In this document: in pieces, positions 1 through 64,000 of the stretch
How positions within the stretch are numbered: the stretch's first letter is position 1
How the letters are laid out: the number at the start of each line of letters is the position of its first letter
From: Zobellia uliginosa
Lineage (GTDB): Bacteria; Bacteroidota; Bacteroidia; Flavobacteriales; Flavobacteriaceae
Assembly (NCBI RefSeq): GCF_900156625.1
Contig: NZ_FTOB01000004.1
Location: 372,001-436,000 of the forward strand
DNA length: 64,000 nucleotides
Direction of reading: 5' to 3'
The notes under the pieces: generated by a model
The model's input: only the letters and a program-made list of their open reading frames with translations
Database searches by the model: none
What the model was told of the DNA's origin: nothing
Made by a program: the position numbers and the translations under genes

Positions 1-1
1 A

Positions 2-319
2 GAAGTTTTGACCATTCGTGTGCTTGGTGGTACCAAGAGAAGATATGCTTCCATCGGAGATAAGATCGTTGTTACCGTTAAAGAGGCTACGCCTAATGGT
101 GGTATCAAAAAAGGTGCTGTATCTACGGCGGTGGTTGTAAGAACAAAGAAAGAAGTAAGAAGGCCAGATGGTTCGTACATCCGTTTTGATGACAATGCAT
201 GTGTGTTGTTGAATCCAACGGGAGAGATGAGAGGAACCCGTGTTTTCGGTCCGGTTGCACGCGAACTTCGCGATAAGCAATTCATGAAAATTGTTTCATT
301 GGCCCCTGAGGTACTTTAA
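2..319 (+). CDS. rplN: 50S ribosomal protein L14 (uL14), 5' truncated by window edge
   Basis: This is the C-terminal 105 residues of uL14, a large-subunit protein that binds 23S rRNA at the subunit interface. The frame is open from the first bases of the window and the family is normally about 122 residues, so roughly 17 residues lie outside. The conserved stretch [17 protein letters not shown] is seen at once, followed by [17 protein letters not shown] near the end. The TTG at position 8 is an internal Leu codon, not a start. The gene lies just before rplX, in the usual spc order. Confidence 0.97.
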
Positions 320-332
320 TAATAGACAAAGC

Positions 333-647
333 ATGAAAAAGTTGAAAATTAAAACGGGGGATACGGTTCGTATCATTGCAGGAGACCATAAAGGTACTGA
401 AGGCAAGGTTATGACCGTAGACCGTGAGAAGAACAAAGCTATCGTAGAAGGTGCAAACATGGTTTCTAAGCATCAGAAGCCAAGTGCGCAAAACCCTCAA
501 GGTGGTATCGTAAAAAAAGAAGCTCCTATCCATATTTCCAATCTTGCCCTTATCGATGCTAAATCAGGTGAGACAACGAGAGTAGGTTATGAGGTAAGAG
601 ACGGAAAGAAAGTCCGGTTTTCTAAGAAATCCAATGAAGTAATATAA
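333..647 (+). CDS. rplX: 50S ribosomal protein L24 (uL24)
   Basis: A 104-residue KOW-domain protein that nucleates 23S rRNA folding. The N-terminal KOW motif is visible as [20 protein letters not shown], followed by the conserved HQKPS and [14 protein letters not shown]. The ATG at 333 is chosen over an in-frame TTG at 291, because the latter would run 29 bases into rplN and add an unconserved leader. It lies 13 bases after rplN and 3 bases before rplE, so it is co-transcribed. No Shine-Dalgarno is evident, as is usual in this phylum. Confidence 0.97.
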
Positions 648-650
648 GTT

Positions 651-1202
651 ATGGCTTACGTTTCAAGGTTAAAGAAAGAATATGGTGAGCGTATAGTAAA
701 TGCGCTTAAAGAAGAGTTTGGTTACAAGAATGTAATGCAAGTGCCGAAACTTCAGAAGATAGTTGTTAGCAGGGGTGTAGGTGCCGCTGTAGCAGATAAA
801 AAACTTATTGACCATGCGGTAGACGAATTGACCAATATTACCGGTCAAAAAGCGGTTGCCACGTTGTCTAAGAAGGATGTTGCTGCGTTCAAGTTGCGAA
901 AAGGTATGCCAATCGGCGCCAAAGTAACGTTACGTGGTGAGCGCATGTACGAATTTTTAGATCGTTTGATCACTAGTGCGTTGCCACGTGTTCGTGATTT
1001 TCAGGGTATTAAGGCAACTGGCTTTGATGGTCGTGGAAATTATAGCCTTGGTGTAACGGAGCAAATAATTTTTCCTGAAATCAATATTGATAAAATCAAT
1101 AGAATTGACGGAATGGATATTACCTTTGTTACCTCGGCCGAAACGGACAAGGAAGCAAAATCATTATTAACCGAATTAGGATTACCTTTTAAAAAGAACT
1201 AG
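651..1202 (+). CDS. rplE: 50S ribosomal protein L5 (uL5)
   Basis: A 183-residue uL5 that binds 5S rRNA in the central protuberance. The start [11 protein letters not shown] and the conserved [15 protein letters not shown] and [18 protein letters not shown] segments are family hallmarks, and the length is typical. The stop is followed after one base by the ATG of rpsN, which suggests translational coupling in the spc operon. Confidence 0.98.
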
Positions 1203-1203
1203 T

Positions 1204-1473
1204 ATGGCTAAAGAATCAATGAAAGCCCGTGAGCGCAAAAGGGCGAAAACTGTTGCAAAATATGCCGAGAAAAGAAAGGCTTTGAAAGAGGCTGGAGATT
1301 ACGAAGCATTGCAAAAGTTGCCACGTAACGCATCACCTGTTCGGATGCACAACCGTTGTAAGTTGACAGGTAGGCCTAAAGGTTACATGAGAACTTTTGG
1401 TATCTCTAGGGTTATGTTCAGGGAAATGGCAAACAAAGGTCTTATTCCAGGTGTTAAAAAGGCAAGCTGGTAA
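1204..1473 (+). CDS. rpsN: 30S ribosomal protein S14 (uS14), zinc-independent form
   Basis: An 89-residue uS14, a small-subunit head protein. It is the long, zinc-free form: it has a single Cys and lacks the two CxxC pairs of the short 61-residue zinc form. The conserved core [21 protein letters not shown] and the C-terminus [11 protein letters not shown] are both present. A 66-base gap follows before rpsH, longer than elsewhere in the cluster, with no hairpin that I can see. Confidence 0.97.
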
Positions 1474-1539
1474 TATTTATTGAATAACTGGTTTCAGGTT
1501 CGTTAATGAAGACGAAAACCGTTACCGAATTATATACAA

Positions 1540-1938
1540 ATGGTTACAGATACTATAGCAGATTATCTAACGAGAGTTAGAAACGCCAGCCGAGCTGGTC
1601 ACAGAGTGGTAGAGATACCCGCTTCAAAGGTGAAGAAGGAGATAACTAAGATATTGTTCGATCAGGGCTATATTTTAAGTTACAAATTTGAGGAAGATAA
1701 GGTTCAGGGTTCTATTAAAATAGCTCTGAAATACGACAAGGCTACTAAAGAGCCTGTTATTAAAAAGATTCAAAGAGTAAGTAAGCCGGGTTTACGTAAG
1801 TATACCGGTGCTGAAAATCTGCCTAGGGTCTTAAACGGCTTAGGGATAGCGATAGTATCTACCTCTCATGGGGTAATGACTAGTAAGCAGGCGAAAAATG
1901 AAAATGTAGGTGGCGAGGTGCTTTGCTACGTATATTAA
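1540..1938 (+). CDS. rpsH: 30S ribosomal protein S8 (uS8)
   Basis: A 132-residue uS8, a primary 16S rRNA binder. The N-terminus DTIADYLTRVRNA and the C-terminal STSHGVMTSKQAKNENVGGE segment, which contacts helix 21, are conserved. In E. coli S8 is the translational repressor of the spc operon; no matching mRNA site was identified here. An ATG at 1540 follows an A/T-rich stretch without Shine-Dalgarno. Confidence 0.97.
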   Translation: MVTDTIADYLTRVRNASRAGHRVVEIPASKVKKEITKILFDQGYILSYKFEEDKVQGSIKIALKYDKATKEPVIKKIQRVSKPGLRKYTGAENLPRVLNGLGIAIVSTSHGVMTSKQAKNENVGGEVLCYVY

Positions 1939-1956
1939 TAGGATAAATAGTAAGAA

Positions 1957-2499
1957 ATGTCAAGAATTGGTAATAATCCGGTAGCTATTCCTGAAGGGGT
2001 TACTGTTGAGGTTAAGGATAACGAGATTGTCGTTAAAGGCAAGTTGGGAGAACTTACCCAAGAGTTTTCCGCCGTCGAGGTAAAGATAGAAGATAACCAA
2101 GTCTGGGTAACCAGACCGTCAGATTCAAAAGAGCACAAGGCAAAGCATGGTCTTTACCGTTCTTTGGTCAGAAATATGATCGAAGGTGTTTCAAAAGGGT
2201 GGACAAAAGAATTGGAACTTGTAGGTGTTGGTTATAGAGCTAGCAACCAAGGTCAGAAATTAGACATTGCCCTAGGTTTTTCCCATAACATTGTTATAGA
2301 CTTGGCTCCAGAAGTCAAAGTTGAGACTACATCTGAAAAAGGAAAGAACCCAATTATAAAATTGACATCGCACGACAAGCAGTTAGTAGGGCAAATAGCC
2401 GCTAAGATACGCTCGTTCCGTAAGCCTGAGCCTTACAAAGGAAAAGGGGTTAGGTTTGTTGGCGAACAATTAAGAAGAAAAGCAGGTAAATCAGCTTAA
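1957..2499 (+). CDS. rplF: 50S ribosomal protein L6 (uL6)
   Basis: A 180-residue uL6 with two related alpha/beta domains near the factor-binding site of the large subunit. It starts MSRIGNNPVAIPEGV and ends with the conserved KPEPYKGKGVRF and EQLRRKAGKSA segments. Its length is normal. It lies 18 bases after rpsH and 9 bases before rplR in the spc order. Confidence 0.98.
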   Translation: MSRIGNNPVAIPEGVTVEVKDNEIVVKGKLGELTQEFSAVEVKIEDNQVWVTRPSDSKEHKAKHGLYRSLVRNMIEGVSKGWTKELELVGVGYRASNQGQKLDIALGFSHNIVIDLAPEVKVETTSEKGKNPIIKLTSHDKQLVGQIAAKIRSFRKPEPYKGKGVRFVGEQLRRKAGKSA

Positions 2500-2508
2500 T
2501 AGTATATC

Positions 2509-2865
2509 ATGGGATTATCAACAAGCGAAAGAAAACAGAGAATACGGAGAAGGATCAGAAAGGTTTCCAATGGAACAGCGGAAAGACCTAGATTGTCCGT
2601 TTTTAGAAGTAATAACGAAATTTATGCCCAGGTTATAGATGATACTAAAGGTACTACTTTGGTAGCCGTGTCGTCAAGGGATAAAGATTTGGCAAAAGAA
2701 AAAGGTACTAAGACAGAGATTGCAAACCTTGTAGGTAAGGCGATTGCTACTAAGTGCAAAGAAGCAGGTATTGAAAAAGTTGCTTTTGATAGAGGTGGTA
2801 ACCTTTACCACGGAAGAGTGAAATCTTTGGCTGAAGGAGCAAGGGAAGCAGGACTTAATTTTTAA
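2509..2865 (+). CDS. rplR: 50S ribosomal protein L18 (uL18)
   Basis: A 118-residue uL18 that binds 5S rRNA together with L5. The basic N-terminus with [21 protein letters not shown] and the C-terminus with [21 protein letters not shown] are family signatures. It is tightly packed between rplF and rpsE (8 bases to the next start). Confidence 0.98.
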
Positions 2866-2873
2866 ATAAGAGT

Positions 2874-3398
2874 ATGTACCAGAAATATAAAAACGTAGAG
2901 ACCGTAAAACCCAGTGGGTTGGAACTTAAAGATAGATTGGTAGGCATACAACGTGTTACCAAGGTAACTAAAGGTGGTAGAGCTTTCGGTTTTTCAGCTA
3001 TAGTTGTTGTAGGTGATGAAAACGGGGTTGTGGGTCACGGTTTAGGAAAATCAAAAGAAGTAGCTACTGCTATCGCAAAGGCTATAGAGGACGCTAAGAA
3101 AAACTTGATTCGTATTCCTTTGAACAAGGCAACCTTGCCACATGAGCAAAAGGGAAAATTCGGTGGAGCTCGCGTTTATATCCAACCGGCATCTCACGGT
3201 ACCGGGGTTATTGCAGGTGGAGCCGTTAGGGCGGTACTTGAAGCCGTAGGAGTGCAAGATGTGCTTTCTAAGTCTCAAGGTTCATCTAACCCTCACAACG
3301 TTGTGAAAGCTACTTTTGATGCGCTTTTGCAGCTTAGGGATGCTAAGACCGTAGCAAGCCAAAGAGGGGTTTCCCTTGAAAAAGTGTTTAAAGGATAA
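2874..3398 (+). CDS. rpsE: 30S ribosomal protein S5 (uS5)
   Basis: A 174-residue uS5, involved in decoding fidelity and mRNA entry-channel helicase activity. The double-stranded-RNA-binding-like N domain ([19 protein letters not shown]) and the C domain ([18 protein letters not shown], then [18 protein letters not shown]) are clear. Length and position in the spc operon are normal. Confidence 0.98.
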
Positions 3399-3409
3399 GT
3401 AAAGATATT

Positions 3410-3592
3410 ATGGCAAAGAAAATTCTGGTAAAACAGTTGAAGAGCAGCATCAAAAGGCCACAGAACCAAAAGCGTACATTGATGGCTTTGGGTCTAAAGA
3501 AAATTGGTCAAGTAGTAGAGCATGATGCCACGCCGAATATACTCGGTATGATAGCTAAAGTTGAACATTTGGTTTCCACTGAGGAAGCTTAA
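3410..3592 (+). CDS. rpmD: 50S ribosomal protein L30 (uL30)
   Basis: A 60-residue uL30. It has the typical start with ILVKQLKSSIKRPQNQKRTL and the LGLKKIGQVVEHDATPNILGM segment. It lies 11 bases after rpsE and 13 before rplO. The short length is normal for bacterial L30. Confidence 0.97.
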   Translation: MAKKILVKQLKSSIKRPQNQKRTLMALGLKKIGQVVEHDATPNILGMIAKVEHLVSTEEA

Positions 3593-3605
3593 ATAGCATA
3601 TTATA

Positions 3606-4058
3606 ATGAATTTAAGTAATCTAAAGCCAGCCGATGGTGCTACCAATAGAGCGGGCAAAAGAGTAGGTAGAGGTCAAGGGTCTGGTAAAGGCGGTACAGC
3701 TACAAGAGGACATAAAGGTGCCAAGTCGAGATCTGGTTACTCTAAGAAAATTGGTTTTGAAGGTGGTCAAATGCCATTGCAAAGACGTGTGCCTAAGTTT
3801 GGTTTCACGAACATAAACCGAGTAGAGTACAAGGGTATCAATGTTGAAAAGTTACAAGAGTTGGTCGATAACAAAAAGGTTAAAGACGTTGTTACTTTTG
3901 AAGCTTTAGTAGACAACGGTTTGGCTAAGAGTAAAGACCTAGTAAAAATATTGGGTGGTGGGGAATTGAAAGCTTCACTTAAAGTTTCAGCGCATAAATT
4001 TACGGCAAGTGCTAAAGCGGCCATTGAAGCTGCTGGTGGAGAAGCAATAAATTTATAA
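3606..4058 (+). CDS. rplO: 50S ribosomal protein L15 (uL15)
   Basis: A 150-residue uL15, late-assembly large-subunit protein. The Gly/Lys/Arg-rich N-terminal extension (RAGKRVGRGQGSGKGGTA, then RSGYSKKIGFEGGQMPLQRR) that threads into 23S rRNA is seen at residues 15-63, followed by the globular domain. It lies 12 bases upstream of secY, the usual arrangement. Confidence 0.98.
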   Translation: MNLSNLKPADGATNRAGKRVGRGQGSGKGGTATRGHKGAKSRSGYSKKIGFEGGQMPLQRRVPKFGFTNINRVEYKGINVEKLQELVDNKKVKDVVTFEALVDNGLAKSKDLVKILGGGELKASLKVSAHKFTASAKAAIEAAGGEAINL

Positions 4059-4070
4059 GCATAACTGACC

Positions 4071-5414
4071 ATGAAGAAATTTTTCGAGACCATATCCAAT
4101 ATTTGGAAGATAGACGAACTAAGGAATAGGATTATACTAACCCTTGGTTTGTTGTTGGTATACCGTTTTGGTTGTCAAATAGTTCTTCCGGGTATTGATT
4201 CTACTCAATTGGCAGAATTAGCCTCAGGTACCGATTCCGGTATCTTCGGCTTATTGAATGCTTTTACAGGTGGTGCTTTTGCTAACGCTTCGATTTTTGC
4301 CTTGGGTATCATGCCCTATATATCGGCATCTATTGTTGTACAGCTTATGAGTATCGCCATTCCTTATTTGCAGAAATTAGACAAAGAAGGGGAGAGTGGT
4401 AGAAAAACGAAGAATCAGATTACACGTTGGCTTACGATCGGTATTTGTGTCGTTCAAGCGCCAGCGTATCTTTACGGATTGGAGGCCTTCGGTGTCCAAG
4501 ACAGTGCCTTCGTTTTAGGTAAAGGATTGGACTTTATGATTCCGGCGGTTATCATTTTGGTGACGGGATGTGTATTTGCCATGTGGTTGGGTGAAAAGAT
4601 TACCGATAAAGGTATCGGTAACGGAATTTCACTATTAATCATGATTGGTATTATAGCGACCATGCCACAATCATTTGTTCAGGAATTTATCTCTAGAACC
4701 GTTGACAATAACGGTGGGTTGATGTTTATCCTAATTGAAATTATACTTTGGTTCTTGGTTATTTTGGCCAGTATTCTTTTGGTAATGGCTACGCGTCAGA
4801 TACCGGTTCAGTACGCAAGAAGAACGGCGTCGGGTGGATATGAGAAGAACGTTATGGGGTCGAGGCAATATATTCCTTTGAAACTTAATGCTTCTGGGGT
4901 AATGCCTATTATCTTTGCCCAGGCAATTATGTTTGCACCTAGTTTAATAGGTAAGACGTTCAACAATACCAGTGCGGGCCAGTGGATGGAAGTACAGTTT
5001 CAAGATATATTCGGATTGGCATACAACCTATTGTTCGCCTTTCTTATTATCGTCTTTACATATTTCTATACGGCCATTACGGTTCCAACGAATAAAATGG
5101 CAGATGATTTGAAAAGAAGTGGTGGTTTTATTCCGGGTATTCGACCTGGAAAGGAAACTGGTGATTTCTTGGATAAGATCATGTCTTTAATAACTTTGCC
5201 AGGATCTGTATTTTTGGCCCTGTTGGCTGTTTTACCGGCAATAGTGCTTAAGTTGATGGATATTCAGGCCGGGTGGGCAATGTTTTATGGAGGCACCTCT
5301 TTATTGATTATGGTTGGTGTGGCCATAGATACGGTTCAACAGGTGAACGCTTATCTTTTGAACAGGCATTATGATGGATTGATGAAAACTGGTAAAAATA
5401 GAAAAGTCGCATAA
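4071..5414 (+). CDS. secY: Protein translocase subunit SecY
   Basis: The 447-residue channel subunit of the Sec translocon in the inner membrane. About ten membrane segments are seen, with the plug/TM2 region [33 protein letters not shown] split by the family signature around residues 60-90 and the cytoplasmic loop with [12 protein letters not shown] at the end. The loop with [18 protein letters not shown] (near residue 350) contacts the ribosome and SecA. It sits between rplO and infA with 2 bases to the next start; no map or adk gene lies between secY and infA here. Confidence 0.98.
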
Positions 5415-5416
5415 TT

Positions 5417-5632
5417 ATGGCTAAGCAAGCAGCAATAGAACAAGACGGGTCTATAATTGAAGCATTGTCAAATGCAATGTTTAGGGTTGAATTGGAAAAC
5501 GGTCATGTAGTAACGGCCCATATCTCCGGAAAGATGCGTATGCATTATATTAAGTTGCTTCCTGGAGATAAGGTAAAGTTGGAAATGAGTCCGTATGACC
5601 TTAGCAAGGCCAGAATTACATATAGATATTAG
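5417..5632 (+). CDS. infA: Translation initiation factor IF-1
   Basis: A 71-residue S1/OB-fold protein that occupies the 30S A site during initiation. Its sequence shows the family core [20 protein letters not shown], then [18 protein letters not shown] and [11 protein letters not shown]. It follows secY after 2 bases and precedes rpmJ, a conserved order. Confidence 0.98.
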
Positions 5633-5656
5633 TAATACGATAGAAGAATAAGAACG

Positions 5657-5773
5657 ATGAAAGTAAGAGCATCAGTTAAAAAAAGAAGTGCCGACTGCAA
5701 GATTGTACGCAGAAAGGGCAGGTTGTACGTAATCAACAAAAAGAATCCTAGATTTAAACAAAGACAAGGATAA
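5657..5773 (+). CDS. rpmJ: 50S ribosomal protein L36 (bL36), zinc-ligand-free form
   Basis: A 38-residue bL36, too short for ordinary ORF cut-offs. It reads [20 protein letters not shown] and ends NPRFKQRQG. The classical zinc ligands Cys11, Cys14, Cys27 and His33 are Ser11, Cys14, Asn27 and Phe33 here, so only one remains and zinc binding is not expected. It lies 24 bases after infA and 2 bases before rpsM. Confidence 0.97.
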
Positions 5774-5775
5774 TT

Positions 5776-6150
5776 ATGGCAAGAATTGCAGGTATAGACA
5801 TACCAAAACAGAAAAGGGGCGTAATTGCATTGACCTATATTTTTGGTGTCGGTAGAAGTAGGGCTAAAGAAATACTAGAAAAAGCCCAAGTAGATGAAGG
5901 TAAAAAAGTGTCTGATTGGAACGATGATGAAATAGGTCGTATCAGGGATGCCGTTTCTTCTTATACAATAGAAGGCGAGTTGCGTTCAGAGACTCAGCTT
6001 AATATCAAGCGTCTGATGGACATCGGTTGTTACCGAGGTATTCGTCACAGGTCTGGTCTTCCCCTTCGTGGACAACGTACAAAGAATAATTCTAGGACGA
6101 GAAAAGGAAAAAGAAAAACGGTTGCCAACAAGAAAAAGGCGACTAAATAA
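5776..6150 (+). CDS. rpsM: 30S ribosomal protein S13 (uS13)
   Basis: A 124-residue uS13, a head protein that contacts P-site tRNA and bridges to L5. Signatures are [20 protein letters not shown] at the start and [19 protein letters not shown] towards the basic C-terminal tail. It opens the alpha-operon part of the cluster (rpsM, rpsK, rpsD, rpoA, rplQ). Confidence 0.98.
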
Positions 6151-6162
6151 TAAGTAGTTATT

Positions 6163-6567
6163 ATGGCAAAGGCAACTTCAAAATCAAGTGCAAAAGCTGC
6201 TAAGAAACGTAAAGTAATAGTCGATTCTGTTGGCGAAGCTCACGTAACGGCATCTTTCAATAATATCATTATATCCCTTACCAATAAAAAAGGAGATGTC
6301 ATTTCTTGGTCATCTGCTGGAAAAATGGGTTTCAGGGGTTCTAAGAAAAACACGCCTTACGCTGCTCAAGTAGCGGCTGAAGAGTGTGCAAAAACTGCTC
6401 ACGAAGCTGGTTTGAGAAAAGTAAAGGTTTATGTAAAAGGACCTGGTAACGGAAGAGAGTCTGCAATTCGCGCCGTTCATAACTCTGGTATCGAAGTTAC
6501 CGAGATTATTGACGTGACACCGATGCCGCACAACGGATGTCGTCCTCCGAAACGAAGAAGAGTTTAA
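6163..6567 (+). CDS. rpsK: 30S ribosomal protein S11 (uS11)
   Basis: A 134-residue uS11 of the 30S platform. It shows an N-terminal basic, Ala/Lys-rich extension (residues 1-20), then [35 protein letters not shown] and the C-terminal [16 protein letters not shown]. Length and location are normal. An 88-base gap separates it from rpsD. Confidence 0.98.
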
Positions 6568-6655
6568 TTAATCACTATATTATTTCACAGAAGTGTTGTT
6601 AACGATTATCGAAGGATAAGCCTTAATTCATAATCACACTTCTAAACTAAAGAAA

Positions 6656-7261
6656 ATGGCAAGATATACAGGACCAAAAAGTAAAATCGCCCGTAAGTTC
6701 GGCGAAGCTATCTTCGGAGATGACAAATCTTTCGAAAAAAAGAATTACCCACCAGGACAACACGGTAACGCAAGAAGAAGAGGTAAAAAATCTGAGTACG
6801 CGGTACAGTTGATGGAAAAGCAAAAAGCCAAATACACTTATGGTATTTTGGAAAAGCAATTTAGAAATATATTTGCTACTGCTAAGAGAAAAGAGGGAGT
6901 TACCGGTGAAGTTCTTTTGCAATTGTGTGAATCACGTTTAGATAATGTGGTCTTTCGTATGGGTATTTCCCCAACAAGAAGAGGAGCAAGACAATTGGTG
7001 TCGCACAGACACATTACCGTTAATGGTGAATTGGTGAACATACCATCATACGCATTAAAACCGGGCGATGTAATCGGTGTACGTGAAAAATCTAAATCTT
7101 TACAGGCCATACAAGATTCACTTGCTTCCAACAGCAAAGTGTACGAATGGATTACTTGGAACTCTGAAAAGAAAGAAGGTACCTTTGTTAGCGTTCCTGA
7201 AAGACTTCAGATTCCTGAAAATATCAAAGAACAATTAATAGTTGAGCTTTACTCTAAATAA
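6656..7261 (+). CDS. rpsD: 30S ribosomal protein S4 (uS4)
   Basis: A 201-residue uS4, a primary assembly protein of the 30S body. The N-terminal [20 protein letters not shown] and the S4 RNA-binding domain ([28 protein letters not shown]) are clear. It lacks the four N-terminal Cys residues of the zinc-type S4. In E. coli, S4 represses the alpha operon; no regulatory structure was recognised in the 88-base upstream gap. Confidence 0.98.
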
Positions 7262-7279
7262 TAAAGAACACTAATTCAT

Positions 7280-8272
7280 ATGGCATTATTTAATTTTCAG
7301 AAACCCGATAAAGTAATAATGATCGATTCCTCGGATTTCGAAGGAAAGTTCGAATTCCGTCCTTTGGAACCTGGTTATGGATTGACTGTTGGGAACGCAC
7401 TAAGAAGAGTATTGCTTTCATCGTTGGAAGGCCATGCGATCACCTCTGTACGAATAGATGGTGTAGAACACGAGTTTTCCGTTATTTCAGGCGTTGTAGA
7501 AGATGTTACTGAAATAATATTGAATCTGAAACAAGTTCGTTTTAAGAAGCAGATAGACGATTCAGAAGCAGAGGTTGTGTCTATTTCCGTTAGTGGAAAA
7601 GAGCAATTGACCGCTGGAGATTTTCAAAAGTTCATCTCGGGTTATCAAGTGTTGAACCCTGATTTGGTAATCTGTAACATGGATTCCAAAGTGAGCATCA
7701 ATATGGAAATCGTTATCGACAAAGGTCGTGGATACGTTCCTGCTGAAGAAAACAAAAAATCGAATGCCGCACTTGGTACTATTGCAGTAGATTCTATTTT
7801 TACACCTATCAAAAATGTAAAGTATAGCATCGAAAACTTTCGTGTAGAGCAAAAGACCGATTATGAAAAATTGGTTTTCGAAATTGTTACCGATGGTTCG
7901 ATTCATCCAAAGGATGCCTTGACCGAAGGTGCCAAGGTTTTGATTCATCACTTCATGTTGTTCTCCGATGAGCGCATCACCCTAGAGGCCGATGAAATCG
8001 CGCAAACGGAAACTTATGACGAGGAGTCTTTGCATATGCGTCAGTTGTTGAAAACAAAATTGGTAGATATGGATCTTTCCGTACGTGCCTTGAACTGTTT
8101 GAAAGCTGCCGAGGTTGATACATTGGGAGATTTGGTTTCTTTCAATAAGAACGATTTGATGAAATTTAGAAATTTCGGTAAAAAATCCTTAACAGAACTA
8201 GAAGAATTGGTCATCAATAAGGGGCTTAGCTTCGGAATGGACCTTTCGAAATACAAATTAGATAAAGATTAA
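7280..8272 (+). CDS. rpoA: DNA-directed RNA polymerase subunit alpha
   Basis: The 330-residue alpha subunit. The N-terminal dimerisation domain (about residues 1-230) has [20 protein letters not shown] and the C-terminal helix-hairpin-helix domain (about 255-325) has [20 protein letters not shown] and [11 protein letters not shown], which bind UP elements and activators. The linker around residues 232-250 is acidic. It lies between rpsD and rplQ as usual. Confidence 0.98.
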
Positions 8273-8333
8273 TCGCTATTTCTTACACGAAGGGAAATGC
8301 CCTGGGATTGGAGAAATACATTAGAAGAAAGAA

Positions 8334-8900
8334 ATGAGACACGGTAAAAAAGTCAATCATTTAGGACGTAAGACAGCGCACAGAAAAGCGATGTTGGCCA
8401 ACATGGCATGTTCCTTGATCGAACACAAGAGAATCAATACGACCGTAGCGAAAGCTAAGGCGTTAAAGCAGTTTGTTGAGCCTTTGATTACAAAATCAAA
8501 AGCAGAGAACAACCTTACAGCTGAAAAGGGAACACATAACAGGCGTATCGTTTTCAAAAACCTTAGAGACAAGTATGCAGTTACTGAATTGTTCAGTACT
8601 GTGGCCGAAAAGGTAGCTGATAGACCGGGTGGTTATACAAGAATTATCAAACTTGGTAATCGTCTTGGGGATAACGCTGATATAGCGATGATCGAATTGG
8701 TTGATTTCAACGAGCTTTACAATGCCGGTAAACCTAAGAAGAAAACTACGAGAAGAAGTAGAAGAGGTGGTAGTAAGGCCGAAGAAGAAAGTTCGAAGGT
8801 TGATGCAAAAGAAACAAAGACGCCACCAGTGGTCGCTGAAAATTCTGAGGCGGAAGCTCAAACGGATATCGAAACTAAAGCTGACGATTCAGAAGAATAA
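8334..8900 (+). CDS. rplQ: 50S ribosomal protein L17 (bL17) with long charged tail
   Basis: A 188-residue bL17. Residues 1-130 are the conserved domain ([20 protein letters not shown], then [21 protein letters not shown]). Residues from about 133 form a low-complexity extension, first basic ([12 protein letters not shown]) then acidic and Ala/Thr-rich, absent from the roughly 127-residue E. coli protein; such tails are usual in Bacteroidota. It is the last gene of the ribosomal cluster, followed by a rho-independent terminator. Confidence 0.97.
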
Positions 8901-8925
8901 GATGTTGATATCTAATAATATTTGG

Positions 8926-8958
8926 AAAAGGATAAGCTTAATAGTTTATCCTTTTTTT
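8926..8958 (+). terminator. Rho-independent terminator after rplQ
   Basis: AAAAGGATAA (8926-8935) pairs with TTATCCTTTT (8946-8955) around a 10-base loop and runs into further T residues. It closes the ribosomal cluster before carA. Confidence 0.8.
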
Positions 8959-8993
8959 ATGTTTATTTGTGAAATTAAAAAATTAGGAAACAT

Positions 8994-10121
8994 ATGAAGT
9001 ATCAGACCCGAAAAAAAGCATTGATATTGTTGGCCGATGGAACTATATTTTATGGTAAGTCAGTAGGCGATAAGGAAGGAACGGCCTTCGGAGAGGTTTG
9101 TTTTAATACGGGAATGACGGGGTATCAGGAGATTTTTACCGATCCTTCGTATTTCGGTCAGATTATGGTAACTACCAATGCCCATATCGGTAATTATGGT
9201 ACGGTAGCCGAAGAGGTCGAATCGGATTCGATCAAGATTTCCGGATTGGTCTGTAGAAACTTCAGTTATAATTATTCAAGACCACGGGCCGATAAGAGCC
9301 TTGAAAGCTTTCTTGAAGATAATGCGCTATTTGCCATATCCGATGTAGATACAAGGGCCTTGGTGAGCTATATTCGTGACAATGGGGCTATGAATGCCGT
9401 TATCTCTACCGAAGTCGATAATATAGAGAGCTTGAAAAAACAACTGGCGGAAGTGCCTAGTATGGAAGGACTGGAGCTCGCTTCAAAAGTGTCGACCAAA
9501 GAGCCATATTATGTGGGCGACGAAAACGCCAACATCAAAATCGCCGCCCTCGATATAGGGATCAAGAAGAATATTTTGAGGAATCTCGCCAAACGCGGTG
9601 GGTATATTAAGGTGTTCCCTTATAATACTTCCTTCTCCGAAATGGAGGCTTGGGGGCCTGATGGATATTTTATCTCCAATGGTCCTGGCGATCCCGAACC
9701 TTTGACGGATGCCATTGAAACCTCGAAAGGGATGATCAATAGCGGAAAACCGGTGTTTGGTATCTGTTTGGGGCATCAGGTCATTGCTTTGGCAAACGAG
9801 GTGTCTACCTATAAGATGCACAATGGCCACAGGGGGATAAACCACCCTATATTGAACTTGCTTACGGGCAAAGGGGAAATCACTTCCCAGAACCACGGTT
9901 TTGCCATTAATAGGGAAGAGACCGAGGCCAATGAAAACCTAGAGATTACACATGTTCACCTTAACGACCAGACCGTTGCGGGTATTCGTATGAAAGACAA
10001 AAATGTCTTTTCCGTGCAATATCACCCGGAAGCTAGTCCTGGGCCACATGATGCCGAGTATCTTTTTGATCAGTTTTACGAAATGATCGAAAATAATTCA
10101 GTAGAAATGGCCAAAAGTTAA
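8994..10121 (+). CDS. carA: Carbamoyl-phosphate synthase small (glutaminase) subunit
   Basis: A 375-residue subunit that hydrolyses glutamine and passes ammonia to CarB for carbamoyl phosphate (pyrimidine and arginine synthesis). The N-terminal CPSase small-chain domain (residues 5-135) holds GEVCFNTGMTGYQEI. The class I glutamine amidotransferase domain (about 183-365) has the nucleophile Cys258 in GICLGHQ and His344/Glu346 in YHPEASPG. carB is not in this window. The gene follows the rplQ terminator, so it probably has its own promoter, though no good box was found in the 35 bases between. Confidence 0.97.
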   Translation: MKYQTRKKALILLADGTIFYGKSVGDKEGTAFGEVCFNTGMTGYQEIFTDPSYFGQIMVTTNAHIGNYGTVAEEVESDSIKISGLVCRNFSYNYSRPRADKSLESFLEDNALFAISDVDTRALVSYIRDNGAMNAVISTEVDNIESLKKQLAEVPSMEGLELASKVSTKEPYYVGDENANIKIAALDIGIKKNILRNLAKRGGYIKVFPYNTSFSEMEAWGPDGYFISNGPGDPEPLTDAIETSKGMINSGKPVFGICLGHQVIALANEVSTYKMHNGHRGINHPILNLLTGKGEITSQNHGFAINREETEANENLEITHVHLNDQTVAGIRMKDKNVFSVQYHPEASPGPHDAEYLFDQFYEMIENNSVEMAKS

Positions 10122-10182
10122 GTAATTGTTATATCCGCGGTAATATACATGCATTCTACGGTGCTTTACTAGCACTGTTTCG

Positions 10183-10190
10183 TATATTTG
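10183..10190 (+). promoter_or_regulatory. Predicted -7 box (TATATTTG) of eno
   Basis: An exact match to the Bacteroidota -7 consensus TAnnTTTG, 45 bases upstream of the eno start. The matching -33 TTG is poor (GTG at 10161-10163, spacing 19). A small hairpin GTGCT/AGCAC (10161-10175) overlaps this region. Confidence 0.5.
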
Positions 10191-10207
10191 CGGCTAGTTA
10201 AATTTAA

Positions 10208-11527
<1,320 letters not shown>

Positions 11528-11556
11528 GGGTTTCGGTAAGAAAAACTTGTTTTTGG

Positions 11557-11603
11557 AAAAAGCCTTTCATTCGATGATTTTCGAACTTGAAAGGCTTTTT
11601 TTC
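11557..11603 (+). terminator. Rho-independent terminator after eno
   Basis: A 13-bp perfect stem, AAAAAGCCTTTCA (11557-11569) with TGAAAGGCTTTTT (11588-11600), followed by further T residues. Confidence 0.88.
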
Positions 11604-11634
11604 TTGGTTCAATGCCAAAGTTTACTTATCTTTT
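11604..11634 (+). promoter_or_regulatory. Predicted promoter of the GT5 synthase gene
   Basis: TTG (11604-11606), a 20-base spacer, then TATCTTTT (11627-11634), close to the Bacteroidota TTG-N19-21-TAnnTTTG pattern, about 27 bases before the ATG. The TTG sits at the tail of the eno terminator. Confidence 0.45.
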
Positions 11635-11660
11635 TAACAAACTTCTAACCGATTTCTCCC

Positions 11661-13196
11661 ATGAATAACTTCCTTTTTGTAGCGGCCGAAAACGATGCGA
11701 TTCCAAACTGTAAGGCTGGTGGTATGGGCGATGTAGTCCGCGATGTGCCAAGGCATATTTCGAAGCGGGGAGATAAGGTTCAAGTAGTGGTTCCGTCCTA
11801 TTCGCGTTTGCATAAAAACGGACTCTTCAGAACCAATTTGAATTTTCAATTAAGAGGTACGGTCTATACGGCCGAATTGTACGAGGTATTGGCAAAAAAA
11901 GAATGTCCGAACATTGTACATTATGTCATCCATCATCCTGAAATTGAAGAAGGGGGTATTGCCCATATTTACCATGATGACCCTACCGAACCCTTTTATA
12001 CCGATTTTATAAAGTACGTCATTTTTTGTACCGCGGTTGCAGAGGCCATAAAAATGGGAGCCTTTGGAAATTTGGATGTAGTTCATATGCACGACTGGCA
12101 CGCAAGTGCCCTGCTCTTCTTGAAAACTTACCATCCAAGTTACAAAGACCTGAAGAAAATGCGCTATGTGTACAGTATACATAATTTGGCCATACAGGGA
12201 ATACGCCCCTTCTATGACAATTACGCTTCGGTGCATAATTGGTTCCCTGATTTGCAATTAGATCATGAAGCCTTAAAAGATCCGCGTTATGAAGACTGTA
12301 TCAACCTAATGGCCGTGGGTATTCGTTTGGCGGATGCGGTCCATACCGTTTCCCCGTCATACAAGGAAGATGTTATGCTTCCGAGTGCACGGCCCGAATT
12401 CATAGGGGGAGAGAGTTTAGAGAAAGATTTGCAGCAAGCCAATAACGAAGGCCGTCTTTTTGGTATTCTGAATGCGTCGAACTACAGTGATATACGAAAG
12501 CAAGATAAGGGCTTCTTGTACCGAAATACCATAAAGGCTTTGTTTAGGTGGTTGCAAGACGAATCGAAAAAATACAAAGCCGATTTTTTGGCGCACACCG
12601 GAGAAAAGATCATGCTCTATGTAGACGAAAGGCCCAAGTTTATCGTGTCGAGCGTAGCCCGTCTTACGGAGCAAAAATTTTATTTCTTTAAGAGGTCGCC
12701 CGAAGCGTTCGAAAAAATGCTTGCGCGCCTGGGAAAAATTGACGGTATATTCATGCTGCTGGGTACAGGTGATCCCGGTTATGAAGAGTTCTTTCGGGAA
12801 ATGAGCTATAAACACAAAAATTTCATTTTTACGAACGGCCAGTCGGAAGACTTGATCGATTCCATATATCTGGAAAGTGACCTTTATTGTATGCCCAGCC
12901 TTTTCGAGCCCTGCGGTATTAGTCAAATGTTGGCCATGCGAAATGGCAACCCTTGTTTCGTACATCATACGGGCGGTTTAAAAGATACGGTCGAACATCA
13001 TGTCACCGGTTTTGCTTTTGACGGGGTTACCTATGACGAGAAGGTCAAGAATATGGTCAAGAATTTTAGTGAAGCCCTTGATCTTTGGGAAAACGATAAG
13101 CCCAAATGGAAAAAAATCAAGGCCAACGCCAAGAAAGTTCGCTTCACTTGGGAGAAATCATTAGATGCATATTATGAAAAACTTTACGTTTTGTAA
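11661..13196 (+). CDS. glgA: Glycogen/starch synthase, glycosyltransferase family 5
   Basis: A 511-residue GT-B glycosyltransferase expected to extend alpha-1,4-glucan from a nucleotide sugar. The N-terminal GT5 domain shows the KxGG-type signature as KAGGMGDVVRDVP (Lys18) and HMHDWHASALLFL. The C-terminal half has SVARLTEQK and the donor-binding EPCGISQMLAMRNGNPCF, then HHTGGLKDTV. The family is usually about 480 residues; the segment after the TEQK motif is longer and less conserved than in GlgA of E. coli. No glgB, glgC or glgP lies nearby, so the exact donor cannot be told from context. Confidence 0.85.
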   Translation: MNNFLFVAAENDAIPNCKAGGMGDVVRDVPRHISKRGDKVQVVVPSYSRLHKNGLFRTNLNFQLRGTVYTAELYEVLAKKECPNIVHYVIHHPEIEEGGIAHIYHDDPTEPFYTDFIKYVIFCTAVAEAIKMGAFGNLDVVHMHDWHASALLFLKTYHPSYKDLKKMRYVYSIHNLAIQGIRPFYDNYASVHNWFPDLQLDHEALKDPRYEDCINLMAVGIRLADAVHTVSPSYKEDVMLPSARPEFIGGESLEKDLQQANNEGRLFGILNASNYSDIRKQDKGFLYRNTIKALFRWLQDESKKYKADFLAHTGEKIMLYVDERPKFIVSSVARLTEQKFYFFKRSPEAFEKMLARLGKIDGIFMLLGTGDPGYEEFFREMSYKHKNFIFTNGQSEDLIDSIYLESDLYCMPSLFEPCGISQMLAMRNGNPCFVHHTGGLKDTVEHHVTGFAFDGVTYDEKVKNMVKNFSEALDLWENDKPKWKKIKANAKKVRFTWEKSLDAYYEKLYVL

Positions 13197-13205
13197 GTGG
13201 TATGC

Positions 13206-13230
13206 GCCCCTATTTGATAGGGGCAATTTT
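13206..13230 (+). terminator. Probable terminator after glgA-like gene
   Basis: GCCCCTAT (13206-13213), loop TTG, ATAGGGGC (13217-13224), then AATTTT. The stem is strong but the T tract is short. Confidence 0.55.
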
Positions 13231-13279
13231 CAAAATCATCAATTTCATTGTTAATTATAAATTAAACGAAAAAGTGGCA

Positions 13280-13310
13280 TTGTTAAGATGTAACATTTTC
13301 CGTAAATTTA
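13280..13310 (+). promoter_or_regulatory. Predicted promoter of gltA
   Basis: TTG (13280-13282), a 20-base spacer, and TAAATTTA (13303-13310), one mismatch to TAnnTTTG, 31 bases before the ATG. Confidence 0.5.
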
Positions 13311-13341
13311 CACTCACTTCAAATTTAAGCAAAGTCAAAAA

Positions 13342-14628
13342 ATGTCAGATAAAGCTACTCTAGAGTATAACGGTAAGAAATACGATTTTCCAGTAATAAA
13401 AGGCACCGAAGGTGAACACGCCATAGATATCAAAACACTCCGGTCGGTTACAGGAGGTATGGTTACGATCGATCCGGGTTATAAGAACACGGGTTCGTGC
13501 GAGAGTTCCATTACTTTTTTGGATGGTGAAAAAGGAATTTTGAGATACCGTGGCTATTCTATCGAGGAGTTAGCCGAAAAGGCCAATTTTTTGGAAGTAG
13601 CCTATTTGTTGATTTTCGGTGCACTTCCGAACAGGCAAGAGCTTGAAAAATTTCATGCGGACATCAAGGAAGAGTCACATGTTGACGAAGAAATGAAGAA
13701 AATTTTGGACGGTTTTCCAAAATCGGCACATCCTATGGGTGTCCTTTCCTCGCTTACCAGTGCCTTGATTGCGTTCAATCCTTCTACCGTTGATATTTCA
13801 TCGGAAAAAGACATGTACCATGCCATTGTAAGGATATTGGCCAAATTTCCGGTATTGGTAGCATGGACGCTTAGAAAGAAAAAAGGCCTGCCTTTAGATT
13901 ATGGCGATGATGCATTGGGCTATGTTGAGAACATTCATAAAATGATGTTCAAAAAACCGAACCAAGTCTATCAGAAAAATGACGTTGTAATTGATGCATT
14001 GGATAAATTATTGATCTTACATGCCGATCACGAACAAAACTGTTCTACCTCTACCGTACGTATAGTAGGTTCGTCCCATGCCGGACTGTTTGCATCGCTT
14101 TCTGCAGGGATTTCCGCTTTGTGGGGACCGTTGCACGGAGGGGCCAACCAAGCCGTGCTTGAAATGTTGGAAGCCATTGAGCAAGATGGTGGTGATACAA
14201 AAAAATATATGGCCAAGGCCAAGGATAAATCAGACCCATTTAGATTGATGGGCTTTGGACACAGGGTTTACAAGAACTTTGACCCACGTGCCAAAATCAT
14301 CAAAAAAGCGGCCGACGATGTCTTAGGCGATTTGGGTATCGAAGATCCTATCTTGGATATAGCCAAAGGACTTGAGAAAGAGGCCTTGGAAGATCAGTAC
14401 TTCGTTGATAGAAAACTCTATCCGAACGTAGATTTCTATTCTGGTATTATCTACCGAACCTTAGGTATTCCGACCGAAATGTTTACCGTAATGTTCGCAC
14501 TGGGCCGTTTGCCTGGTTGGATTGCCCAATGGAGGGAAATGCGTTTGAGGGGAGAACCAATAGGAAGACCAAGACAGATTTACATTGGCGAAACCGCACG
14601 CCCCTTTGTTGAAGTCGATTTAAGATAG
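13342..14628 (+). CDS. gltA: Citrate synthase
   Basis: A 428-residue type II citrate synthase (oxaloacetate plus acetyl-CoA to citrate), the entry enzyme of the TCA cycle. It has the small N-terminal beta domain typical of the hexameric Gram-negative form (ATLEYNGKKYDFPVIKGTEG). Catalytic regions are HADHEQNCSTSTVRIVGSS, MGFGHRVYKNFDPRAK with the active His, and NVDFYSGIIYRTLGIP with the active Asp. Length is normal. It has its own predicted promoter and terminator. Confidence 0.98.
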   Translation: MSDKATLEYNGKKYDFPVIKGTEGEHAIDIKTLRSVTGGMVTIDPGYKNTGSCESSITFLDGEKGILRYRGYSIEELAEKANFLEVAYLLIFGALPNRQELEKFHADIKEESHVDEEMKKILDGFPKSAHPMGVLSSLTSALIAFNPSTVDISSEKDMYHAIVRILAKFPVLVAWTLRKKKGLPLDYGDDALGYVENIHKMMFKKPNQVYQKNDVVIDALDKLLILHADHEQNCSTSTVRIVGSSHAGLFASLSAGISALWGPLHGGANQAVLEMLEAIEQDGGDTKKYMAKAKDKSDPFRLMGFGHRVYKNFDPRAKIIKKAADDVLGDLGIEDPILDIAKGLEKEALEDQYFVDRKLYPNVDFYSGIIYRTLGIPTEMFTVMFALGRLPGWIAQWREMRLRGEPIGRPRQIYIGETARPFVEVDLR

Positions 14629-14645
14629 TGCTATAAAATAAACTG

Positions 14646-14684
14646 AATGCCCTCTTTGGTAAACCTGAAGGGGGCATTTTTATT
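14646..14684 (+). terminator. Rho-independent terminator after gltA
   Basis: AATGCCCTCTTTGG (14646-14659) pairs with CCTGAAGGGGGCATT (14664-14678, with G-T pairs), followed by a T-rich tract. Confidence 0.8.
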
Positions 14685-14696
14685 TTCGATTATATT

Positions 14697-14725
14697 TTGC
14701 CCAATATTCCGTTCTCTTATCTTTG
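14697..14725 (+). promoter_or_regulatory. Predicted promoter of amidinotransferase-family gene
   Basis: TTG (14697-14699), an 18-base spacer, and an exact TATCTTTG (14718-14725). The ATG follows only 13 bases after the box, so the 5' leader should be very short. Confidence 0.55.
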
Positions 14726-14738
14726 TCAATAAAAGTAT

Positions 14739-15653
14739 ATGCTGAAACTTCATGTTAACGATGAGATTTCCAGGTTAAAAGTCCTGGTTCTAGGTACGGC
14801 AAAAAGTTGTGGCCCCACGCCAAAACCAGAGGAGGCCTATGATCCCAAGTCATTGGAACACATAAAGGCAGGTACTTATCCTGTAGAAAGCGATATGGTC
14901 GCTGAAATGGAGGCGCTCGCAAAGGTATTCGAAAAATATGGTGTACAGGTGTATCGCCCCGAGGTGTTACAAGACTGTAACCAGATTTTTTCGAGGGATA
15001 TTGCTTTTGTAATAGAAAACAAGCTTATCATAGCCAATATTCTTCCCGATAGGGAAAAGGAGGTAGAGGCCATTCTTCATGTTCTCGATGAAATAGATGA
15101 TGAGCATATCTTGCACCCACCGGAAGCGGTTCACGTTGAAGGTGGCGATGTAATGCCCTGGGGCGATTACATTTTTATAGGCACATATACAGGCAGTGAT
15201 TACGCCGATTATATAACGGCAAGAACGAATAAGGCTGCGGTAGAATATATAAGCGAACAATTCCCCCATAAGAAAATAAAGTCTTTTGAACTTCGAAAAA
15301 GCAATACGGATGCCAAGCAAAATGCCTTGCATCTCGATTGTTGTTTTCAGCCGCTGGGCAAGGGAAAGGCCATATTGCATAAAAATGGCTTCTTGGTAGA
15401 GGAAGAATATCAATGGTTGGTCGATTTTTTCGGAAAGGACAATATATTCGAGATTACCTCGGATGAAATGTATCAAATGTTCAGCAATGTATTTTCCATT
15501 TCACCTGAGATAGTGATATCGGAAAAGAACTTTACCCGGCTCAATGAGTGGTTACGTGAACAGGGGTTTACGGTAGAAGAGGTTCCCTATGCTGAAATTG
15601 CCAAGCAAGAAGGACTTTTGCGTTGCAGTACCTTGCCCTTGGTACGCGAGTAG
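14739..15653 (+). CDS. Amidinotransferase-fold hydrolase (arginine deiminase/DDAH superfamily)
   Basis: A 304-residue cytoplasmic protein of the guanidino-group-modifying superfamily. The five-bladed alpha/beta propeller motifs are present: NQIFSRDIAFVI, VHVEGGDVMPWGDYIF with the substrate-binding Glu/Asp pair, ALHLDCCFQPLG with the catalytic His, and the nucleophile Cys296 in GLLRCSTLPL near the C-terminus. Members cleave arginine, dimethylarginine or citrulline, or transfer amidino groups; the substrate here is not determined by sequence alone. It is followed 144 bases later by a second enzyme of the same fold, so a joint role in arginine/citrulline breakdown is likely. Confidence 0.82.
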   Translation: MLKLHVNDEISRLKVLVLGTAKSCGPTPKPEEAYDPKSLEHIKAGTYPVESDMVAEMEALAKVFEKYGVQVYRPEVLQDCNQIFSRDIAFVIENKLIIANILPDREKEVEAILHVLDEIDDEHILHPPEAVHVEGGDVMPWGDYIFIGTYTGSDYADYITARTNKAAVEYISEQFPHKKIKSFELRKSNTDAKQNALHLDCCFQPLGKGKAILHKNGFLVEEEYQWLVDFFGKDNIFEITSDEMYQMFSNVFSISPEIVISEKNFTRLNEWLREQGFTVEEVPYAEIAKQEGLLRCSTLPLVRE

Positions 15654-15767
15654 TAGGTTTTTAAGTTGTTGAAAGCTTATTTTTGTCTAGGAAAAACATG
15701 GGATTTTGTATGTTTTTTCCTGCCTTAATTTTTAGTTTTATACGAGGCTCCTCAGCTCTAAAAGCAC

Positions 15768-15775
15768 TAATTTTG
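15768..15775 (+). promoter_or_regulatory. Predicted -7 box (TAATTTTG) of ctlX
   Basis: An exact TAnnTTTG match 22 bases before the ATG of ctlX. No TTG is found at the right distance upstream. A separate A/T-rich hairpin lies at 15689-15721. Confidence 0.4.
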
Positions 15776-15797
15776 CCTCAAATTAATTGAGTTTCTT

Positions 15798-16730
15798 ATG
15801 CAGATTACGAACACTATACTAATGATCCGCCCGGTAAGTTTTAGAATGAACGAACAGACTGCGGTCAATAATTATTTTCAAGAAGATATTGATGTTCAAA
15901 ATACTACGATCAATGAAAAAGCACAACGTGAATTTGATGCTTTTGTAGAGGTACTGCGCTCAAAAGGAGTGAACGTGGTGGTGGTTGAAGACACCAAGGA
16001 TCCCGATACCCCAGACTCTATATTTCCCAATAACTGGATTTCTTTTCACGCCAATGGTACCATAGGCTTGTATCCTATGTTTGCCGAAAATAGGCGTAAT
16101 GAAAGGCGTGAAGATATTTTGGATATCCTTGAGGAAAAGGGTTTTTCCATTGAGAACGTTGTAGATTATACTTCTGCTGAAGCGGAAGGTTTTTTTTTGG
16201 AGGCCACAGGAAGCATGGCCTTGGATCGCGTGAACGGTAAGGCCTATTGTGCGCTCTCTGAACGTGCCGATGAAGAACTTTTTATTGAATTCTGTGAAGA
16301 TTTTGAGTACTCTCCGGTAATTTTTACCGCCAATCAATCTGTTGACGGCAAGAGAATGCCCATATATCATACCAATGTGATGATGTGCCTCGCGGAAGAT
16401 TTTTCCGTAATCTGCCTTGATACCATAGATGATAAAAAAGAACGCAAAAACGTGGTCGACCATCTAAAACAGGATGGAAAGGAAATCATAACCATTACCG
16501 AGCAGCAAATGCACAGTTTTGCAGGAAACATGCTCCAAGTCTTAGGGGCTGATAACAAACGTTATTTGGTGATGAGTTCGGCGGCTTACAACAGTCTAGG
16601 TCAAAACCAAATCGATGCCATCGAAAAGCATTGCGATATTATCCATAGCTCATTGAAGACCATTGAGACTTGTGGCGGTGGAAGCGCCCGTTGCATGATG
16701 GCCGAGGTTTTTCTTCCCCGTTCCAAATAG
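15798..16730 (+). CDS. ctlX: CtlX-type citrulline hydrolase (amidinotransferase fold)
   Basis: A 310-residue protein that matches the CtlX family, which hydrolyses citrulline to ornithine in other bacteria. Visible motifs are NTILMIRPVSFRMNEQTAVNN split by the family-typical FRMNEQTAVNNYFQ, then PDSIFPNNWISFH, LEATGSMALDR, YHTNVMMCLAEDF with the catalytic His, and the C-terminal nucleophile Cys299 in GGGSARCMMAEVF. Length is normal. It pairs with the preceding amidinotransferase-fold gene. Assignment of the exact reaction rests on family membership. Confidence 0.85.
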   Translation: MQITNTILMIRPVSFRMNEQTAVNNYFQEDIDVQNTTINEKAQREFDAFVEVLRSKGVNVVVVEDTKDPDTPDSIFPNNWISFHANGTIGLYPMFAENRRNERREDILDILEEKGFSIENVVDYTSAEAEGFFLEATGSMALDRVNGKAYCALSERADEELFIEFCEDFEYSPVIFTANQSVDGKRMPIYHTNVMMCLAEDFSVICLDTIDDKKERKNVVDHLKQDGKEIITITEQQMHSFAGNMLQVLGADNKRYLVMSSAAYNSLGQNQIDAIEKHCDIIHSSLKTIETCGGGSARCMMAEVFLPRSK

Positions 16731-16738
16731 GGGGGCGA

Positions 16739-17992
16739 CTAATTAATTTTTCGTTTTTGAAACCATAGGTCCTCAAGGCTTAGGTTTAGGGTCAATAGAT
16801 GAAAGTTCTCTTTTATCAAGATATTCTGAATCTGCCCTTTTGAACCGTAGCTGTAAGATAGGTTCATCATAGACCTTTGTCTTTGGCCAACGGGTATGCC
16901 TATACCTGCGGTAATATTGTATCCGTCAACTTTTTTTCCGTTGATGGCCAAGTAGCCGTTGTCGTAATTAAAGCCGGTTCGGTAACGGATACGGTCGACA
17001 TACTTATAACTGCTGGGGTTTTTCACGTATTCAAGACCAATGGCGTAGATGTCTTGATCGGCGTAACTTCCAAGGCTTTCGGTTTGCCCTGTGGCGTCCC
17101 AGTAGTTTTTCTTATAGTCGGCACTTAAGGTAAATGACTTTAAAAGGGTTGTGCTTAGTCCGACCCCAAGTTCAAGGGGCATGTTGAAATTTGCTGACGT
17201 ATCACTTGCCCCGTCTTCAACCGTGATTTCGGTACCGTCCAAGCTTTTGGTTATCGACCGTTTTATGTTGCCCTTTAAACTAGTGGGGAATTGAACGGTA
17301 CTCCCCAAGGTGAGTTTCTCCGAAATATCGAACTGCATACCAAGACCGAGGCGTATACCTGAATAATTTGTGGTTTCCTCTGAACTAAAGGTACTCTGGT
17401 TTATGGCAAAGGCTTCGGTTTCCTCAATATTCCCGAACAAAAGGGAAGCATTGGCGCCCAACCTGAAATTGGGTATAATACTATAGCCTAAATTGAATTT
17501 GAGTTCACTTAACCCCCCGAGTCCGCTTACATTGCTTTCAAAGGTTTCCTCCGATCCTTCAATGTTCGTCTTTATTCCCACCAAGGAATATCCCATTTCA
17601 CTATAAGGAACGAGCGATATACCTGCTCCTAAATTTTCCGTCACCCTAAAGGCCAAGGCCAAGTTTGAAAAATTCAGGGTAGTCTTTGTTTCATTGTCAG
17701 CTTTGTTGCTGTACTGGTTGTACTCTCCCTTTATTCCTATATCGTAAAAAAATGAACCTTGCGGAATCAAGGCGAAATTGGCAGGGTTCAGATTGTTGAT
17801 TTGATTTGAAGTCTTTAGGCCTATTCCTGTATAGCCCATTCCGTTGGTGCGTCCTATACTGGATTGGTTAATGGCACCTAGACCGTACAGGGAATAAGGG
17901 GAACTGGTCAAACCTTCCGATTGGGCCCGTGTTGAACACAGGTTGAAAAAGAATATGGATATGGAAAAAAGTAAGGCTTTATTCATCTTCAT
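16739..17992 (-). CDS. Outer-membrane beta-barrel protein (FadL/OmpP1-like)
   Basis: A 417-residue protein with a signal peptide ending near CSTRAQ and many alternating-residue beta strands. It begins after the signal with SSPYSLYGLGAINQSS and RTNGMGYTGIGLKTSNQINNLN, features of FadL-like barrels of Bacteroidota, and ends in a Lys/Asn tail rather than Phe. The start at 17992 (MKMNKALLF) is preferred; it overlaps the upstream DUF4270 stop by 14 bases, and a longer in-frame start at 18016 would add eight non-signal residues. It is co-transcribed with the DUF4270 lipoprotein. Substrate unknown. Confidence 0.75.
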   Translation of the reverse strand: MKMNKALLFSISIFFFNLCSTRAQSEGLTSSPYSLYGLGAINQSSIGRTNGMGYTGIGLKTSNQINNLNPANFALIPQGSFFYDIGIKGEYNQYSNKADNETKTTLNFSNLALAFRVTENLGAGISLVPYSEMGYSLVGIKTNIEGSEETFESNVSGLGGLSELKFNLGYSIIPNFRLGANASLLFGNIEETEAFAINQSTFSSEETTNYSGIRLGLGMQFDISEKLTLGSTVQFPTSLKGNIKRSITKSLDGTEITVEDGASDTSANFNMPLELGVGLSTTLLKSFTLSADYKKNYWDATGQTESLGSYADQDIYAIGLEYVKNPSSYKYVDRIRYRTGFNYDNGYLAINGKKVDGYNITAGIGIPVGQRQRSMMNLSYSYGSKGQIQNILIKENFHLLTLNLSLEDLWFQKRKIN

Positions 17993-19292
17993 CGTAGATT
18001 GCATAAGTAAGTTCAAGTGTGGTGCCTTGAGTGTTTATATCGGTGTTGAGAACAAAACGGTCCACTGTCGAATTGTAATTACTGGGCAGAAGGATCAAGG
18101 CATCTGATGATTCTAGGTCAGTGGAGAGTAAATCTTCCAAATAACCACTTAAGGGGAGTTCGTAGTAGATGTCGTTAAATTCTTCGTTGTCCCTATTTAA
18201 AATGGCCTGGGCAGCCGTACCGTCGGTTGAATACAGTTGGTCGGTCAATTCATTGTTTTGATCTACGATAAAGACTGATAATGTATCCCGTAAGGTCAAT
18301 AGCTCGTTATACGAGCCTATCTCGGGTGTAATTCTAAGTGAGGCATCTAGTAAGGTGCCCTGCCCTTGAATGTCGAATACGGATTTTATATGTGGAAATT
18401 CTAGTCGAGTGGCAATACCGATACCCGATTGTATAAAGCTCAGGTTTTCGGTTTCCGAACTATAGAGGTTAACCTCTTGATCGGTCAGGGCATTTAAGTA
18501 CTCGTTGGCGTCCTCGGTAGAAATTTGATTGAAAAACGGTAGGGGAGGGCTAAGGGTGTTAATAGTGAAGTCGGTTGAATATTGGGTTCGTTCGCTTTCC
18601 CCGGCTATGCTGTAATAGAGACGCATATTGGAGGTCAATGAAAAACCGATGATAGAACCGTCATCGCTGCCACCCGGTTGAACGCTTATACCGTAGAAGT
18701 AGTTTTTAAACTCGTCGTACGTCGTTATTTTTTTCTGTTGTAAATTATTAAAAAGTGAAGTGCCGAAGGTGTCGGCGAGTTTTATTTCGAGGGTGTCGGT
18801 AGACAAGGGTCTGGGGGTATAGGTCAGGAAGCCGAGGTCATCTTCATCGAAACCTATGCTGCTGGTATTGTAAAAGTTGACACCATCGGCGGGTTTAAGG
18901 TTTTCGTTCAATTGTTTTATATGTATGGTGTTGACCTGTAGGGTGTCGTTATAATAGTACTTGTCGGGCCTAAGAAGAAAAGTGATGCTGTCGTATTCGG
19001 CATCGATGTCGATGAAATACGAGCTAGGAATCAACTCCATAAAACTGGCGGTTTTGACTGCCCCAAAAACAGGGTCCTTATATTTGCCGACAAGCATGCG
19101 GGAAGATTGCGATGTATCTATACTATCGAATTTCATGGTCGAGAAAGCTACGGTCATAGTGTCTAATTGAATCACGCGTATATCGCTATTGGTAAAGGCA
19201 TCCCCAGCTTCAAAATCCGATTGGTTCAAGGTGTCGGTGCTACATGAAATTAGTAGTGACGAACAGATAAAAATGATCAGGACATTCTTCAT
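17979..19292 (-). CDS. DUF4270 family lipoprotein
   Basis: A 437-residue secreted lipoprotein. The start at 19292 gives a signal peptide with lipobox LLISC and a Ser/Thr/Asp-rich mature N-terminus; an in-frame upstream start adds 21 non-signal residues and is less likely. The body is Ser/Thr/Asp-rich with the conserved VGKYKDPVFGAVKTASFMEL region typical of DUF4270, a family found mainly in Bacteroidota and without known function. It overlaps the barrel gene downstream, which implies translational coupling and a shared envelope role. Confidence 0.8.
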   Translation of the reverse strand: MKNVLIIFICSSLLISCSTDTLNQSDFEAGDAFTNSDIRVIQLDTMTVAFSTMKFDSIDTSQSSRMLVGKYKDPVFGAVKTASFMELIPSSYFIDIDAEYDSITFLLRPDKYYYNDTLQVNTIHIKQLNENLKPADGVNFYNTSSIGFDEDDLGFLTYTPRPLSTDTLEIKLADTFGTSLFNNLQQKKITTYDEFKNYFYGISVQPGGSDDGSIIGFSLTSNMRLYYSIAGESERTQYSTDFTINTLSPPLPFFNQISTEDANEYLNALTDQEVNLYSSETENLSFIQSGIGIATRLEFPHIKSVFDIQGQGTLLDASLRITPEIGSYNELLTLRDTLSVFIVDQNNELTDQLYSTDGTAAQAILNRDNEEFNDIYYELPLSGYLEDLLSTDLESSDALILLPSNYNSTVDRFVLNTDINTQGTTLELTYAIYDEDE

Positions 19293-19310
19293 ATAAGTAG
19301 TATTTGCAAG

Positions 19311-19339
19311 TAAAAGTATTGTGCGTTGCAGTGCTTCAA
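19311..19339 (-). promoter_or_regulatory. Predicted promoter of the DUF4270 operon
   Basis: On the minus strand TTG (19337-19339), an 18-base spacer and TACTTTTA (19311-19318), 18 bases before the start at 19292. Confidence 0.4.
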
Positions 19340-19489
19340 AACCGCAATAGACCAACCCTCATAGTTTTATGACCAATACCTTGTTTTTAGCGACTAAAGC
19401 CAGAATCGTTTTGGTCGATTAAATCGAGGTGTTCATGTGTTAAATGAGCGGCTTTATCTATTTCGGTTTCAAGAGAGTAAACCGTGTTC

Positions 19490-19497
19490 TAGTTTTG
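19490..19497 (+). promoter_or_regulatory. Predicted -7 box (TAGTTTTG) of the Kelch gene
   Basis: An exact TAnnTTTG match 35 bases before the Kelch ATG in the 240-base region between two divergent genes. No clear TTG is present at the -33 position. Confidence 0.45.
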
Positions 19498-19532
19498 ACA
19501 AAAATTAACTGGCTAACATAATAGAAAGGCAC

Positions 19533-20531
19533 ATGAAAGGATTCGGGTACTATATAGGAACGATAACGATTTTTAGCATAATGACTTGTTCATTGATCAG
19601 CTGCTCAAATGACGATGATGACGATGAGTATCTTGGAAACTGGGTGGGCAGGTCTGTTTTTGACGGAAGTCCACGTAGCGGAACCTCTAGTTTTACCATT
19701 GGTAATATGGGATATACTGGGGTAGGGTACGATGGAGACGATTACCTTACCTCATTTTGGTCTTACGATATGGACGGCGACTTTTGGTCTCAAAAGGCAG
19801 ATTTTATCGGAAGCGCTAGAAATGCGGCCGTAGGTTTTGAGGTCGATGGAAAGGGCTATATCGGCTCGGGCTACGATGGATTGGACGAATTGAACGATTT
19901 TTATGCCTATGACCCAAGTTCCAATTCATGGCAAGAGATAGCTTCCTTGCCGTCAACGGGTAGAAGGAGCGCCGTGGCCTTTGGAATGAACGGTTTTGGT
20001 TATTTCGGAACAGGCTTCGATGGTGATAATGATCGTAAGGATTTTTGGAAGTACGACCCTGCTACGGATTCTTGGTCGGAACTCGTTGGTTTTGGAGGCG
20101 ATAAAAGACGGTCGGCTACTACCTTTACCATTGGCGATAAGGTGTATTTGGGAACAGGGGTGTCTAACGGCATCTATCTCGATGATTTTTGGGCCTTTGA
20201 TGCAACAAGCGAGACTTGGACCAAAAAACTTGACCTAGATGAAGAAGATGATTACAACATAACAAGAAGCAACGCGGTAGGCTTTACCTTAAACGGTTAT
20301 GGCTACATAGCTTGTGGGACGGCTAGCGGCACTTTGGCTTCGGTTTGGCAATACGACCCCAGTACGGATGAATGGGAGCTAAAAACCGACTTTGAAGGAA
20401 CGAGTAGGCAAGATGCGGTCGTTTTTTCCAACGGAAGCAAGGCCGTTGTCGGTTTGGGAAGAACCGGAAGTCTGTATTTGGACGATCTGTACGAGTTTTT
20501 TCCTTTTGATGAATATGATGACGAAGACTAG
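19533..20531 (+). CDS. Kelch-repeat lipoprotein
   Basis: A 332-residue lipoprotein with signal peptide and lipobox CSLISC, then an Asp-rich spacer (NDDDDDEY). Six Kelch repeats of about 47 residues follow (from about residue 45 to 325), each with a small-residue turn, a GY/GxG strand and a tail such as DFWKYDPATDSWSEL, so a six-bladed beta propeller is expected on the cell surface or in the periplasm. The ligand is unknown. A strong hairpin terminator separates it from the DUF4907-LytS-LytTR genes downstream, which may be its regulators; secreted Kelch and DUF4907 proteins are often neighbours in this group. Confidence 0.82.
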   Translation: MKGFGYYIGTITIFSIMTCSLISCSNDDDDDEYLGNWVGRSVFDGSPRSGTSSFTIGNMGYTGVGYDGDDYLTSFWSYDMDGDFWSQKADFIGSARNAAVGFEVDGKGYIGSGYDGLDELNDFYAYDPSSNSWQEIASLPSTGRRSAVAFGMNGFGYFGTGFDGDNDRKDFWKYDPATDSWSELVGFGGDKRRSATTFTIGDKVYLGTGVSNGIYLDDFWAFDATSETWTKKLDLDEEDDYNITRSNAVGFTLNGYGYIACGTASGTLASVWQYDPSTDEWELKTDFEGTSRQDAVVFSNGSKAVVGLGRTGSLYLDDLYEFFPFDEYDDED

Positions 20532-20550
20532 TTATTTATTTGAGTGAGCT

Positions 20551-20586
20551 ATGGGGCAGTACTTTTGGCACTGCCCCATTTTTTAA
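20551..20586 (+). terminator. Terminator or attenuator between Kelch and DUF4907 genes
   Basis: ATGGGGCAGT (20551-20560) pairs perfectly with ACTGCCCCAT (20570-20579), loop of 9, then a run of T. It lies 11 bases before the next ATG, so read-through may set the level of the downstream genes. Confidence 0.82.
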
Positions 20587-20596
20587 TTGGCTATAT

Positions 20597-20923
20597 ATGA
20601 AAGCAAAAAAGGCATATCTTTTATTTATCGTTTTGGTCATGGTCCTCGTATCCGTTGCATTTCACCTAAAAGCTGATGAAGGGCGAAAAACGGGTCTCCA
20701 AACCCAAGTCATAGAAGTTGATGAGGGCTATGGTTATCAGATTCTGTATGACAATAAGGTATTGGTCAAACAAGAGTTTATACCGGCAATTCAGGGGAAG
20801 AGGCCCTTTAAGTCTATGGAAGAGGCACAGCTAATAGGAGATGTTGTCATGGAAAAGTTGAAAAAAGGCGATGATCCGTTTATTACCGTTTCAGAACTTC
20901 GGCATATGCAAATAACATTTTAA
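20597..20923 (+). CDS. DUF4907 family secreted protein
   Basis: A 108-residue protein with an N-terminal hydrophobic segment (residues 6-24, signal peptide or anchor) and the DUF4907 pattern: GYGYQILYDNKVLVKQEFIP, AIQGKRPFKSMEEAQLIGD and DPFITVSELRHM. The family has no known function. The ATG at 20597 is preferred because an upstream in-frame start would lie inside the terminator hairpin. It is 11 bases before the histidine kinase gene and so shares its transcript. Confidence 0.75.
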   Translation: MKAKKAYLLFIVLVMVLVSVAFHLKADEGRKTGLQTQVIEVDEGYGYQILYDNKVLVKQEFIPAIQGKRPFKSMEEAQLIGDVVMEKLKKGDDPFITVSELRHMQITF

Positions 20924-20934
20924 ATCGAAAAAAA

Positions 20935-21975
20935 ATGAATGGCACCAAAAGAAAATATTTACCACAATGGTTGGTACATGCCTTCTTATGGTGTGCGTTA
21001 TACGGGGTGATAATATATCCGTTTTTATTTGAGCCGCGGTCGGTACCTCCCCATATCATCGTAAAGTTGGTGATGGCTACGGTTTTGTTCTATTTCAATT
21101 ACTTCTATTTGGTTCCCCGTCTTCTATTAAAGGGAAAAAAGAAGGTTTATATCGTTCTGTCGATCGTATTGTTATTGGTCATCGCTTATCTTTTCTACAA
21201 TATATTTTCGCCCCAACTGCCTAGGGAGTTCGGTCCGATTGCTGATCGTATAAAAGAACATAGGGGAGGCAAAGTGCCTTTTTTTCGATTTTTGTTAATG
21301 CCTTTTGTGACTTTTGGAATCCCCTACATTTTTGCGATAGTGCTCCGTGTTTTTAATGAATTGCAGCGAAATGAAAACCTTCGTAAAACTGTGGAAAAGG
21401 AAAAGGTACAATCTGAACTGCAGTTTCTGAAAACGCAGTTGAATCCACATTTTCTCTTTAACTCCCTCAATACCATATACTCGCTATCGGTTAAAAAATC
21501 GACTGACACTTCAGAGGCGATCATAAACCTATCGGAATTGATGCGCTATATGATTTATGAGGCGGACAAGGACTTGGTTCCCTTGAATAAGGAAATAGAG
21601 TACATCAAAAATTATGTGGCCTTACAAAGATTGCGCTTGGCCGATAGTGAAAACGTCTTCCTGAAAATTTCAGGGGACGACACCGGAAAGATAATACCCT
21701 CCCTATTGTTTATCTCATTTATTGAAAACGCCTTTAAATACGGCACCGATTACGATGGAAAGACCAACGTGAAGATAAACCTTTTGATCAAAGAGAAGTC
21801 TATACATCTATACGTTGTGAACAAAATTGGAAAGCACAGGGCAAAATCTGAGAGTAGCGGTGTGGGCCTCCAGAACGTAAAGAATAGATTAAACTTTCTA
21901 TATCCGAATTCCCACGAACTGGATATAAAGGATGACGGGGCCACTTATGAAGTTAATTTAATTTTAAACTTATAA
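20935..21975 (+). CDS. LytS/YehU-type sensor histidine kinase
   Basis: A 346-residue membrane kinase. Four membrane spans are seen in residues 12-140, then a short coiled-coil (EKEKVQSELQFLKTQLN) and the His_kinase domain with phosphorylated His172 in LNPHFLFNSLNTIY. The ATP-binding part has FIENAFKYG and SGVGLQNVKNRLNFLYP. No large sensing domain is present; the loop before the last span is Arg/Lys-rich. It partners the LytTR regulator that starts 2 bases after its stop. Confidence 0.93.
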   Translation: MNGTKRKYLPQWLVHAFLWCALYGVIIYPFLFEPRSVPPHIIVKLVMATVLFYFNYFYLVPRLLLKGKKKVYIVLSIVLLLVIAYLFYNIFSPQLPREFGPIADRIKEHRGGKVPFFRFLLMPFVTFGIPYIFAIVLRVFNELQRNENLRKTVEKEKVQSELQFLKTQLNPHFLFNSLNTIYSLSVKKSTDTSEAIINLSELMRYMIYEADKDLVPLNKEIEYIKNYVALQRLRLADSENVFLKISGDDTGKIIPSLLFISFIENAFKYGTDYDGKTNVKINLLIKEKSIHLYVVNKIGKHRAKSESSGVGLQNVKNRLNFLYPNSHELDIKDDGATYEVNLILNL

Positions 21976-21977
21976 AT

Positions 21978-22712
21978 ATGAACTGTATACTCATTGACGA
22001 TGAACCGTTGGCCATTGAAATTTTGGCGGACTATTGCAAGAAAATTGGATTTGTTGAGGTCATAGGTACGTTCACGAACCCTTTAGAGGCGATTGCGACC
22101 ATTAACAAGAAAAAAGTAGATCTTATTTTTTGTGATATTGAAATGCCTCAAATCAACGGTTTGGATTTTATTAGCGCCCTCGATAATCCGCCACTTTTTA
22201 TCTTTACAACGGCCTATTCACAATATGCGGTTGAGGGCTTTGAACTGAACGCTGTAGATTATTTGGTAAAACCCATTCCATATCAACGCTTCATTAAGGC
22301 CGTTTTAAGGGCTAAGGAGCTAATGGCCCGAAAGGATGTCCCTTTGGGCGCCACGGTTGCCAATGTCTTTCCTTCGTACGGAGATACCAATGAAAACCAG
22401 AAGTTCATTTTTGTAAAATCGGAACACGAAAGTGTAAAGATCGATTTAGACGACATTCAATACGTGCAGGGTCTAAAAGACTATTTGAAAATTCATGTGG
22501 TGGGCTGTAATAAGACAATTTTGACCTTGCTAAGTTTTAAGGACATTCTAGAAAAATTACCCCAGAACCAGTTTATCAGGGTACACAAATCATTTGTGGT
22601 CAACGTGAATTTTATCAAGACCATACAACGGAACAGAATTGTAATCGATGATATTCGCATACCGATTGGGGAGAGCCATAAAACACAGTTTTTCTCTATG
22701 TTGGGGCTATAG
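21978..22712 (+). CDS. LytTR-family response regulator
   Basis: A 244-residue regulator. The receiver domain (1-125) has the acidic pair in LIDDEPLAIE, phosphoacceptor Asp53 in IFCDIEMPQING and the Lys in YLVKPIPYQRF. The LytTR DNA-binding domain (about 140-243) has VKSEHESVKIDLDDIQYVQG, FIRVHKSFVVN and IPIGESHK. LytTR proteins bind pairs of direct repeats about 21 bp apart. It is translationally coupled to the kinase and ends the + strand unit, facing the DUF6090 gene. Confidence 0.94.
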   Translation: MNCILIDDEPLAIEILADYCKKIGFVEVIGTFTNPLEAIATINKKKVDLIFCDIEMPQINGLDFISALDNPPLFIFTTAYSQYAVEGFELNAVDYLVKPIPYQRFIKAVLRAKELMARKDVPLGATVANVFPSYGDTNENQKFIFVKSEHESVKIDLDDIQYVQGLKDYLKIHVVGCNKTILTLLSFKDILEKLPQNQFIRVHKSFVVNVNFIKTIQRNRIVIDDIRIPIGESHKTQFFSMLGL

Positions 22713-22825
22713 TCGAATATAGACTTTTACAAGCCTTAAAGTAGTTTTCTAATAGAAACAAACGGTTGTACGGCTTAAAAGATTGGGCCGGGTCTTGGTT
22801 GTTGAATGATGTAGGGGAGAGGGTG

Positions 22826-23608
22826 CTAGTCTTTGAGGGAGACTTCTTTATATGAAAGCGTATAGCCCAACTCTTGTTTTAACTTCAAGGACATAACTTG
22901 GGTTCTGTTTCTCAATTTTTTGGCGCTGGTCAGTAGGTTTTGCGTCTGTATGAGCCGGTCGACCAGACTATTCTGATATTCCTTACTGTTTAATAAATTC
23001 TGATAGTTTGACGATTTTCCGAAAGTCCTTATTCGGCTGTATCTGGGGTTGTCTTTTGAAAGCATGTCTTTTAAGGCCAAGTGTTTTTCCAGTACCGGCT
23101 GTAATCTGTCAAGTACGATTTCCTTTATTTTTGAATCGATAGATTCCAATTTTTGTATTTCAGCAGGGTAATTGGTAATCAGCCCTTTGAGCGAGTCACT
23201 TTCTATAAGTTCTAATTTGGTCGTGTTGATGACGGAATTCAAGGCCCCTTCGAGCAAGTTGGTTTCGGAATAGTTGATGTGGATAATCGTGTCTTTTGCC
23301 CCTTCGGTAATTTCGCTAGAGGGCAGCCCAATATAGTTCATGGTGGCTTCCAGTCTTTTGGAAGTGTCCGAATAATGGTCTATAGTGGTGCTTAGGATCT
23401 TTAGATTGGTGTTGAGCTCATCGTACAGGCCTTCGTATATTTTTAGTTCTACGATCCTGTTTTTTCGGATTTCGTTTAGATCATTGATTTTCCAAGCGAT
23501 CAATATACCTATTACAATAAGGAAAATCTCTCCTAGGGCATAGGTTATATAACCTTTGAGTTTGCCTGAATCTAAAAGCTTCTTTCTTATTTTCCTAAAA
23601 ACGGTCAT
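22826..23608 (-). CDS. DUF6090 family membrane protein
   Basis: A 260-residue protein with the family N-terminus: a basic stretch (FRKIRKKLLDSGKL), a single membrane span at about residues 22-40 (ALGEIFLIVIGILIAWKIN), then a helical, coiled-coil-rich periplasmic domain. The family is common in Flavobacteriaceae and its role is unknown. Its ATG overlaps the SCO1 stop by 4 bases (ATGA), so it is translationally coupled and is the last gene of the operon. Confidence 0.75.
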   Translation of the reverse strand: MTVFRKIRKKLLDSGKLKGYITYALGEIFLIVIGILIAWKINDLNEIRKNRIVELKIYEGLYDELNTNLKILSTTIDHYSDTSKRLEATMNYIGLPSSEITEGAKDTIIHINYSETNLLEGALNSVINTTKLELIESDSLKGLITNYPAEIQKLESIDSKIKEIVLDRLQPVLEKHLALKDMLSKDNPRYSRIRTFGKSSNYQNLLNSKEYQNSLVDRLIQTQNLLTSAKKLRNRTQVMSLKLKQELGYTLSYKEVSLKD

Positions 23609-24285
23609 TCCTTCTTTAAGCTTTTTACATCCGTGATCAATTGTGCGATCGAGGCTCGGTTCAATCCGTTGTAGATACCTCTTATGTGTCTGTTCTTGTC
23701 TATGAGCAGAAAGTTTTCTGTATGCAGGAAGTCGTTAATGTCTTTAGGGATGCCCAAATCGTTCTCAACAAAATAGTGGTGCCTTCCCAGGTCATAGATC
23801 TCTTGTTTGTCTCCCGTGACCAAGTGCCATTTTTCATTGATGACACCGTTCTTTTTGGCGTAGGTGTTCAGTACGGAAACAGAATCTATGGAAGGGGTAA
23901 CGGAATGTGATAAAAGCGCTACTTCAGGGTCGTCTATAAAAGCCTTTTGAACCTTTTGCATATTCCCGGTCATTTTCAGGCAAATGCCGGGGCAGGTGGT
24001 AAAGAAAAAATCGGTAATGTAAATTTTGTCTTTAAAGGTTTCGGGGGTTATGGTGTCTCCCAGTTGGTCTACTAGGCGGTAATCGGGAATTTTGTGGAAT
24101 TCCTTTTCTTCCTGTGAGCCCGGTTTCAACCAATGGGGCGTAAAAGATGCATCCGCGTAATAGGGAAGATGTTCGACCCTGCTCGATTTCTCCTTGTTTT
24201 CCTTTTCTACCGTTTGATGGCAGGCGGTCAAGGCCAAAAGCAACAGTAAAAAGCTATCTCTCCTTATCTCTAACAACAACTTCAT
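23605..24285 (-). CDS. SCO1/SenC-type thioredoxin-fold lipoprotein
   Basis: A 226-residue lipoprotein (lipobox LTAC, Cys22). The thioredoxin fold carries the SCO copper motif: Cys98 and Cys102 in TTCPGICLKM and His188 in FLHTENFLLID. SCO proteins deliver copper to the CuA site of cytochrome oxidase or act as envelope thiol-disulfide proteins. The start overlaps the MORN gene by 32 bases; no later Met is available before the thioredoxin core, so the overlap is taken as real. No oxidase genes are nearby. Confidence 0.88.
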   Translation of the reverse strand: MKLLLEIRRDSFLLLLLALTACHQTVEKENKEKSSRVEHLPYYADASFTPHWLKPGSQEEKEFHKIPDYRLVDQLGDTITPETFKDKIYITDFFFTTCPGICLKMTGNMQKVQKAFIDDPEVALLSHSVTPSIDSVSVLNTYAKKNGVINEKWHLVTGDKQEIYDLGRHHYFVENDLGIPKDINDFLHTENFLLIDKNRHIRGIYNGLNRASIAQLITDVKSLKKE

Positions 24286-24871
24286 CTTCTAGTTTATAAC
24301 ATGAATTAGCTCTCCTCATTCCGAAAATACGGCCATTCTTGGCTTCGTAGTTAATGTATAGTTTGCCGTTTTGGAGCCATGCCTTTTGTAGGCCTTCCTC
24401 TTTTCCTTCTACCAGGTTTCTCTCTTTTAAAATTTTACCGTTAGCGTACCATTTGGTTTGCTTGCCGTGAAGTCGACCATTGACGTAATACGATTTTTCC
24501 GATAAGGTTCCGTTTTCCCACCACGTCTTATAAACGCCATCTAACCGATTGTGCCTATAATTGGCCTGAACACGCAAGATGTTGTGGTCTGACCATTGTT
24601 TTGCGATACCTTCCCTTTTTCCGTCTACAAAACCTAAGCGTTCCCCCAAGGCACCGTTCGGGTGGAATTTTACTGAATAGCCGTTGTACGATCGGTCGTT
24701 ATAGTACCATTTGCCTTCGATGGGGTTAAGTACCAAATCTTTTTTTAGCACTTCCTGCATATTGATGACAAGGGGGGCTTCTTCAACTTTCGGTTCTGTT
24801 GTAGCGCTCTCTTTGCAACTGGCAAAAGAGAGTGCCGACAATAGGGTTATGTAAAAAAAACGTTTTATCAT
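24254..24871 (-). CDS. MORN-repeat (YwqK-like) lipoprotein
   Basis: A 205-residue lipoprotein with lipobox SFASC and about five or six MORN-variant repeats from residue 55 onward, each of the type GxxxxWxxNGxL (for example WWENGTLSEKSYYVNG and WYANGKILKERNLVEG). Such YwqK-like repeats form beta-hairpin sheets and are common in surface lipoproteins of this phylum; function unknown. It starts 5 bases after the preceding YHYH gene and runs 32 bases into the SCO1 gene, so it is part of one operon. Confidence 0.8.
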   Translation of the reverse strand: MIKRFFYITLLSALSFASCKESATTEPKVEEAPLVINMQEVLKKDLVLNPIEGKWYYNDRSYNGYSVKFHPNGALGERLGFVDGKREGIAKQWSDHNILRVQANYRHNRLDGVYKTWWENGTLSEKSYYVNGRLHGKQTKWYANGKILKERNLVEGKEEGLQKAWLQNGKLYINYEAKNGRIFGMRRANSCYKLEDEVVVRDKER

Positions 24872-24876
24872 AGGGC

Positions 24877-25647
24877 TTAATATCCTTGGTACGGTCCTGC
24901 AAAGGCCAGATAAGAACCTGTTGTGGAATATACCTCGTTAATAATATGATAGTGGTATTCTTCTTTACCGTCTGTGTATTGGGTGGCCGATACATGTCCG
25001 CCTGACTCGTCAAGGTCGGTTGGGTAAGTGCCAGTAGCCTTACATTTCCTTCCGTAGAGGAAAACACCGTCCAACAATATGCCTACTAGCTTGTCATCGT
25101 CGTTACTGAAGGCCTTTGGCTCTAGGTGATAATGGTATACGCCGGGGCCGATATGAGCTCCTGTCCAATCGAGACTTGCCGCCGCTTTGTCAAGTGCACC
25201 GCCTCCTTCTTGGTCATTGAATATGGATGCGCCACTTACGGCAATGCCAATAGTGTTCAGCTGCGTTTCCACCGTATTGCCCGTAAGGTCGGGTGTTGCA
25301 TCCACTCTTATGGTCGTGGCGTTGTTATTACTGCTCATTATACTAGGAGTCAATGCCACGTCGGGCTCATCTTTATACAGGCTGTTGCCTTCTCCCCAGT
25401 ATACGGTTTCGTGATTGGGTAAGCCTGTGGTTTCGATAACAACTTCAGATCCATCTAAGTAAATGGTGGTGGCTTCGTTGTTGAAGGCGGCGTAGGCGGC
25501 ATGCAATTCCGTTACGGTTTCCTCTTCAGAAGTTTCGTCCATGTCAGAATCATCAACGCTATCAGAACTGCAGGCAACAAAGCCGATGCATAGCATTGCG
25601 CAACCAAAACCCAATGGGATAACCTTTCTTAGAAACTTTTTTTTCAT
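24877..25647 (-). CDS. YHYH-domain lipoprotein (shorter paralogue)
   Basis: A 256-residue lipoprotein (lipobox FVAC, Cys26) followed by an acidic Ser/Asp/Glu linker (27-47) and a YHYH domain. The motif YHYH occurs twice, at 171-174 (GVYHYHLEP) and 231-234 (EEYHYHIINE), with conserved GILLDGVFLYGR between them. The paired His residues suggest a metal site, which is inference. The start at 25647 gives a proper signal peptide; an upstream in-frame start at 25713 does not. It is a paralogue of the gene at 26450. Confidence 0.85.
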   Translation of the reverse strand: MKKKFLRKVIPLGFGCAMLCIGFVACSSDSVDDSDMDETSEEETVTELHAAYAAFNNEATTIYLDGSEVVIETTGLPNHETVYWGEGNSLYKDEPDVALTPSIMSSNNNATTIRVDATPDLTGNTVETQLNTIGIAVSGASIFNDQEGGGALDKAAASLDWTGAHIGPGVYHYHLEPKAFSNDDDKLVGILLDGVFLYGRKCKATGTYPTDLDESGGHVSATQYTDGKEEYHYHIINEVYSTTGSYLAFAGPYQGY

Positions 25648-25691
25648 GTTTTTGTATTTTAAATAATTGATTGTTAATTCTTTGTGGTGGT

Positions 25692-25699
25692 CAAATTTA
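25692..25699 (-). promoter_or_regulatory. Predicted internal -7 box (TAAATTTG) before the second YHYH gene
   Basis: On the minus strand TAAATTTG is an exact TAnnTTTG match 44 bases before the start at 25647, in the 141-base gap after the single-span protein gene. It could give a second transcript for YHYH-MORN-SCO1-DUF6090. Confidence 0.4.
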
Positions 25700-25788
25700 G
25701 CTTTAATGCCCATGCCGAATGGGGCCGATCGGTAGGTGGCCTTTTGTTTTCAGTGGTTGCCCCAATCTATCCGGTAAACGATCTTTGC

Positions 25789-26418
25789 CTAAGCCGGACT
25801 TAGCTCGCTTTTCTCCGGTTTGAATATTTTTACAATCATGATCGATGAGACCACTACCAAAATATTTAGGGAAATAAAGGGCCAAAAGAGATTCGATTCT
25901 TCTCCCTTTGTTTGAAAGTGACCGTTGATTTTTTCGACCTGTACCGTAAACTGATTGTCTTTTTTAATGACAAAGTTTTCGGAGCTATCCGCTTGATCGA
26001 TTATTTTAAAAACCGTATTGTGTTTTGAATTTTGCTTAAAACCTTTGAGTTTGACCTGTAAGGTGGTTAGCGCACTGGGCAAACCGACCACCCTGAATTT
26101 AAGGTCTGTTTGGTGGCCCATTTTTATGGCCCCTTCCTTAAGCTCGCCCGTAAAATCAGAATTCGCCTTTAAAAGAATATTGTCCTTTACGTAGGTGATT
26201 ACCAATTTTTGAAACTCATCGGCCGATAATGCGTCCATTTGAAGGTCAGGGTAATTTTGGATCAACTGAGACCGGAAACCATTAAAAGAAGAACTAATAT
26301 GTAGCGTCCAGTTATTTTCTTGATCTTGTGCCAAGGTCATCGTTGCTATTTGGGAGCTGTGGGCGCTGGCAAATAACGAACAGAGGCATGTTAAAAGGCC
26401 GAATATTATTTTTTTCAT
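25789..26418 (-). CDS. Secreted single-span membrane protein with predicted N-terminal His
   Basis: A 209-residue protein of unrecognised family. Residues 1-19 are a signal peptide with an ASA cleavage site, after which the mature chain should begin with His20 (HSSQIATMTL). The periplasmic part is beta-rich with 3-4 conserved-looking strands, and a C-terminal membrane span (about 178-197, WPFISLNILVVVSSIMIV) is followed by a short basic tail. Proteins with an exposed N-terminal His often bind copper; that link is inferred from the neighbouring SCO1 gene. It lies 31 bases after the first YHYH gene. Confidence 0.7.
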   Translation of the reverse strand: MKKIIFGLLTCLCSLFASAHSSQIATMTLAQDQENNWTLHISSSFNGFRSQLIQNYPDLQMDALSADEFQKLVITYVKDNILLKANSDFTGELKEGAIKMGHQTDLKFRVVGLPSALTTLQVKLKGFKQNSKHNTVFKIIDQADSSENFVIKKDNQFTVQVEKINGHFQTKGEESNLFWPFISLNILVVVSSIMIVKIFKPEKSELSPA

Positions 26419-26449
26419 GATAGGGGTGTTAGGGGCTTACTGTTGATTT

Positions 26450-27505
26450 CTAATTTATTTCAAAGGAGCCTTGAGCACCTGCAAAACAGCCGATAAAGCT
26501 ATTGGTCCCGGCGGCGGCTACATGGTAGTGGTATCCACGTGTGTCGTCAGTGTGACCGCGACAATCGTCTAAATCCGTTGGTTCGTTGCCGTTATCGTCC
26601 AAACGTTCGAACATGGGGAAGCCGTCCATGGCATATCCGATCATAGCCGAGTGTCCGTCGTCTTGGGCTATTTTAGTGGTCATGCCAGTGGCGGCATGAT
26701 AATGATAGCCGGTGTTTGGGTTTACGTGTCCTCCGTTGTCATCCATCGGGGCCAGTGTGTAGGCGTCGAGAATGGCAGAGGTTGGTGCCGGTGGGTCAAA
26801 GTTTACGCCGTTAAACGCCAAGCCGATAACCGACCCATCGCCACCTCCCATGGGGGCGTCGCCCGGTGGAGGTCCGTCAGCTGGAGGGCCATCTGTAGGG
26901 GGGACACCTCCGCCACCTCCTGGAATCCCATCCGAAATATAATCGGGGGAATCTAGTTTTACAGGAGTAACGGGGATGTAGTAAGTCAACGTAATATCGG
27001 TAACATAAGAAGGCAGACATTCCACACAGAAATTCTCATATTCTTCACCCACATTCGGATTGGCGGCGTTCTGGCAGTCTTCCAATGAATTGGTGACATA
27101 GATGTTTCCGTTTTCATCGTACATTTTCCAGGTGGCGTCGGAATAGAAATCGGCCATGTTTTCAATAAAGGCCCCATCTACATCGTAGAGTTCACCATTT
27201 TCAAACCACTTCCCCCCTTTGTCCGCTCCATCGGAAATATGGGTAGGGCACCAAGGGCCCATTTGGTGTTCGGTGGGGGTAGAGGTCGTAGTAATTTTAT
27301 AGCAGGTGGCCACGGTTCCATCGGAAAGTGTTTTTTCTACGGTAGTAATGGGTTCTGCCAGGCCATCCGCCAAAAATAGGGTCGGGTCTACCGTACGGGT
27401 GCCTTCATCGTTGGTCGCAAGACCCGAGCTCTCGTCGGAACTGCAGCTGTTGCCCGAAAAAAGTAGAAATATACCGGAAAGTGCCATTGCTATAATTTGT
27501 TTCAT
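26450..27505 (-). CDS. YHYH-domain lipoprotein (longer paralogue)
   Basis: A 351-residue lipoprotein with a signal peptide and lipidation Cys21 (GNSC, a loose lipobox). Residues 60-190 hold paired Cys residues, 193-222 are a Gly/Pro/Asp-rich linker, and the YHYH domain follows with two motifs at 267-270 (TGYHYHAATG) and 325-328 (RGYHYHVAA), plus an intervening GYAMDGFPMFE. The DLDDCRGHTDD segment before the second motif adds possible ligands. It lies 32 bases after the EF-hand gene. Confidence 0.87.
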   Translation of the reverse strand: MKQIIAMALSGIFLLFSGNSCSSDESSGLATNDEGTRTVDPTLFLADGLAEPITTVEKTLSDGTVATCYKITTTSTPTEHQMGPWCPTHISDGADKGGKWFENGELYDVDGAFIENMADFYSDATWKMYDENGNIYVTNSLEDCQNAANPNVGEEYENFCVECLPSYVTDITLTYYIPVTPVKLDSPDYISDGIPGGGGGVPPTDGPPADGPPPGDAPMGGGDGSVIGLAFNGVNFDPPAPTSAILDAYTLAPMDDNGGHVNPNTGYHYHAATGMTTKIAQDDGHSAMIGYAMDGFPMFERLDDNGNEPTDLDDCRGHTDDTRGYHYHVAAAGTNSFIGCFAGAQGSFEIN

Positions 27506-27537
27506 GTGAATAGGATTTATGGTTTAAGCTTTCCTGT

Positions 27538-27816
27538 TTATTGCTTTTTTCTTCTTTGGGGCTTAGGGGCCTTCTTTAGTTCATCAAGTGAAAGGTAGCC
27601 GTCTTCGTTCGTGTCTATTTTTGAAAAGTCGTTCTTTAAGGGGCCTTTTATTTCTTCTTTGGAAAGTCTTCCATCTTCATCCTTGTCCATCTGTTTTAAT
27701 AATTCAGTGGCCGATGGCGGTTCTTGTCCTTTTTTTTCTTGAGCGAATGCCGCTGTGGCGGTCATCAACATAAATATGGAAAGCGCCAGTGTGTTGTGTA
27801 TTACATTTTTTTTCAT
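27538..27816 (-). CDS. Secreted EF-hand protein
   Basis: A 92-residue protein with a signal peptide (cleavage near AFA, residue 25) and two EF-hand loops, DKDEDGRLSKEE (44-55) and DTNEDGYLSLDE (68-79), both with complete Ca2+-coordinating positions. The C-terminus is Lys/Arg/Pro-rich. It is the first gene of the operon and is divergent from the LytS/LytTR pair. A calcium-binding or structural role outside the cytoplasm is likely. Confidence 0.88.
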   Translation of the reverse strand: MKKNVIHNTLALSIFMLMTATAAFAQEKKGQEPPSATELLKQMDKDEDGRLSKEEIKGPLKNDFSKIDTNEDGYLSLDELKKAPKPQRRKKQ

Positions 27817-27850
27817 GATATTCTTTTTTAATTAAGCCTATTGGGCAGTA

Positions 27851-27858
27851 CAAAGATG
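27851..27858 (-). promoter_or_regulatory. Candidate -7 box of the EF-hand/YHYH operon
   Basis: On the minus strand CATCTTTG is one mismatch from TAnnTTTG, 34 bases before the start at 27816. If real, transcription would begin near 27844 and the nearest direct repeat of the array at 27887 would be centred near -47. Confidence 0.3.
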
Positions 27859-27886
27859 AAGAAAGAACAAGGGCGGTATGAAACCA

Positions 27887-27937
27887 TTCAGTAAAGGGAG
27901 AGGGGTTTTCAGTGAATGGTCGATAAGCTTCAGTGAA
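27887..27937. promoter_or_regulatory. Three 21-bp-phased direct repeats, candidate LytTR operator
   Basis: TTCAGTAAA (27887-27895), TTCAGTGAA (27908-27916) and TTCAGTGAA (27929-27937) have starts exactly 21 bp apart, with 12-base spacers of unrelated sequence. LytTR regulators bind 9-bp direct repeats with 12-13-base spacers, and each element fits the general pattern W-M-M-G-T-T-N-R-K with a mismatch at the sixth position. The array lies in the 192-base gap between the divergent EF-hand operon and the LytS/LytTR operon. Confidence 0.7.
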
Positions 27938-28008
27938 CGATTCGGTTCGCCCGGTTTTCAACCCTTGTTTTGTGGAATGGATGAAAATTAAATGCCTTAA
28001 TTTGTAGC

Positions 28009-29040
28009 ATGAAACAAGCACATCGTTTTCTTTTTCACGCTATTTTATGGCTTGCCGTTTGGTTGATAGCTTGGTTGCTGATAGGTGATGACTCTACGTT
28101 TTTAGAGAAAAATGCACCTTCTTTTATCATGCAGGTATTGTTAATAGGCACTCTGATCTATTATACCGCGCCCCGTCTATTGTTCAGGAAAAAGTATATT
28201 GCCTTTGGAGTGGTCTCCATAGTGGCCATCATAGTATGTTCCTTTGCCGTTACCGAGATAGTCCGGCTCATCGATGGGGTGCCGGGACCCCCTATGGGAG
28301 GGCCTCCTCCTGGTAGGCCCCATATGGCACCGCCCCAAGTTCTGATTCAATTTCTGGTCCTTTCGGTGGCCTATGTGTTGGCTACCTTTGTAGAAACCTT
28401 TTTGTTGGCCCAAAAGAAAGAGGAAGAGACCATTCGGAATAAGAATGCCGGCCTACAGATGGAGCTGAAGTTCTTGAAATCTCAGATAAATCCTCATTTT
28501 TTGTTCAATGCCTTGAACAATATTTACGCCCTTTCGGTTATAGATTCAAATCGCACCCAAGAGAGTATCGGTACCTTGTCGGAAATGCTTAGGTATGTCT
28601 TGTACGAATGCGATAGGCCATTAGTGCCTATTGGTAAGGAGATATCGTATATTGAGAATTATTTGGCGCTTTTTGCCCTGAAGAGCAGTAAGCCCTTTCC
28701 GATTACGACGCATTTTGACATCCAAAACTCGACGGTTTCCATTGCACCTATGCTCTTGATCCCTTTTGTAGAGAATGCTTTGAAGCATGGCAATATAGAA
28801 AGGATAGAGGGGTCGTTTTTAGAGGTCCGGGTTTCGTGCGATAGGCATAAAATAGATTTTTTTATAGCGAACAGTATCCCAAAAAACGCCATAACAAAAG
28901 ATATCGTGGGAGGAATAGGTCTTGAAAATGTGAAGAAGAGGCTTGAAATACTTTATCCTGAAAAACATCGATTGCAAATAGAGCCAAAAGCGGAAACATA
29001 CACGGTTAACCTAACTATTGATTTGGATGAAAACGATTAA
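28009..29040 (+). CDS. LytS/YehU-type sensor histidine kinase (second copy)
   Basis: A 343-residue membrane kinase with four spans (about 7-26, 38-58, 62-87, 111-133). The loop between spans 3 and 4 (residues 89-109) is rich in Pro, Gly, Met and His and should face the periplasm. The catalytic part has His163 in INPHFLFNALNNIY, FVENALKHG and GGIGLENVKKRLEILYP. It is paralogous to the kinase at 20935. Its stop overlaps the regulator start by 14 bases. It faces the EF-hand/YHYH operon and is its likely controller. Confidence 0.93.
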   Translation: MKQAHRFLFHAILWLAVWLIAWLLIGDDSTFLEKNAPSFIMQVLLIGTLIYYTAPRLLFRKKYIAFGVVSIVAIIVCSFAVTEIVRLIDGVPGPPMGGPPPGRPHMAPPQVLIQFLVLSVAYVLATFVETFLLAQKKEEETIRNKNAGLQMELKFLKSQINPHFLFNALNNIYALSVIDSNRTQESIGTLSEMLRYVLYECDRPLVPIGKEISYIENYLALFALKSSKPFPITTHFDIQNSTVSIAPMLLIPFVENALKHGNIERIEGSFLEVRVSCDRHKIDFFIANSIPKNAITKDIVGGIGLENVKKRLEILYPEKHRLQIEPKAETYTVNLTIDLDEND

Positions 29041-29719
29041 ATGTCTTGTTATCGATGACGAAGAGCTGGCCAGGGGATTGCTCAAAACATATATCGAGAG
29101 ATTGGGTTTTTTGCAGTTTGTAGATGATATGGCCAATCCATTGGATACATTGGGCCTTATGAAAGATGAGAAAATCGATTTGCTTTTCTTGGATATCCAG
29201 ATGCCCGAGATCAAGGGGACCGATTTTGTAAAACTGATTCCCGATGGGGTTCAGGTTATATTTACCACGGCCTATTCGGAATATGCGCTTCAGGGCTATG
29301 AACTCAACGTTGTCGATTACCTGTTGAAACCCATCACTTTTGAACGTTTTTTGCTTGCGGTCAATAAGGTGAAGGCGAAAGTCGAAGGTTCGGGGAACAC
29401 CAGTGAAGTAATTTCGGATAGCCTTACGGTAAAATCGGGCTACGATTTGCACAAGGTAAAATATGACGACCTTCTATATATAGAAAGTGATGGCGAGTAT
29501 GTTAATTTTTATCTAGAGGGCAAAAAACTTATGAGCCTACAGTCGTTAAAAAAACTGACGGAACTTTTGCCCAGTGACCGCTTTATGCGAGTGCATCGCT
29601 CGTATATCGTAAATAAAACCAAGGTAACGACCTTAAAGGGACGAGATATTTTTATAGGAAAAACCGAAATACCCGTCAGTGCCCAATATTTTGAGGCCGT
29701 AAAAAAAGAACTTTTTTGA
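29027..29719 (+). CDS. LytTR-family response regulator (second copy)
   Basis: A 230-residue regulator. The receiver domain has VIDDEELARG, phosphoacceptor Asp56 in FLDIQMPEIKG and YLLKPITFERF. The LytTR domain has KVKYDDLLYIESDGEYVN, FMRVHRSYIVN and KTEIPVSAQY. The ATG at 29027 is chosen over an in-frame ATT at 29018; it overlaps the kinase stop by 14 bases. A strong terminator follows. It probably binds the 21-bp-phased repeats at 27887-27937. Confidence 0.93.
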   Translation: MKTIKCLVIDDEELARGLLKTYIERLGFLQFVDDMANPLDTLGLMKDEKIDLLFLDIQMPEIKGTDFVKLIPDGVQVIFTTAYSEYALQGYELNVVDYLLKPITFERFLLAVNKVKAKVEGSGNTSEVISDSLTVKSGYDLHKVKYDDLLYIESDGEYVNFYLEGKKLMSLQSLKKLTELLPSDRFMRVHRSYIVNKTKVTTLKGRDIFIGKTEIPVSAQYFEAVKKELF

Positions 29720-29753
29720 GTAGTGGCGATAGCTATGGCATCTTGTTCAAATT

Positions 29754-29786
29754 AAAAAGGGCCTAACTCTACGTTAGGCCCTTTTT
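29754..29786 (+). terminator. Rho-independent terminator after second LytTR gene
   Basis: AAAAAGGGCCTAAC (29754-29767), loop of 5, and GTTAGGCCCTTTTT (29773-29786), a perfect 14-bp stem. Confidence 0.9.
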
Positions 29787-29853
29787 AGTCAAGTAGGCAT
29801 GTTCTGGTGAAAATCAAAGGGCTTTTGGGGAGCTCGATAATTTTCACAATTTT

Positions 29854-30009
29854 TTAGTTCAGCCTCTCAGGTGCTGAAATTTGTTCTATAACAATATCGG
29901 CAACCACATGGTTGCTGTTGTCATCGTGGTCTTCGTTGTATCTATCATAAACAATTACGGCGGTTACAAAACTGGCTAAATAAAGTAAACTCTTTAATCT
30001 GTTGTTCAT
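29854..30009 (-). CDS. Putative 51-residue single-span membrane protein
   Basis: A short ORF starting MNNRLKSLLYLASFVTAVIV with a membrane span at about residues 7-21 and an acidic/His stretch (YDRYNEDHDDNSNH) after it. It starts with ATG, has a basic N-terminus (positive-inside), and lies in otherwise gene-poor DNA between the LytTR terminator and the BCCT gene. No homologue is recalled, so it is a candidate only. A possible LytTR-like element lies at 30130-30161, about 120-150 bases upstream. Confidence 0.42.
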   Translation of the reverse strand: MNNRLKSLLYLASFVTAVIVYDRYNEDHDDNSNHVVADIVIEQISAPERLN

Positions 30010-30346
30010 AACGGTGGGGGATTATTGGTTTGTTTATCTAATTTACATTACCCATTGCCACGAAAAACGGGATTGTTGTCAAATGTGGGTTTTGTGATGT
30101 AAAACTGCCATTTTTTGTTGAATGCCATTTTAACTCATCGGAGATATGATTCAGTTCATCGAGTGGCTTGTAGCCTTGTTGTTTTCTAGTGCTGCGCGAT
30201 TTTGGCCTTTTTCGCCAGTCGATTATTGTGTTGGGACACGGATCTTATGGATTTTGTTGTGAAGGTTTTTTGTGGTGTGTAGCCGTGTTTTAATCTTGTC
30301 GGACAATCGCTGCCTAATCGAAGTAAAGTATCAAGGAAAAGGGCTC
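30010..30346. other. Intergenic region without recognised gene
   Basis: This 337-base stretch holds no ORF with coding character and no clear terminator for the BCCT gene that ends at 30347. The only structure noted is an imperfect direct repeat with 21-bp spacing at 30130-30161. Confidence 0.5.
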
Positions 30347-31837
30347 TTAATGAATGGACTTCTGTTTTCGGGAAACTTCCCATACAAAGGCCCCGGCCAT
30401 ATAGACCATAAAGAGGGCAAAGGGCAAGGAGGTAATGATCAGAAGCTTCTGGACGGCCGTAAGAACATCAATGTCGGGTTTGGCATTGCCCAAAAGGATA
30501 AGGGCCAGGGTAGCCAATAAGATACTGGCCGACCATATCAACCTATGCTTCTTCTTTGGATTTTTCTTGCCCCTGTCGGTAAACATGCTCAATACGAATA
30601 CCGCGCTGTCGACCGAGGTGACCAGAAAGCCCACAAGTAATAATACGGTAGTAAGGTTCAAGAGGGTGGCCATGGGGTAATTTTCGAAAAACACGAAAAT
30701 GGAAGAGAACACATGGTCAAATTCATTTTGGTATTGGCCCCAGTCCTCTATGAGTCCGAATGCCGAGGTGCCAAAAACGGAAAACCAAAAAAACGTTCCG
30801 AACGACGGTATGATTAAGACCCCGAGGAGCAATTGTCTCAAGGTGCGCCCCTTTGAAATCCGGGCGATAAAAATGCCAGTAAAGGGTGCCCATGCCAGCC
30901 AAAAGGCCCAATAATAAAAAGTCCAATCGGTCAAGAAGGTCATACCGGGGTGGTAGCTTCCGTAAGCCAGGCTCATGGGAACGAAGTCGATCAGGTAGTT
31001 AAGGCTTGCCGTACCGAAGGCGGTCAATATGGCACTCACGTCACTCATGGCAAATACGAACAAGAGTAAGAGGGTAGTGATGAGAATATTGATCATGGAA
31101 ATGGCTTTGATGCCTTTGTTCACACCTTGCCATGCCGAGTAGAACGCAATCGCCGAGATTAAGATGGCCAAAAGTAATGTGGTACCTAATCCGAAATTGT
31201 GGTCAAAGATATGGTTGAGGCCTCCGTTTATTTGTGTAGTGCCCAGGCCAATGGCCGCGATGAGTCCGAATACCGTGGTAATGATGGTCATGATATCGAT
31301 TCCCTTTTTGGCCAAGGGGCTTGAAATGGAATCTTCAATGGTCGAGCTTACCCTGACCTTCTTCTTCCGTACGAAAAGGGCGTAACCGACTACCATGGCA
31401 AAAAGTCCATAAAACGCCCATGCCGTGAGTCCCCATTGATAGAAGGTAAATTCCAAGGCCAATATTTCAGGCGTTAAATGCGAAGGGAAAGGCGGGTGTT
31501 GCTGCATAAATACGGGTTCCTGAACGGCACGTAGTAAAATGCCCGAGCCCATGCCCGCGCTGTACAACATTGCCGTCCACGACCAAAGTGAATATTCGGG
31601 AGAGGACCCTTTTTTTCCGAGCTTAATATTTCCGATGGGGGAAAGGGCGATAATAATAAGAAAGAGCACACAGCCCAAGCCTAAATACAGGTAGAAAAAG
31701 CCAAAATAGTTCCGTACCCAAATAGAGGCCAGTTCAATAAACTCGTAACTCTTTTCCGTGGCAAAAAATACAATCAGGGTAAAAAGGACAAGAAAACCTA
31801 TGGGGAGGGCAAGTAACGGATTTTTAAGATGGCGCAT
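30347..31837 (-). CDS. BCCT-family (betaine/carnitine/choline-type) transporter
   Basis: A 496-residue transporter with about twelve membrane spans. Family signatures are SLWSWTAMLYSAGMGSGILL in the glycine-rich stretch of the third span and TFYYWAFWLAWAPFTGIFIA with ISKGRTLRQ in the conserved eighth-span region. BCCT carriers take up quaternary ammonium compounds, often for osmotic protection, driven by Na+ or H+; the exact substrate is not fixed here. The ATG at 31837 is preferred over an in-frame TTG nine bases earlier. No neighbouring betaine synthesis genes. Confidence 0.92.
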   Translation of the reverse strand: MRHLKNPLLALPIGFLVLFTLIVFFATEKSYEFIELASIWVRNYFGFFYLYLGLGCVLFLIIIALSPIGNIKLGKKGSSPEYSLWSWTAMLYSAGMGSGILLRAVQEPVFMQQHPPFPSHLTPEILALEFTFYQWGLTAWAFYGLFAMVVGYALFVRKKKVRVSSTIEDSISSPLAKKGIDIMTIITTVFGLIAAIGLGTTQINGGLNHIFDHNFGLGTTLLLAILISAIAFYSAWQGVNKGIKAISMINILITTLLLLFVFAMSDVSAILTAFGTASLNYLIDFVPMSLAYGSYHPGMTFLTDWTFYYWAFWLAWAPFTGIFIARISKGRTLRQLLLGVLIIPSFGTFFWFSVFGTSAFGLIEDWGQYQNEFDHVFSSIFVFFENYPMATLLNLTTVLLLVGFLVTSVDSAVFVLSMFTDRGKKNPKKKHRLIWSASILLATLALILLGNAKPDIDVLTAVQKLLIITSLPFALFMVYMAGAFVWEVSRKQKSIH

Positions 31838-31938
31838 TTTGGGCAAGGTATGTATCTTTTGGGTTCTAATCCGCTCTAAGTCTCCTTGGGCAGGGATTAC
31901 TTTCTTGAAAAATACAAAAAAATGTCAAGGTGAGTTTT

Positions 31939-33375
31939 TTAGGGCGATGGCTTGGCCTTGGCTATGTTGCGGATCATACCTCCGAAAATGAAGAAATGAA
32001 AAGGGATAATGCTGTACCAATAGAGCCGGCCCTTAAGACCACGCGGGCGAAATGTGGCCGTTTGGTGCAGTACATTGTGTTCGTCGATCTTAAATTCGAG
32101 CCACGCTTCACCAGGTAACCTCATTTCTGCAAAGAGCAAAAGGCGCTTCGCTTTTTTATCGGCGAGTAGAACGCGCCAAAAATCAAGGGAGTCGCCGGCG
32201 AAAATTTTATCGGGATGCGTTCGCCCTCGACGTAGACCGACACCGCCCGAAAATTTATCGATGATTCCTCGAATCTTCCACAGCCAATTCCCGTAGTACC
32301 ACCCGGTTTCCCCGCCAATTTTCCAGATGTTGCGCAAGACCTGTTCCGGCTCGTCTACCTTGATCTTTTTCTCATCTTTAAGAACGCCATACTTGGGAAC
32401 CTGGATGTATTTCCCCAGATTCTTTTTAAAGCGTCCGCTTACCATGCTGTCCTTCCAGCTGCTGACTACGAGGTTTTGCTCGATTTTTTTAAAGGCAAGG
32501 GCAATGGCTTCTTTGTAAGTGTGTGGTTCTATATGCAATAAATCTTGCAATCTCTTGTCTTTGGCAATGACCTCTATTTTCATGCTGTCGACAAGGTTCA
32601 GGGCTAATTTGTACGAAGTGGAGGTTACAAAATACAGCCAATAGCTCGACAATTTAGGGGTCATGACCGGAACCGTAATAATATAATTCTTAAATCCGCG
32701 GGCCTCGGCGTACTGCTCCAACATTTGTTTATAGGTCAGTACATCGGGGCCGGCAATATCAAAAGAATCGTTATAGGTTTTCTCATTGCCCAAAACACCG
32801 GTCAAAAATGTCAAGATGTCCCTAATGGCAATGGGCTGGGTTTTGGTCAAGACCCATTTTGGGGTAATCATTACAGGGAGTTTTTCGCATAGGTCGCGAA
32901 TGATCTCGAAGGAAGAACTGCCTGAACCGACAATAATGCCCGCACGTAATACCGTAAGCTGAAAATTGCCCTTGTATAAAATTTGCTCCACATTTTTTCG
33001 GGATCGTAGGTGTTTGCTCAGGTTGTCTTCGTTGACGATTCCACTTAAGTAGATTACCTGTTTTACCTGGGTATGGCTGAGGTAAGTATTGAAATTTTCG
33101 GCGGTCTGCGCTTCCAAGGCATCGAAATCCTGTACCGACGAACTCATGGAATGAATCAGAAAATAGGCCGCGTCTATGTCTTTTGGAATGATCGAAGGGT
33201 CAACTTCCTTTAGAAAATCGACTTCAAGCACTTGGATCTGTGCCCGTATATCTTTGTCTATCGAAAACCTTGTTTCGTCACGTACCGTGCACACTACCTC
33301 ATGGCCCATGTCTAGTAATTGGGGCAATAGTCGCATGCCGATATAGCCGTTGGCACCTGTCAAGAGTATTTTCAT
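31939..33375 (-). CDS. NAD(P)-binding SDR protein with C-terminal DUF2867 domain
   Basis: A 478-residue fusion. Residues 1-about 300 are an atypical/extended short-chain dehydrogenase fold with nucleotide motif LLTGANGYIGMRLLPQL at the start and YLSGIVN with a conserved downstream Arg/Gly region. Residues about 320-475 form the DUF2867 domain (ETGWYYGNWLWKIRG, RPRGLKGRLYWYSIIPFH). Such NmrA-like SDR-DUF2867 proteins are common and poorly characterised; redox sensing or lipid-type substrates have been proposed for relatives. It shares a transcript with the small gene at 33391. Confidence 0.85.
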   Translation of the reverse strand: MKILLTGANGYIGMRLLPQLLDMGHEVVCTVRDETRFSIDKDIRAQIQVLEVDFLKEVDPSIIPKDIDAAYFLIHSMSSSVQDFDALEAQTAENFNTYLSHTQVKQVIYLSGIVNEDNLSKHLRSRKNVEQILYKGNFQLTVLRAGIIVGSGSSSFEIIRDLCEKLPVMITPKWVLTKTQPIAIRDILTFLTGVLGNEKTYNDSFDIAGPDVLTYKQMLEQYAEARGFKNYIITVPVMTPKLSSYWLYFVTSTSYKLALNLVDSMKIEVIAKDKRLQDLLHIEPHTYKEAIALAFKKIEQNLVVSSWKDSMVSGRFKKNLGKYIQVPKYGVLKDEKKIKVDEPEQVLRNIWKIGGETGWYYGNWLWKIRGIIDKFSGGVGLRRGRTHPDKIFAGDSLDFWRVLLADKKAKRLLLFAEMRLPGEAWLEFKIDEHNVLHQTATFRPRGLKGRLYWYSIIPFHFFIFGGMIRNIAKAKPSP

Positions 33376-33390
33376 GGGCAGTTTTAAGGG

Positions 33391-33816
33391 TTAAAGATCG
33401 TCGATCGAGGTCGGTGCATTATCGGCCTTGTAATTTTGAAGCTTGATAAAGAATTTTTGTATGGCCTTGGTGTCGGCCTTGACCTTGACATAATAATGGT
33501 CGCGATATATGGAATAGATGCCGATATCCCCTTTGTATAAAGTGAGCTTGTAAAACGGAATGACCAAGGCATAGGTCTCGAGCAGCGACCTGAATCTTAG
33601 GATAATGCCCCTAGGGCGAAGCTCAATATTGCACTGGTCGAGATTGTTGTCTAAAATCAGCAGGTTTCTAATGCCAATACTGGTCTCGGTAATGAACAAT
33701 TTAGGCGAGCCGATACCGCCCATGGCCCAACGCTCTTTGAGCGTAAAAGGCTTGCCTACGGCCTCATCTATTTTTTTTGTAATCCGTTGGTCCGTGTACG
33801 ATACGTTTAAAAGCAT
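33391..33816 (-). CDS. Conserved hypothetical protein, PH-like character
   Basis: A 141-residue soluble protein with no recognised family. It contains alternating hydrophobic strands (ELRPRGIILRFRSLLETYAL, then VIPFYKLTLYKGDIGIYSIY and a C-terminal helix), a pattern similar to PH-like folds but not proven. It lies 15 bases upstream of the SDR-DUF2867 gene on the same strand, so it is probably co-transcribed. No signal peptide or membrane span. Confidence 0.6.
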   Translation of the reverse strand: MLLNVSYTDQRITKKIDEAVGKPFTLKERWAMGGIGSPKLFITETSIGIRNLLILDNNLDQCNIELRPRGIILRFRSLLETYALVIPFYKLTLYKGDIGIYSIYRDHYYVKVKADTKAIQKFFIKLQNYKADNAPTSIDDL

Positions 33817-33927
33817 ATGGACTTCGTTTTAAAAACCCTAAGACCTGACCAAGGGCGACATTTTTATAAAGTTAAAGAAAAGCGGGGCCATTACCGCCCG
33901 TCTTAGGGTAAAAGCGCAAAAAATGAT

Positions 33928-33935
33928 TAGTTTTG
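33928..33935 (+). promoter_or_regulatory. Predicted -7 box (TAGTTTTG) of argS
   Basis: An exact TAnnTTTG match 21 bases before the chosen argS ATG. An upstream in-frame TTG (33933) lies inside this box, which argues against it as the start. Confidence 0.5.
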
Positions 33936-33956
33936 CAGCTTGAAACGAAAGATGAT

Positions 33957-35741
33957 ATGGGTATTCAAGCAATTTTAGAAGCCAAGGTTAAAGAGGCAAT
34001 CGCAGCTATTTTCAATGTAGAGCTGCCATCAGTGGAATTTCAACCGACCCGAAAGGACTTTGAAGGTGATGTAACGATTGTTGTATTTCCCATGCTTCGT
34101 TTTGTTAAGGGAAATCCGGTACAGATAGGAGAGCAGATAGGTGCCTATTTGGAAAAGGAAGTAGCCGAGGTTACCGGATTTAACGTTATCAAAGGTTTTT
34201 TGAACCTCGTCATCGGTGATGGGTATTATCTTGATTTTTTCAATGGGATCAAGAACGATGCCGCTTACGGATTTGTTTCCCCTTCGGAGAACGATGCCAT
34301 AATGGTAGAGTACTCTTCTCCCAATACCAATAAACCCTTGCATTTAGGACATATTAGAAATAACCTCTTAGGGTATTCCGTTGCCGAGATTTTAAAAGCT
34401 TCCGGTAAGAAAGTATATAAGACCCAGATCATTAACGACCGAGGTATCCATATCTGTAAGAGTATGTTGGCCTGGCAGCGTTTTGGCCATGGGGAAACGC
34501 CTGAAAGTACCGGATTGAAAGGTGATAAGCTCGTAGGGAACTATTATGTGGCCTTCGATAAGGCCTATAAGGCGGAGATAGCCGAAATGGTAGCCAATGG
34601 AACCGATAAGAAGGTAGCCGAGAAAGAAGCCCCTATTCTTTTGGAAGCCCAGGAAATGCTTCAGAAATGGGAGGCCGGCGATGAAGAGGTGGTTGCTCTT
34701 TGGAAAGAAATGAACGGTTGGGTCTACAAAGGTTTTGATGTCACTTATAAAAACCTTGGAGTAGATTTTGACACCCTATATTATGAAAGTAATACCTACT
34801 TACTAGGGAAGGATGTAGTGGCCGAAGGTCTTGAAAAGGGCGTTTTCTTTAGAAAGGAAGACGGTAGTGTTTGGATTGATCTTACGGATGAAGGCCTTGA
34901 TGAAAAAATAGTGCTTCGTTCCGATGGAACGGCGGTTTATATGACCCAAGATATTGGTACGGCCATACAAAGGGTAAAAGATTATCCAGACGTAGGCGGT
35001 ATGGTATATACTGTGGGTAATGAACAAGACTATCACTTTAAGGTGCTGTTCTTGATTTTGAAAAAACTTGGCTTTTTTTGGTCTGAAAACCTGCACCATT
35101 TGAGCTATGGAATGGTCGATTTGCCCAGCGGTAAAATGAAGAGTAGGGAAGGAACCGTAGTCGACGCCGATGACCTTATGGACGATATGACCAATACAGC
35201 GGCCCAAATTTCCGAAGAATTGGGCAAGTTGGAAGGTTATTCCGAAGAAGAGAAAAACTCATTGTACAAGTTGATAGGTCTCGGTGCCCTAAAATACTAT
35301 ATCTTAAAAGTAGATCCTAAAAAACGAATCCTTTTCGATCCTGAAGAGTCGGTCGATTTTCAAGGGAATACCGGTCCGTTTATCCAGTATACCTATGCCC
35401 GTATCCAGTCGATTTTAAGAAAGGCCGATTTTGATACCAATGCCGATGTGGCCATGGGGGATATCGATGGATTGCACAACAAGGAGAAAGAACTTATTAA
35501 ACAGTTGCAACTCTATCCGGAAACCGTTCAATTGGCAGCGGAAAACTATAGTCCGGCCTTGATTGCCAACTATACCTACGACTTGGTAAAGGAATTTAAT
35601 TCCTTCTACCAACAGGTTTCGATCTTGGGCGAATCCGATGCGCAGAAAAAATTGTTACGGGTACAGCTGTCAAAGAAAGTCAGTGAAGTTATAGCTTCGG
35701 CTTTCGGTCTTTTGGGCATAGACGTTCCTGAACGAATGTAA
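33957..35741 (+). CDS. argS: Arginine--tRNA ligase
   Basis: A 594-residue class I aminoacyl-tRNA synthetase charging tRNA-Arg. It has the arginyl-tRNA N-terminal domain, the HIGH motif as HLGHIRNN in SSPNTNKPLHLGHIRNNLLG, the KMSKS-like GKMKSREGTVV, and the C-terminal anticodon-binding DALR domain. ArgRS often lacks a canonical KMSKS, as here. The ATG at 33957 is chosen because an earlier TTG overlaps the predicted promoter. Length is normal. Confidence 0.97.
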   Translation: MGIQAILEAKVKEAIAAIFNVELPSVEFQPTRKDFEGDVTIVVFPMLRFVKGNPVQIGEQIGAYLEKEVAEVTGFNVIKGFLNLVIGDGYYLDFFNGIKNDAAYGFVSPSENDAIMVEYSSPNTNKPLHLGHIRNNLLGYSVAEILKASGKKVYKTQIINDRGIHICKSMLAWQRFGHGETPESTGLKGDKLVGNYYVAFDKAYKAEIAEMVANGTDKKVAEKEAPILLEAQEMLQKWEAGDEEVVALWKEMNGWVYKGFDVTYKNLGVDFDTLYYESNTYLLGKDVVAEGLEKGVFFRKEDGSVWIDLTDEGLDEKIVLRSDGTAVYMTQDIGTAIQRVKDYPDVGGMVYTVGNEQDYHFKVLFLILKKLGFFWSENLHHLSYGMVDLPSGKMKSREGTVVDADDLMDDMTNTAAQISEELGKLEGYSEEEKNSLYKLIGLGALKYYILKVDPKKRILFDPEESVDFQGNTGPFIQYTYARIQSILRKADFDTNADVAMGDIDGLHNKEKELIKQLQLYPETVQLAAENYSPALIANYTYDLVKEFNSFYQQVSILGESDAQKKLLRVQLSKKVSEVIASAFGLLGIDVPERM

Positions 35742-35792
35742 GGCAGGGGGAAGTTCGTACAATTTAATTCCGTTTTTCGAGTTGTTAGCAGT

Positions 35793-36620
35793 ATGGTTAC
35801 AGAGCATGATATCAAGATTTTGGCCTTGTTCTTTTTGTGTGTCCAAGCGCTGTATATCCTCTATTATACAATTGGACTTTATCACCTAAATCCCTTTATA
35901 AAAAAAAAGCCACTTTCACCTTCGGAGCAACAACTGCTTGCCGATAATTTTCCTATCTATACCAAGTTGCCCGTAGATTTAAGGGAAAAGTGCGATAAAC
36001 GCATCGTATGGTTCAGAAGTAGAAAAAGGTTTGTTTTTTATGGAAAGGTAGAAAGGAGGAAAGAACTCAAATTGCTTTTAAGTGCCTCTGCCGTATTAAT
36101 GACCTTGGGGTTGAAGAACTATAAAATGATGCGTTCGCTGCTGCGGATCGTTGTTTATCCTTCAAAATATTATTCCCGTATAAACCGAAAGCACCATTTG
36201 GGGGAGTACAATCCCCGTTTTAAGACCGTTATTTTTTCTGCGGATACGATTTGGGAAGGTTTTCGTATTTCCGATGACAATGTAAATTTGGCCTTGCATG
36301 AATTTGCCCATGCCCTCAGCTTTGAAATGATTCGAAAGAATTCATGGGAGGCCCGTAAATTTAGGGTGGGACTCAAAAAGATAAAGGAACTTTTTCTAAG
36401 GGAGGGCTATGCCCAAGGCTTGGCCGATTCAAAATATTTTAGGGAGTATGGCATGACCAATCTACAGGAGTTTTTTTCCGTAGCCGTAGAGAACTATGCC
36501 GAAACGCCCCAAATATTCTTGGCCGAGTTTCCCGAATTGTACGCCATTATCCAAAAAATGTTGGGCTTCGACTTTCAGGTATTGCCCGAACATCGTTCTG
36601 GGGTGGCCATGGGAACTTGA
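35793..36620 (+). CDS. MtfA/M90-type zinc peptidase with N-terminal span
   Basis: A 275-residue protein. A membrane span (residues 10-30) precedes the MtfA-like (peptidase M90) core with the zinc motif HEFAHALSFEM and a downstream Glu-rich FFSVAVENYAETP that supplies further ligands. MtfA of E. coli binds the Mlc repressor and has aminopeptidase activity. It begins 51 bases after argS and converges with the dehydratase gene, 6 bases apart. Confidence 0.85.
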   Translation: MVTEHDIKILALFFLCVQALYILYYTIGLYHLNPFIKKKPLSPSEQQLLADNFPIYTKLPVDLREKCDKRIVWFRSRKRFVFYGKVERRKELKLLLSASAVLMTLGLKNYKMMRSLLRIVVYPSKYYSRINRKHHLGEYNPRFKTVIFSADTIWEGFRISDDNVNLALHEFAHALSFEMIRKNSWEARKFRVGLKKIKELFLREGYAQGLADSKYFREYGMTNLQEFFSVAVENYAETPQIFLAEFPELYAIIQKMLGFDFQVLPEHRSGVAMGT

Positions 36621-36626
36621 TATGGG

Positions 36627-37616
36627 CTAGGGTTCCAAACGTGGCCTAGAATCTAAATGATTGGTGTTCCAGATTGCCATTTGCTTGCTAGGGTCGATAT
36701 TTCCACCGGACAAAATCACCATTACGCGTTTTTTCGATGTGCTGTGTTTTAGCCATTTGACCACCCCTGCCATGGCCATGGCACTGGTAGGTTCAACGTG
36801 CAATTTCAATAAATGGGTCAGCCATTGGGTCCAGTATATCAACTTTGATTCTTCCACTTCGTACAGGGCATCGAGCAATTTCAGGTACTCGAAGGTAATA
36901 TCGCCTACGGCCATGGTCATGGCCCCATCGGCTAGGGTGTCGGGCGTTGCACTTAATTTTTGAATACGGTTGGTGCGTAACGATTGCGCCGCATCGTTGG
37001 CGTTTAAAGGTTCAACTCCGATAACTTGGGTTTTGGGCGATAGGGCGTGGGTTGCGATAAGCGTACCCGATAATAGTCCCCCACCGCCACAGGGCGCGAA
37101 AACGGCGTCAAGATTATCGACTTGTTCGATGGCCTCGCAAATGGCGGTTCCTTGGCCGGCTATTACTTGGTGATGGTTGTACGGGGGAATCCAATAGGCG
37201 CCTTTTTCTTTGGATGCGGCAAGGACAAGGGCGTCGGCCATGTTTCTGTCTTTGCATAGTTCAACATGGGCTTCGTACGATTGGGTAGCCTGTATTTTTA
37301 TTTTAGAGGCGTAGGCCGGCATATAGATGGTGGCCGGAATGTTGAACTGTCGGGAGGCCCACGCCACGGCCTGCGAATGGTTGCCCGAGCTATTCGCGAT
37401 AACATGTTCGGGTCTCTCCTTGTTTTCAATGAGCCAAGCCAATGTGTTGCAGGCGCCCCTGGCTTTAAAGGCTCCTATTTTCTGTAGGCATTCCGCCTTG
37501 AAATATATTTCATGTCCGAGCCAGTCGTTGAGAAGGGAAGAGCTGAAAATCGGTGTTTCATGAACAAGACCATGGATACGTATCCTGGCTTTTTTGATGT
37601 CTTCAATGGTAGGCAT
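36627..37616 (-). CDS. Threonine/serine dehydratase-like PLP enzyme
   Basis: A 329-residue fold-type II PLP enzyme. The Schiff-base Lys is in KIGAFKARGA (Ser replaced by Ala), with the phosphate loop SSGNHSQAVA and PCGGGGLLSG, and SGGNID at the end. It lacks the C-terminal ACT-like domain of biosynthetic threonine deaminase (about 510 residues), so it fits catabolic threonine/serine dehydratase or serine racemase-type enzymes; substrate is not decided. It converges with the M90 peptidase gene. Confidence 0.87.
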   Translation of the reverse strand: MPTIEDIKKARIRIHGLVHETPIFSSSLLNDWLGHEIYFKAECLQKIGAFKARGACNTLAWLIENKERPEHVIANSSGNHSQAVAWASRQFNIPATIYMPAYASKIKIQATQSYEAHVELCKDRNMADALVLAASKEKGAYWIPPYNHHQVIAGQGTAICEAIEQVDNLDAVFAPCGGGGLLSGTLIATHALSPKTQVIGVEPLNANDAAQSLRTNRIQKLSATPDTLADGAMTMAVGDITFEYLKLLDALYEVEESKLIYWTQWLTHLLKLHVEPTSAMAMAGVVKWLKHSTSKKRVMVILSGGNIDPSKQMAIWNTNHLDSRPRLEP

Positions 37617-37665
37617 GGCAAATTTTTATGGTATTACAGTAACGGACAGACTCCCTAAAGCGCTG

Positions 37666-40185
37666 CTAAAATCGCAGCCTAAAGCTGGCGTTCGGGGTCA
37701 GGCCGAGTGAAACGTTGTCTACTTTTTCAATTTCATTGGTTTCGTTCAGACGATAGTAGGTATTCAATATATTGTTCCGGCCCGTAAAATTCAAGACCGA
37801 AATTCCTGCAGAAGCCTTTAGTTTTTTGCCTATGCCAAAGTCATAGATGGCCGAGGCATCGGCACGTAGGTATTCGGGTAAGCGACTGCTGTTCGGTTCT
37901 TGGTAGTTGATGCGGTTTGGAAAAAAGGAGGTGTTCAAGGGCTCCTCTATGCTTGGTTGGGTGTAGGGTTTGCCCGTACGGTAATTCAGGCCTATGCCCA
38001 GTTTAAAATTCTTGATATTATAGGTGCCTGCAAAGGTAGCGGTATGTCTAATATCTAGGTTGTTCGGGAAATCGGGGGGCAGAACTTCCGAAAAGTGGTA
38101 GTTGTTCAAATTGTAGGTGTAGCTGGCCCATATACTGTAATCGTCCGTTTTTCTGTTGATCAAGAACTCAAGGCCTTTAACGTTGTACTTTCCCGTTTCG
38201 CCATTGAATTGGTCCTGGTTCTGAAATCCTTGGGTCAATGTGCTGATGCCGTTCACTTCCTTATAAAATGCTTCGAGGCCGAGATATAGGGTTTTGTGGT
38301 CGTAGTTGATTCCTATAGAGCCCTGTTTGCTTTGGGTGATGGGCAACCTATCGTCATCGGAAACGATCCAGCGGCGTTTTTCTATTCCGAGAAAATTTTG
38401 TTCTAGGTCGATGACCTGGTTGATGGCCTGGCTTTTAAATTCGCCCAATAGCTGTAGCTTCCACCTGTTGGTAAAGGCATAGTTTATGCTCAACCGGGGC
38501 TCAAGAAGATATTTGGTGAACGATTTCGGGTTTTCCAAATAATTCAGGCGCATACCCGCACGGCCATAGAGTCTGTTATCGGTTGAAGTATAGGTCAATT
38601 CGGAAAACAGCACATGGCTTTTAACGATATCGCGCTGATTGCTGGTATAGGGAGGTTGTGTGACCGCCGTCTTGTTCGAGATAGAGGTTTCAATAAATTG
38701 ATAGCCGTTTAGCCAATCTAAATTTTCGAAAAGGCTGTAATTCGTGTTCAGTTTCAACGCGGTTTCCTGTACTTCGTTGTTCTGGAAAAGAACTTGCTCC
38801 GCATTGCCCGATATATTCTGGGCCTCAAGTTTATAACGTGTTTGGTAGGCGTTTAAAGAGGTGCTGAACCTTTTGTTCCATTCGCTTTTTACGGAAGCCC
38901 CCAGAGATAGGTTCGTTTGGCTAAGTGCGCTTTGAATTTCATCGTTCGTGTCCATGTCCCTTTCCGAATAGTCCAAGAGATTGTTGATGTTGATGAAGCT
39001 CAAGCTTAGTTTGTGTTTATTGTCGATGTTGTAGAGTAGCTTTCCCGTAAAGTCATAGAAATAAAAATTACCGTCTCGGGAGACCTGACTGTCTTCGAAG
39101 ACACGGGTAAAGAACTTGTCGTAAGTAGGGGTGTCTAAAAAGTCGGTCAAGGATCTTCGCGCCGAAAACTGAACGGCCAATTTTTCGTTCAGGGGCAGGT
39201 GGGCGTATACATCTCCCCCGATAAGGTTTAGGCCTGCACCGGCAAAATAGGTGTCGGCAATACTGTCTCTGGTCCGCATATCGATAATACCGCTTACACC
39301 ATCGCCATATTGGCTGCTGCTGCCGTTTTTAATCAGGGTGACCTTGTCGGTCAGGTAGGGGTTGAAAGCGGATATCAGCCCGAAGAAATGGCCCGATTGG
39401 TACATCTTGATGCCGTCCCATAAAATGAGGTTTTGGTCGTTACTGCCTCCGCGTATGTTGATATTCGATACCGTCTCGTCTATACTTTTGATACCGGGTA
39501 AGGCTTGAACGGTCTGAAGAACATCAGGTTCTATCAGCCCAGGTAAAATGCCAAACTCCTTACTGTTCATTTGAACACTGCCGTCGAGTTGTTTTATAAG
39601 TCCCTTGGTCAAAAATTCGTAGACGACCACTTCTTCGAGCTGTTGGTAATATTGGGCAAGCAATAGGGTCTTGCAAGGCTCTTTGGTCACCAGCTCATCG
39701 GCATTGACAAAAAGGGTCTTGTAGCCTAAATATTTTATTTGCAGTTTGGCATCGCGGGGCACCCCTTTAAATGAAAAGTTCCCGTTTTCGTCAATAATGC
39801 TGCTGAAAGCGGTGCCCAATACGGTTACTGTGGCCCCGTAAAGGGTATTCATTTTAAAGTTATCGTAAACCGTACCGCAGATATCGATTGTTGGGCTTCG
39901 GGTAAGGGTGTAGTAGCGGTCGTTCAGTTTTTCGATCAGAACCTGGGTTTGCGATTCGATCAGTTGCAAGATGGTGTTAAGTTCGGTGGCATCGGGGGCC
40001 TCGACAAGCACATCGCGTATATCGTCATCGGCATAAGAGAATTTTATATCAAACTCATGCTCTAGTTTCTGGAGATATGTGGTCAAGGGAATATGGGCTC
40101 TGTTTTGGGCATAAATGCCGCAGGAACAGAAAAAACTCATGAGGGCGATTAAAAAATGAAAGAGTTTACGAATTTTAATTGCCAT
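37666..40185 (-). CDS. TonB-dependent receptor with STN signalling domain
   Basis: An 839-residue outer-membrane receptor. After a signal peptide (about 27 residues) come an STN domain (about 30-90) used to signal to FecR, a carboxypeptidase-regulatory-like beta-sandwich (about 100-180), a plug domain with the plug motif around LPGIKSIDETVSNINIRGG, and a 22-strand barrel to the end. It has no SusD partner here. The start at 40185 overlaps the fecR stop by 11 bases; an upstream in-frame Met at 40209 does not give a better signal peptide. Ligand unknown. Confidence 0.9.
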   Translation of the reverse strand: MAIKIRKLFHFLIALMSFFCSCGIYAQNRAHIPLTTYLQKLEHEFDIKFSYADDDIRDVLVEAPDATELNTILQLIESQTQVLIEKLNDRYYTLTRSPTIDICGTVYDNFKMNTLYGATVTVLGTAFSSIIDENGNFSFKGVPRDAKLQIKYLGYKTLFVNADELVTKEPCKTLLLAQYYQQLEEVVVYEFLTKGLIKQLDGSVQMNSKEFGILPGLIEPDVLQTVQALPGIKSIDETVSNINIRGGSNDQNLILWDGIKMYQSGHFFGLISAFNPYLTDKVTLIKNGSSSQYGDGVSGIIDMRTRDSIADTYFAGAGLNLIGGDVYAHLPLNEKLAVQFSARRSLTDFLDTPTYDKFFTRVFEDSQVSRDGNFYFYDFTGKLLYNIDNKHKLSLSFININNLLDYSERDMDTNDEIQSALSQTNLSLGASVKSEWNKRFSTSLNAYQTRYKLEAQNISGNAEQVLFQNNEVQETALKLNTNYSLFENLDWLNGYQFIETSISNKTAVTQPPYTSNQRDIVKSHVLFSELTYTSTDNRLYGRAGMRLNYLENPKSFTKYLLEPRLSINYAFTNRWKLQLLGEFKSQAINQVIDLEQNFLGIEKRRWIVSDDDRLPITQSKQGSIGINYDHKTLYLGLEAFYKEVNGISTLTQGFQNQDQFNGETGKYNVKGLEFLINRKTDDYSIWASYTYNLNNYHFSEVLPPDFPNNLDIRHTATFAGTYNIKNFKLGIGLNYRTGKPYTQPSIEEPLNTSFFPNRINYQEPNSSRLPEYLRADASAIYDFGIGKKLKASAGISVLNFTGRNNILNTYYRLNETNEIEKVDNVSLGLTPNASFRLRF

Positions 40186-41077
40186 AGAAGAGCACTTTGC
40201 TGCCCTCAAATTTAAACTTTATTTGTGAAGGCGCACTTATGCTTTTTAACGCAAGCTTGGTATCGGTATTACTGAAAGTGCCGGTAAATAATTGGTCGGT
40301 ATCAATATTTTTGGTTTCTACCGTAATGTTGTGTTGTCGCGCAAACTCGTTCAAAACATATTTGAGGGGTACGCTCTTAAAAGAACTTTCATGGTTTAGC
40401 CAAGAAGGTTGCTCGGCTTTTGCTGCCCTTGCCTCTATAATCTTGCCGTCTATTACCATAAATGAACTGCCCGCAGGTAATTTACTTTCCTTGCCTTTGA
40501 AGGTAACGCTTACCAAGCCTTCGTAGCAGGTGACCTCAAAAAAGCCCTCCCTATTCTCTACATTGAACTGCGTACCCAATACGGCAACGGTTCCGGCATC
40601 GGTGGCAACCGTAAAACGTTTGCCTTTGGCGACTCTAAAGAAGGCTTCACCTTTAAGGGTAACGTTGCGTTCTTTGTTCCATTTCCGTTCACTGAACGAA
40701 AGTTCGGAATCGGCATTTAATAAGACTTCGGAATTGTCAGGGAGTAGAATTTCTCTGTTTTCGGCATATTGGGTCACTATATTTTTATCTAAAGTGTTGA
40801 GGTAAAAATAAGAGCCGAACATGATTATGGCCGCTGCGGCCGCAACGCGTAAAAACTTTTTAAACGGATGGAGCTGTACTACCTTGCCGTCTTTTAAGGT
40901 ACGTTGGTTCTTTAAGGCCATAAGGGCTTCGTCTGCGTTGAAATCAGGACTCCTCAGCTGATTGGAAGCAGCAACGATTCGCTCATACGAAGCGTACTCG
41001 GCAGATTTTTTAAACGCTGCGAGCTCGGCCTCGGTGAGGTCGTTGTTCAACCATTTTGCTAAGTGATTTTCTTGCAT
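40175..41077 (-). CDS. FecR-type anti-sigma factor
   Basis: A 300-residue inner-membrane regulator. The N-terminal cytoplasmic part (1-70) precedes a membrane span at about 73-95 (FLRVAAAAAIIMFGSYFYL), then the FecR domain (LPDNSEVLLNADSELSF, AFFRVAKGKRFTVAT, GTQFNVENRE) and a C-terminal DUF4974-like repeat that meets the STN domain of the receptor. It sits between the sigma gene and the receptor, as in FecI/FecR systems. Confidence 0.93.
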   Translation of the reverse strand: MQENHLAKWLNNDLTEAELAAFKKSAEYASYERIVAASNQLRSPDFNADEALMALKNQRTLKDGKVVQLHPFKKFLRVAAAAAIIMFGSYFYLNTLDKNIVTQYAENREILLPDNSEVLLNADSELSFSERKWNKERNVTLKGEAFFRVAKGKRFTVATDAGTVAVLGTQFNVENREGFFEVTCYEGLVSVTFKGKESKLPAGSSFMVIDGKIIEARAAKAEQPSWLNHESSFKSVPLKYVLNEFARQHNITVETKNIDTDQLFTGTFSNTDTKLALKSISAPSQIKFKFEGSKVLFYGN

Positions 41078-41173
41078 CGATTCTAGCTTTATGCCTTAAT
41101 AACAACTCATTACGTAAATACCCTACTTTTTATTGGTACTATTTGTTCGTTAATGAGGAAAAAATAACTTTCC

Positions 41174-41269
41174 TACTAACTACTAACTACTAACTACTAA
41201 CTACTAACTACTAACTACTAACTACTAACTACTAACTACTAACTACTAACTACTAACTACTAACTACTA
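41174..41269. repeat. Heptanucleotide tandem repeat (TACTAAC)13
   Basis: Thirteen perfect copies of TACTAAC fill 41174-41264, followed by a partial TACTA. On the operon strand it reads (GTTAGTA)n. It begins 3 bases after the sigma stop and ends 97 bases before the fecR start, so copy changes would alter intergenic length, not either reading frame. No interruption or spacer is seen, so it is not a CRISPR. Confidence 0.97.
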
Positions 41270-41272
41270 TAG

Positions 41273-41785
41273 CTATATCCCTTCAATTTCTTCCCTAAGG
41301 GCCTTAAGGGCCAAATGCATCCTTTTTTCAATGGCTTTTACGCTTACCCCTTCCATTTCGGCAATTTCCGCATATTTTTTTCCATCTATACGGTTCAATA
41401 GAAATGTAGAACGTTGGTTTTCGGGCAAACGGTCGAGTGCACGGTCGAGTTTTTGTCTGAACTCTTCCTCCTCCATTAAAAATTCGGGCGACTCGTTTGT
41501 ACTCTTTAAGGTCTTGTCGGCATATTTCAAACGGACCTTTTCGGCTTTTATCACGTTAAGGTAAAGGTTGTTCGCTACTGTGTATACATAAGACTTAGCA
41601 TTGTCAGGAGCTACCTTACCGCAGTTTTCCCAAAGTTTCAAAAATGCTTCCTGAACGGCGTCGTAGGCTTTCTCCTCATTGCCGAACTTATAATATATAT
41701 AGTTGAAAACCGTTTTAGAATTAGCTTTGAAAATTGCATCAAAGACTTGTTCTTCGCAAACATTGCCTGTATTTTTGGTTTTCAA
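41273..41785 (-). CDS. ECF RNA polymerase sigma factor (FecI-like)
   Basis: A 170-residue extracytoplasmic-function sigma factor. Region 2 has FNYIYYKFGNEEKAYDAVQEAFLKLWE split over residues 28-56, region 4 has LPENQRSTFLLNRIDGKKYAEIAE and EGVSVKAIEKRMHLAL. The start codon is TTG at 41785: no in-frame ATG precedes the conserved core. A perfect -7 box (TACCTTTG) lies at 41802-41809 on the same strand. It controls the fecR-receptor unit downstream. Confidence 0.9.
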   Translation of the reverse strand: MKTKNTGNVCEEQVFDAIFKANSKTVFNYIYYKFGNEEKAYDAVQEAFLKLWENCGKVAPDNAKSYVYTVANNLYLNVIKAEKVRLKYADKTLKSTNESPEFLMEEEEFRQKLDRALDRLPENQRSTFLLNRIDGKKYAEIAEMEGVSVKAIEKRMHLALKALREEIEGI

Positions 41786-41801
41786 GTAAGTTGATTTTTT
41801 T

Positions 41802-41809
41802 CAAAGGTA
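41802..41809 (-). promoter_or_regulatory. Predicted -7 box (TACCTTTG) of the ECF sigma gene
   Basis: An exact TAnnTTTG match on the minus strand, 16 bases before the TTG start at 41785. No TTG is seen at the -33 distance. Confidence 0.45.
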
Positions 41810-41894
41810 TTTGAAAAAATTGAAATTGAACAGGTAGGGTATTTTAAATTTTGGTTGTTTCAATCTTGAAGTGCCGATAAATTCCAAATCGAAT

Positions 41895-43268
41895 ATGAGA
41901 AAGTGTTTTAAATTTTGCCTAGTGGCTTTCCTACTGGCCACGTTCGTGGCTTTGACCTCTTGTCAGGAAGAAGAGCCCTTTGAAGAGCATATAGACACGG
42001 AGCTGACCTTGACCTCAGGGTCGGAAGTATTGGGCCTTTTGAAACGGATGGTCTCGAACGATGGCTCTTATGATAATATTATTGATAAGGCCAGTTGCTT
42101 GGAAGTCCAATTTCCCTACAAGGTCGTTGTCAATCAAAAGGAAATAGAGGTAGGGTCGGCCAAGGTTTTTCAGCTTATTGAAGATATTTTGGATGTAGCC
42201 GATGACGATGTCGACGAGCTGAAGATCATTTTTCCCATTACGGTAGTAACGGCCGATTATTTGGAAGTTGAGGTAAATTCGGCCGAGGAGCTTGAAAATT
42301 TGGCGGAACAATGTGTCGAGGGCGGCGATGATGCCGATATTGAATGTTGGGATTTATCGTATCCAGTAACGGTATTTACGTACAATCGTGATTTTCAGAA
42401 AACCGGCACCCTCGCCTTAGGGAATGATGCCGAGGTAAGGCGTTTTTTGGAAGGTCTCTCCGATTCCGATTTGATCAGCATCGATTTTCCCGTTAGTCTG
42501 GTAGCACTCGATGGTAGTAGTCTTGTAATAAGTTCAAATAGTGAGCTGGGCAGTGCCCTTAAGGAAGGGATTAAGGCTTGCAACGAAGATGATAACAACG
42601 ACCATAACGATGACGATTTTACCGAAACCGACCTTGGGGCGGACCTGGTAAAGTGCCCATGGCAAATTGTACGTATGGACCGGAAGGCTCTGGATAATAG
42701 TGCCCAATACGCTAAATATACCCTTATTTTTTCGGAAGAAGGGAAAGTGGTCGCTTATGACGATTACGGGTATAGCGTAGAAGGGGGGTGGAGTACTTCC
42801 GTAGTTGGGTACCGTGTGGTGGTAAAACTCGAGTTTAAGGAAGCTGTTGGATTTAATAATAGTTGGTATGTATATGAAATGGTCGAAGGCAAGATCAAGA
42901 TGTTCATAGAGGATGATGCCATTATTTTAGAGCGTTATTGCGAGTATGTACCGGCAGAACCCTGTAGCGATCAATTGGTAGGTGAAAAGTTGATGACATG
43001 CCAGTGGACCATTGCCGATGAAAAAGGCGAATCGACCACGGAGCTTTCCATAGGCTTTGGTCAAACCGATATGACGGTTTACGATGCCAAAGGGCAAATT
43101 GTCGACAAGGGAACTTGGAGGTTGTCGGAAAACCAATTGACCCTTACGGCCCTACAAAGTGATTTGGAAAGATATACAGGAGATTGGCAGTTATATCAGT
43201 GCTACGAAGACCGTATAAAAATAAAGAGAAAAGAAGAAATTGCAGTCTTGACAAAGGTTTGTCAATAA
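41895..43268 (+). CDS. Lipoprotein with four N-terminal and two C-terminal internal repeats
   Basis: A 457-residue lipoprotein (lipobox VALTSC, Cys23), family not recognised. Four diverged repeats begin near residues 73 (FPYKVVV), 113 (FPITVVT), 156 (YPVTVFT) and 198 (FPVSLVA), spaced 40-43 residues, each followed by an EVxS/SExEL-type helix. An acidic linker (231-248) leads to two lipocalin-like units starting at CPWQIV (254) and CQWTIA (369). The ATG at 41895 gives a proper signal peptide. It is divergent from the sigma factor gene and has its own terminator; a surface adhesion or binding role is possible. Confidence 0.72.
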   Translation: MRKCFKFCLVAFLLATFVALTSCQEEEPFEEHIDTELTLTSGSEVLGLLKRMVSNDGSYDNIIDKASCLEVQFPYKVVVNQKEIEVGSAKVFQLIEDILDVADDDVDELKIIFPITVVTADYLEVEVNSAEELENLAEQCVEGGDDADIECWDLSYPVTVFTYNRDFQKTGTLALGNDAEVRRFLEGLSDSDLISIDFPVSLVALDGSSLVISSNSELGSALKEGIKACNEDDNNDHNDDDFTETDLGADLVKCPWQIVRMDRKALDNSAQYAKYTLIFSEEGKVVAYDDYGYSVEGGWSTSVVGYRVVVKLEFKEAVGFNNSWYVYEMVEGKIKMFIEDDAIILERYCEYVPAEPCSDQLVGEKLMTCQWTIADEKGESTTELSIGFGQTDMTVYDAKGQIVDKGTWRLSENQLTLTALQSDLERYTGDWQLYQCYEDRIKIKRKEEIAVLTKVCQ

Positions 43269-43328
43269 AGATTTTTGTTTTAGATTGAATAACCCGACGC
43301 CTATTTTTGCCCCACAGAGTTTTGAAGG

Positions 43329-43357
43329 GCATCCATCGAAAGATGGATGCTTTTTTT
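43329..43357 (+). terminator. Rho-independent terminator after repeat lipoprotein
   Basis: GCATCCATC (43329-43337), GAAA loop, GATGGATGC (43342-43350) and seven T residues. Confidence 0.9.
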
Positions 43358-43407
43358 GTGATTTCATATTTTTTTCTTTACGGCCCGTTCTTTCCCTCAG
43401 TTATTAT

Positions 43408-43415
43408 TAAATTTG
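43408..43415 (+). promoter_or_regulatory. Predicted -7 box (TAAATTTG) of ffh
   Basis: An exact TAnnTTTG match 25 bases before the ffh ATG and downstream of the preceding terminator. Confidence 0.5.
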
Positions 43416-43440
43416 CCTTTCTTCAAAAGCAAGTAAGACG

Positions 43441-44778
43441 ATGTTCGACAATTTAAGTGAAAAGTTAGATAAGGCGCTCCACACCCTACGAGGGCATGGG
43501 CAGATTACGGAAATTAACGTTGCCGAGACCACTAAAGAGGTCCGACGGGCTTTGCTAGATGCCGATGTCAACTTTAGGATAGCCAAGGAGTTTACCAATA
43601 AGGTCAAGGAAAAAGCCCTAGGGCAAGATGTTTTGACCACCCTTCAGCCAGGGCAGCTAATGGTAAAGATCGTTAAAGACGAGCTTACCGAGCTCATGGG
43701 GGGCGAGACCGAGGGCATCAACCTTTCCGGTACCCCTTCCATTATTTTAATGTCAGGTCTTCAAGGTTCGGGTAAAACGACCTTTTCGGGTAAGTTGGCG
43801 AACTTCCTTAAGAACAAGAAAACAAAGAAACCGCTTTTGGTGGCCTGTGATGTATACCGCCCTGCGGCTATCGATCAGTTGCACGTAGTAGGTGAGCAGA
43901 TAGGGGTAGAGGTATATTCCGACCGTGGGAATACCGATCCGGTTGCTATCGCACAGGCCGGTATAGCCAAGGCCAAGTCCGAAGGTTATAATGTGGTCAT
44001 TATAGATACGGCCGGTCGTTTGGCGGTAGATGAAGAGATGATGAACGAAATCTCTGAAATCCATAAGGCCATTCAACCCCAAGAAACACTTTTTGTAGTG
44101 GATTCGATGACGGGTCAAGATGCGGTCAATACGGCCAAGGCCTTTAACGATATTTTGAATTTTGACGGGGTAGTACTGACCAAGCTGGACGGTGATACCC
44201 GTGGTGGGGCGGCAATTTCGATTAAATCGGTTGTTGATAAGCCAATAAAGTTTATCGGTACCGGCGAGAAGATGGAAGCTATAGATGTCTTTCACCCTTC
44301 GCGTATGGCCGAGCGAATTTTGGGAATGGGCGATGTGGTTTCCTTGGTGGAACGGGCCCAAGAACAATTCGATGAAGAAGAGGCTCGCAAGATCCAAAAG
44401 AAAATTGCCAAGAATAAATTCGGTTTCGATGACTTCCTTTCCCAAATACAACAAATCAAAAAGATGGGGAACATCAAAGACTTGATGGGGATGATTCCTG
44501 GAGCCGGAAAGGCTTTGAAAGGACTGGATATCGATGATGATGCCTTTAAACATATCGAGGCCATAATTCACAGTATGACCCCTGACGAGCGGTCTAACCC
44601 TTCTAAATTGAACGTAAGTCGCAAAAAGCGAATCGCCAAGGGAAGTGGTAGGGATATGCGGGAAGTGAACCAACTGTTGAAGCAGTTTGACCAGATGAGC
44701 AAAATGATGAAGATGATGCAAGGTGGCGGTGGTAAGAAGATGATGCAGATGATGGGCAATATGAGAGGTATGAAATAA
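43441..44778 (+). CDS. ffh: Signal recognition particle protein Ffh
   Basis: A 445-residue SRP54 GTPase that binds signal sequences with 4.5S RNA and docks to FtsY. The N domain comes first, then the G domain with P-loop GLQGSGKTTFSGKLA, DTAGRLAVDEEMM and TKLDGDTRGGAA, and the Met-rich M domain ending MMKMMQGGGGKKMMQMM. Length is normal. folD follows 68 bases later. Confidence 0.98.
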   Translation: MFDNLSEKLDKALHTLRGHGQITEINVAETTKEVRRALLDADVNFRIAKEFTNKVKEKALGQDVLTTLQPGQLMVKIVKDELTELMGGETEGINLSGTPSIILMSGLQGSGKTTFSGKLANFLKNKKTKKPLLVACDVYRPAAIDQLHVVGEQIGVEVYSDRGNTDPVAIAQAGIAKAKSEGYNVVIIDTAGRLAVDEEMMNEISEIHKAIQPQETLFVVDSMTGQDAVNTAKAFNDILNFDGVVLTKLDGDTRGGAAISIKSVVDKPIKFIGTGEKMEAIDVFHPSRMAERILGMGDVVSLVERAQEQFDEEEARKIQKKIAKNKFGFDDFLSQIQQIKKMGNIKDLMGMIPGAGKALKGLDIDDDAFKHIEAIIHSMTPDERSNPSKLNVSRKKRIAKGSGRDMREVNQLLKQFDQMSKMMKMMQGGGGKKMMQMMGNMRGMK

Positions 44779-44846
44779 TACCCGAACGAATAAAGAAAAT
44801 GGGGTTCGCCCCCTTGTAAAAATAGCGCAGACCGTAACCGAACATT

Positions 44847-45731
44847 ATGAAATTACTAGACGGAAAAAAAGTATCGAACCAAATCAAGGATGAAATCGCC
44901 ATAGAAGTGGCGGGAATGAAAGAAAGAGGCGAGAAAGTGCCGCATTTGGCGGCCGTTCTTGTTGGTAACGATGGGGCCAGTTTAACTTACGTGGGCAGCA
45001 AAGTGCGTTCGTGTAAAAAAATCGGCTTTGAATCTACTTTGATCCACTTGCCGAGCGAAACTACAGAGGAGGAATTGCTGCGGCAGGTACACCAGTTGAA
45101 CACCGATCCCGATATTGATGGGTATATCGTGCAACTTCCCTTGCCCAAACATATCGATGAGGAAAAAGTGTTGATGGCGGTAAACCCCGATAAAGACGTA
45201 GATGGTTTTCACCCGACCAATTTCGGTAAAATGGCCTTGGATATGGAAACCTTTATTTCTGCCACCCCTTTCGGTATTATGGAGCTTCTAAAGCGTTATG
45301 ATGTAGATACCGAGGGCAAGCATGCCGTAGTGATCGGACGTAGCCATATCGTAGGGAGGCCGATAAGTATCTTAATGAGCCAAAAAGGAAAGGCGGCCAA
45401 CTGCACCGTAACTTTGGCGCACAGCCGAACAAAAAATATCAAGGAACTTACGCTTCAAGCCGATATCGTGGTGTCTGCATTGGGTGTTCCGCATTTTCTC
45501 AAGGCCGATATGGTCAAGGAAGGTGCCGTTATTATCGATGTGGGTATTACCAGGGTAGCCGATGAAACCAAGGAAAAAGGGTATTATATCACCGGAGATG
45601 TAGATTTTGAAAGTGTGGGCCCCAAAGCTTCTTTTATCACCCCGGTTCCTGGGGGCGTTGGTCCAATGACTATTGCTATGCTGTTAAAGAATACGCTTTT
45701 AGCCAGGGAGCGGCATAGAAATGCCGATTAG
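44847..45731 (+). CDS. folD: Methylenetetrahydrofolate dehydrogenase/cyclohydrolase
   Basis: A 294-residue bifunctional enzyme interconverting 5,10-methylene- and 10-formyl-THF in one-carbon metabolism. Motifs are [17 protein letters not shown] with the catalytic Lys, [28 protein letters not shown], the NADP loop [14 protein letters not shown] and [13 protein letters not shown]. It follows ffh on the same strand; the GGGGTTCGCCCC hairpin in the 68-base gap is too weak to call a terminator. Confidence 0.97.
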
Positions 45732-45868
45732 TTTTTGTTAGGTAGTGGGTCTTATTGGTAGGGTATTCTTAGAAATTAGGCAAAGTTGTTGATTATTAGT
45801 CGCTAACTAAGGCTGATATACAACAATTTGTTATAGTTTTACGTTCGTTCCTAATATACCTGCTCCAA

Positions 45869-46948
45869 ATGAATCCAGTATTAAAAGCAAAGAATATTCT
45901 CCTAGATCCTTTTTTTGATCTGTCTATCGATTATCTCTGTGTTGCTGGTTATGACGGGTACTTCAAAAGGATTAATCCGGCCTTTGTAAAATTTTTGGGC
46001 TATTCCGAAGACGAGCTGTATTCTAAACCTATCCATAATTTTATTTACGAAGAAGACCGCAATCTGACGGCCTTGCAAAGGGAGGGTCTGGTCAAGAATA
46101 GGCCTTTGGTGAATTTTGAAAATCGCTATGTCTGTAAATCGGGCGAACTGGTATGGCTTCACTGGACTTCCATTCCTTTAAAAGAGGAGCAATTGGTGTA
46201 CGCAATCGCTAAAGATATAACCCATAAAAAGAATATGGAATCGGAGCGGATCTCTCACGTGGCCCGTCTTTCGAAAATGAATCAACAACTCAAGCGCTTG
46301 AACTATACTACTTCACATGATCTAAGGTCGCCGGTAAACAACTTGCTCAGCCTTGTGGATATGATCGATTGTAAGAGTGGTAAAGAGGAAGAGAATCGAC
46401 GGATTTTAGACTATATTAAACAATCGGCCCTAGGCTTGAAAAGTTCGCTGAATTCCTATGTTGACGCCTTGAAGGAAAATGAGTCGGAAACGGTTGGCTT
46501 AGTGAAAGTATGTCTTCGTGAAGTTTTTGAAAAGGTTCAGAAATCTATCAGTTCCTTGATCAAGAATTCAAACGCGAAATTTTGTGTCGATTTTTCCGGC
46601 ATGGAGAGCGTATATTTCAATATGGCCTATATGGAAAGTATTTTTCTGAACCTGATCACCAACTCCATCAAATATATGAGGCCCGATGTTTCCCCTGAAA
46701 TAAAGATCATTTCCTTTCAAGAGAAGGGGGAAGGTATTTTAACCTTCTCCGATAACGGTCTTGGATTTGATATGGATAAAGTTGGGGGCTTGATCTTTAG
46801 CTTAAACCAAAGGTTTCATGATACCAAAGACAGCAAGGGGGTAGGTCTGTTTTTAGTGCATAGCCATGTAACAAGTCTTGGGGGTACTATCGATGTTGAC
46901 AGTAAGGTAAACGAAGGAACCACTTTTACGATCAAGTTCAAATCTTGA
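45869..46948 (+). CDS. Cytoplasmic PAS-domain histidine kinase
   Basis: A 359-residue kinase with no membrane span. A PAS domain (about 15-125: DYLCVAGYDGYFKRINPAF, FLGYSEDELYSKPIHNFI, then a PAC-like AIAKDITHKK) precedes the His box LNYTTSHDLRSPVNNLLSLV and an HATPase domain with NLITNSIKYMRP and DNGLGFDMDK. The signal and the partner regulator are unknown; no regulator gene is adjacent, so it is an orphan. Confidence 0.87.
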   Translation: MNPVLKAKNILLDPFFDLSIDYLCVAGYDGYFKRINPAFVKFLGYSEDELYSKPIHNFIYEEDRNLTALQREGLVKNRPLVNFENRYVCKSGELVWLHWTSIPLKEEQLVYAIAKDITHKKNMESERISHVARLSKMNQQLKRLNYTTSHDLRSPVNNLLSLVDMIDCKSGKEEENRRILDYIKQSALGLKSSLNSYVDALKENESETVGLVKVCLREVFEKVQKSISSLIKNSNAKFCVDFSGMESVYFNMAYMESIFLNLITNSIKYMRPDVSPEIKIISFQEKGEGILTFSDNGLGFDMDKVGGLIFSLNQRFHDTKDSKGVGLFLVHSHVTSLGGTIDVDSKVNEGTTFTIKFKS

Positions 46949-46971
46949 TGGGGGGCTTTTCCCGAATATGG

Positions 46972-47118
46972 CTAATTGAGTTTCCTTAAGGCCACCTTTC
47001 CCATAATAACGGTATCTCCCGGTTTTATAATTTCTATATCATTACTGTCGTCAACACTGCAACTGCTGAATACGATGATCGTGGTGAGTATGAATAATAG
47101 GCTTGCTAATTTTTTCAT
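46972..47118 (-). CDS. Small lipoprotein, 48 residues
   Basis: A short ORF that starts ATG, MKKLASLLFI, with a typical signal peptide and lipobox FSSC (Cys20), then an acidic SVDDSNDIEI stretch and the C-terminal KVALRKLN. The mature peptide is only 29 residues. Between the PAS kinase and the MFS gene, it is convergent with the former. Function unknown; the intact lipobox argues that it is a real gene. Confidence 0.6.
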   Translation of the reverse strand: MKKLASLLFILTTIIVFSSCSVDDSNDIEIIKPGDTVIMGKVALRKLN

Positions 47119-47230
47119 AGATCGGATAACTTAAATGTAATTGAGGTTATATAACGTTTAAAACTTCGTTTTCCGTATAGGATTTCTGTAATCTTTATCG
47201 ATTCTGGCCCGTGCAATGGGGCAAAACCGT

Positions 47231-47238
47231 TACTTTTG
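47231..47238 (+). promoter_or_regulatory. Predicted -7 box (TACTTTTG) of the MFS gene
   Basis: An exact TAnnTTTG match 18 bases before the ATG at 47257. The in-frame TTG at 47236 lies within the box, which supports the later start. Confidence 0.5.
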
Positions 47239-47256
47239 CCCTTTTTCGTTTCGCCC

Positions 47257-48558
47257 ATGCCCAAAAACTATTTTTCCTTTATCGATCCCGCTAAAAGCCC
47301 TATTTTCTATGGCTATGTTATTTTGGTTATCGGTACGATCGGTATTTATTTTAGTATACCGGGGCAAACCATAGGAGTGTCGGTGTTTACCGATCCGGTA
47401 AAGGATGCACTCGGGTTGAGCAGAAATCAATTTAGCAATGCCTATATGATCGGAACCATTTGTAGTTCGTTGGTCATTGGCCGTGCCGGTGTTTGGTTCG
47501 ATCGCTACGGGGCGCGTTATGTGGCTTTCTTTGCCGCCCTGACACTTTCCGGCGCACTTATGTTGTGTTCGTGGTCGGTACACATGAGCGAATTCATGAA
47601 GCACCTTTTGAAGCTCGATACCTGGCTTATACCCTTTGTATTGATGGCCTTGCTGTTCTTTGTGCTGAGGTTTTCGGGGCAAGGGGTACTCACTATGGCA
47701 TCAAGAAACCTGATTATGATATGGTTCGATAAAAACCGTGGAAAGGTCAATGCCATTAGTAGTGTGGCTATTTCCTTCGGTTTTTCTTCTTCCCCTCTTT
47801 GGGTAAATGCTTTAATAGAGGGGTATAGCTGGCAAATTACATGGCAGATATTGGCGGCGGCCTTACTGATCTTCGGTATTTTGATTTTAATATTCTATAA
47901 GAACCGGCCCGAAGAGCACGGTCTGTTGCCCGATGGGGAGCCTAAGAAAACGGAAAGCGACCCTGGGTACGTACCCCTAGCGAAACAATACACCGCCAAA
48001 GAGGCCCAGCGCACAAGGGCATTTTGGATGTATGCCTTGATATTGGCCTTTAACAGCTTTTTTATAACGGGACTCACCTTTCACGTAGTATCGGTATTTG
48101 CTAGCGAAGGTTTTCCTAAAGACGAGGCAATCTCCATTTTTCTTCCCGCCTCGGTAGTGGCCGTAACGGTATCCTTGATTTTTAATTTCTTGAGTGATTA
48201 CCTTCACCTCAAATTGTATTTGTATTTGATGATCTTGGGCGGAATTATGGCTTCGGTCGGATTTTTGTTTCTGTCCTCTGTCGTAGGTATTCCCCTATTG
48301 ATAGGTGGATTTGGTGTTTTAGGGGGCTTCTTTGCCGTCTTGAATGCCATCGTTTGGCCAAGGTTCTACGGGCGTACCCATTTAGGGGCCATAACAGGCA
48401 AGGTTATGTCGTTCTTGATTTTGGCCAGTGCATTGGCCCCGTCCATTTTTAGTTTGTGCTTCTCGACTTTTGACACCTATCGGCCCTTGGGGTATTTAGG
48501 TCTGGCCTTTTTAGTTTTTCTGGCCTTGGCGTCGGTAAAGGCCAATAACCCACAATAA
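47257..48558 (+). CDS. MFS transporter (oxalate/formate or NarK-like group)
   Basis: A 433-residue carrier with twelve predicted spans. The start region YFSFIDPAKSPIFYGYVILVIG, the RFSGQGVLTMASRNLIMIWF segment and RPEEHGLLPDG in the central loop fit MFS proteins related to the oxalate:formate antiporter or monocarboxylate group; the substrate cannot be set. It precedes a carbohydrate-type gene group by 233 bases. The ATG at 47257 is preferred over the TTG at 47236. Confidence 0.85.
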   Translation: MPKNYFSFIDPAKSPIFYGYVILVIGTIGIYFSIPGQTIGVSVFTDPVKDALGLSRNQFSNAYMIGTICSSLVIGRAGVWFDRYGARYVAFFAALTLSGALMLCSWSVHMSEFMKHLLKLDTWLIPFVLMALLFFVLRFSGQGVLTMASRNLIMIWFDKNRGKVNAISSVAISFGFSSSPLWVNALIEGYSWQITWQILAAALLIFGILILIFYKNRPEEHGLLPDGEPKKTESDPGYVPLAKQYTAKEAQRTRAFWMYALILAFNSFFITGLTFHVVSVFASEGFPKDEAISIFLPASVVAVTVSLIFNFLSDYLHLKLYLYLMILGGIMASVGFLFLSSVVGIPLLIGGFGVLGGFFAVLNAIVWPRFYGRTHLGAITGKVMSFLILASALAPSIFSLCFSTFDTYRPLGYLGLAFLVFLALASVKANNPQ

Positions 48559-48662
48559 AGAATCTTTTTTTACCAGGCTTATTACTTACATTTTTCTTTG
48601 TTTTTCATTTAAAAAATTAAGAAAAAACATACATGGTTATTAAAAGTTAGCATATTTATGTG

Positions 48663-48692
48663 TTGACTTGGCCTTATCGGGGCATATATTTT
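48663..48692 (+). promoter_or_regulatory. Predicted promoter of the DUF1080/oxidoreductase module
   Basis: TTG (48663-48665), a 19-base spacer and TATATTTT (48685-48692), close to the Bacteroidota consensus, about 100 bases before the DUF1080 ATG. Confidence 0.4.
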
Positions 48693-48791
48693 GATTCTTG
48701 GGGTAATGTTGCTAGATTTAGAAGTTGTACAGGGCTTGCCATGCTTGTGGCAATACCGGCGTGCCAAACCAAATACTAAACAACCCATTGA

Positions 48792-49550
48792 ATGAAGAAA
48801 ATTGCCTTGGTGCTATCTCTTGCGGTAGCCATTGTTTCATGTAAAGGTGAAACAAAAAAAGAAGAAGCGGCCGTTGAGACGGCTAAGACGGAAACTAAGC
48901 CCGAAATTGATGAATGGATCTATCTTTTTGATGGGACAACTACCGAAGGATGGAGGGCATACAATGGTGATGACCTACCCCCACAATGGGTTATCAAAGA
49001 TGGGGCTTTGACTTTTGATACGGAGAAAAGAACCGAAGCCAACCGTAAAGGAGGGAAGGATATTATTTATGCCGCCCAAGAGTTTGACAATTTTGAACTG
49101 AGTTGGGAATGGAAAATTCCCGAGGGTGGAAATAGCGGATTGTTGTACCATATCCAAGAAGGTGATTGGAGTATTCCCGAGGTTTCACCCGAATACCAGA
49201 TGTTGGACGACCTGAAGTGGGAAGAGATCAATAATGCCAAGTTGGAAGAATGGCAAAAAACAGGGGCGGATTATGCCATGCACTTGCCCGATAAAGGTCA
49301 AAAAATAGTGAAGCCTGCGGGGGAATGGAATACCTCCCGTATCATCTTTACCCCAGAAAATGTAGAGCATTGGCTCAACGGTAAAAAATTACTGTCCTTC
49401 GTGCCTTGGTCGAAAGATTGGGAAGAGCGAAAAAGTAAAGGGAAATGGAAAAATTCCCCAAAATACGGTTCTTTTAAAAAGGGATATATCGGTTTTCAAG
49501 ATCACGATAGTCCACTCTGGCTTAAGAACGTTAAGATCAGGCCCCTATAA
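48792..49550 (+). CDS. DUF1080 (3-keto-disaccharide hydrolase fold) lipoprotein
   Basis: A 252-residue lipoprotein (lipobox IVSC). After an Lys/Glu-rich spacer the DUF1080 beta-sandwich runs from WIYLFDGTTTEGWRAYNGD to the end, with WEWKIPEGGNSGLLYHIQEG and NVEHWLNGKKLL. DUF1080 proteins include lyases/hydrolases that split 3-keto glycosides formed by Gfo/Idh/MocA dehydrogenases. The next gene is such an oxidoreductase, 43 bases downstream, which supports this type of role. Confidence 0.85.
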   Translation: MKKIALVLSLAVAIVSCKGETKKEEAAVETAKTETKPEIDEWIYLFDGTTTEGWRAYNGDDLPPQWVIKDGALTFDTEKRTEANRKGGKDIIYAAQEFDNFELSWEWKIPEGGNSGLLYHIQEGDWSIPEVSPEYQMLDDLKWEEINNAKLEEWQKTGADYAMHLPDKGQKIVKPAGEWNTSRIIFTPENVEHWLNGKKLLSFVPWSKDWEERKSKGKWKNSPKYGSFKKGYIGFQDHDSPLWLKNVKIRPL

Positions 49551-49593
49551 TTAGGAACATAGAACAACCTCCAATAATCCAAACTACAAAAAA

Positions 49594-50925
49594 ATGAATA
49601 AAAGGGAATTTTTAAAGAATGCCGCTACCTTGTCTACAATTACCCTGTTACCGTCAGGGGCCATGGCTTTTTCTAAATCAAAAAAGAAGCGCTTGCGTAC
49701 GGCACACATCGGTGTCGGCAATATGGGCGGTGAAGATTTAAAGGCGATTTCCTCGCATGCTGCAGTAGATGTTGTGGCCTTATGTGATGTCGATTCCGAC
49801 CTTTTGGCCAAGGCCAAGGCATTGCATCCCGATGCCAAAACCTATACCGATTATAGGGTGATGTTAAAGGAGATGAAGAAAAAAATCGATGCCGTGGTAG
49901 TCTCTACGCCAGACCATACCCATGCCCCGGCTTCTATGATGGCCATGGAAATGGATAAGCCTGTATATTGTCAAAAGCCTTTGACGCATCACGTGACCGA
50001 AGCAAGGGCCATGAAAAAATTGGCCAAAGAGAAAAATTTGGTTACCCAAATGGGAATTCAGGTACACTCTTTTTACGACTATAAGTTGGCGACCTTGATG
50101 ATTCAGTCGGGCATTATCGGGAAAGTACACACCGTAAGGGCCTGGTCACCTAAAAACTGGGGGTATGACGGACCATTGCCAGAAGGGCAGGATCCCGTTC
50201 CGGCCAATTTAGATTGGAACCTTTGGTTGGGCACTTCATCCGAAAGACCATATAAAAAAGGCGTTTACCATCCTGGAAACTGGAGAAAATTGGTTGATTA
50301 CGGTTGTGGTACCCTAGGTGATATGGGAGTTCATATTTTTGATACGCCTTACAATGCCTTGGAATTGGATGTGCCAAGAACGATTACCACCAATTGTAGA
50401 AAACCCAATGGTTTTGGCTATCCGGAACAGAATATGGTAACCTATGAGTTTCCAGGTACTAAATATACGGCAGACACGCTGAAGTGGGTGTGGTATGACG
50501 GAGAGGGGGCCGATAAACAACGTGAAGATTTGATGCTTCCCGGTGGTGAGAAGCTCCATGATCAAGGAGCAATGTTCATAGGGAAAAAAGGAAGGTTGTA
50601 TTTGCCGCATTTTCAAATGCTTCCCAAGGTCATCGTAGATGGGGAGTATCAAGAAATAGATGTTGAAAAATTCAATTTAGGGGAACCGGTTCGCGATTAT
50701 GAAAGCGAAGGGAAGAAGCACTACCATCAGTTTGTCGATGCCTGTTTGGGTACCGCTGAAACCAGTGCCCCGTTTTCTTATGCATCGCGTTTGACGGAGA
50801 CCATATTGTTGGGCGTAATTGCAGGCCGTTTTCCGAACAAGACCCTTCATTGGGACGCAAAATCGGCCAGATTTGCCGAAGAGGAAGCCAATCAATTTTT
50901 AGATTCACCTTATAGGGAATTTTAA
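49594..50925 (+). CDS. Gfo/Idh/MocA-family oxidoreductase with Tat-like leader
   Basis: A 443-residue NAD(P)-dependent oxidoreductase. The N-terminus NKREFLKNAATLS resembles a twin-arginine leader but has Lys-Arg in place of Arg-Arg. The Rossmann part has HIGVGNMGGEDLKA and VVSTPDHTHAP, the catalytic Lys is in YCQKPLTHHVTEAR, and GDMGVHIFDTPYNALELD supplies the substrate-side His. Such secreted members often oxidise sugars at C3. It is operonic with the DUF1080 gene and the esterase that starts 9 bases later. Confidence 0.88.
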   Translation: MNKREFLKNAATLSTITLLPSGAMAFSKSKKKRLRTAHIGVGNMGGEDLKAISSHAAVDVVALCDVDSDLLAKAKALHPDAKTYTDYRVMLKEMKKKIDAVVVSTPDHTHAPASMMAMEMDKPVYCQKPLTHHVTEARAMKKLAKEKNLVTQMGIQVHSFYDYKLATLMIQSGIIGKVHTVRAWSPKNWGYDGPLPEGQDPVPANLDWNLWLGTSSERPYKKGVYHPGNWRKLVDYGCGTLGDMGVHIFDTPYNALELDVPRTITTNCRKPNGFGYPEQNMVTYEFPGTKYTADTLKWVWYDGEGADKQREDLMLPGGEKLHDQGAMFIGKKGRLYLPHFQMLPKVIVDGEYQEIDVEKFNLGEPVRDYESEGKKHYHQFVDACLGTAETSAPFSYASRLTETILLGVIAGRFPNKTLHWDAKSARFAEEEANQFLDSPYREF

Positions 50926-50934
50926 TAAATACCG

Positions 50935-51798
50935 ATGATACAAAAACTCGCTTGTACCGTATTGACCTGCCTTTTTATGTCTTTTTCCGCCCTTTCACAG
51001 ACGGGAAAGGTCTATGATGAATTGACAATGAAGAGTGAAATATTAAAGGGGGAACGCAAGTATGCGGTTTATCTGCCCCCTGATTATGATACTTCACAAC
51101 GGTCGTATCCCGTGCTCTATTTATTGCACGGTGCCGGTGATGATCAAACCGGCTGGGTGCAGTTCGGGGAAGTATTGCGTATTACCGACGAGGCTATCAA
51201 AAACGGTACGGCAACGCCTATGGTCATTATCATGCCCGATGCCGAACAAGGCAAAAGGGGCTATTTTAACCAAGGCGACGATTGGCGGTATGAGGATTTC
51301 TTTTTTGAGGAATTCATGCCCTATGTAGAGAAGCAATACCGGATTAAATCCACTAAGAGATATCGGGCTATAGCCGGACTTTCCATGGGGGGAGGAGGTT
51401 CTTTTATGTATGCCTTACATCATCCGGAACTATTTTCATCGGCCTGTCCCTTGAGTGCTTATGTGGGACCATTGACCATTGCCGACCTTAAGGAACGCTT
51501 GAAGAAAAGTGATGTCAAATTCAGCGAATCGGAAATCAAGGCCTATTTCAAAAGACATAATGCTTTGGAATTGCTGAAGACCGTTCCTGTTGAAGATGTG
51601 AAGTCCGTACGTTGGTATATCGATTGTGGGGACGATGATTTTCTCTTTGAAGGAAACAGTTTGGTACATATTGCTATGACCAAGAAAAAGATTCCACATG
51701 AGTATAGGGTGCGTGACGGTAGACATAGTTGGACGTATTGGAGGGCATCCCTACCCAAGGTCTTGGAGTTCGTATCCGATGCTTTTCATCAACATTAA
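50935..51798 (+). CDS. Secreted esterase D-like alpha/beta hydrolase
   Basis: A 287-residue protein with a signal peptide (cleavage near ALSQ) and an esterase D/CE1-like fold: YPVLYLLHGAGDDQTGWVQF, nucleophile Ser in AGLSMGGGGSFMYAL, Asp in the IDCGDDDFLFEG region and His in GRHSWTYWRASL. Members cleave acyl or feruloyl groups from polysaccharides. It follows the oxidoreductase by 9 bases, so it belongs to the same transcript. Confidence 0.87.
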   Translation: MIQKLACTVLTCLFMSFSALSQTGKVYDELTMKSEILKGERKYAVYLPPDYDTSQRSYPVLYLLHGAGDDQTGWVQFGEVLRITDEAIKNGTATPMVIIMPDAEQGKRGYFNQGDDWRYEDFFFEEFMPYVEKQYRIKSTKRYRAIAGLSMGGGGSFMYALHHPELFSSACPLSAYVGPLTIADLKERLKKSDVKFSESEIKAYFKRHNALELLKTVPVEDVKSVRWYIDCGDDDFLFEGNSLVHIAMTKKKIPHEYRVRDGRHSWTYWRASLPKVLEFVSDAFHQH

Positions 51799-51855
51799 AG
51801 ACCAATAGTACTGTTCTTTATTTTTTTGAAGGGCAATAATCCATTATAGAGCAGT

Positions 51856-52827
51856 ATGAAATATAGAAGATTTGGAAGAACCGACTGGCAAGTAAGCGAA
51901 GTGGGTTATGGCATGTGGGGTATGGCTGGATGGACGGAGTCCGACGACGCACAATCGGCAAAGTCCTTGGATTTGGCCGTTGAAAACGGAGTGAATTTTT
52001 TCGATACGGCCTGGGGCTACGGCGAAGGACATAGTGAGGAATTGCTGGGAGAGCTCATCAGAAGGCATCCTGGGGCTAAACTATATGCTGCAAGTAAGAT
52101 ACCCCCTAAGAATTTTAATTGGCCGGCAAAGCCCGAGTATAGGTTTGAGGATTCGTATCCGAAGAACCACATTATAGAATATACCGAGAAAACCTTGACC
52201 AATTTGGGCATGGAACGCATTGATTTGATGCAGTTTCATACTTGGGAGGACTCTTGGTCACACCGTGACGAATGGCAACGTGCCATAGAAGATTTGAAAA
52301 AAGCCGGAAAAATTGCGGCTATGGGTATCAGTGTAAACCGCTGGGAACCCGAAAACGGTATCGAGGCCATTAAAACCGGCCTAATAGATGCCGTACAGGT
52401 CATCTACAATATTTTTGACCAGAATCCGGAAGACGTGCTTTTTCCTTTGTGTGAAAAGATGGATGTGGCCGTAATTGCAAGGGTGCCTTTTGACGAGGGT
52501 ACCTTGACCGGTAATCTTACCAAGGAAACTACTTTTCCCGAAGGAGATTGGCGCGGAACGTATTTTGTGCCCGAAAACCTAAATTCAAGTGTGGATCATG
52601 CCGATGCCTTGCGACCCTTGATTCCTGAAGGTATGAATATGGCCGAGATGGCCCTTCGGTTTATTTTGGAGAACAAGACCATAGGTACGACCATACCGGG
52701 TATGCGAAAAGAACGTAATGTTTTGGCCAATACCGCCACGAGCGATGGTAAAAGACTCCCAAAAGAATTGATGGAAGAATTGCGAAATCACCGTTGGGTA
52801 CGAAAGCCCACCGAATGGTCGCAATAA
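51856..52827 (+). CDS. Aldo/keto reductase
   Basis: A 323-residue cytoplasmic TIM-barrel oxidoreductase using NADPH. The catalytic tetrad is visible as Asp and Tyr in NFFDTAWGYGEGHSEE, Lys in YAASKIPPKNF and His in LMQFHTWEDS, and the cofactor segment is GTTIPGMRKERNV. It ends the + strand module; the 57-base spacing from the esterase gene allows either read-through or its own promoter. Substrate is unknown; reduction of keto-sugar products is an inference. Confidence 0.88.
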   Translation: MKYRRFGRTDWQVSEVGYGMWGMAGWTESDDAQSAKSLDLAVENGVNFFDTAWGYGEGHSEELLGELIRRHPGAKLYAASKIPPKNFNWPAKPEYRFEDSYPKNHIIEYTEKTLTNLGMERIDLMQFHTWEDSWSHRDEWQRAIEDLKKAGKIAAMGISVNRWEPENGIEAIKTGLIDAVQVIYNIFDQNPEDVLFPLCEKMDVAVIARVPFDEGTLTGNLTKETTFPEGDWRGTYFVPENLNSSVDHADALRPLIPEGMNMAEMALRFILENKTIGTTIPGMRKERNVLANTATSDGKRLPKELMEELRNHRWVRKPTEWSQ

Positions 52828-52839
52828 GGAATAGTAACC

Positions 52840-52874
52840 CAAGTCGCCCTGGGCCCAGGGCGACTTGTTTTTTA
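52840..52874 (+). terminator. Terminator made of a perfect 28-base palindrome
   Basis: CAAGTCGCCCTGGG with CCCAGGGCGACTTG (52840-52867), a stem with no free loop, followed by seven T. It lies between convergent genes but has a T tract only on the + side. Confidence 0.85.
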
Positions 52875-52888
52875 CGGGAAGAGTTTTG

Positions 52889-53314
52889 TTATTTGGCGAA
52901 CAACTGCCCCATATCTTTAAAAGCCTTAAACTCCAAGGCATTTCCTGCAGGGTCTAAAAAGAACATCGTAGCCTGTTCCCCGGTCTGGCCTTTGAACCGT
53001 ACATAAGGTTCTATTACAAACTCTACGCCTTTTGCGGTAAGTTCTTCGGCAAAGGATTCAAATACTTCCCATGGCAAAACCACCCCATAATGTGGTACTG
53101 GAACATTTTTGCCATCTACCGGATTGCTGTGTAAGGCTTCGGTTTCGGTTTTGGGCTTATAGTGAATGACCAATTGGTGTCCGAACAGGTTAAAGTCGAC
53201 CCAATGGTCGCTGCTTCGTCCTTCCTCACAGTTGAGTACTTCCTTGTAAAAGCTTCGGCATTCATCTAGATTATGGACCGGTATGGCAATATGAAAAGGG
53301 GTTAGGGCTTGCAT
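52889..53314 (-). CDS. VOC-superfamily (glyoxalase/dioxygenase-like) protein
   Basis: A 141-residue protein with the paired beta-alpha-beta-beta-beta units of the vicinal-oxygen-chelate fold. It starts [20 protein letters not shown] and has [20 protein letters not shown] and [15 protein letters not shown], then [13 protein letters not shown] at the end with the metal Glu. The activity cannot be assigned. It lies 11 bases downstream of the alpha/beta hydrolase gene on the same strand. Confidence 0.83.
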
Positions 53315-53325
53315 AGATGTCTATT

Positions 53326-54165
53326 TTAGTTTTTTAAAAAATCTACAATCTGATCGTTTACATGTTCTTGGTGCATAGAATGGCCAAGGCCCTTGGTCCG
53401 GATAAAGCTACTGCCTTTCCATTGGGCGTGTACGGCCTCCGAGGCGTGAAAGGGGGCCAGTTTATCAAGTTCATCGTGTAGTAGGAGTCCTTTTTTGGTA
53501 TTTTTTTTCGCAAAGCGCGACGATGAGAATTCGTTTACGGTAAAGCCGAAACGATCAAGGACAAAAGCTTCCAGCGCCTTTCTGACTTTGTCGTTGAAGT
53601 TGAGCAGCTTTTGATAGTGGTCCATTATTTCATAGAACTCGGAAGGCGACCCAATGGTCACCATTTTTTCGACATGTGCATTTTGATGGTGAAACTCATT
53701 GTACATCAGGGTCATTCCCCCCATAGAATGGCCTATAAGGTACTTGGGGTCATACTTTTCGATCATGGCTTGAACACCGTCGGAATACAGGGGGAGGTTT
53801 AAGTACTGTCCTGAGGAATATCCATGTGCCGGAGCATCGAAAGCTACGATGTTATAGTCGGCTTCACGGAGTTTGGCGATGAGGTTGCGCCAGCGAAAGG
53901 TATTGCTTTCCCATCCATGGACCAAAAGTACGGTCTCTTTGTTGCCGGGCCAAGCATAGGTCTGCAAGGTGTGGCCTTGAACGTTTATGGTTCCGTTTTT
54001 CGCTTGGTCTAGGTATTCTTTTTGATTGGGGAGGACCCTTCCTTTTCGAACCGTACAGAAAACATAAAACGCTTTCTCCGCAGCCTTTTTTGGGGATACT
54101 CTGGCCAGCAAATTAAAATAGCGCCCGTAGACCTTGGGGAGCATTTTGTTCAGGTTTTTACGCAT
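53326..54165 (-). CDS. Alpha/beta-hydrolase fold protein
   Basis: A 279-residue hydrolase without signal peptide. The catalytic triad is seen as Ser in IGHSMGGMTLMY, Asp in LLHDELDKLAPF and His in GLGHSMHQEHVND, and the oxyanion region is LLVHGWESNTFRW. The family includes many lipases and esterases; substrate unknown. It is sandwiched between yitT-like (12 bases upstream) and VOC genes on the same strand. Confidence 0.83.
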   Translation of the reverse strand: MRKNLNKMLPKVYGRYFNLLARVSPKKAAEKAFYVFCTVRKGRVLPNQKEYLDQAKNGTINVQGHTLQTYAWPGNKETVLLVHGWESNTFRWRNLIAKLREADYNIVAFDAPAHGYSSGQYLNLPLYSDGVQAMIEKYDPKYLIGHSMGGMTLMYNEFHHQNAHVEKMVTIGSPSEFYEIMDHYQKLLNFNDKVRKALEAFVLDRFGFTVNEFSSSRFAKKNTKKGLLLHDELDKLAPFHASEAVHAQWKGSSFIRTKGLGHSMHQEHVNDQIVDFLKN

Positions 54166-54177
54166 AGATTTTTTGGT

Positions 54178-55143
54178 CTATTTTAAGGGCTTCTTTTTGA
54201 TCATTCCGCCTTTTATATCTTTTATAACGCCCATGACGATAAAGGCGTTTTTGTCTATTTTGTCTATTTCGGTGCTTAGCCTGGCCAGTTCGAGTCGGGT
54301 CATTACGGTATAGATAATTTCGGTAGTAATACGTGCCGTGCCATCTTTGGCGTATCCGCCTTTTCCACTATACACGGTACAGGCCCGTCCCATTTTTTCG
54401 GTGAGCATCACCCGTATTTCTTCATTTTTCGGGGAAATAATGGTTACGCCAATGTATTCTTCCACGCCATCGACCACATAGTTCACGGTCTTGGCCGCCG
54501 CCAAATAGGTGAGGATGGCGTAAAGTGCCGTTTCTATACTCAATAGGTAAGCTCCTGCCGAAAAAATCAGAATGTTTATAAGCAAAAGTATGTCGCCTAT
54601 GGTCATATGCCATTTTCGGCTGAGGTAGATTGCCAATACCTCGGTACCATCGATAACGCTTCCGCCACGCATGGCCATTCCTATACCTAGGCCCAAGAAA
54701 AAACCACCGAAAACGGCTATAAGAAGCTTGTCGCTTGTTATTATTGGATAGGGAACAAAATGAACGACAATGGCCAAGGCCAAAATGGAAAAAATACTTC
54801 TGATCGCGAACTTCCTGCTTATGGTCTTGGCCCCTAGCAGTATAAAGGGAAGGTTCACCAATAATAGTAAAATTCCCAGTGATATGTTCGATTTTACCTG
54901 TATCAATAACGATACGCCCGTAGCCCCGCCGTCTATAAAGTTATTGGGCAGTAAGAAGCCTTTTAGGCCAAACCCTGCCGCGCCAACGCCAATGGCGATG
55001 AACAAGATTTCCTTTAGGGCGTGTATTAACTCCACATGGCCCAAGCGTATTTCTTTGACCAATTGGCGCTTGGCCACGTTTTTCTCGCTCTTTAGTTTGT
55101 TTTTGGCGCGTTGTACCAGTATGTATTGTAAGATCGTGTTCAT
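54178..55143 (-). CDS. YitT-family membrane protein (DUF161 plus DUF2179)
   Basis: A 321-residue inner-membrane protein. About five to six spans carry the DUF161 module (GVGAAGFGLKGFLLPNNFIDGGATGVSLL, shown here in pieces, and GIGMAMRGGSVIDGTEVLAIYL), and the cytoplasmic C-terminal DUF2179 domain begins near residue 225 with EEYIGVTIISPKNEEIRV. The family role is not settled. It is the first of three tightly spaced - strand genes. Confidence 0.87.
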   Translation of the reverse strand: MNTILQYILVQRAKNKLKSEKNVAKRQLVKEIRLGHVELIHALKEILFIAIGVGAAGFGLKGFLLPNNFIDGGATGVSLLIQVKSNISLGILLLLVNLPFILLGAKTISRKFAIRSIFSILALAIVVHFVPYPIITSDKLLIAVFGGFFLGLGIGMAMRGGSVIDGTEVLAIYLSRKWHMTIGDILLLINILIFSAGAYLLSIETALYAILTYLAAAKTVNYVVDGVEEYIGVTIISPKNEEIRVMLTEKMGRACTVYSGKGGYAKDGTARITTEIIYTVMTRLELARLSTEIDKIDKNAFIVMGVIKDIKGGMIKKKPLK

Positions 55144-55181
55144 GGTACGTTATGTTTAAACTAAAGGCAGGAGCAAAAGGG

Positions 55182-55730
55182 TCAGTCCCAAGCTACCATC
55201 ATATATTTGATTTTTGCATCATCGGGAATTTGAACGGCTTCGATATTGACGCTGGAAGCATAGCGCAAGCTTGAAGGGAGCTCTTCCTTACTGATCGTAA
55301 AATAGACGTCGCTATCCTTTAGAAGGATGACTACATTGTTCATTGAGGTGATTACCTTTCTAATGGTGTAGTTGTCCTTTATATCTTTAAAGGTGCTGTT
55401 TAGGCCAACCCCTTTTTCGGTAGTGAAACGGGGGTCTTCAATACGAATGTTCTCGATTGTCGGAATACTGTCGGAGTTTGGTGTGAGGGTTAAGAGCGGT
55501 TTTCCTCCCTTTTCAAAAATCTTTATTTTTTTACTGTTGTTCGCCCTATTGGCTATAGTACTGTCTTTTACGATGGAGTCGTTCTCGTAAATGATATCAA
55601 GGTCGCGAACCAAGCTGATGCGATCTAGTTTACCTACTCGGTCGGTAATGATTGAAAACGAAGTGTCTTTTTCATCTTTACAGCTGGTAAGGCAAATGAT
55701 CAGACAGCTTAAGGTTACTATTTTTTTCAT
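55182..55730 (-). CDS. Lipoprotein of unknown function
   Basis: A 182-residue lipoprotein with lipobox LTSC (Cys17). The body is Ser/Asp/Lys-rich with alternating hydrophobic strands (RVGKLDRISLVRDLDIIY, then GVGLNSTFKDIKDNYTI and YMMVAWD at the end). No family is recognised. It lies between the yitT-like gene (38 bases) and the HerA-like gene, with no strong promoter found. Confidence 0.6.
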   Translation of the reverse strand: MKKIVTLSCLIICLTSCKDEKDTSFSIITDRVGKLDRISLVRDLDIIYENDSIVKDSTIANRANNSKKIKIFEKGGKPLLTLTPNSDSIPTIENIRIEDPRFTTEKGVGLNSTFKDIKDNYTIRKVITSMNNVVILLKDSDVYFTISKEELPSSLRYASSVNIEAVQIPDDAKIKYMMVAWD

Positions 55731-55778
55731 GAATTTTTGTGCAAAGTTAAAATTTGATTCTGAAATTAGGTCGGTACA

Positions 55779-57281
55779 TTAGCGCATTACTTTCTTCAGA
55801 ACTCCCAAAACCCCACGAATGAAGGTGGCGCTGGTCAAAACCTTAATGATCGGGTTCTGTCGGGTACTGGCCTTGCTTCGGCTGGTCTTTCTAGGGGCCT
55901 TTTTTTCTTTTTCGGCCTCGGCTTCGGCCAGTTCTATTTTTTCGTTCAGAATTTCATAAGCGCTTTCACGATCAATGGTCTCGCCGTATTTCTTTACCAG
56001 TTTAGAGGTGCCGATTACGGTGTTGAGTTCGGTTTCGGTAAGTACGTCCATACGGCTCATAGGGGCGCGCAACAGGGTTGCGGCCAAGGGGGTCGGTCGT
56101 CCCTTTTCATCTAAGGCCGACACCAGTGCTTCACCTATACCCAAGGCGGTTAAAACCTCTTTGGTGTCGTAATAATCGGAAATGGGGTAGTTTTCAGCCG
56201 TTAGTTTTATGGCCTTTCGGTCTCTGGCGGTAAAGGCACGCAAAGCGTGTTGTACCTTTAGCCCGAGTTGTGAGAGTACTTCATTGGGTACATCGGTCGG
56301 GTTTTGTGTAACGAAGTAAAGACCGATACCTTTTGAACGTATCAATTTAACGATACTTTCTATTTGGTCGAGTAGGGCCTTTGAGGCTTCGTTAAAGATA
56401 AGGTGTGCCTCGTCGATGAACAAGATCAGTTCAGGCCTGTCACTGTCGCCCTGTTCCGGGAAAGTACTGTATATCTCGGCCAGTAGGCTCAACATAAAGG
56501 TCGAAAAAAGTTTGGGGCGGTCTTGTATATCGGTCAGTCGAAGAATATTTATATAGCCTCTTCCGTTTTCGTCTACACGGGTAAGGTCTTCGACATCAAA
56601 TGATTTTTCACCGAAAAAGAGGTCGGCTCCTTGCTGTTCGAGTTCTATGATCTTTCTAAGGATGGCCCCCGTGGAACTGGAGGAAATTCTTCCGTAATCT
56701 TTGGTGAATTCGGCTTTGCCTGCGCCCGTGGCGTACTGCAGTACCTTTTTGAAATCCTTTAGGTCTAAGAGCGGAAGCTTATTATCGTCGCAATATTTGA
56801 ATACCACCGAAACAATTCCTTCCTGGGTGTCCGATAGGTCGAGAATACGGGATAGGAGCACTGGTCCGAATTCCGATACCGTGGCCCGTAGTTTTACCCC
56901 ATCTTGTTTGGAAAGCGAGAGGATCTCGACCGGAAACGCCTTGGGTTCAAAGGGCAGGCCTATTTTGGTATGGCGTTCATCAATTTTAGGGTGACCGGGA
57001 CTCGGTTGGGCCAAGCCGCTCAAATCCCCTTTGAGATCCATCAATAAGACCGGGATTCCTTTTTCAGATAGGTTTTCGGCCAGTACCTGTAAAGTTTTTG
57101 TCTTTCCGGTTCCCGTAGCCCCCGCAATAAGTCCGTGACGGTTCAACGTTTTTAAAGGTATTTTTACATGGGCATCGGTAATAGCCTCCCCATCGAGCAT
57201 GGCAGCGCCCAATATTATGGAGTCACCTTTGGTAGTATACCCTGCTTCAATGTGTTGAAAGAATTCGTCTCTAGTTGCCAT
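55779..57281 (-). CDS. HerA-like (DUF853) P-loop ATPase
   Basis: A 500-residue helicase HerA-C-terminal-type ATPase. The Walker A motif is AGATGTGKTKTLQVL and the Walker B region is ELILFIDEAHLIFNEASKALL; GIGLYFVTQNPTDVP follows as sensor. The C-terminal tail (from about residue 455) is Lys/Arg-rich. Proteins of this family (DUF853) are common and of unclear function, possibly DNA translocation. It stands alone, with no nuclease or SIR2-like partner, so it is not called a defence gene. Confidence 0.86.
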   Translation of the reverse strand: MATRDEFFQHIEAGYTTKGDSIILGAAMLDGEAITDAHVKIPLKTLNRHGLIAGATGTGKTKTLQVLAENLSEKGIPVLLMDLKGDLSGLAQPSPGHPKIDERHTKIGLPFEPKAFPVEILSLSKQDGVKLRATVSEFGPVLLSRILDLSDTQEGIVSVVFKYCDDNKLPLLDLKDFKKVLQYATGAGKAEFTKDYGRISSSSTGAILRKIIELEQQGADLFFGEKSFDVEDLTRVDENGRGYINILRLTDIQDRPKLFSTFMLSLLAEIYSTFPEQGDSDRPELILFIDEAHLIFNEASKALLDQIESIVKLIRSKGIGLYFVTQNPTDVPNEVLSQLGLKVQHALRAFTARDRKAIKLTAENYPISDYYDTKEVLTALGIGEALVSALDEKGRPTPLAATLLRAPMSRMDVLTETELNTVIGTSKLVKKYGETIDRESAYEILNEKIELAEAEAEKEKKAPRKTSRSKASTRQNPIIKVLTSATFIRGVLGVLKKVMR

Positions 57282-57437
57282 TCGGTCTATTTTGGAGTAA
57301 AAATAAGAGAATTTTACTGTTTGGCCGTTACTTTTAGAGAAGTTTGGGATTGGTCATAGCTGAACCTTGGCCCTCTGGTGGTATTCTACCGTTGAAATCG
57401 CGCTTATTGGGCAAATGGTGAATTTAAGAATCAGAAT

Positions 57438-57469
57438 TTGGGTTTTGGAATCTGCAAGGCGTATCTTTG
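57438..57469 (+). promoter_or_regulatory. Predicted promoter of queE, very close to the start codon
   Basis: TTG (57438-57440), a 21-base spacer and an exact TATCTTTG (57462-57469). The first in-frame ATG is at 57474, only 4 bases after the box. Confidence 0.5.
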
Positions 57470-57473
57470 CACG

Positions 57474-58106
57474 ATGGTCAAAGATGAAGTTTTACAGGAA
57501 GTGGAGAAAGGGATGATGTTGCCCCTAATGGAAGAATTCTACACCATACAGGGCGAAGGTTTCCATAAAGGTACGGCGGCATATTTTATTCGTGTCGGAG
57601 GATGTGATGTTGGATGCCATTGGTGCGATGTAAAAGAGAGCTGGAATGCGGAAACCCATCCGCCCACCGATATTCGCCAAATTACCGAAAATGCTTCAAA
57701 ATATTCCGATACCATAGTCATTACGGGCGGCGAACCGCTCACATGGAATATGCAGCCCTTGACCGATGCCCTAAAGGCGAAAAACCTTAAGATCCACATA
57801 GAGACTTCGGGTGCATATCCCTTGACCGGTACGTGGGATTGGATTTGCCTTTCGCCCAAAAAGAACAAACTTCCGGTAGATGAAATTTATGAGGTGGCCC
57901 ACGAACTTAAGGTCATTGTTTACAATAAACACGATTTGATTTTTGCCGAACAGGAAGCGGCAAAGGTGAACGGAAAATGTATTCTCTACTTACAGCCCGA
58001 ATGGAGCGTACGCGATAAGGTTACGCCCATGATCGTCGATTATGTGATGCAAAACCCTAAGTGGAAGGTAAGTCTACAGACCCACAAGTATTTGAATATC
58101 CCTTAA
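57474..58106 (+). CDS. queE: 7-carboxy-7-deazaguanine synthase
   Basis: A 210-residue radical-SAM enzyme of queuosine biosynthesis (CPH4 to CDG). It has the N-terminal MEEFYTIQGEGFHKGTAAYF, the cluster motif GGCDVGCHWCDV (C-x3-C-x2-C), ITGGEPLTW and WDWICLSPKKNKLP. A start at 57474 gives 210 residues and an N-terminal stretch seen in flavobacterial relatives; a start at 57513 (MMLPLMEEF) is the alternative. No other que genes are in the window. Confidence 0.93.
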   Translation: MVKDEVLQEVEKGMMLPLMEEFYTIQGEGFHKGTAAYFIRVGGCDVGCHWCDVKESWNAETHPPTDIRQITENASKYSDTIVITGGEPLTWNMQPLTDALKAKNLKIHIETSGAYPLTGTWDWICLSPKKNKLPVDEIYEVAHELKVIVYNKHDLIFAEQEAAKVNGKCILYLQPEWSVRDKVTPMIVDYVMQNPKWKVSLQTHKYLNIP

Positions 58107-58109
58107 TGT

Positions 58110-59042
58110 TTAACGACCGCCTGCGGATTTTAGGTCCAATAGGCATTCGGGGTCAAGGCTTGGCGGGTCGGGAAAAAGGTCTTTTGAGGTTTTTGATTCC
58201 AACATTCGAAGTACGTCTTTACCGCTTAGGCGACAGGCGGCTTTTAATCCGTTTTCATAGAATCCCATCTTGGCCGATGATTTATTGGCGAATCCGCCGA
58301 ACTGCAGTTCGGCCTGCATAAGACAACCCTCTACCGAGCAGTGGCTATTTCCTTTTGTATTGCCATCTTCATCTAAAACCGGTTTGCCGTTTTCGTCGCG
58401 TTCTATGTCCTCGTGGTCGTGCACCGGTGTAGTACCTAAATTCACAAGGCCGAAAAGATGGCCGAATTCATGGTTGAGGGTTGAGTTTTCTACATCGGCA
58501 TCGGTAATAAAAAAGCTTTGATTGGCCAGTTTGCGCACCGTTACCTCGTGAATGATCATAGAGGTATTGCGGTAGACCGCACCCAAGGTAACGAGTCCCT
58601 CTTCCTCATCATCGCCTTCTGCCGGTGCATCGGCAAAATAGATATAGAGTCCTAAAGTAGGGCCGTCGTTAAAAACGGTTCTGTTTTCCGATTCGAGTTT
58701 GGCGATTTCTTCCAAGGTCAAATTTTCTTCATCGGGCGATTCCAGTTGGGTGTACTTGAGCTCAATATCTTCCTTGAACGTTCTTTTTTTTAGGTAGGAG
58801 ACAAAACCCAACATGGCTTCGTCCGTAGGTTTGAAACCTTCTACGTAGGCAATTTCGATAAGCAGCTTTGTAAACCTTTCGTTCGATAGAATGTCTTTGG
58901 CCGAGTCGCCAGCACTTTTTAGACTGGCCTCTTTTGCCTGATTTTTTTCCTTTTCGGCGCTATTGGTGTCGTCGTCTTTGGTACAGCTTAGGAAAAGGCC
59001 AGTGAACAAGACCAATAAAAATAAGTGCGATTTTCTCATCAT
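58110..59042 (-). CDS. Secreted metzincin-like metalloprotease, lipoprotein
   Basis: A 310-residue lipoprotein (lipobox FLSC). A Lys/Glu-rich spacer precedes the zinc motif HEFGHLFGLVNLGTTPVHDH (extended HExxHxxGxxNxG..H) at about residue 190, and the Met-turn-like GCLMQAEL follows after a Cys pair. The mature region from 62 to 120 is mainly helical. Metzincin lipoproteins of this type are probably surface proteases of unknown target. It converges with queE, 3 bases apart. The start may be 59042 or 59039 (two adjacent ATG). Confidence 0.85.
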   Translation of the reverse strand: MMRKSHLFLLVLFTGLFLSCTKDDDTNSAEKEKNQAKEASLKSAGDSAKDILSNERFTKLLIEIAYVEGFKPTDEAMLGFVSYLKKRTFKEDIELKYTQLESPDEENLTLEEIAKLESENRTVFNDGPTLGLYIYFADAPAEGDDEEEGLVTLGAVYRNTSMIIHEVTVRKLANQSFFITDADVENSTLNHEFGHLFGLVNLGTTPVHDHEDIERDENGKPVLDEDGNTKGNSHCSVEGCLMQAELQFGGFANKSSAKMGFYENGLKAACRLSGKDVLRMLESKTSKDLFPDPPSLDPECLLDLKSAGGR

Positions 59043-59090
59043 TGAATTTTAGGGACAGTCGTACAAGAACAAAAATGGTGAAAAATGATC

Positions 59091-59798
59091 TTATTTCAAC
59101 CATAACTTGGCCAAATAGTCGTAATGATCGCCCTTTCTTACTAATTGGCAATTGAATCCATTGGCTTCCGCGGCCATTTTCAAGGTTTTGTAATCGAGAT
59201 AGAGCCAGAAAAATGGTTCGCTTTCCTGGTTTTTGTATTTCATACTGAACTCGACTTCACCATAGTACGAACCCGTATCGGGTACCCAGCGGCCCCCATC
59301 TTCGTCTTCGTCGAACATGTATATGATATCGCTGGAGTCAAGTAAAATTTGCCCGCCCGGTTTCAACAAGGTTTTTAAATGGTCTAAAAAGCGGGACATA
59401 TTGCCCAGCCTTCCAACAATGCCAATACCGTTCATCAACAGGAGCAAGGTATCAAATTTAGGACCTTTAAGGTCGTGTATATCGCTATGTACCACCTTGT
59501 TGATACCCCTTAGGGTACAGGTTTCTATGGCGCCTTTGGAGTGGTCGAGCGCGGTTACGTCGCGGTTTGTTTCCTGAAGGTAGAGACTGTGGCTTCCGGC
59601 CCCGCATCCTATGTCGAGTACGCTGCCCTTACAAAGGTCAAGTGCTTTTTGTTCCAGCTCTGGCATCTCCTTGTAATCCCTAAAGAGATAGGGTAGGGGT
59701 ATTTTATCCTCTTCGTCCAAAGAAGAGAAGGTGATTATGTCTTCGCTATAATTTCCTTTTTGATAATCTAATACTGCATTTCCGAAAATATCGATCAT
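59091..59798 (-). CDS. Class I SAM-dependent methyltransferase
   Basis: A 235-residue methyltransferase. The SAM-binding motif I is VLDIGCGAGSHSLYL, with motif II in VHSDIHDLKG and LKPGGQILLDSSD downstream. The start at 59798 (MIDIFGNAVLDYQKG) fits relatives; a longer ORF to 59882 would overlap the divergent gene at 59874 and add a non-homologous leader. Substrate unknown. It is divergent from the YkgJ-type gene, with 75 bases between starts. Confidence 0.83.
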   Translation of the reverse strand: MIDIFGNAVLDYQKGNYSEDIITFSSLDEEDKIPLPYLFRDYKEMPELEQKALDLCKGSVLDIGCGAGSHSLYLQETNRDVTALDHSKGAIETCTLRGINKVVHSDIHDLKGPKFDTLLLLMNGIGIVGRLGNMSRFLDHLKTLLKPGGQILLDSSDIIYMFDEDEDGGRWVPDTGSYYGEVEFSMKYKNQESEPFFWLYLDYKTLKMAAEANGFNCQLVRKGDHYDYLAKLWLK

Positions 59799-59848
59799 AT
59801 CACAATAGCTTTGTAAGGCAAAAATGGACTTTTTAAGTATTTCTTGCT

Positions 59849-59856
59849 TAGTTTTG
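59849..59856 (+). promoter_or_regulatory. Predicted -7 box (TAGTTTTG) of the YkgJ-type gene
   Basis: An exact TAnnTTTG match 17 bases before the ATG at 59874. Confidence 0.5.
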
Positions 59857-59873
59857 GGCAGATTTTTAAGAGG

Positions 59874-60371
59874 ATGGACCAAATTTTACGTGAACTTCCA
59901 AAGAAGGCCAAAGATAAGCAGAACGAAAACAAGAAGTTTTTTGCGAAACTAAAAAAGCGCCCGCCCAAGAATCTTGATTACATCATGCAAGAACTGCATG
60001 AAGAAGAATTTGAGCGAACCGATTGTCTTGATTGTGCCAACTGCTGTAAAACTACGGGACCTTTGTTCACCAGGGCCGATATCGAAAGAATTGCCAAATT
60101 CCTTCGGCAGAAACCCCAAGCCTTTATTGAAGCGTATTTGCGTATCGACGAAGATAGCGATTACGTGCTTCAGCAGGTACCCTGTACCTTCTTGGGCGCC
60201 GATAATTACTGCTCTATCTACGATGTTCGCCCTAAGGCTTGCCGTGAGTTTCCGCATACCGACCGGAAGAAATTCCAGCAAATATCGAACCTTACCTTAA
60301 AGAATGTGGCCATTTGCCCTGCGGCTTTCAATATTGTCGAGAAAATGAAAAAAAACATTGGGAAGGGTTAG
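59874..60371 (+). CDS. YkgJ-family cysteine-cluster protein
   Basis: A 165-residue protein with the Cys-rich motif DCLDCANCCKTTGPLFT and CTFLGADNYCSIYDVRPKACREFPH, which bind zinc or an iron-sulfur cluster. The N-terminal region (1-45) is Lys-rich and likely helical. The ATG at 59874 is chosen because the upstream in-frame TTG overlaps the predicted -7 box. Its role is unknown; it is followed after 24 bases by the GyrI-like gene. Confidence 0.85.
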   Translation: MDQILRELPKKAKDKQNENKKFFAKLKKRPPKNLDYIMQELHEEEFERTDCLDCANCCKTTGPLFTRADIERIAKFLRQKPQAFIEAYLRIDEDSDYVLQQVPCTFLGADNYCSIYDVRPKACREFPHTDRKKFQQISNLTLKNVAICPAAFNIVEKMKKNIGKG

Positions 60372-60395
60372 ACTTCCATAAATAGAAACCCCAAT

Positions 60396-60878
60396 ATGTA
60401 CCTTAGAACAGAAGTCCTACCGAAGAAAATACTAGTGGGCCGCCGCTTGAACATGACCTTGGCACATAACCGAACCTTTGAACTTTGGAGCGGTTTTATG
60501 CCCTTGAGAAAAACCATAGCCGACCCAGTGGGCAGCGACCTGTATTCCGTTCAGGTGTTTTCGGAAATGCCCGAAGGCTCCAGTTTTGGGCCGGATACCC
60601 GCTTCGAAAAATGGGCCGCGGTCGAGGTGAAGGGGGAAGCTGTGTATGGTGATGGGTTGGAGACCCTATGTTTGAACGGGGGACTTTATGCCGTATTCTT
60701 ACATAAGGGCCTGTCTTCGGAATTCCATCTGACAATGGATTTTATTTTTAAGGAATGGCTTCCCATATCCGATTATCGCCTAGATCATAGGCCTCACTTT
60801 GAACTTCTCGGAAGCAAATATAAAAACGATCACCCCGAATCGGAAGAAGAGGTTTGGATTCCTGTCCGGCCGAAGTGA
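60396..60878 (+). CDS. GyrI-like (AraC effector-binding domain) protein
   Basis: A 160-residue stand-alone ligand-binding domain of the GyrI/AraC-effector type. It contains MTLAHNRTFELWSGFMPLRK near the start, KWAAVEVKGEAVYGDGLETL in the middle and DHRPHFELLGSKYKN, then PESEEEVWIPV at the end, with Glu in the conserved pocket position. Such proteins bind small molecules or DNA gyrase. It probably shares a transcript with the YkgJ-type gene. Confidence 0.83.
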   Translation: MYLRTEVLPKKILVGRRLNMTLAHNRTFELWSGFMPLRKTIADPVGSDLYSVQVFSEMPEGSSFGPDTRFEKWAAVEVKGEAVYGDGLETLCLNGGLYAVFLHKGLSSEFHLTMDFIFKEWLPISDYRLDHRPHFELLGSKYKNDHPESEEEVWIPVRPK

Positions 60879-60918
60879 AGCGGGCACCGTTCTTAAAGGT
60901 TTTTACTATCTTTAAGAC

Positions 60919-61779
60919 ATGGGGCCCATTATCCATTACTTTGAAAATATCCCCTCCTTGCACCGTTCGCTTATTTTGGTCGGGGGAATCACCGTTTTTT
61001 GGTTTCTTGAGGGCATCGTGCCCCTTTTTGGTTTTACGTATAAGAAATGGAAGCACGCACTCCCGAACCTGTTTTTTACGATGACGACGGTTGTCATAAA
61101 TTTTGCCCTTGCCTTTTTGTTGCTAAAGACCGCCGATTTTACGGTAATTCATGATTTTGGAATTATCAACTGGCTTCCCGATATGCCCTTATGGCTCTAT
61201 GTTATTGTAGGGCTGTTGTTACTAGATCTTGTCGGTGCCTATCTGGCCCATTTTGTCGAGCACAAGATAAAAATTTTATGGATGGTACACTTGGTACACC
61301 ATACCGACCATAATGTAGACACGACTACGGCCAATCGGCACCATCCTTTAGAAAGTATGATTCGTTTTGTGTTTACCCTTGTAGGGGTTTTTCTCGTCGG
61401 TACGCCTATCGGTATTGTAATGTTATATCAGTCCTTATCGCTTGTGGCGACCCAATTCAACCATGCCAACATAAAAATGCCCAAAAGGTTAGACGACCTC
61501 TTAAGTCTGTTGATCGTTTCGCCCGATATGCACAAGGTGCATCACCATTATCGATTACCGTATACCGATAGTAATTACGGTAACATATTTTCGTTATGGG
61601 ATCGTTTGTTCGGTACCTATATGAAGTTAGATCGGGAAAAGATTGTATACGGGGTAGATACCTTTCCCGATGAGGTCGAGAACTCCAGCATCAAAGGGCT
61701 GTTACGACAGCCTTTCCATAAATACAGAAAACCTACCACCTTGCCGGAAGCCGAATCGGTAAAAGGGCAGCCCCTGTAA
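60919..61779 (+). CDS. Sterol desaturase/fatty-acid hydroxylase-family membrane protein
   Basis: A 286-residue integral membrane protein with four to five spans. The eight-His di-iron pattern is visible: HFVEHK (HxxxH), HLVHHTDHNVD (HxxHH), NRHHP and HKVHHHYRLPYTDSNYGN. Related enzymes hydroxylate or desaturate sterols and carotenoids (CrtZ-like); the substrate is not known. It converges with the namZ-like gene with no gap, and starts 40 bases after the GyrI-like gene. Confidence 0.87.
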   Translation: MGPIIHYFENIPSLHRSLILVGGITVFWFLEGIVPLFGFTYKKWKHALPNLFFTMTTVVINFALAFLLLKTADFTVIHDFGIINWLPDMPLWLYVIVGLLLLDLVGAYLAHFVEHKIKILWMVHLVHHTDHNVDTTTANRHHPLESMIRFVFTLVGVFLVGTPIGIVMLYQSLSLVATQFNHANIKMPKRLDDLLSLLIVSPDMHKVHHHYRLPYTDSNYGNIFSLWDRLFGTYMKLDREKIVYGVDTFPDEVENSSIKGLLRQPFHKYRKPTTLPEAESVKGQPL

Positions 61780-63036
61780 TTAGCGGTACATCAGGTACTT
61801 TTTCCTGATTTTTTTAAACTCATCGATGTCGCTTTGCCAAGTAGCCTTGATCTCTTCTTCGCTTATCCCTTGTTCAATTTGTTTTTGAAGTGCTTCGGTT
61901 CCTGCATGGGCGGTGAAGCCTTTGGTGTTGAAGAACTTGCTCTTGTCGAGGGTATTGGTATAGGCGTCTATGAGCCATTGCAGGGAAACTTCGCTCATTT
62001 TGGGGAATCCGGATAAATCTTTCCCGAAGCATGTCTTTCCGTTTTCCTTTGGGGATTTTGAACCAAAATTGGGCATGGGGGTATATTTGTAACTATACTG
62101 GGTACTATCGAGAAAAGAGGCCCCGTAACACTGAAATTGCAATTCGGTTCCACGTCCGGCATTGATGTTCGTTCCTTCAAAAAGACCTAGGCTCGGATAT
62201 AGGTTGATCGCCGTATCGTTGGGCAGGTTCGGCGAAGGCCTGACCGGTATGCTGTAGGGGGTGTCATATGTCCAATTTTCCAATGGAATCACCGTAAGGT
62301 CGGCTTTAGTACCATTCCCAAGCCATTTCTCTTCATTGATCATTCGGGCGTATTCGCCAATGGTCATGCCGTAGACCAAGGGGATTTCGGTCATGCCCAA
62401 AAAGCTGGTGTGCTCTTTTTTCATGGTCGGGCCGTCTATATAAGCGCCGTTAGGGTTAGGGCGGTCAAGTACTATAATGGGAACGTTCTGTTCCGCACAG
62501 GCCTCCATGACCAATTGTAAGGTGGCTATATAGGTGTAGAAGCGAACCCCCACATCTTGAATGTCGAAAAGAACGATATCGATATCCTCTAATTGCTCGG
62601 CGGAAGGTTTCCGGTTTTTCCCGTAGAGGGAAATCAATGGGAGTCCCGTCTTATTGTCGATCCCGTCCTTAACTTTTTCGCCGGCATCGGCGCTACCTCG
62701 AAAACCGTGCTCGGGAGCGAACACTTTTATGATATCGACACCGCGTGCCAATAAAGAATCGACGAGATGGACATATGGAAGGGGGGTGTTTTTAACCTGA
62801 TCTTTAAAAATAATGGTCGTCTGGTTTCCTACAATGCCGACTTTCTTTCCCTTAAGTAAAGGAAGGTAGGCTTCGGTTCTATTGGCTGCCACTACAACGG
62901 GCTTTGCCTTGACCGAATCGTTTAGTGAGACCGCAGGTTTTGATTGGGTTTTCTCGGCTTTCGTTTGGTTTCCGCAGGCGATAAGAAGCAAAAACCAAAT
63001 GAAAAATGTACTTTTGAGAGAGTTTAAAAACGCCAT
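61780..63036 (-). CDS. namZ: Exo-beta-N-acetylmuramidase NamZ-type lipoprotein (DUF1343)
   Basis: A 418-residue lipoprotein (lipobox LIAC). The DUF1343/GH171 core shows LLKGKKVGIVGNQTTI, FAPEHGFRGSADAGEKV and GLPLISLYGKNRKPS, then IVLFDIQDVGVRFYTYI, LDRPNPNGAYIDGP and GRGTELQFQC. NamZ releases terminal MurNAc from peptidoglycan fragments for recycling. The start at 63036 gives a signal peptide; a longer in-frame ORF to 63237 overlaps the divergent permease and lacks one. Confidence 0.86.
   Translation of the reverse strand: MAFLNSLKSTFFIWFLLLIACGNQTKAEKTQSKPAVSLNDSVKAKPVVVAANRTEAYLPLLKGKKVGIVGNQTTIIFKDQVKNTPLPYVHLVDSLLARGVDIIKVFAPEHGFRGSADAGEKVKDGIDNKTGLPLISLYGKNRKPSAEQLEDIDIVLFDIQDVGVRFYTYIATLQLVMEACAEQNVPIIVLDRPNPNGAYIDGPTMKKEHTSFLGMTEIPLVYGMTIGEYARMINEEKWLGNGTKADLTVIPLENWTYDTPYSIPVRPSPNLPNDTAINLYPSLGLFEGTNINAGRGTELQFQCYGASFLDSTQYSYKYTPMPNFGSKSPKENGKTCFGKDLSGFPKMSEVSLQWLIDAYTNTLDKSKFFNTKGFTAHAGTEALQKQIEQGISEEEIKATWQSDIDEFKKIRKKYLMYR
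63009..63016 (+). promoter_or_regulatory. Predicted -7 box (TACTTTTG) of the permease, inside namZ
   Basis: An exact TAnnTTTG match 23 bases before the TTG start at 63040, within the namZ signal-peptide coding region. The -33 element is not recognisable. Confidence 0.45.
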
Positions 63037-63039
63037 AGA

Positions 63040-64000
63040 TTGAATTTTGAATATTTTTTGGCCAAGCGGCTCATCAAAGGTGAGGCGCATAAAATTAGTA
63101 TTTCCGCACCAATAATAAAAATAGCTATTGCAGCTATTGCATTGGGGGTGGTAATGATGCTCATTGCGATAGCTACCGGTATTGGCCTGAAGTACAAGAT
63201 ACGCGAAAAAGTAGCCGCCTTCAACGGGCACATCCAAATTTCCAGTTATGACAATAATGCATCTGATGTATCGGTCATTCCGGTTTCATTGGATCAAGAG
63301 TTTTATCCCGAGTTTAAAAACATTGACGGTATCCGTCACGTACAGGCCGTAGCTAGCAAGGCGGGCATTATTAGAACCGAGACCACCTTTGAGGGTATTA
63401 TTGCCAAGGGGGTAGGGGCAGATTACGACTGGTCGGCATTTGAGGAGTATTTGGTAGAGGGGCGGTTGCCGAACTATTCCGGGGATTTGAATGAAGAGGT
63501 ACTGATGTCAGACCTTATGGCCAACCGACTGCACTTAAAAACCGGCGATACCTTTTACGCCTTTTTTCTCAAGGATGGCGATGTTTCGAAATTGCCCAAC
63601 CAAAGAAAATTTAAAATTACCGGCCTCTACGATAGCGGATTTGAGGAATTTGACGGACTTTATCTTTTTACCGATATACGGCACATACAACGTATGAACA
63701 AGTGGGAGGATGACCAAGTAGGTAATTTTGAGGTGTTCTTGAACAGTTTTGACGATATTGACGCCAAGAGTAATGAGATTTACGGGAATACCGTCTCTAC
63801 ACTAGATACACAGACCATCGTAAACAAATATTACAAGATCTTTGAATGGATCAGTCTTTTCGACTTTAATATCATTCTGATCATCGGTATCGTGATCATC
63901 GTAAGTGGCTTCAATATGATTACGGCACTGCTGGTGTTGATTTTAGAACGCACCCAAATGATCGGTATCCTCAAGGCTTTGGGATCGGCCAATTGGAGCA
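63040..64000 (+). CDS. LolC/LolE-type ABC transporter permease, 3' truncated by window edge
   Basis: The first 320 residues of a FtsX/LolC-family permease, which works with a LolD-like ATPase in lipoprotein release from the inner membrane or in a related export. It starts TTG (MNFEYFLAKRLIKGEAHKIS) and has a first span at about 25-47 (IIKIAIAAIALGVVMMLIAI), a long periplasmic domain (about 55-275), and the second span near 278-305. The frame stays open to the end. No ATG is in a better position. It is divergent from namZ with only 3 bases between the starts. Confidence 0.88.
   Translation, partial: MNFEYFLAKRLIKGEAHKISISAPIIKIAIAAIALGVVMMLIAIATGIGLKYKIREKVAAFNGHIQISSYDNNASDVSVIPVSLDQEFYPEFKNIDGIRHVQAVASKAGIIRTETTFEGIIAKGVGADYDWSAFEEYLVEGRLPNYSGDLNEEVLMSDLMANRLHLKTGDTFYAFFLKDGDVSKLPNQRKFKITGLYDSGFEEFDGLYLFTDIRHIQRMNKWEDDQVGNFEVFLNSFDDIDAKSNEIYGNTVSTLDTQTIVNKYYKIFEWISLFDFNIILIIGIVIIVSGFNMITALLVLILERTQMIGILKALGSANWS

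Follow-up and report, generated by a model that had tools for sequence, protein, structure and literature searches.

Two divergent gene sets in the 64,000-nucleotide stretch of Zobellia uliginosa DNA analyzed here (the window) are separated by a gap that holds three phased 9-base repeats, which raises the questions of what binds these repeats and which of the two operons they serve. A direct, rechecked read of the sequence bore out the three repeats, the exact 21-bp period, and the 12-base spacers that had been described for them: on the plus strand, TTCAGTAAA occupies positions 27887 to 27895, and TTCAGTGAA occupies 27908 to 27916 and 27929 to 27937, with spacers of 12 nt and a period of exactly 21 bp. 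The features of the locus are as follows.

27887 to 27895, minus strand: R3, promoter-proximal element (TTTACTGAA), centered at ca. -45 from the predicted minus-strand start; kept at kinase-ortholog loci
27908 to 27916, minus strand: R2, central and best conserved element (TTCACTGAA), at ca. -66 from the predicted minus-strand start
27929 to 27937, minus strand: R1, distal element (TTCACTGAA), at ca. -87 relative to the predicted start of the minus-strand operon and at -76 relative to that of the kinase
27851 to 27858, minus strand: predicted -7 box of the EF-hand/YHYH operon (CATCTTTG); first transcribed base predicted near 27846
27997 to 28004, plus strand: predicted -7 box of the kinase/regulator operon (TTAATTTG), 4 nt before the ATG
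28009 to 29040, plus strand: sensor histidine kinase (PF06580)
29027 to 29719, plus strand: LytTR response regulator, Response_reg (PF00072) and LytTR (PF04397, E 3.1e-20); proposed array-binding protein
27538 to 27816, minus strand: EF-hand protein, first gene of the presumed target operon
26450 to 27505, minus strand: YHYH protein 1 (PF14240)
25789 to 26418, minus strand: 209-aa protein, no family match above cutoff
24877 to 25713, minus strand: YHYH protein 2 (PF14240)
24254 to 24871, minus strand: MORN-repeat protein (PF07661)
23605 to 24285, minus strand: SCO1/SenC protein (PF02630)
22826 to 23608, minus strand: 260-aa protein, no family match above cutoff; its homologs follow arrays in some relatives

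The minus-strand genes, from the EF-hand gene to that of the 260-aa protein, form an operon-like run, within which the 209-aa and 260-aa proteins matched nothing above the cutoffs in NCBIfam and Pfam. The regulator reading frame is listed from a TTG at 29018, and alignment with homologs suggests an ATG at 29027. Its best NCBIfam match was BtsR (NF008677, E 9.1e-36), an identity that we rejected on its score of 123.4, under the family cutoff of 246; in a search of solved structures, the best stretch fell within the receiver domain in all 29 rows.

Sequence and orientation of the repeats

Taken singly, the 9-mers occur at nearly chance frequency (46 matches with up to one mismatch against 38.4 expected, a count reached by 15 of 100 shuffles), as would repeats arising by chance or for structural reasons, with no regulatory role. 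Spaced pairs with up to three mismatches argue against this, since there were 6 of them against 0.27 expected and none of 100 shuffles reached 6. Four of the six are the window array itself, counted on both strands owing to the near-palindromic element; the other two carry three mismatches each, and the only exact pairs are the two overlapping ones of the window array. Genome-wide (5.3 Mb), the exact spaced pair recurs a single time, before a CotH gene on contig C12. Along with the pair counts, the shuffles, the conservation among orthologs, the recurrence before related genes, and the co-occurrence with the kinase make repeats without a regulatory role hardly credible. The array lies between both predicted start sites and should therefore not be transcribed from either, so RNA structure was set aside.

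Given that TTCACTGAA and its plus-strand form TTCAGTGAA are nearly palindromic, the strand of an element is decided by its center base. We collected 47 arrays, of which 25 are kinase adjacent and 22 are not; the latter are divided into 6 that belong to the gene cluster of the kinase and 16 at other places in their genomes. This set leaves out L193, L202, L203, L204, L247 (G370), L065 (G033), and L249 (G505), the kinase-side region of L069, a low-quality array inside L243, the matches G321:C6:129825 and G212:C66:353964, and model matches with an E value of >6.3e-4. Read toward the promoter, the center base was C, T, or A, and it was G in none of the 141 elements, and therefore the minus strand is the natural reading. 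On it, the elements are TTCACTGAA, TTCACTGAA, and TTTACTGAA (consensus, TTCACTKAA), which is the published LytTR orientation. The plus-strand TTCAGTRAA orientation of the original prediction was thus rejected, because the asymmetry of the element points to the minus-strand operon.

Conservation of the array and co-occurrence with the kinase

A first search covered 199 Flavobacteriaceae genomes, 13 of which (our own included) have an ortholog of the kinase clearly above the paralogs (E of 1.6e-92 or better; next match, 7.7e-53). A homolog of the LytTR gene is present at all 13 loci, and an EF-hand or YHYH gene divergently adjoins in 12, L062 being the exception. Over 28 orthologous-kinase loci, the best 21-bp-phased triple scored 17 to 26 out of 27. 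For the 12 nonself orthologs, the best-triple sum at period 21 was 245, compared with 195 for the next best among periods 12 to 33 and with 172.6±3.7 (maximum, 183) in 300 rounds of shuffling. At single loci, the weak triples of L053 and L057 were reached by 8 and 3 of 300 shuffles, respectively, and the other ten by none. Among 14 regions outside the array definition, the triple was reached by 0 of 500 shuffles in 12, by 2 in L068, and by 5 in L247. In a MAFFT alignment, 15 stretches of 93 bases aligned without gaps. The central element is nearly invariant. The phased repeats that the original prediction expected in the orthologous regions of related genomes are thus kept at kinase-ortholog loci, where period 21 is favored.

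A further scan for the kinase gave, among the 80 loci listed, three with at least 48% identity over most of its length; L067 was treated as a duplicate of G104:C4, while L068 and L069 were kept as new. A further ortholog, in G505 (L249), has a triple scoring 19 and GAAATTTG at 28 bp. In an order-level sample of 296 genomes (the share of other families not being given), kinase orthologs were found in 3, our own included, all of them in its own family.

To look beyond the kinase loci, we used a sequence-only model built from 15 arrays: 13 kinase-adjacent ones, that of our own CotH gene, and one before an unlinked YHYH gene of G063. In our own genome, the matches with an E value of <0.01 were the window (1.4e-12) and CotH (2.0e-12), both training arrays, followed by a match at 0.016. 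The model found further arrays in 12 related genomes and in the 397 family genomes. In the latter, there were 45 matches at an E value of ≤1e-5, 24 of them kinase adjacent. The other 21 include 2 training arrays and 6 from the gene cluster of the kinase itself; 16 of the 21 are situated before EF-hand (5), YHYH (4), or CotH (7) genes. The remaining five lie before the kinase gene of a LytTR system (G033), before ferric-reductase-like, arylsulfotransferase-like, and Cthe_2159-like genes, and before a gene for a 461-aa protein that starts like a lipoprotein. G212:C66:353964 and G321:C6:129825 were placed by coordinates alone. The model matches L203 and L204, with poor triples and no target gene, look like chance and were rejected. 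In G075 (L059) and G286 (L243), a CotH gene lies inside the run of EF-hand to YHYH2/MORN/SCO1 genes, which ties the unlinked CotH gene of our own genome to the system.

Other observations concern the surroundings of these genes. At L005 (1135 to 4441), the CotH gene that carries the array is followed by codirectional OEP, HlyD-like, and ABC genes, and similarly sized genes come after CotH in G236 and G388. Within the window, the second YHYH gene is immediately preceded by a weak model match (25712 to 25781; E 0.04), and G011 (E 0.028) and G026 (E 0.14) have weak ones in comparable positions; the window match is possibly a decayed internal promoter, or chance.

Array and kinase are found together. 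Among the 397 genomes, the array is present in 25 and the kinase ortholog in 25, with both in 24; G033 alone has the array without the ortholog, and G370 alone has the ortholog without an array above the model threshold. In G370 (L247), the kinase is accompanied by a weak triple (score of 18, reached by 5 of 500 shuffles) and a -7-like box at 28 bp. Since 13 of the 25 kinase-bearing genomes had served for training, we repeated the count in the 384 nontraining genomes: the array was present in 11 of 12 with the kinase ortholog versus 1 of 372 without it (Fisher P = 2.5e-19, merely a guide because the genomes are related).

This distribution also bears on which regulator would bind. The distal end of the operon (20935 to 22712) encodes a second kinase/LytTR pair, whose regulator, or another of the LytTR type, could be the one that occupies the array. 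However, among the regions retrieved for the kinase neighborhood, this pair is found at high identity (kinase, at least 56%) only in genomes of the same genus and in G129, while the presence of the array tracks the ortholog of the kinase at 28009. By eye, there is no array upstream of the second kinase, and another reading frame ends 12 bp before it. We consider binding by another LytTR regulator quite improbable.

Promoter geometry and direction of control

The predicted -7 box of the EF-hand/YHYH operon, CATCTTTG, matches the Bacteroidetes sigma-A box TAnnTTTG at 5 of 6 positions, and the gap between R3 and this box (27858 to 27851) is exactly 28 bp. On the coding strand, the window and CotH promoters have the same layout, that is, an element, 12 bp, an element, exactly 28 bp, and then CATCTTTG (window) or CACCTTTG (CotH). 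This shared layout indicates that the repeats are placed relative to the minus-strand operon and, at CotH, gives independent support for the -7 candidate at 27851 to 27858, which had been proposed originally and holds up: a box of that type follows the third element at exactly 28 bp in 39 of the 47 arrays. The exact box is missing in the other eight (L058, L061, L062, L063, L244, L197, L200, and L237). Averaged over the 47 arrays, the match to the -7 box was 4.68 of 6 at 28 bp, and no other distance from 10 to 45 bp exceeded 2.68. For arrays elsewhere in their genomes, the exact box was present in 13 of 16, a conformity that is partly selected, because these arrays were mostly found by a model containing both the elements and the box. 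At the 12 new kinase loci, found by protein and not by array, the A and TTT of the box lie exactly at 28 bp in 11, L244 being the single exception. L068 and L069 have no -7 box at 28 bp from the best triple, although in L068 CAAATTTG is at 28 bp in another register.

The -7 box of F. psychrophilum is placed at -12 to -5 (PMC9723704), which would put the start near 27846 and the elements at centers of ca. -45, -66, and -87. The original prediction had the nearest element at ca. -47, where an activator would sit; the activator-like place stands, with the center shifted to ca. -45 by this placement. Between R3 and the -7 box, there is a weak preference for T/A and no clear -33 element, as is reported for johnsoniae.

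The three elements differ in strength. The match to TTCACTGAA (inflated somewhat by the choice of the best triple and the model-based finding of many arrays) was 7.92 of 9 for R2 in the 25 kinase-adjacent arrays and 8.05 in the 22 others, ca. 7.3 for R3, and clearly weaker for R1, at 6.08 in the kinase-adjacent arrays, 5.45 in the 22 others (P = 0.18), and 5.25 in the 16 elsewhere in the genome. One 21-bp step upstream of R1, it was ca. 3.0, against an out-of-register background of 2.4. This pattern describes three sites for one promoter, the outermost being the least strict.

The kinase/regulator operon, on the other side, has a predicted TTTG box 4 nt before the ATG that is found in 24 of 27 orthologous loci (L062 differs, and L241 and L068 have none within the scanned range), and its mRNA is thus predicted to be leaderless, a class that makes up 5.5% of mRNAs in F. 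psychrophilum (PMC9723704). The array could be bidirectional, as originally suggested, with the distal element or elements also activating or repressing the kinase promoter at 27997 to 28004 (autoregulation), which would be compatible with an operator directed at the minus-strand operon. The distance from R1 to the kinase box is 67 nt in 11 of the 13 first orthologs, with 66 nt in the remaining two, and it is again 67 nt in 10 of the 12 new loci, a constancy that hints at coevolution with the array; in addition, the more distant LytTR system of G033 has such an array directly before its own kinase gene. Nevertheless, the EF-hand leader is also of fairly constant length among loci, so that constant spacing alone is weak evidence, the reversed center base is found in no element (0 G in 141), R1 is conserved almost as well in arrays not adjacent to the kinase (P = 0.18), and the element nearest to the kinase start would sit at -76. 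We therefore regard bidirectional control as possible but doubtful. Two suggestions of the original prediction are not supported. An operator shared equally by both operons does not fit elements that point toward the EF-hand/YHYH/CotH promoter, and neither do two overlapping pairs, one per direction, as all elements point one way and the third is also present, more weakly, at promoters away from the kinase.

Directly before its kinase gene, the system of G033 (L065, 9726 to 9821; 35%/42% identity) carries two elements that match, with a -7-like box 28 bp away; this system is a candidate autoregulated relative. A different pair, TTCACTAAA-N12-TTCACTAAA, adjoins another response regulator (its LytTR domain checked by Pfam in L018 only) in several of L007, L010 to L014, and L017 to L021, all from family genomes. 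In several loci, this pair precedes proteins that look secreted and have a '..GIGN..PQASLDI'-like beginning. At 28 to 29 bp after the pair, a -7-like box is often present, so the geometry may be general for the LytTR activators of the family.

Proposed mechanism and comparison with known systems

The LytTR regulator encoded at 29027 to 29719 very probably binds the three tandem sites as one directional operator and activates the minus-strand EF-hand/YHYH/MORN/SCO1 operon as well as CotH. The kinase would phosphorylate the regulator, two or three LytTR monomers would occupy adjacent sites on the same face of the helix at ca. -45, -66, and -87, and the bound monomers would help RNA polymerase at a promoter that has no clear -33 element. 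Activation would turn on the EF-hand/YHYH/MORN/SCO1 operon and, elsewhere in the genome, CotH, with possible feedback on the kinase/regulator operon. The same sites could instead serve a repressor, the bound regulator blocking the promoter, given that CoxC, a LytTR repressor, likewise uses three repeats (PMC11347149). But the CoxC operator overlaps the -35 box, while in the window array 28 bp separate the end of the closest element (ca. -41) from the downstream -7 box, a more activator-like position, and no clear -33 element is visible at the promoter. Repression seems unlikely to us, and an activator held just upstream of the polymerase is the simplest reading of this layout.

The predicted targets are a small set of poorly understood proteins, mostly secreted or membrane attached. 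The promoter code is readable (three TTCACTKAA elements at 21 bp, then 28 bp, and then a -7 box) and ties proteins of unknown role (YHYH, CotH, the 260-aa protein, and EF-hand proteins) to one signaling system, so that their functions become directly testable via a single regulator; the code further provides a spatial model for how LytTR regulators may activate Bacteroidetes promoters. More speculatively, and with rather little confidence, the array might mark a dedicated cell-surface program of Flavobacteriaceae, in which the kinase/LytTR system detects a signal from outside the cell, possibly calcium or copper to judge from its EF-hand and SCO1 partners, and, through three lined-up LytTR monomers, coproduces EF-hand, YHYH, and CotH-type secreted kinase proteins that may act together.

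In the literature searched, we found no publication combining CotH with LytTR, none on LytTR binding sites in Flavobacteriaceae, and none pairing YHYH with CotH or EF-hand proteins. The principle is a known one; the element sequence and the promoter context are new, and the regulon was not found in print, as far as searched. LytTR regulators bind pairs of 9-bp direct repeats 12 bp apart (PMC6193735 and PMC2766830), a rule that, together with a common core, CACTTA, agrees with the LytTR-type operator at the usual spacing proposed originally. The array shares this core with the ACCACTTAC-type repeats of PMC6193735 and, with the pair operators of AgrA, SilA, and HdrR/BrsR, direct repeats of ca. 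9 bp, spacers of ca. 12 bp, and a place upstream of the core promoter; its 12-bp spacers fall within the 10 to 13 bp of LytTR direct-repeat operators. It differs from them in having three elements, not two, with the sequence TTCACTKAA, and in lying 28 bp from a Bacteroidetes -7 box instead of ca. 10 bp from a -35 box.

RcoM1 and CoxC also have triple LytTR operators, with direct repeats about two helical turns apart; CoxC needs all three for efficient binding (PMC11347149). Their repeat, however, is TTCNNGCA/TTNNNGCN, while the TTCACTKAA of the window array has no GC at the conserved place. RcoM1 and CoxC are CO responsive, and CoxC, with its fused MHYT sensor domain, represses from over the -35 box. 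Unlike these sensor-fused proteins, the regulator of the window has a receiver domain (PF00072) and an adjacent kinase, and its array is positioned upstream.
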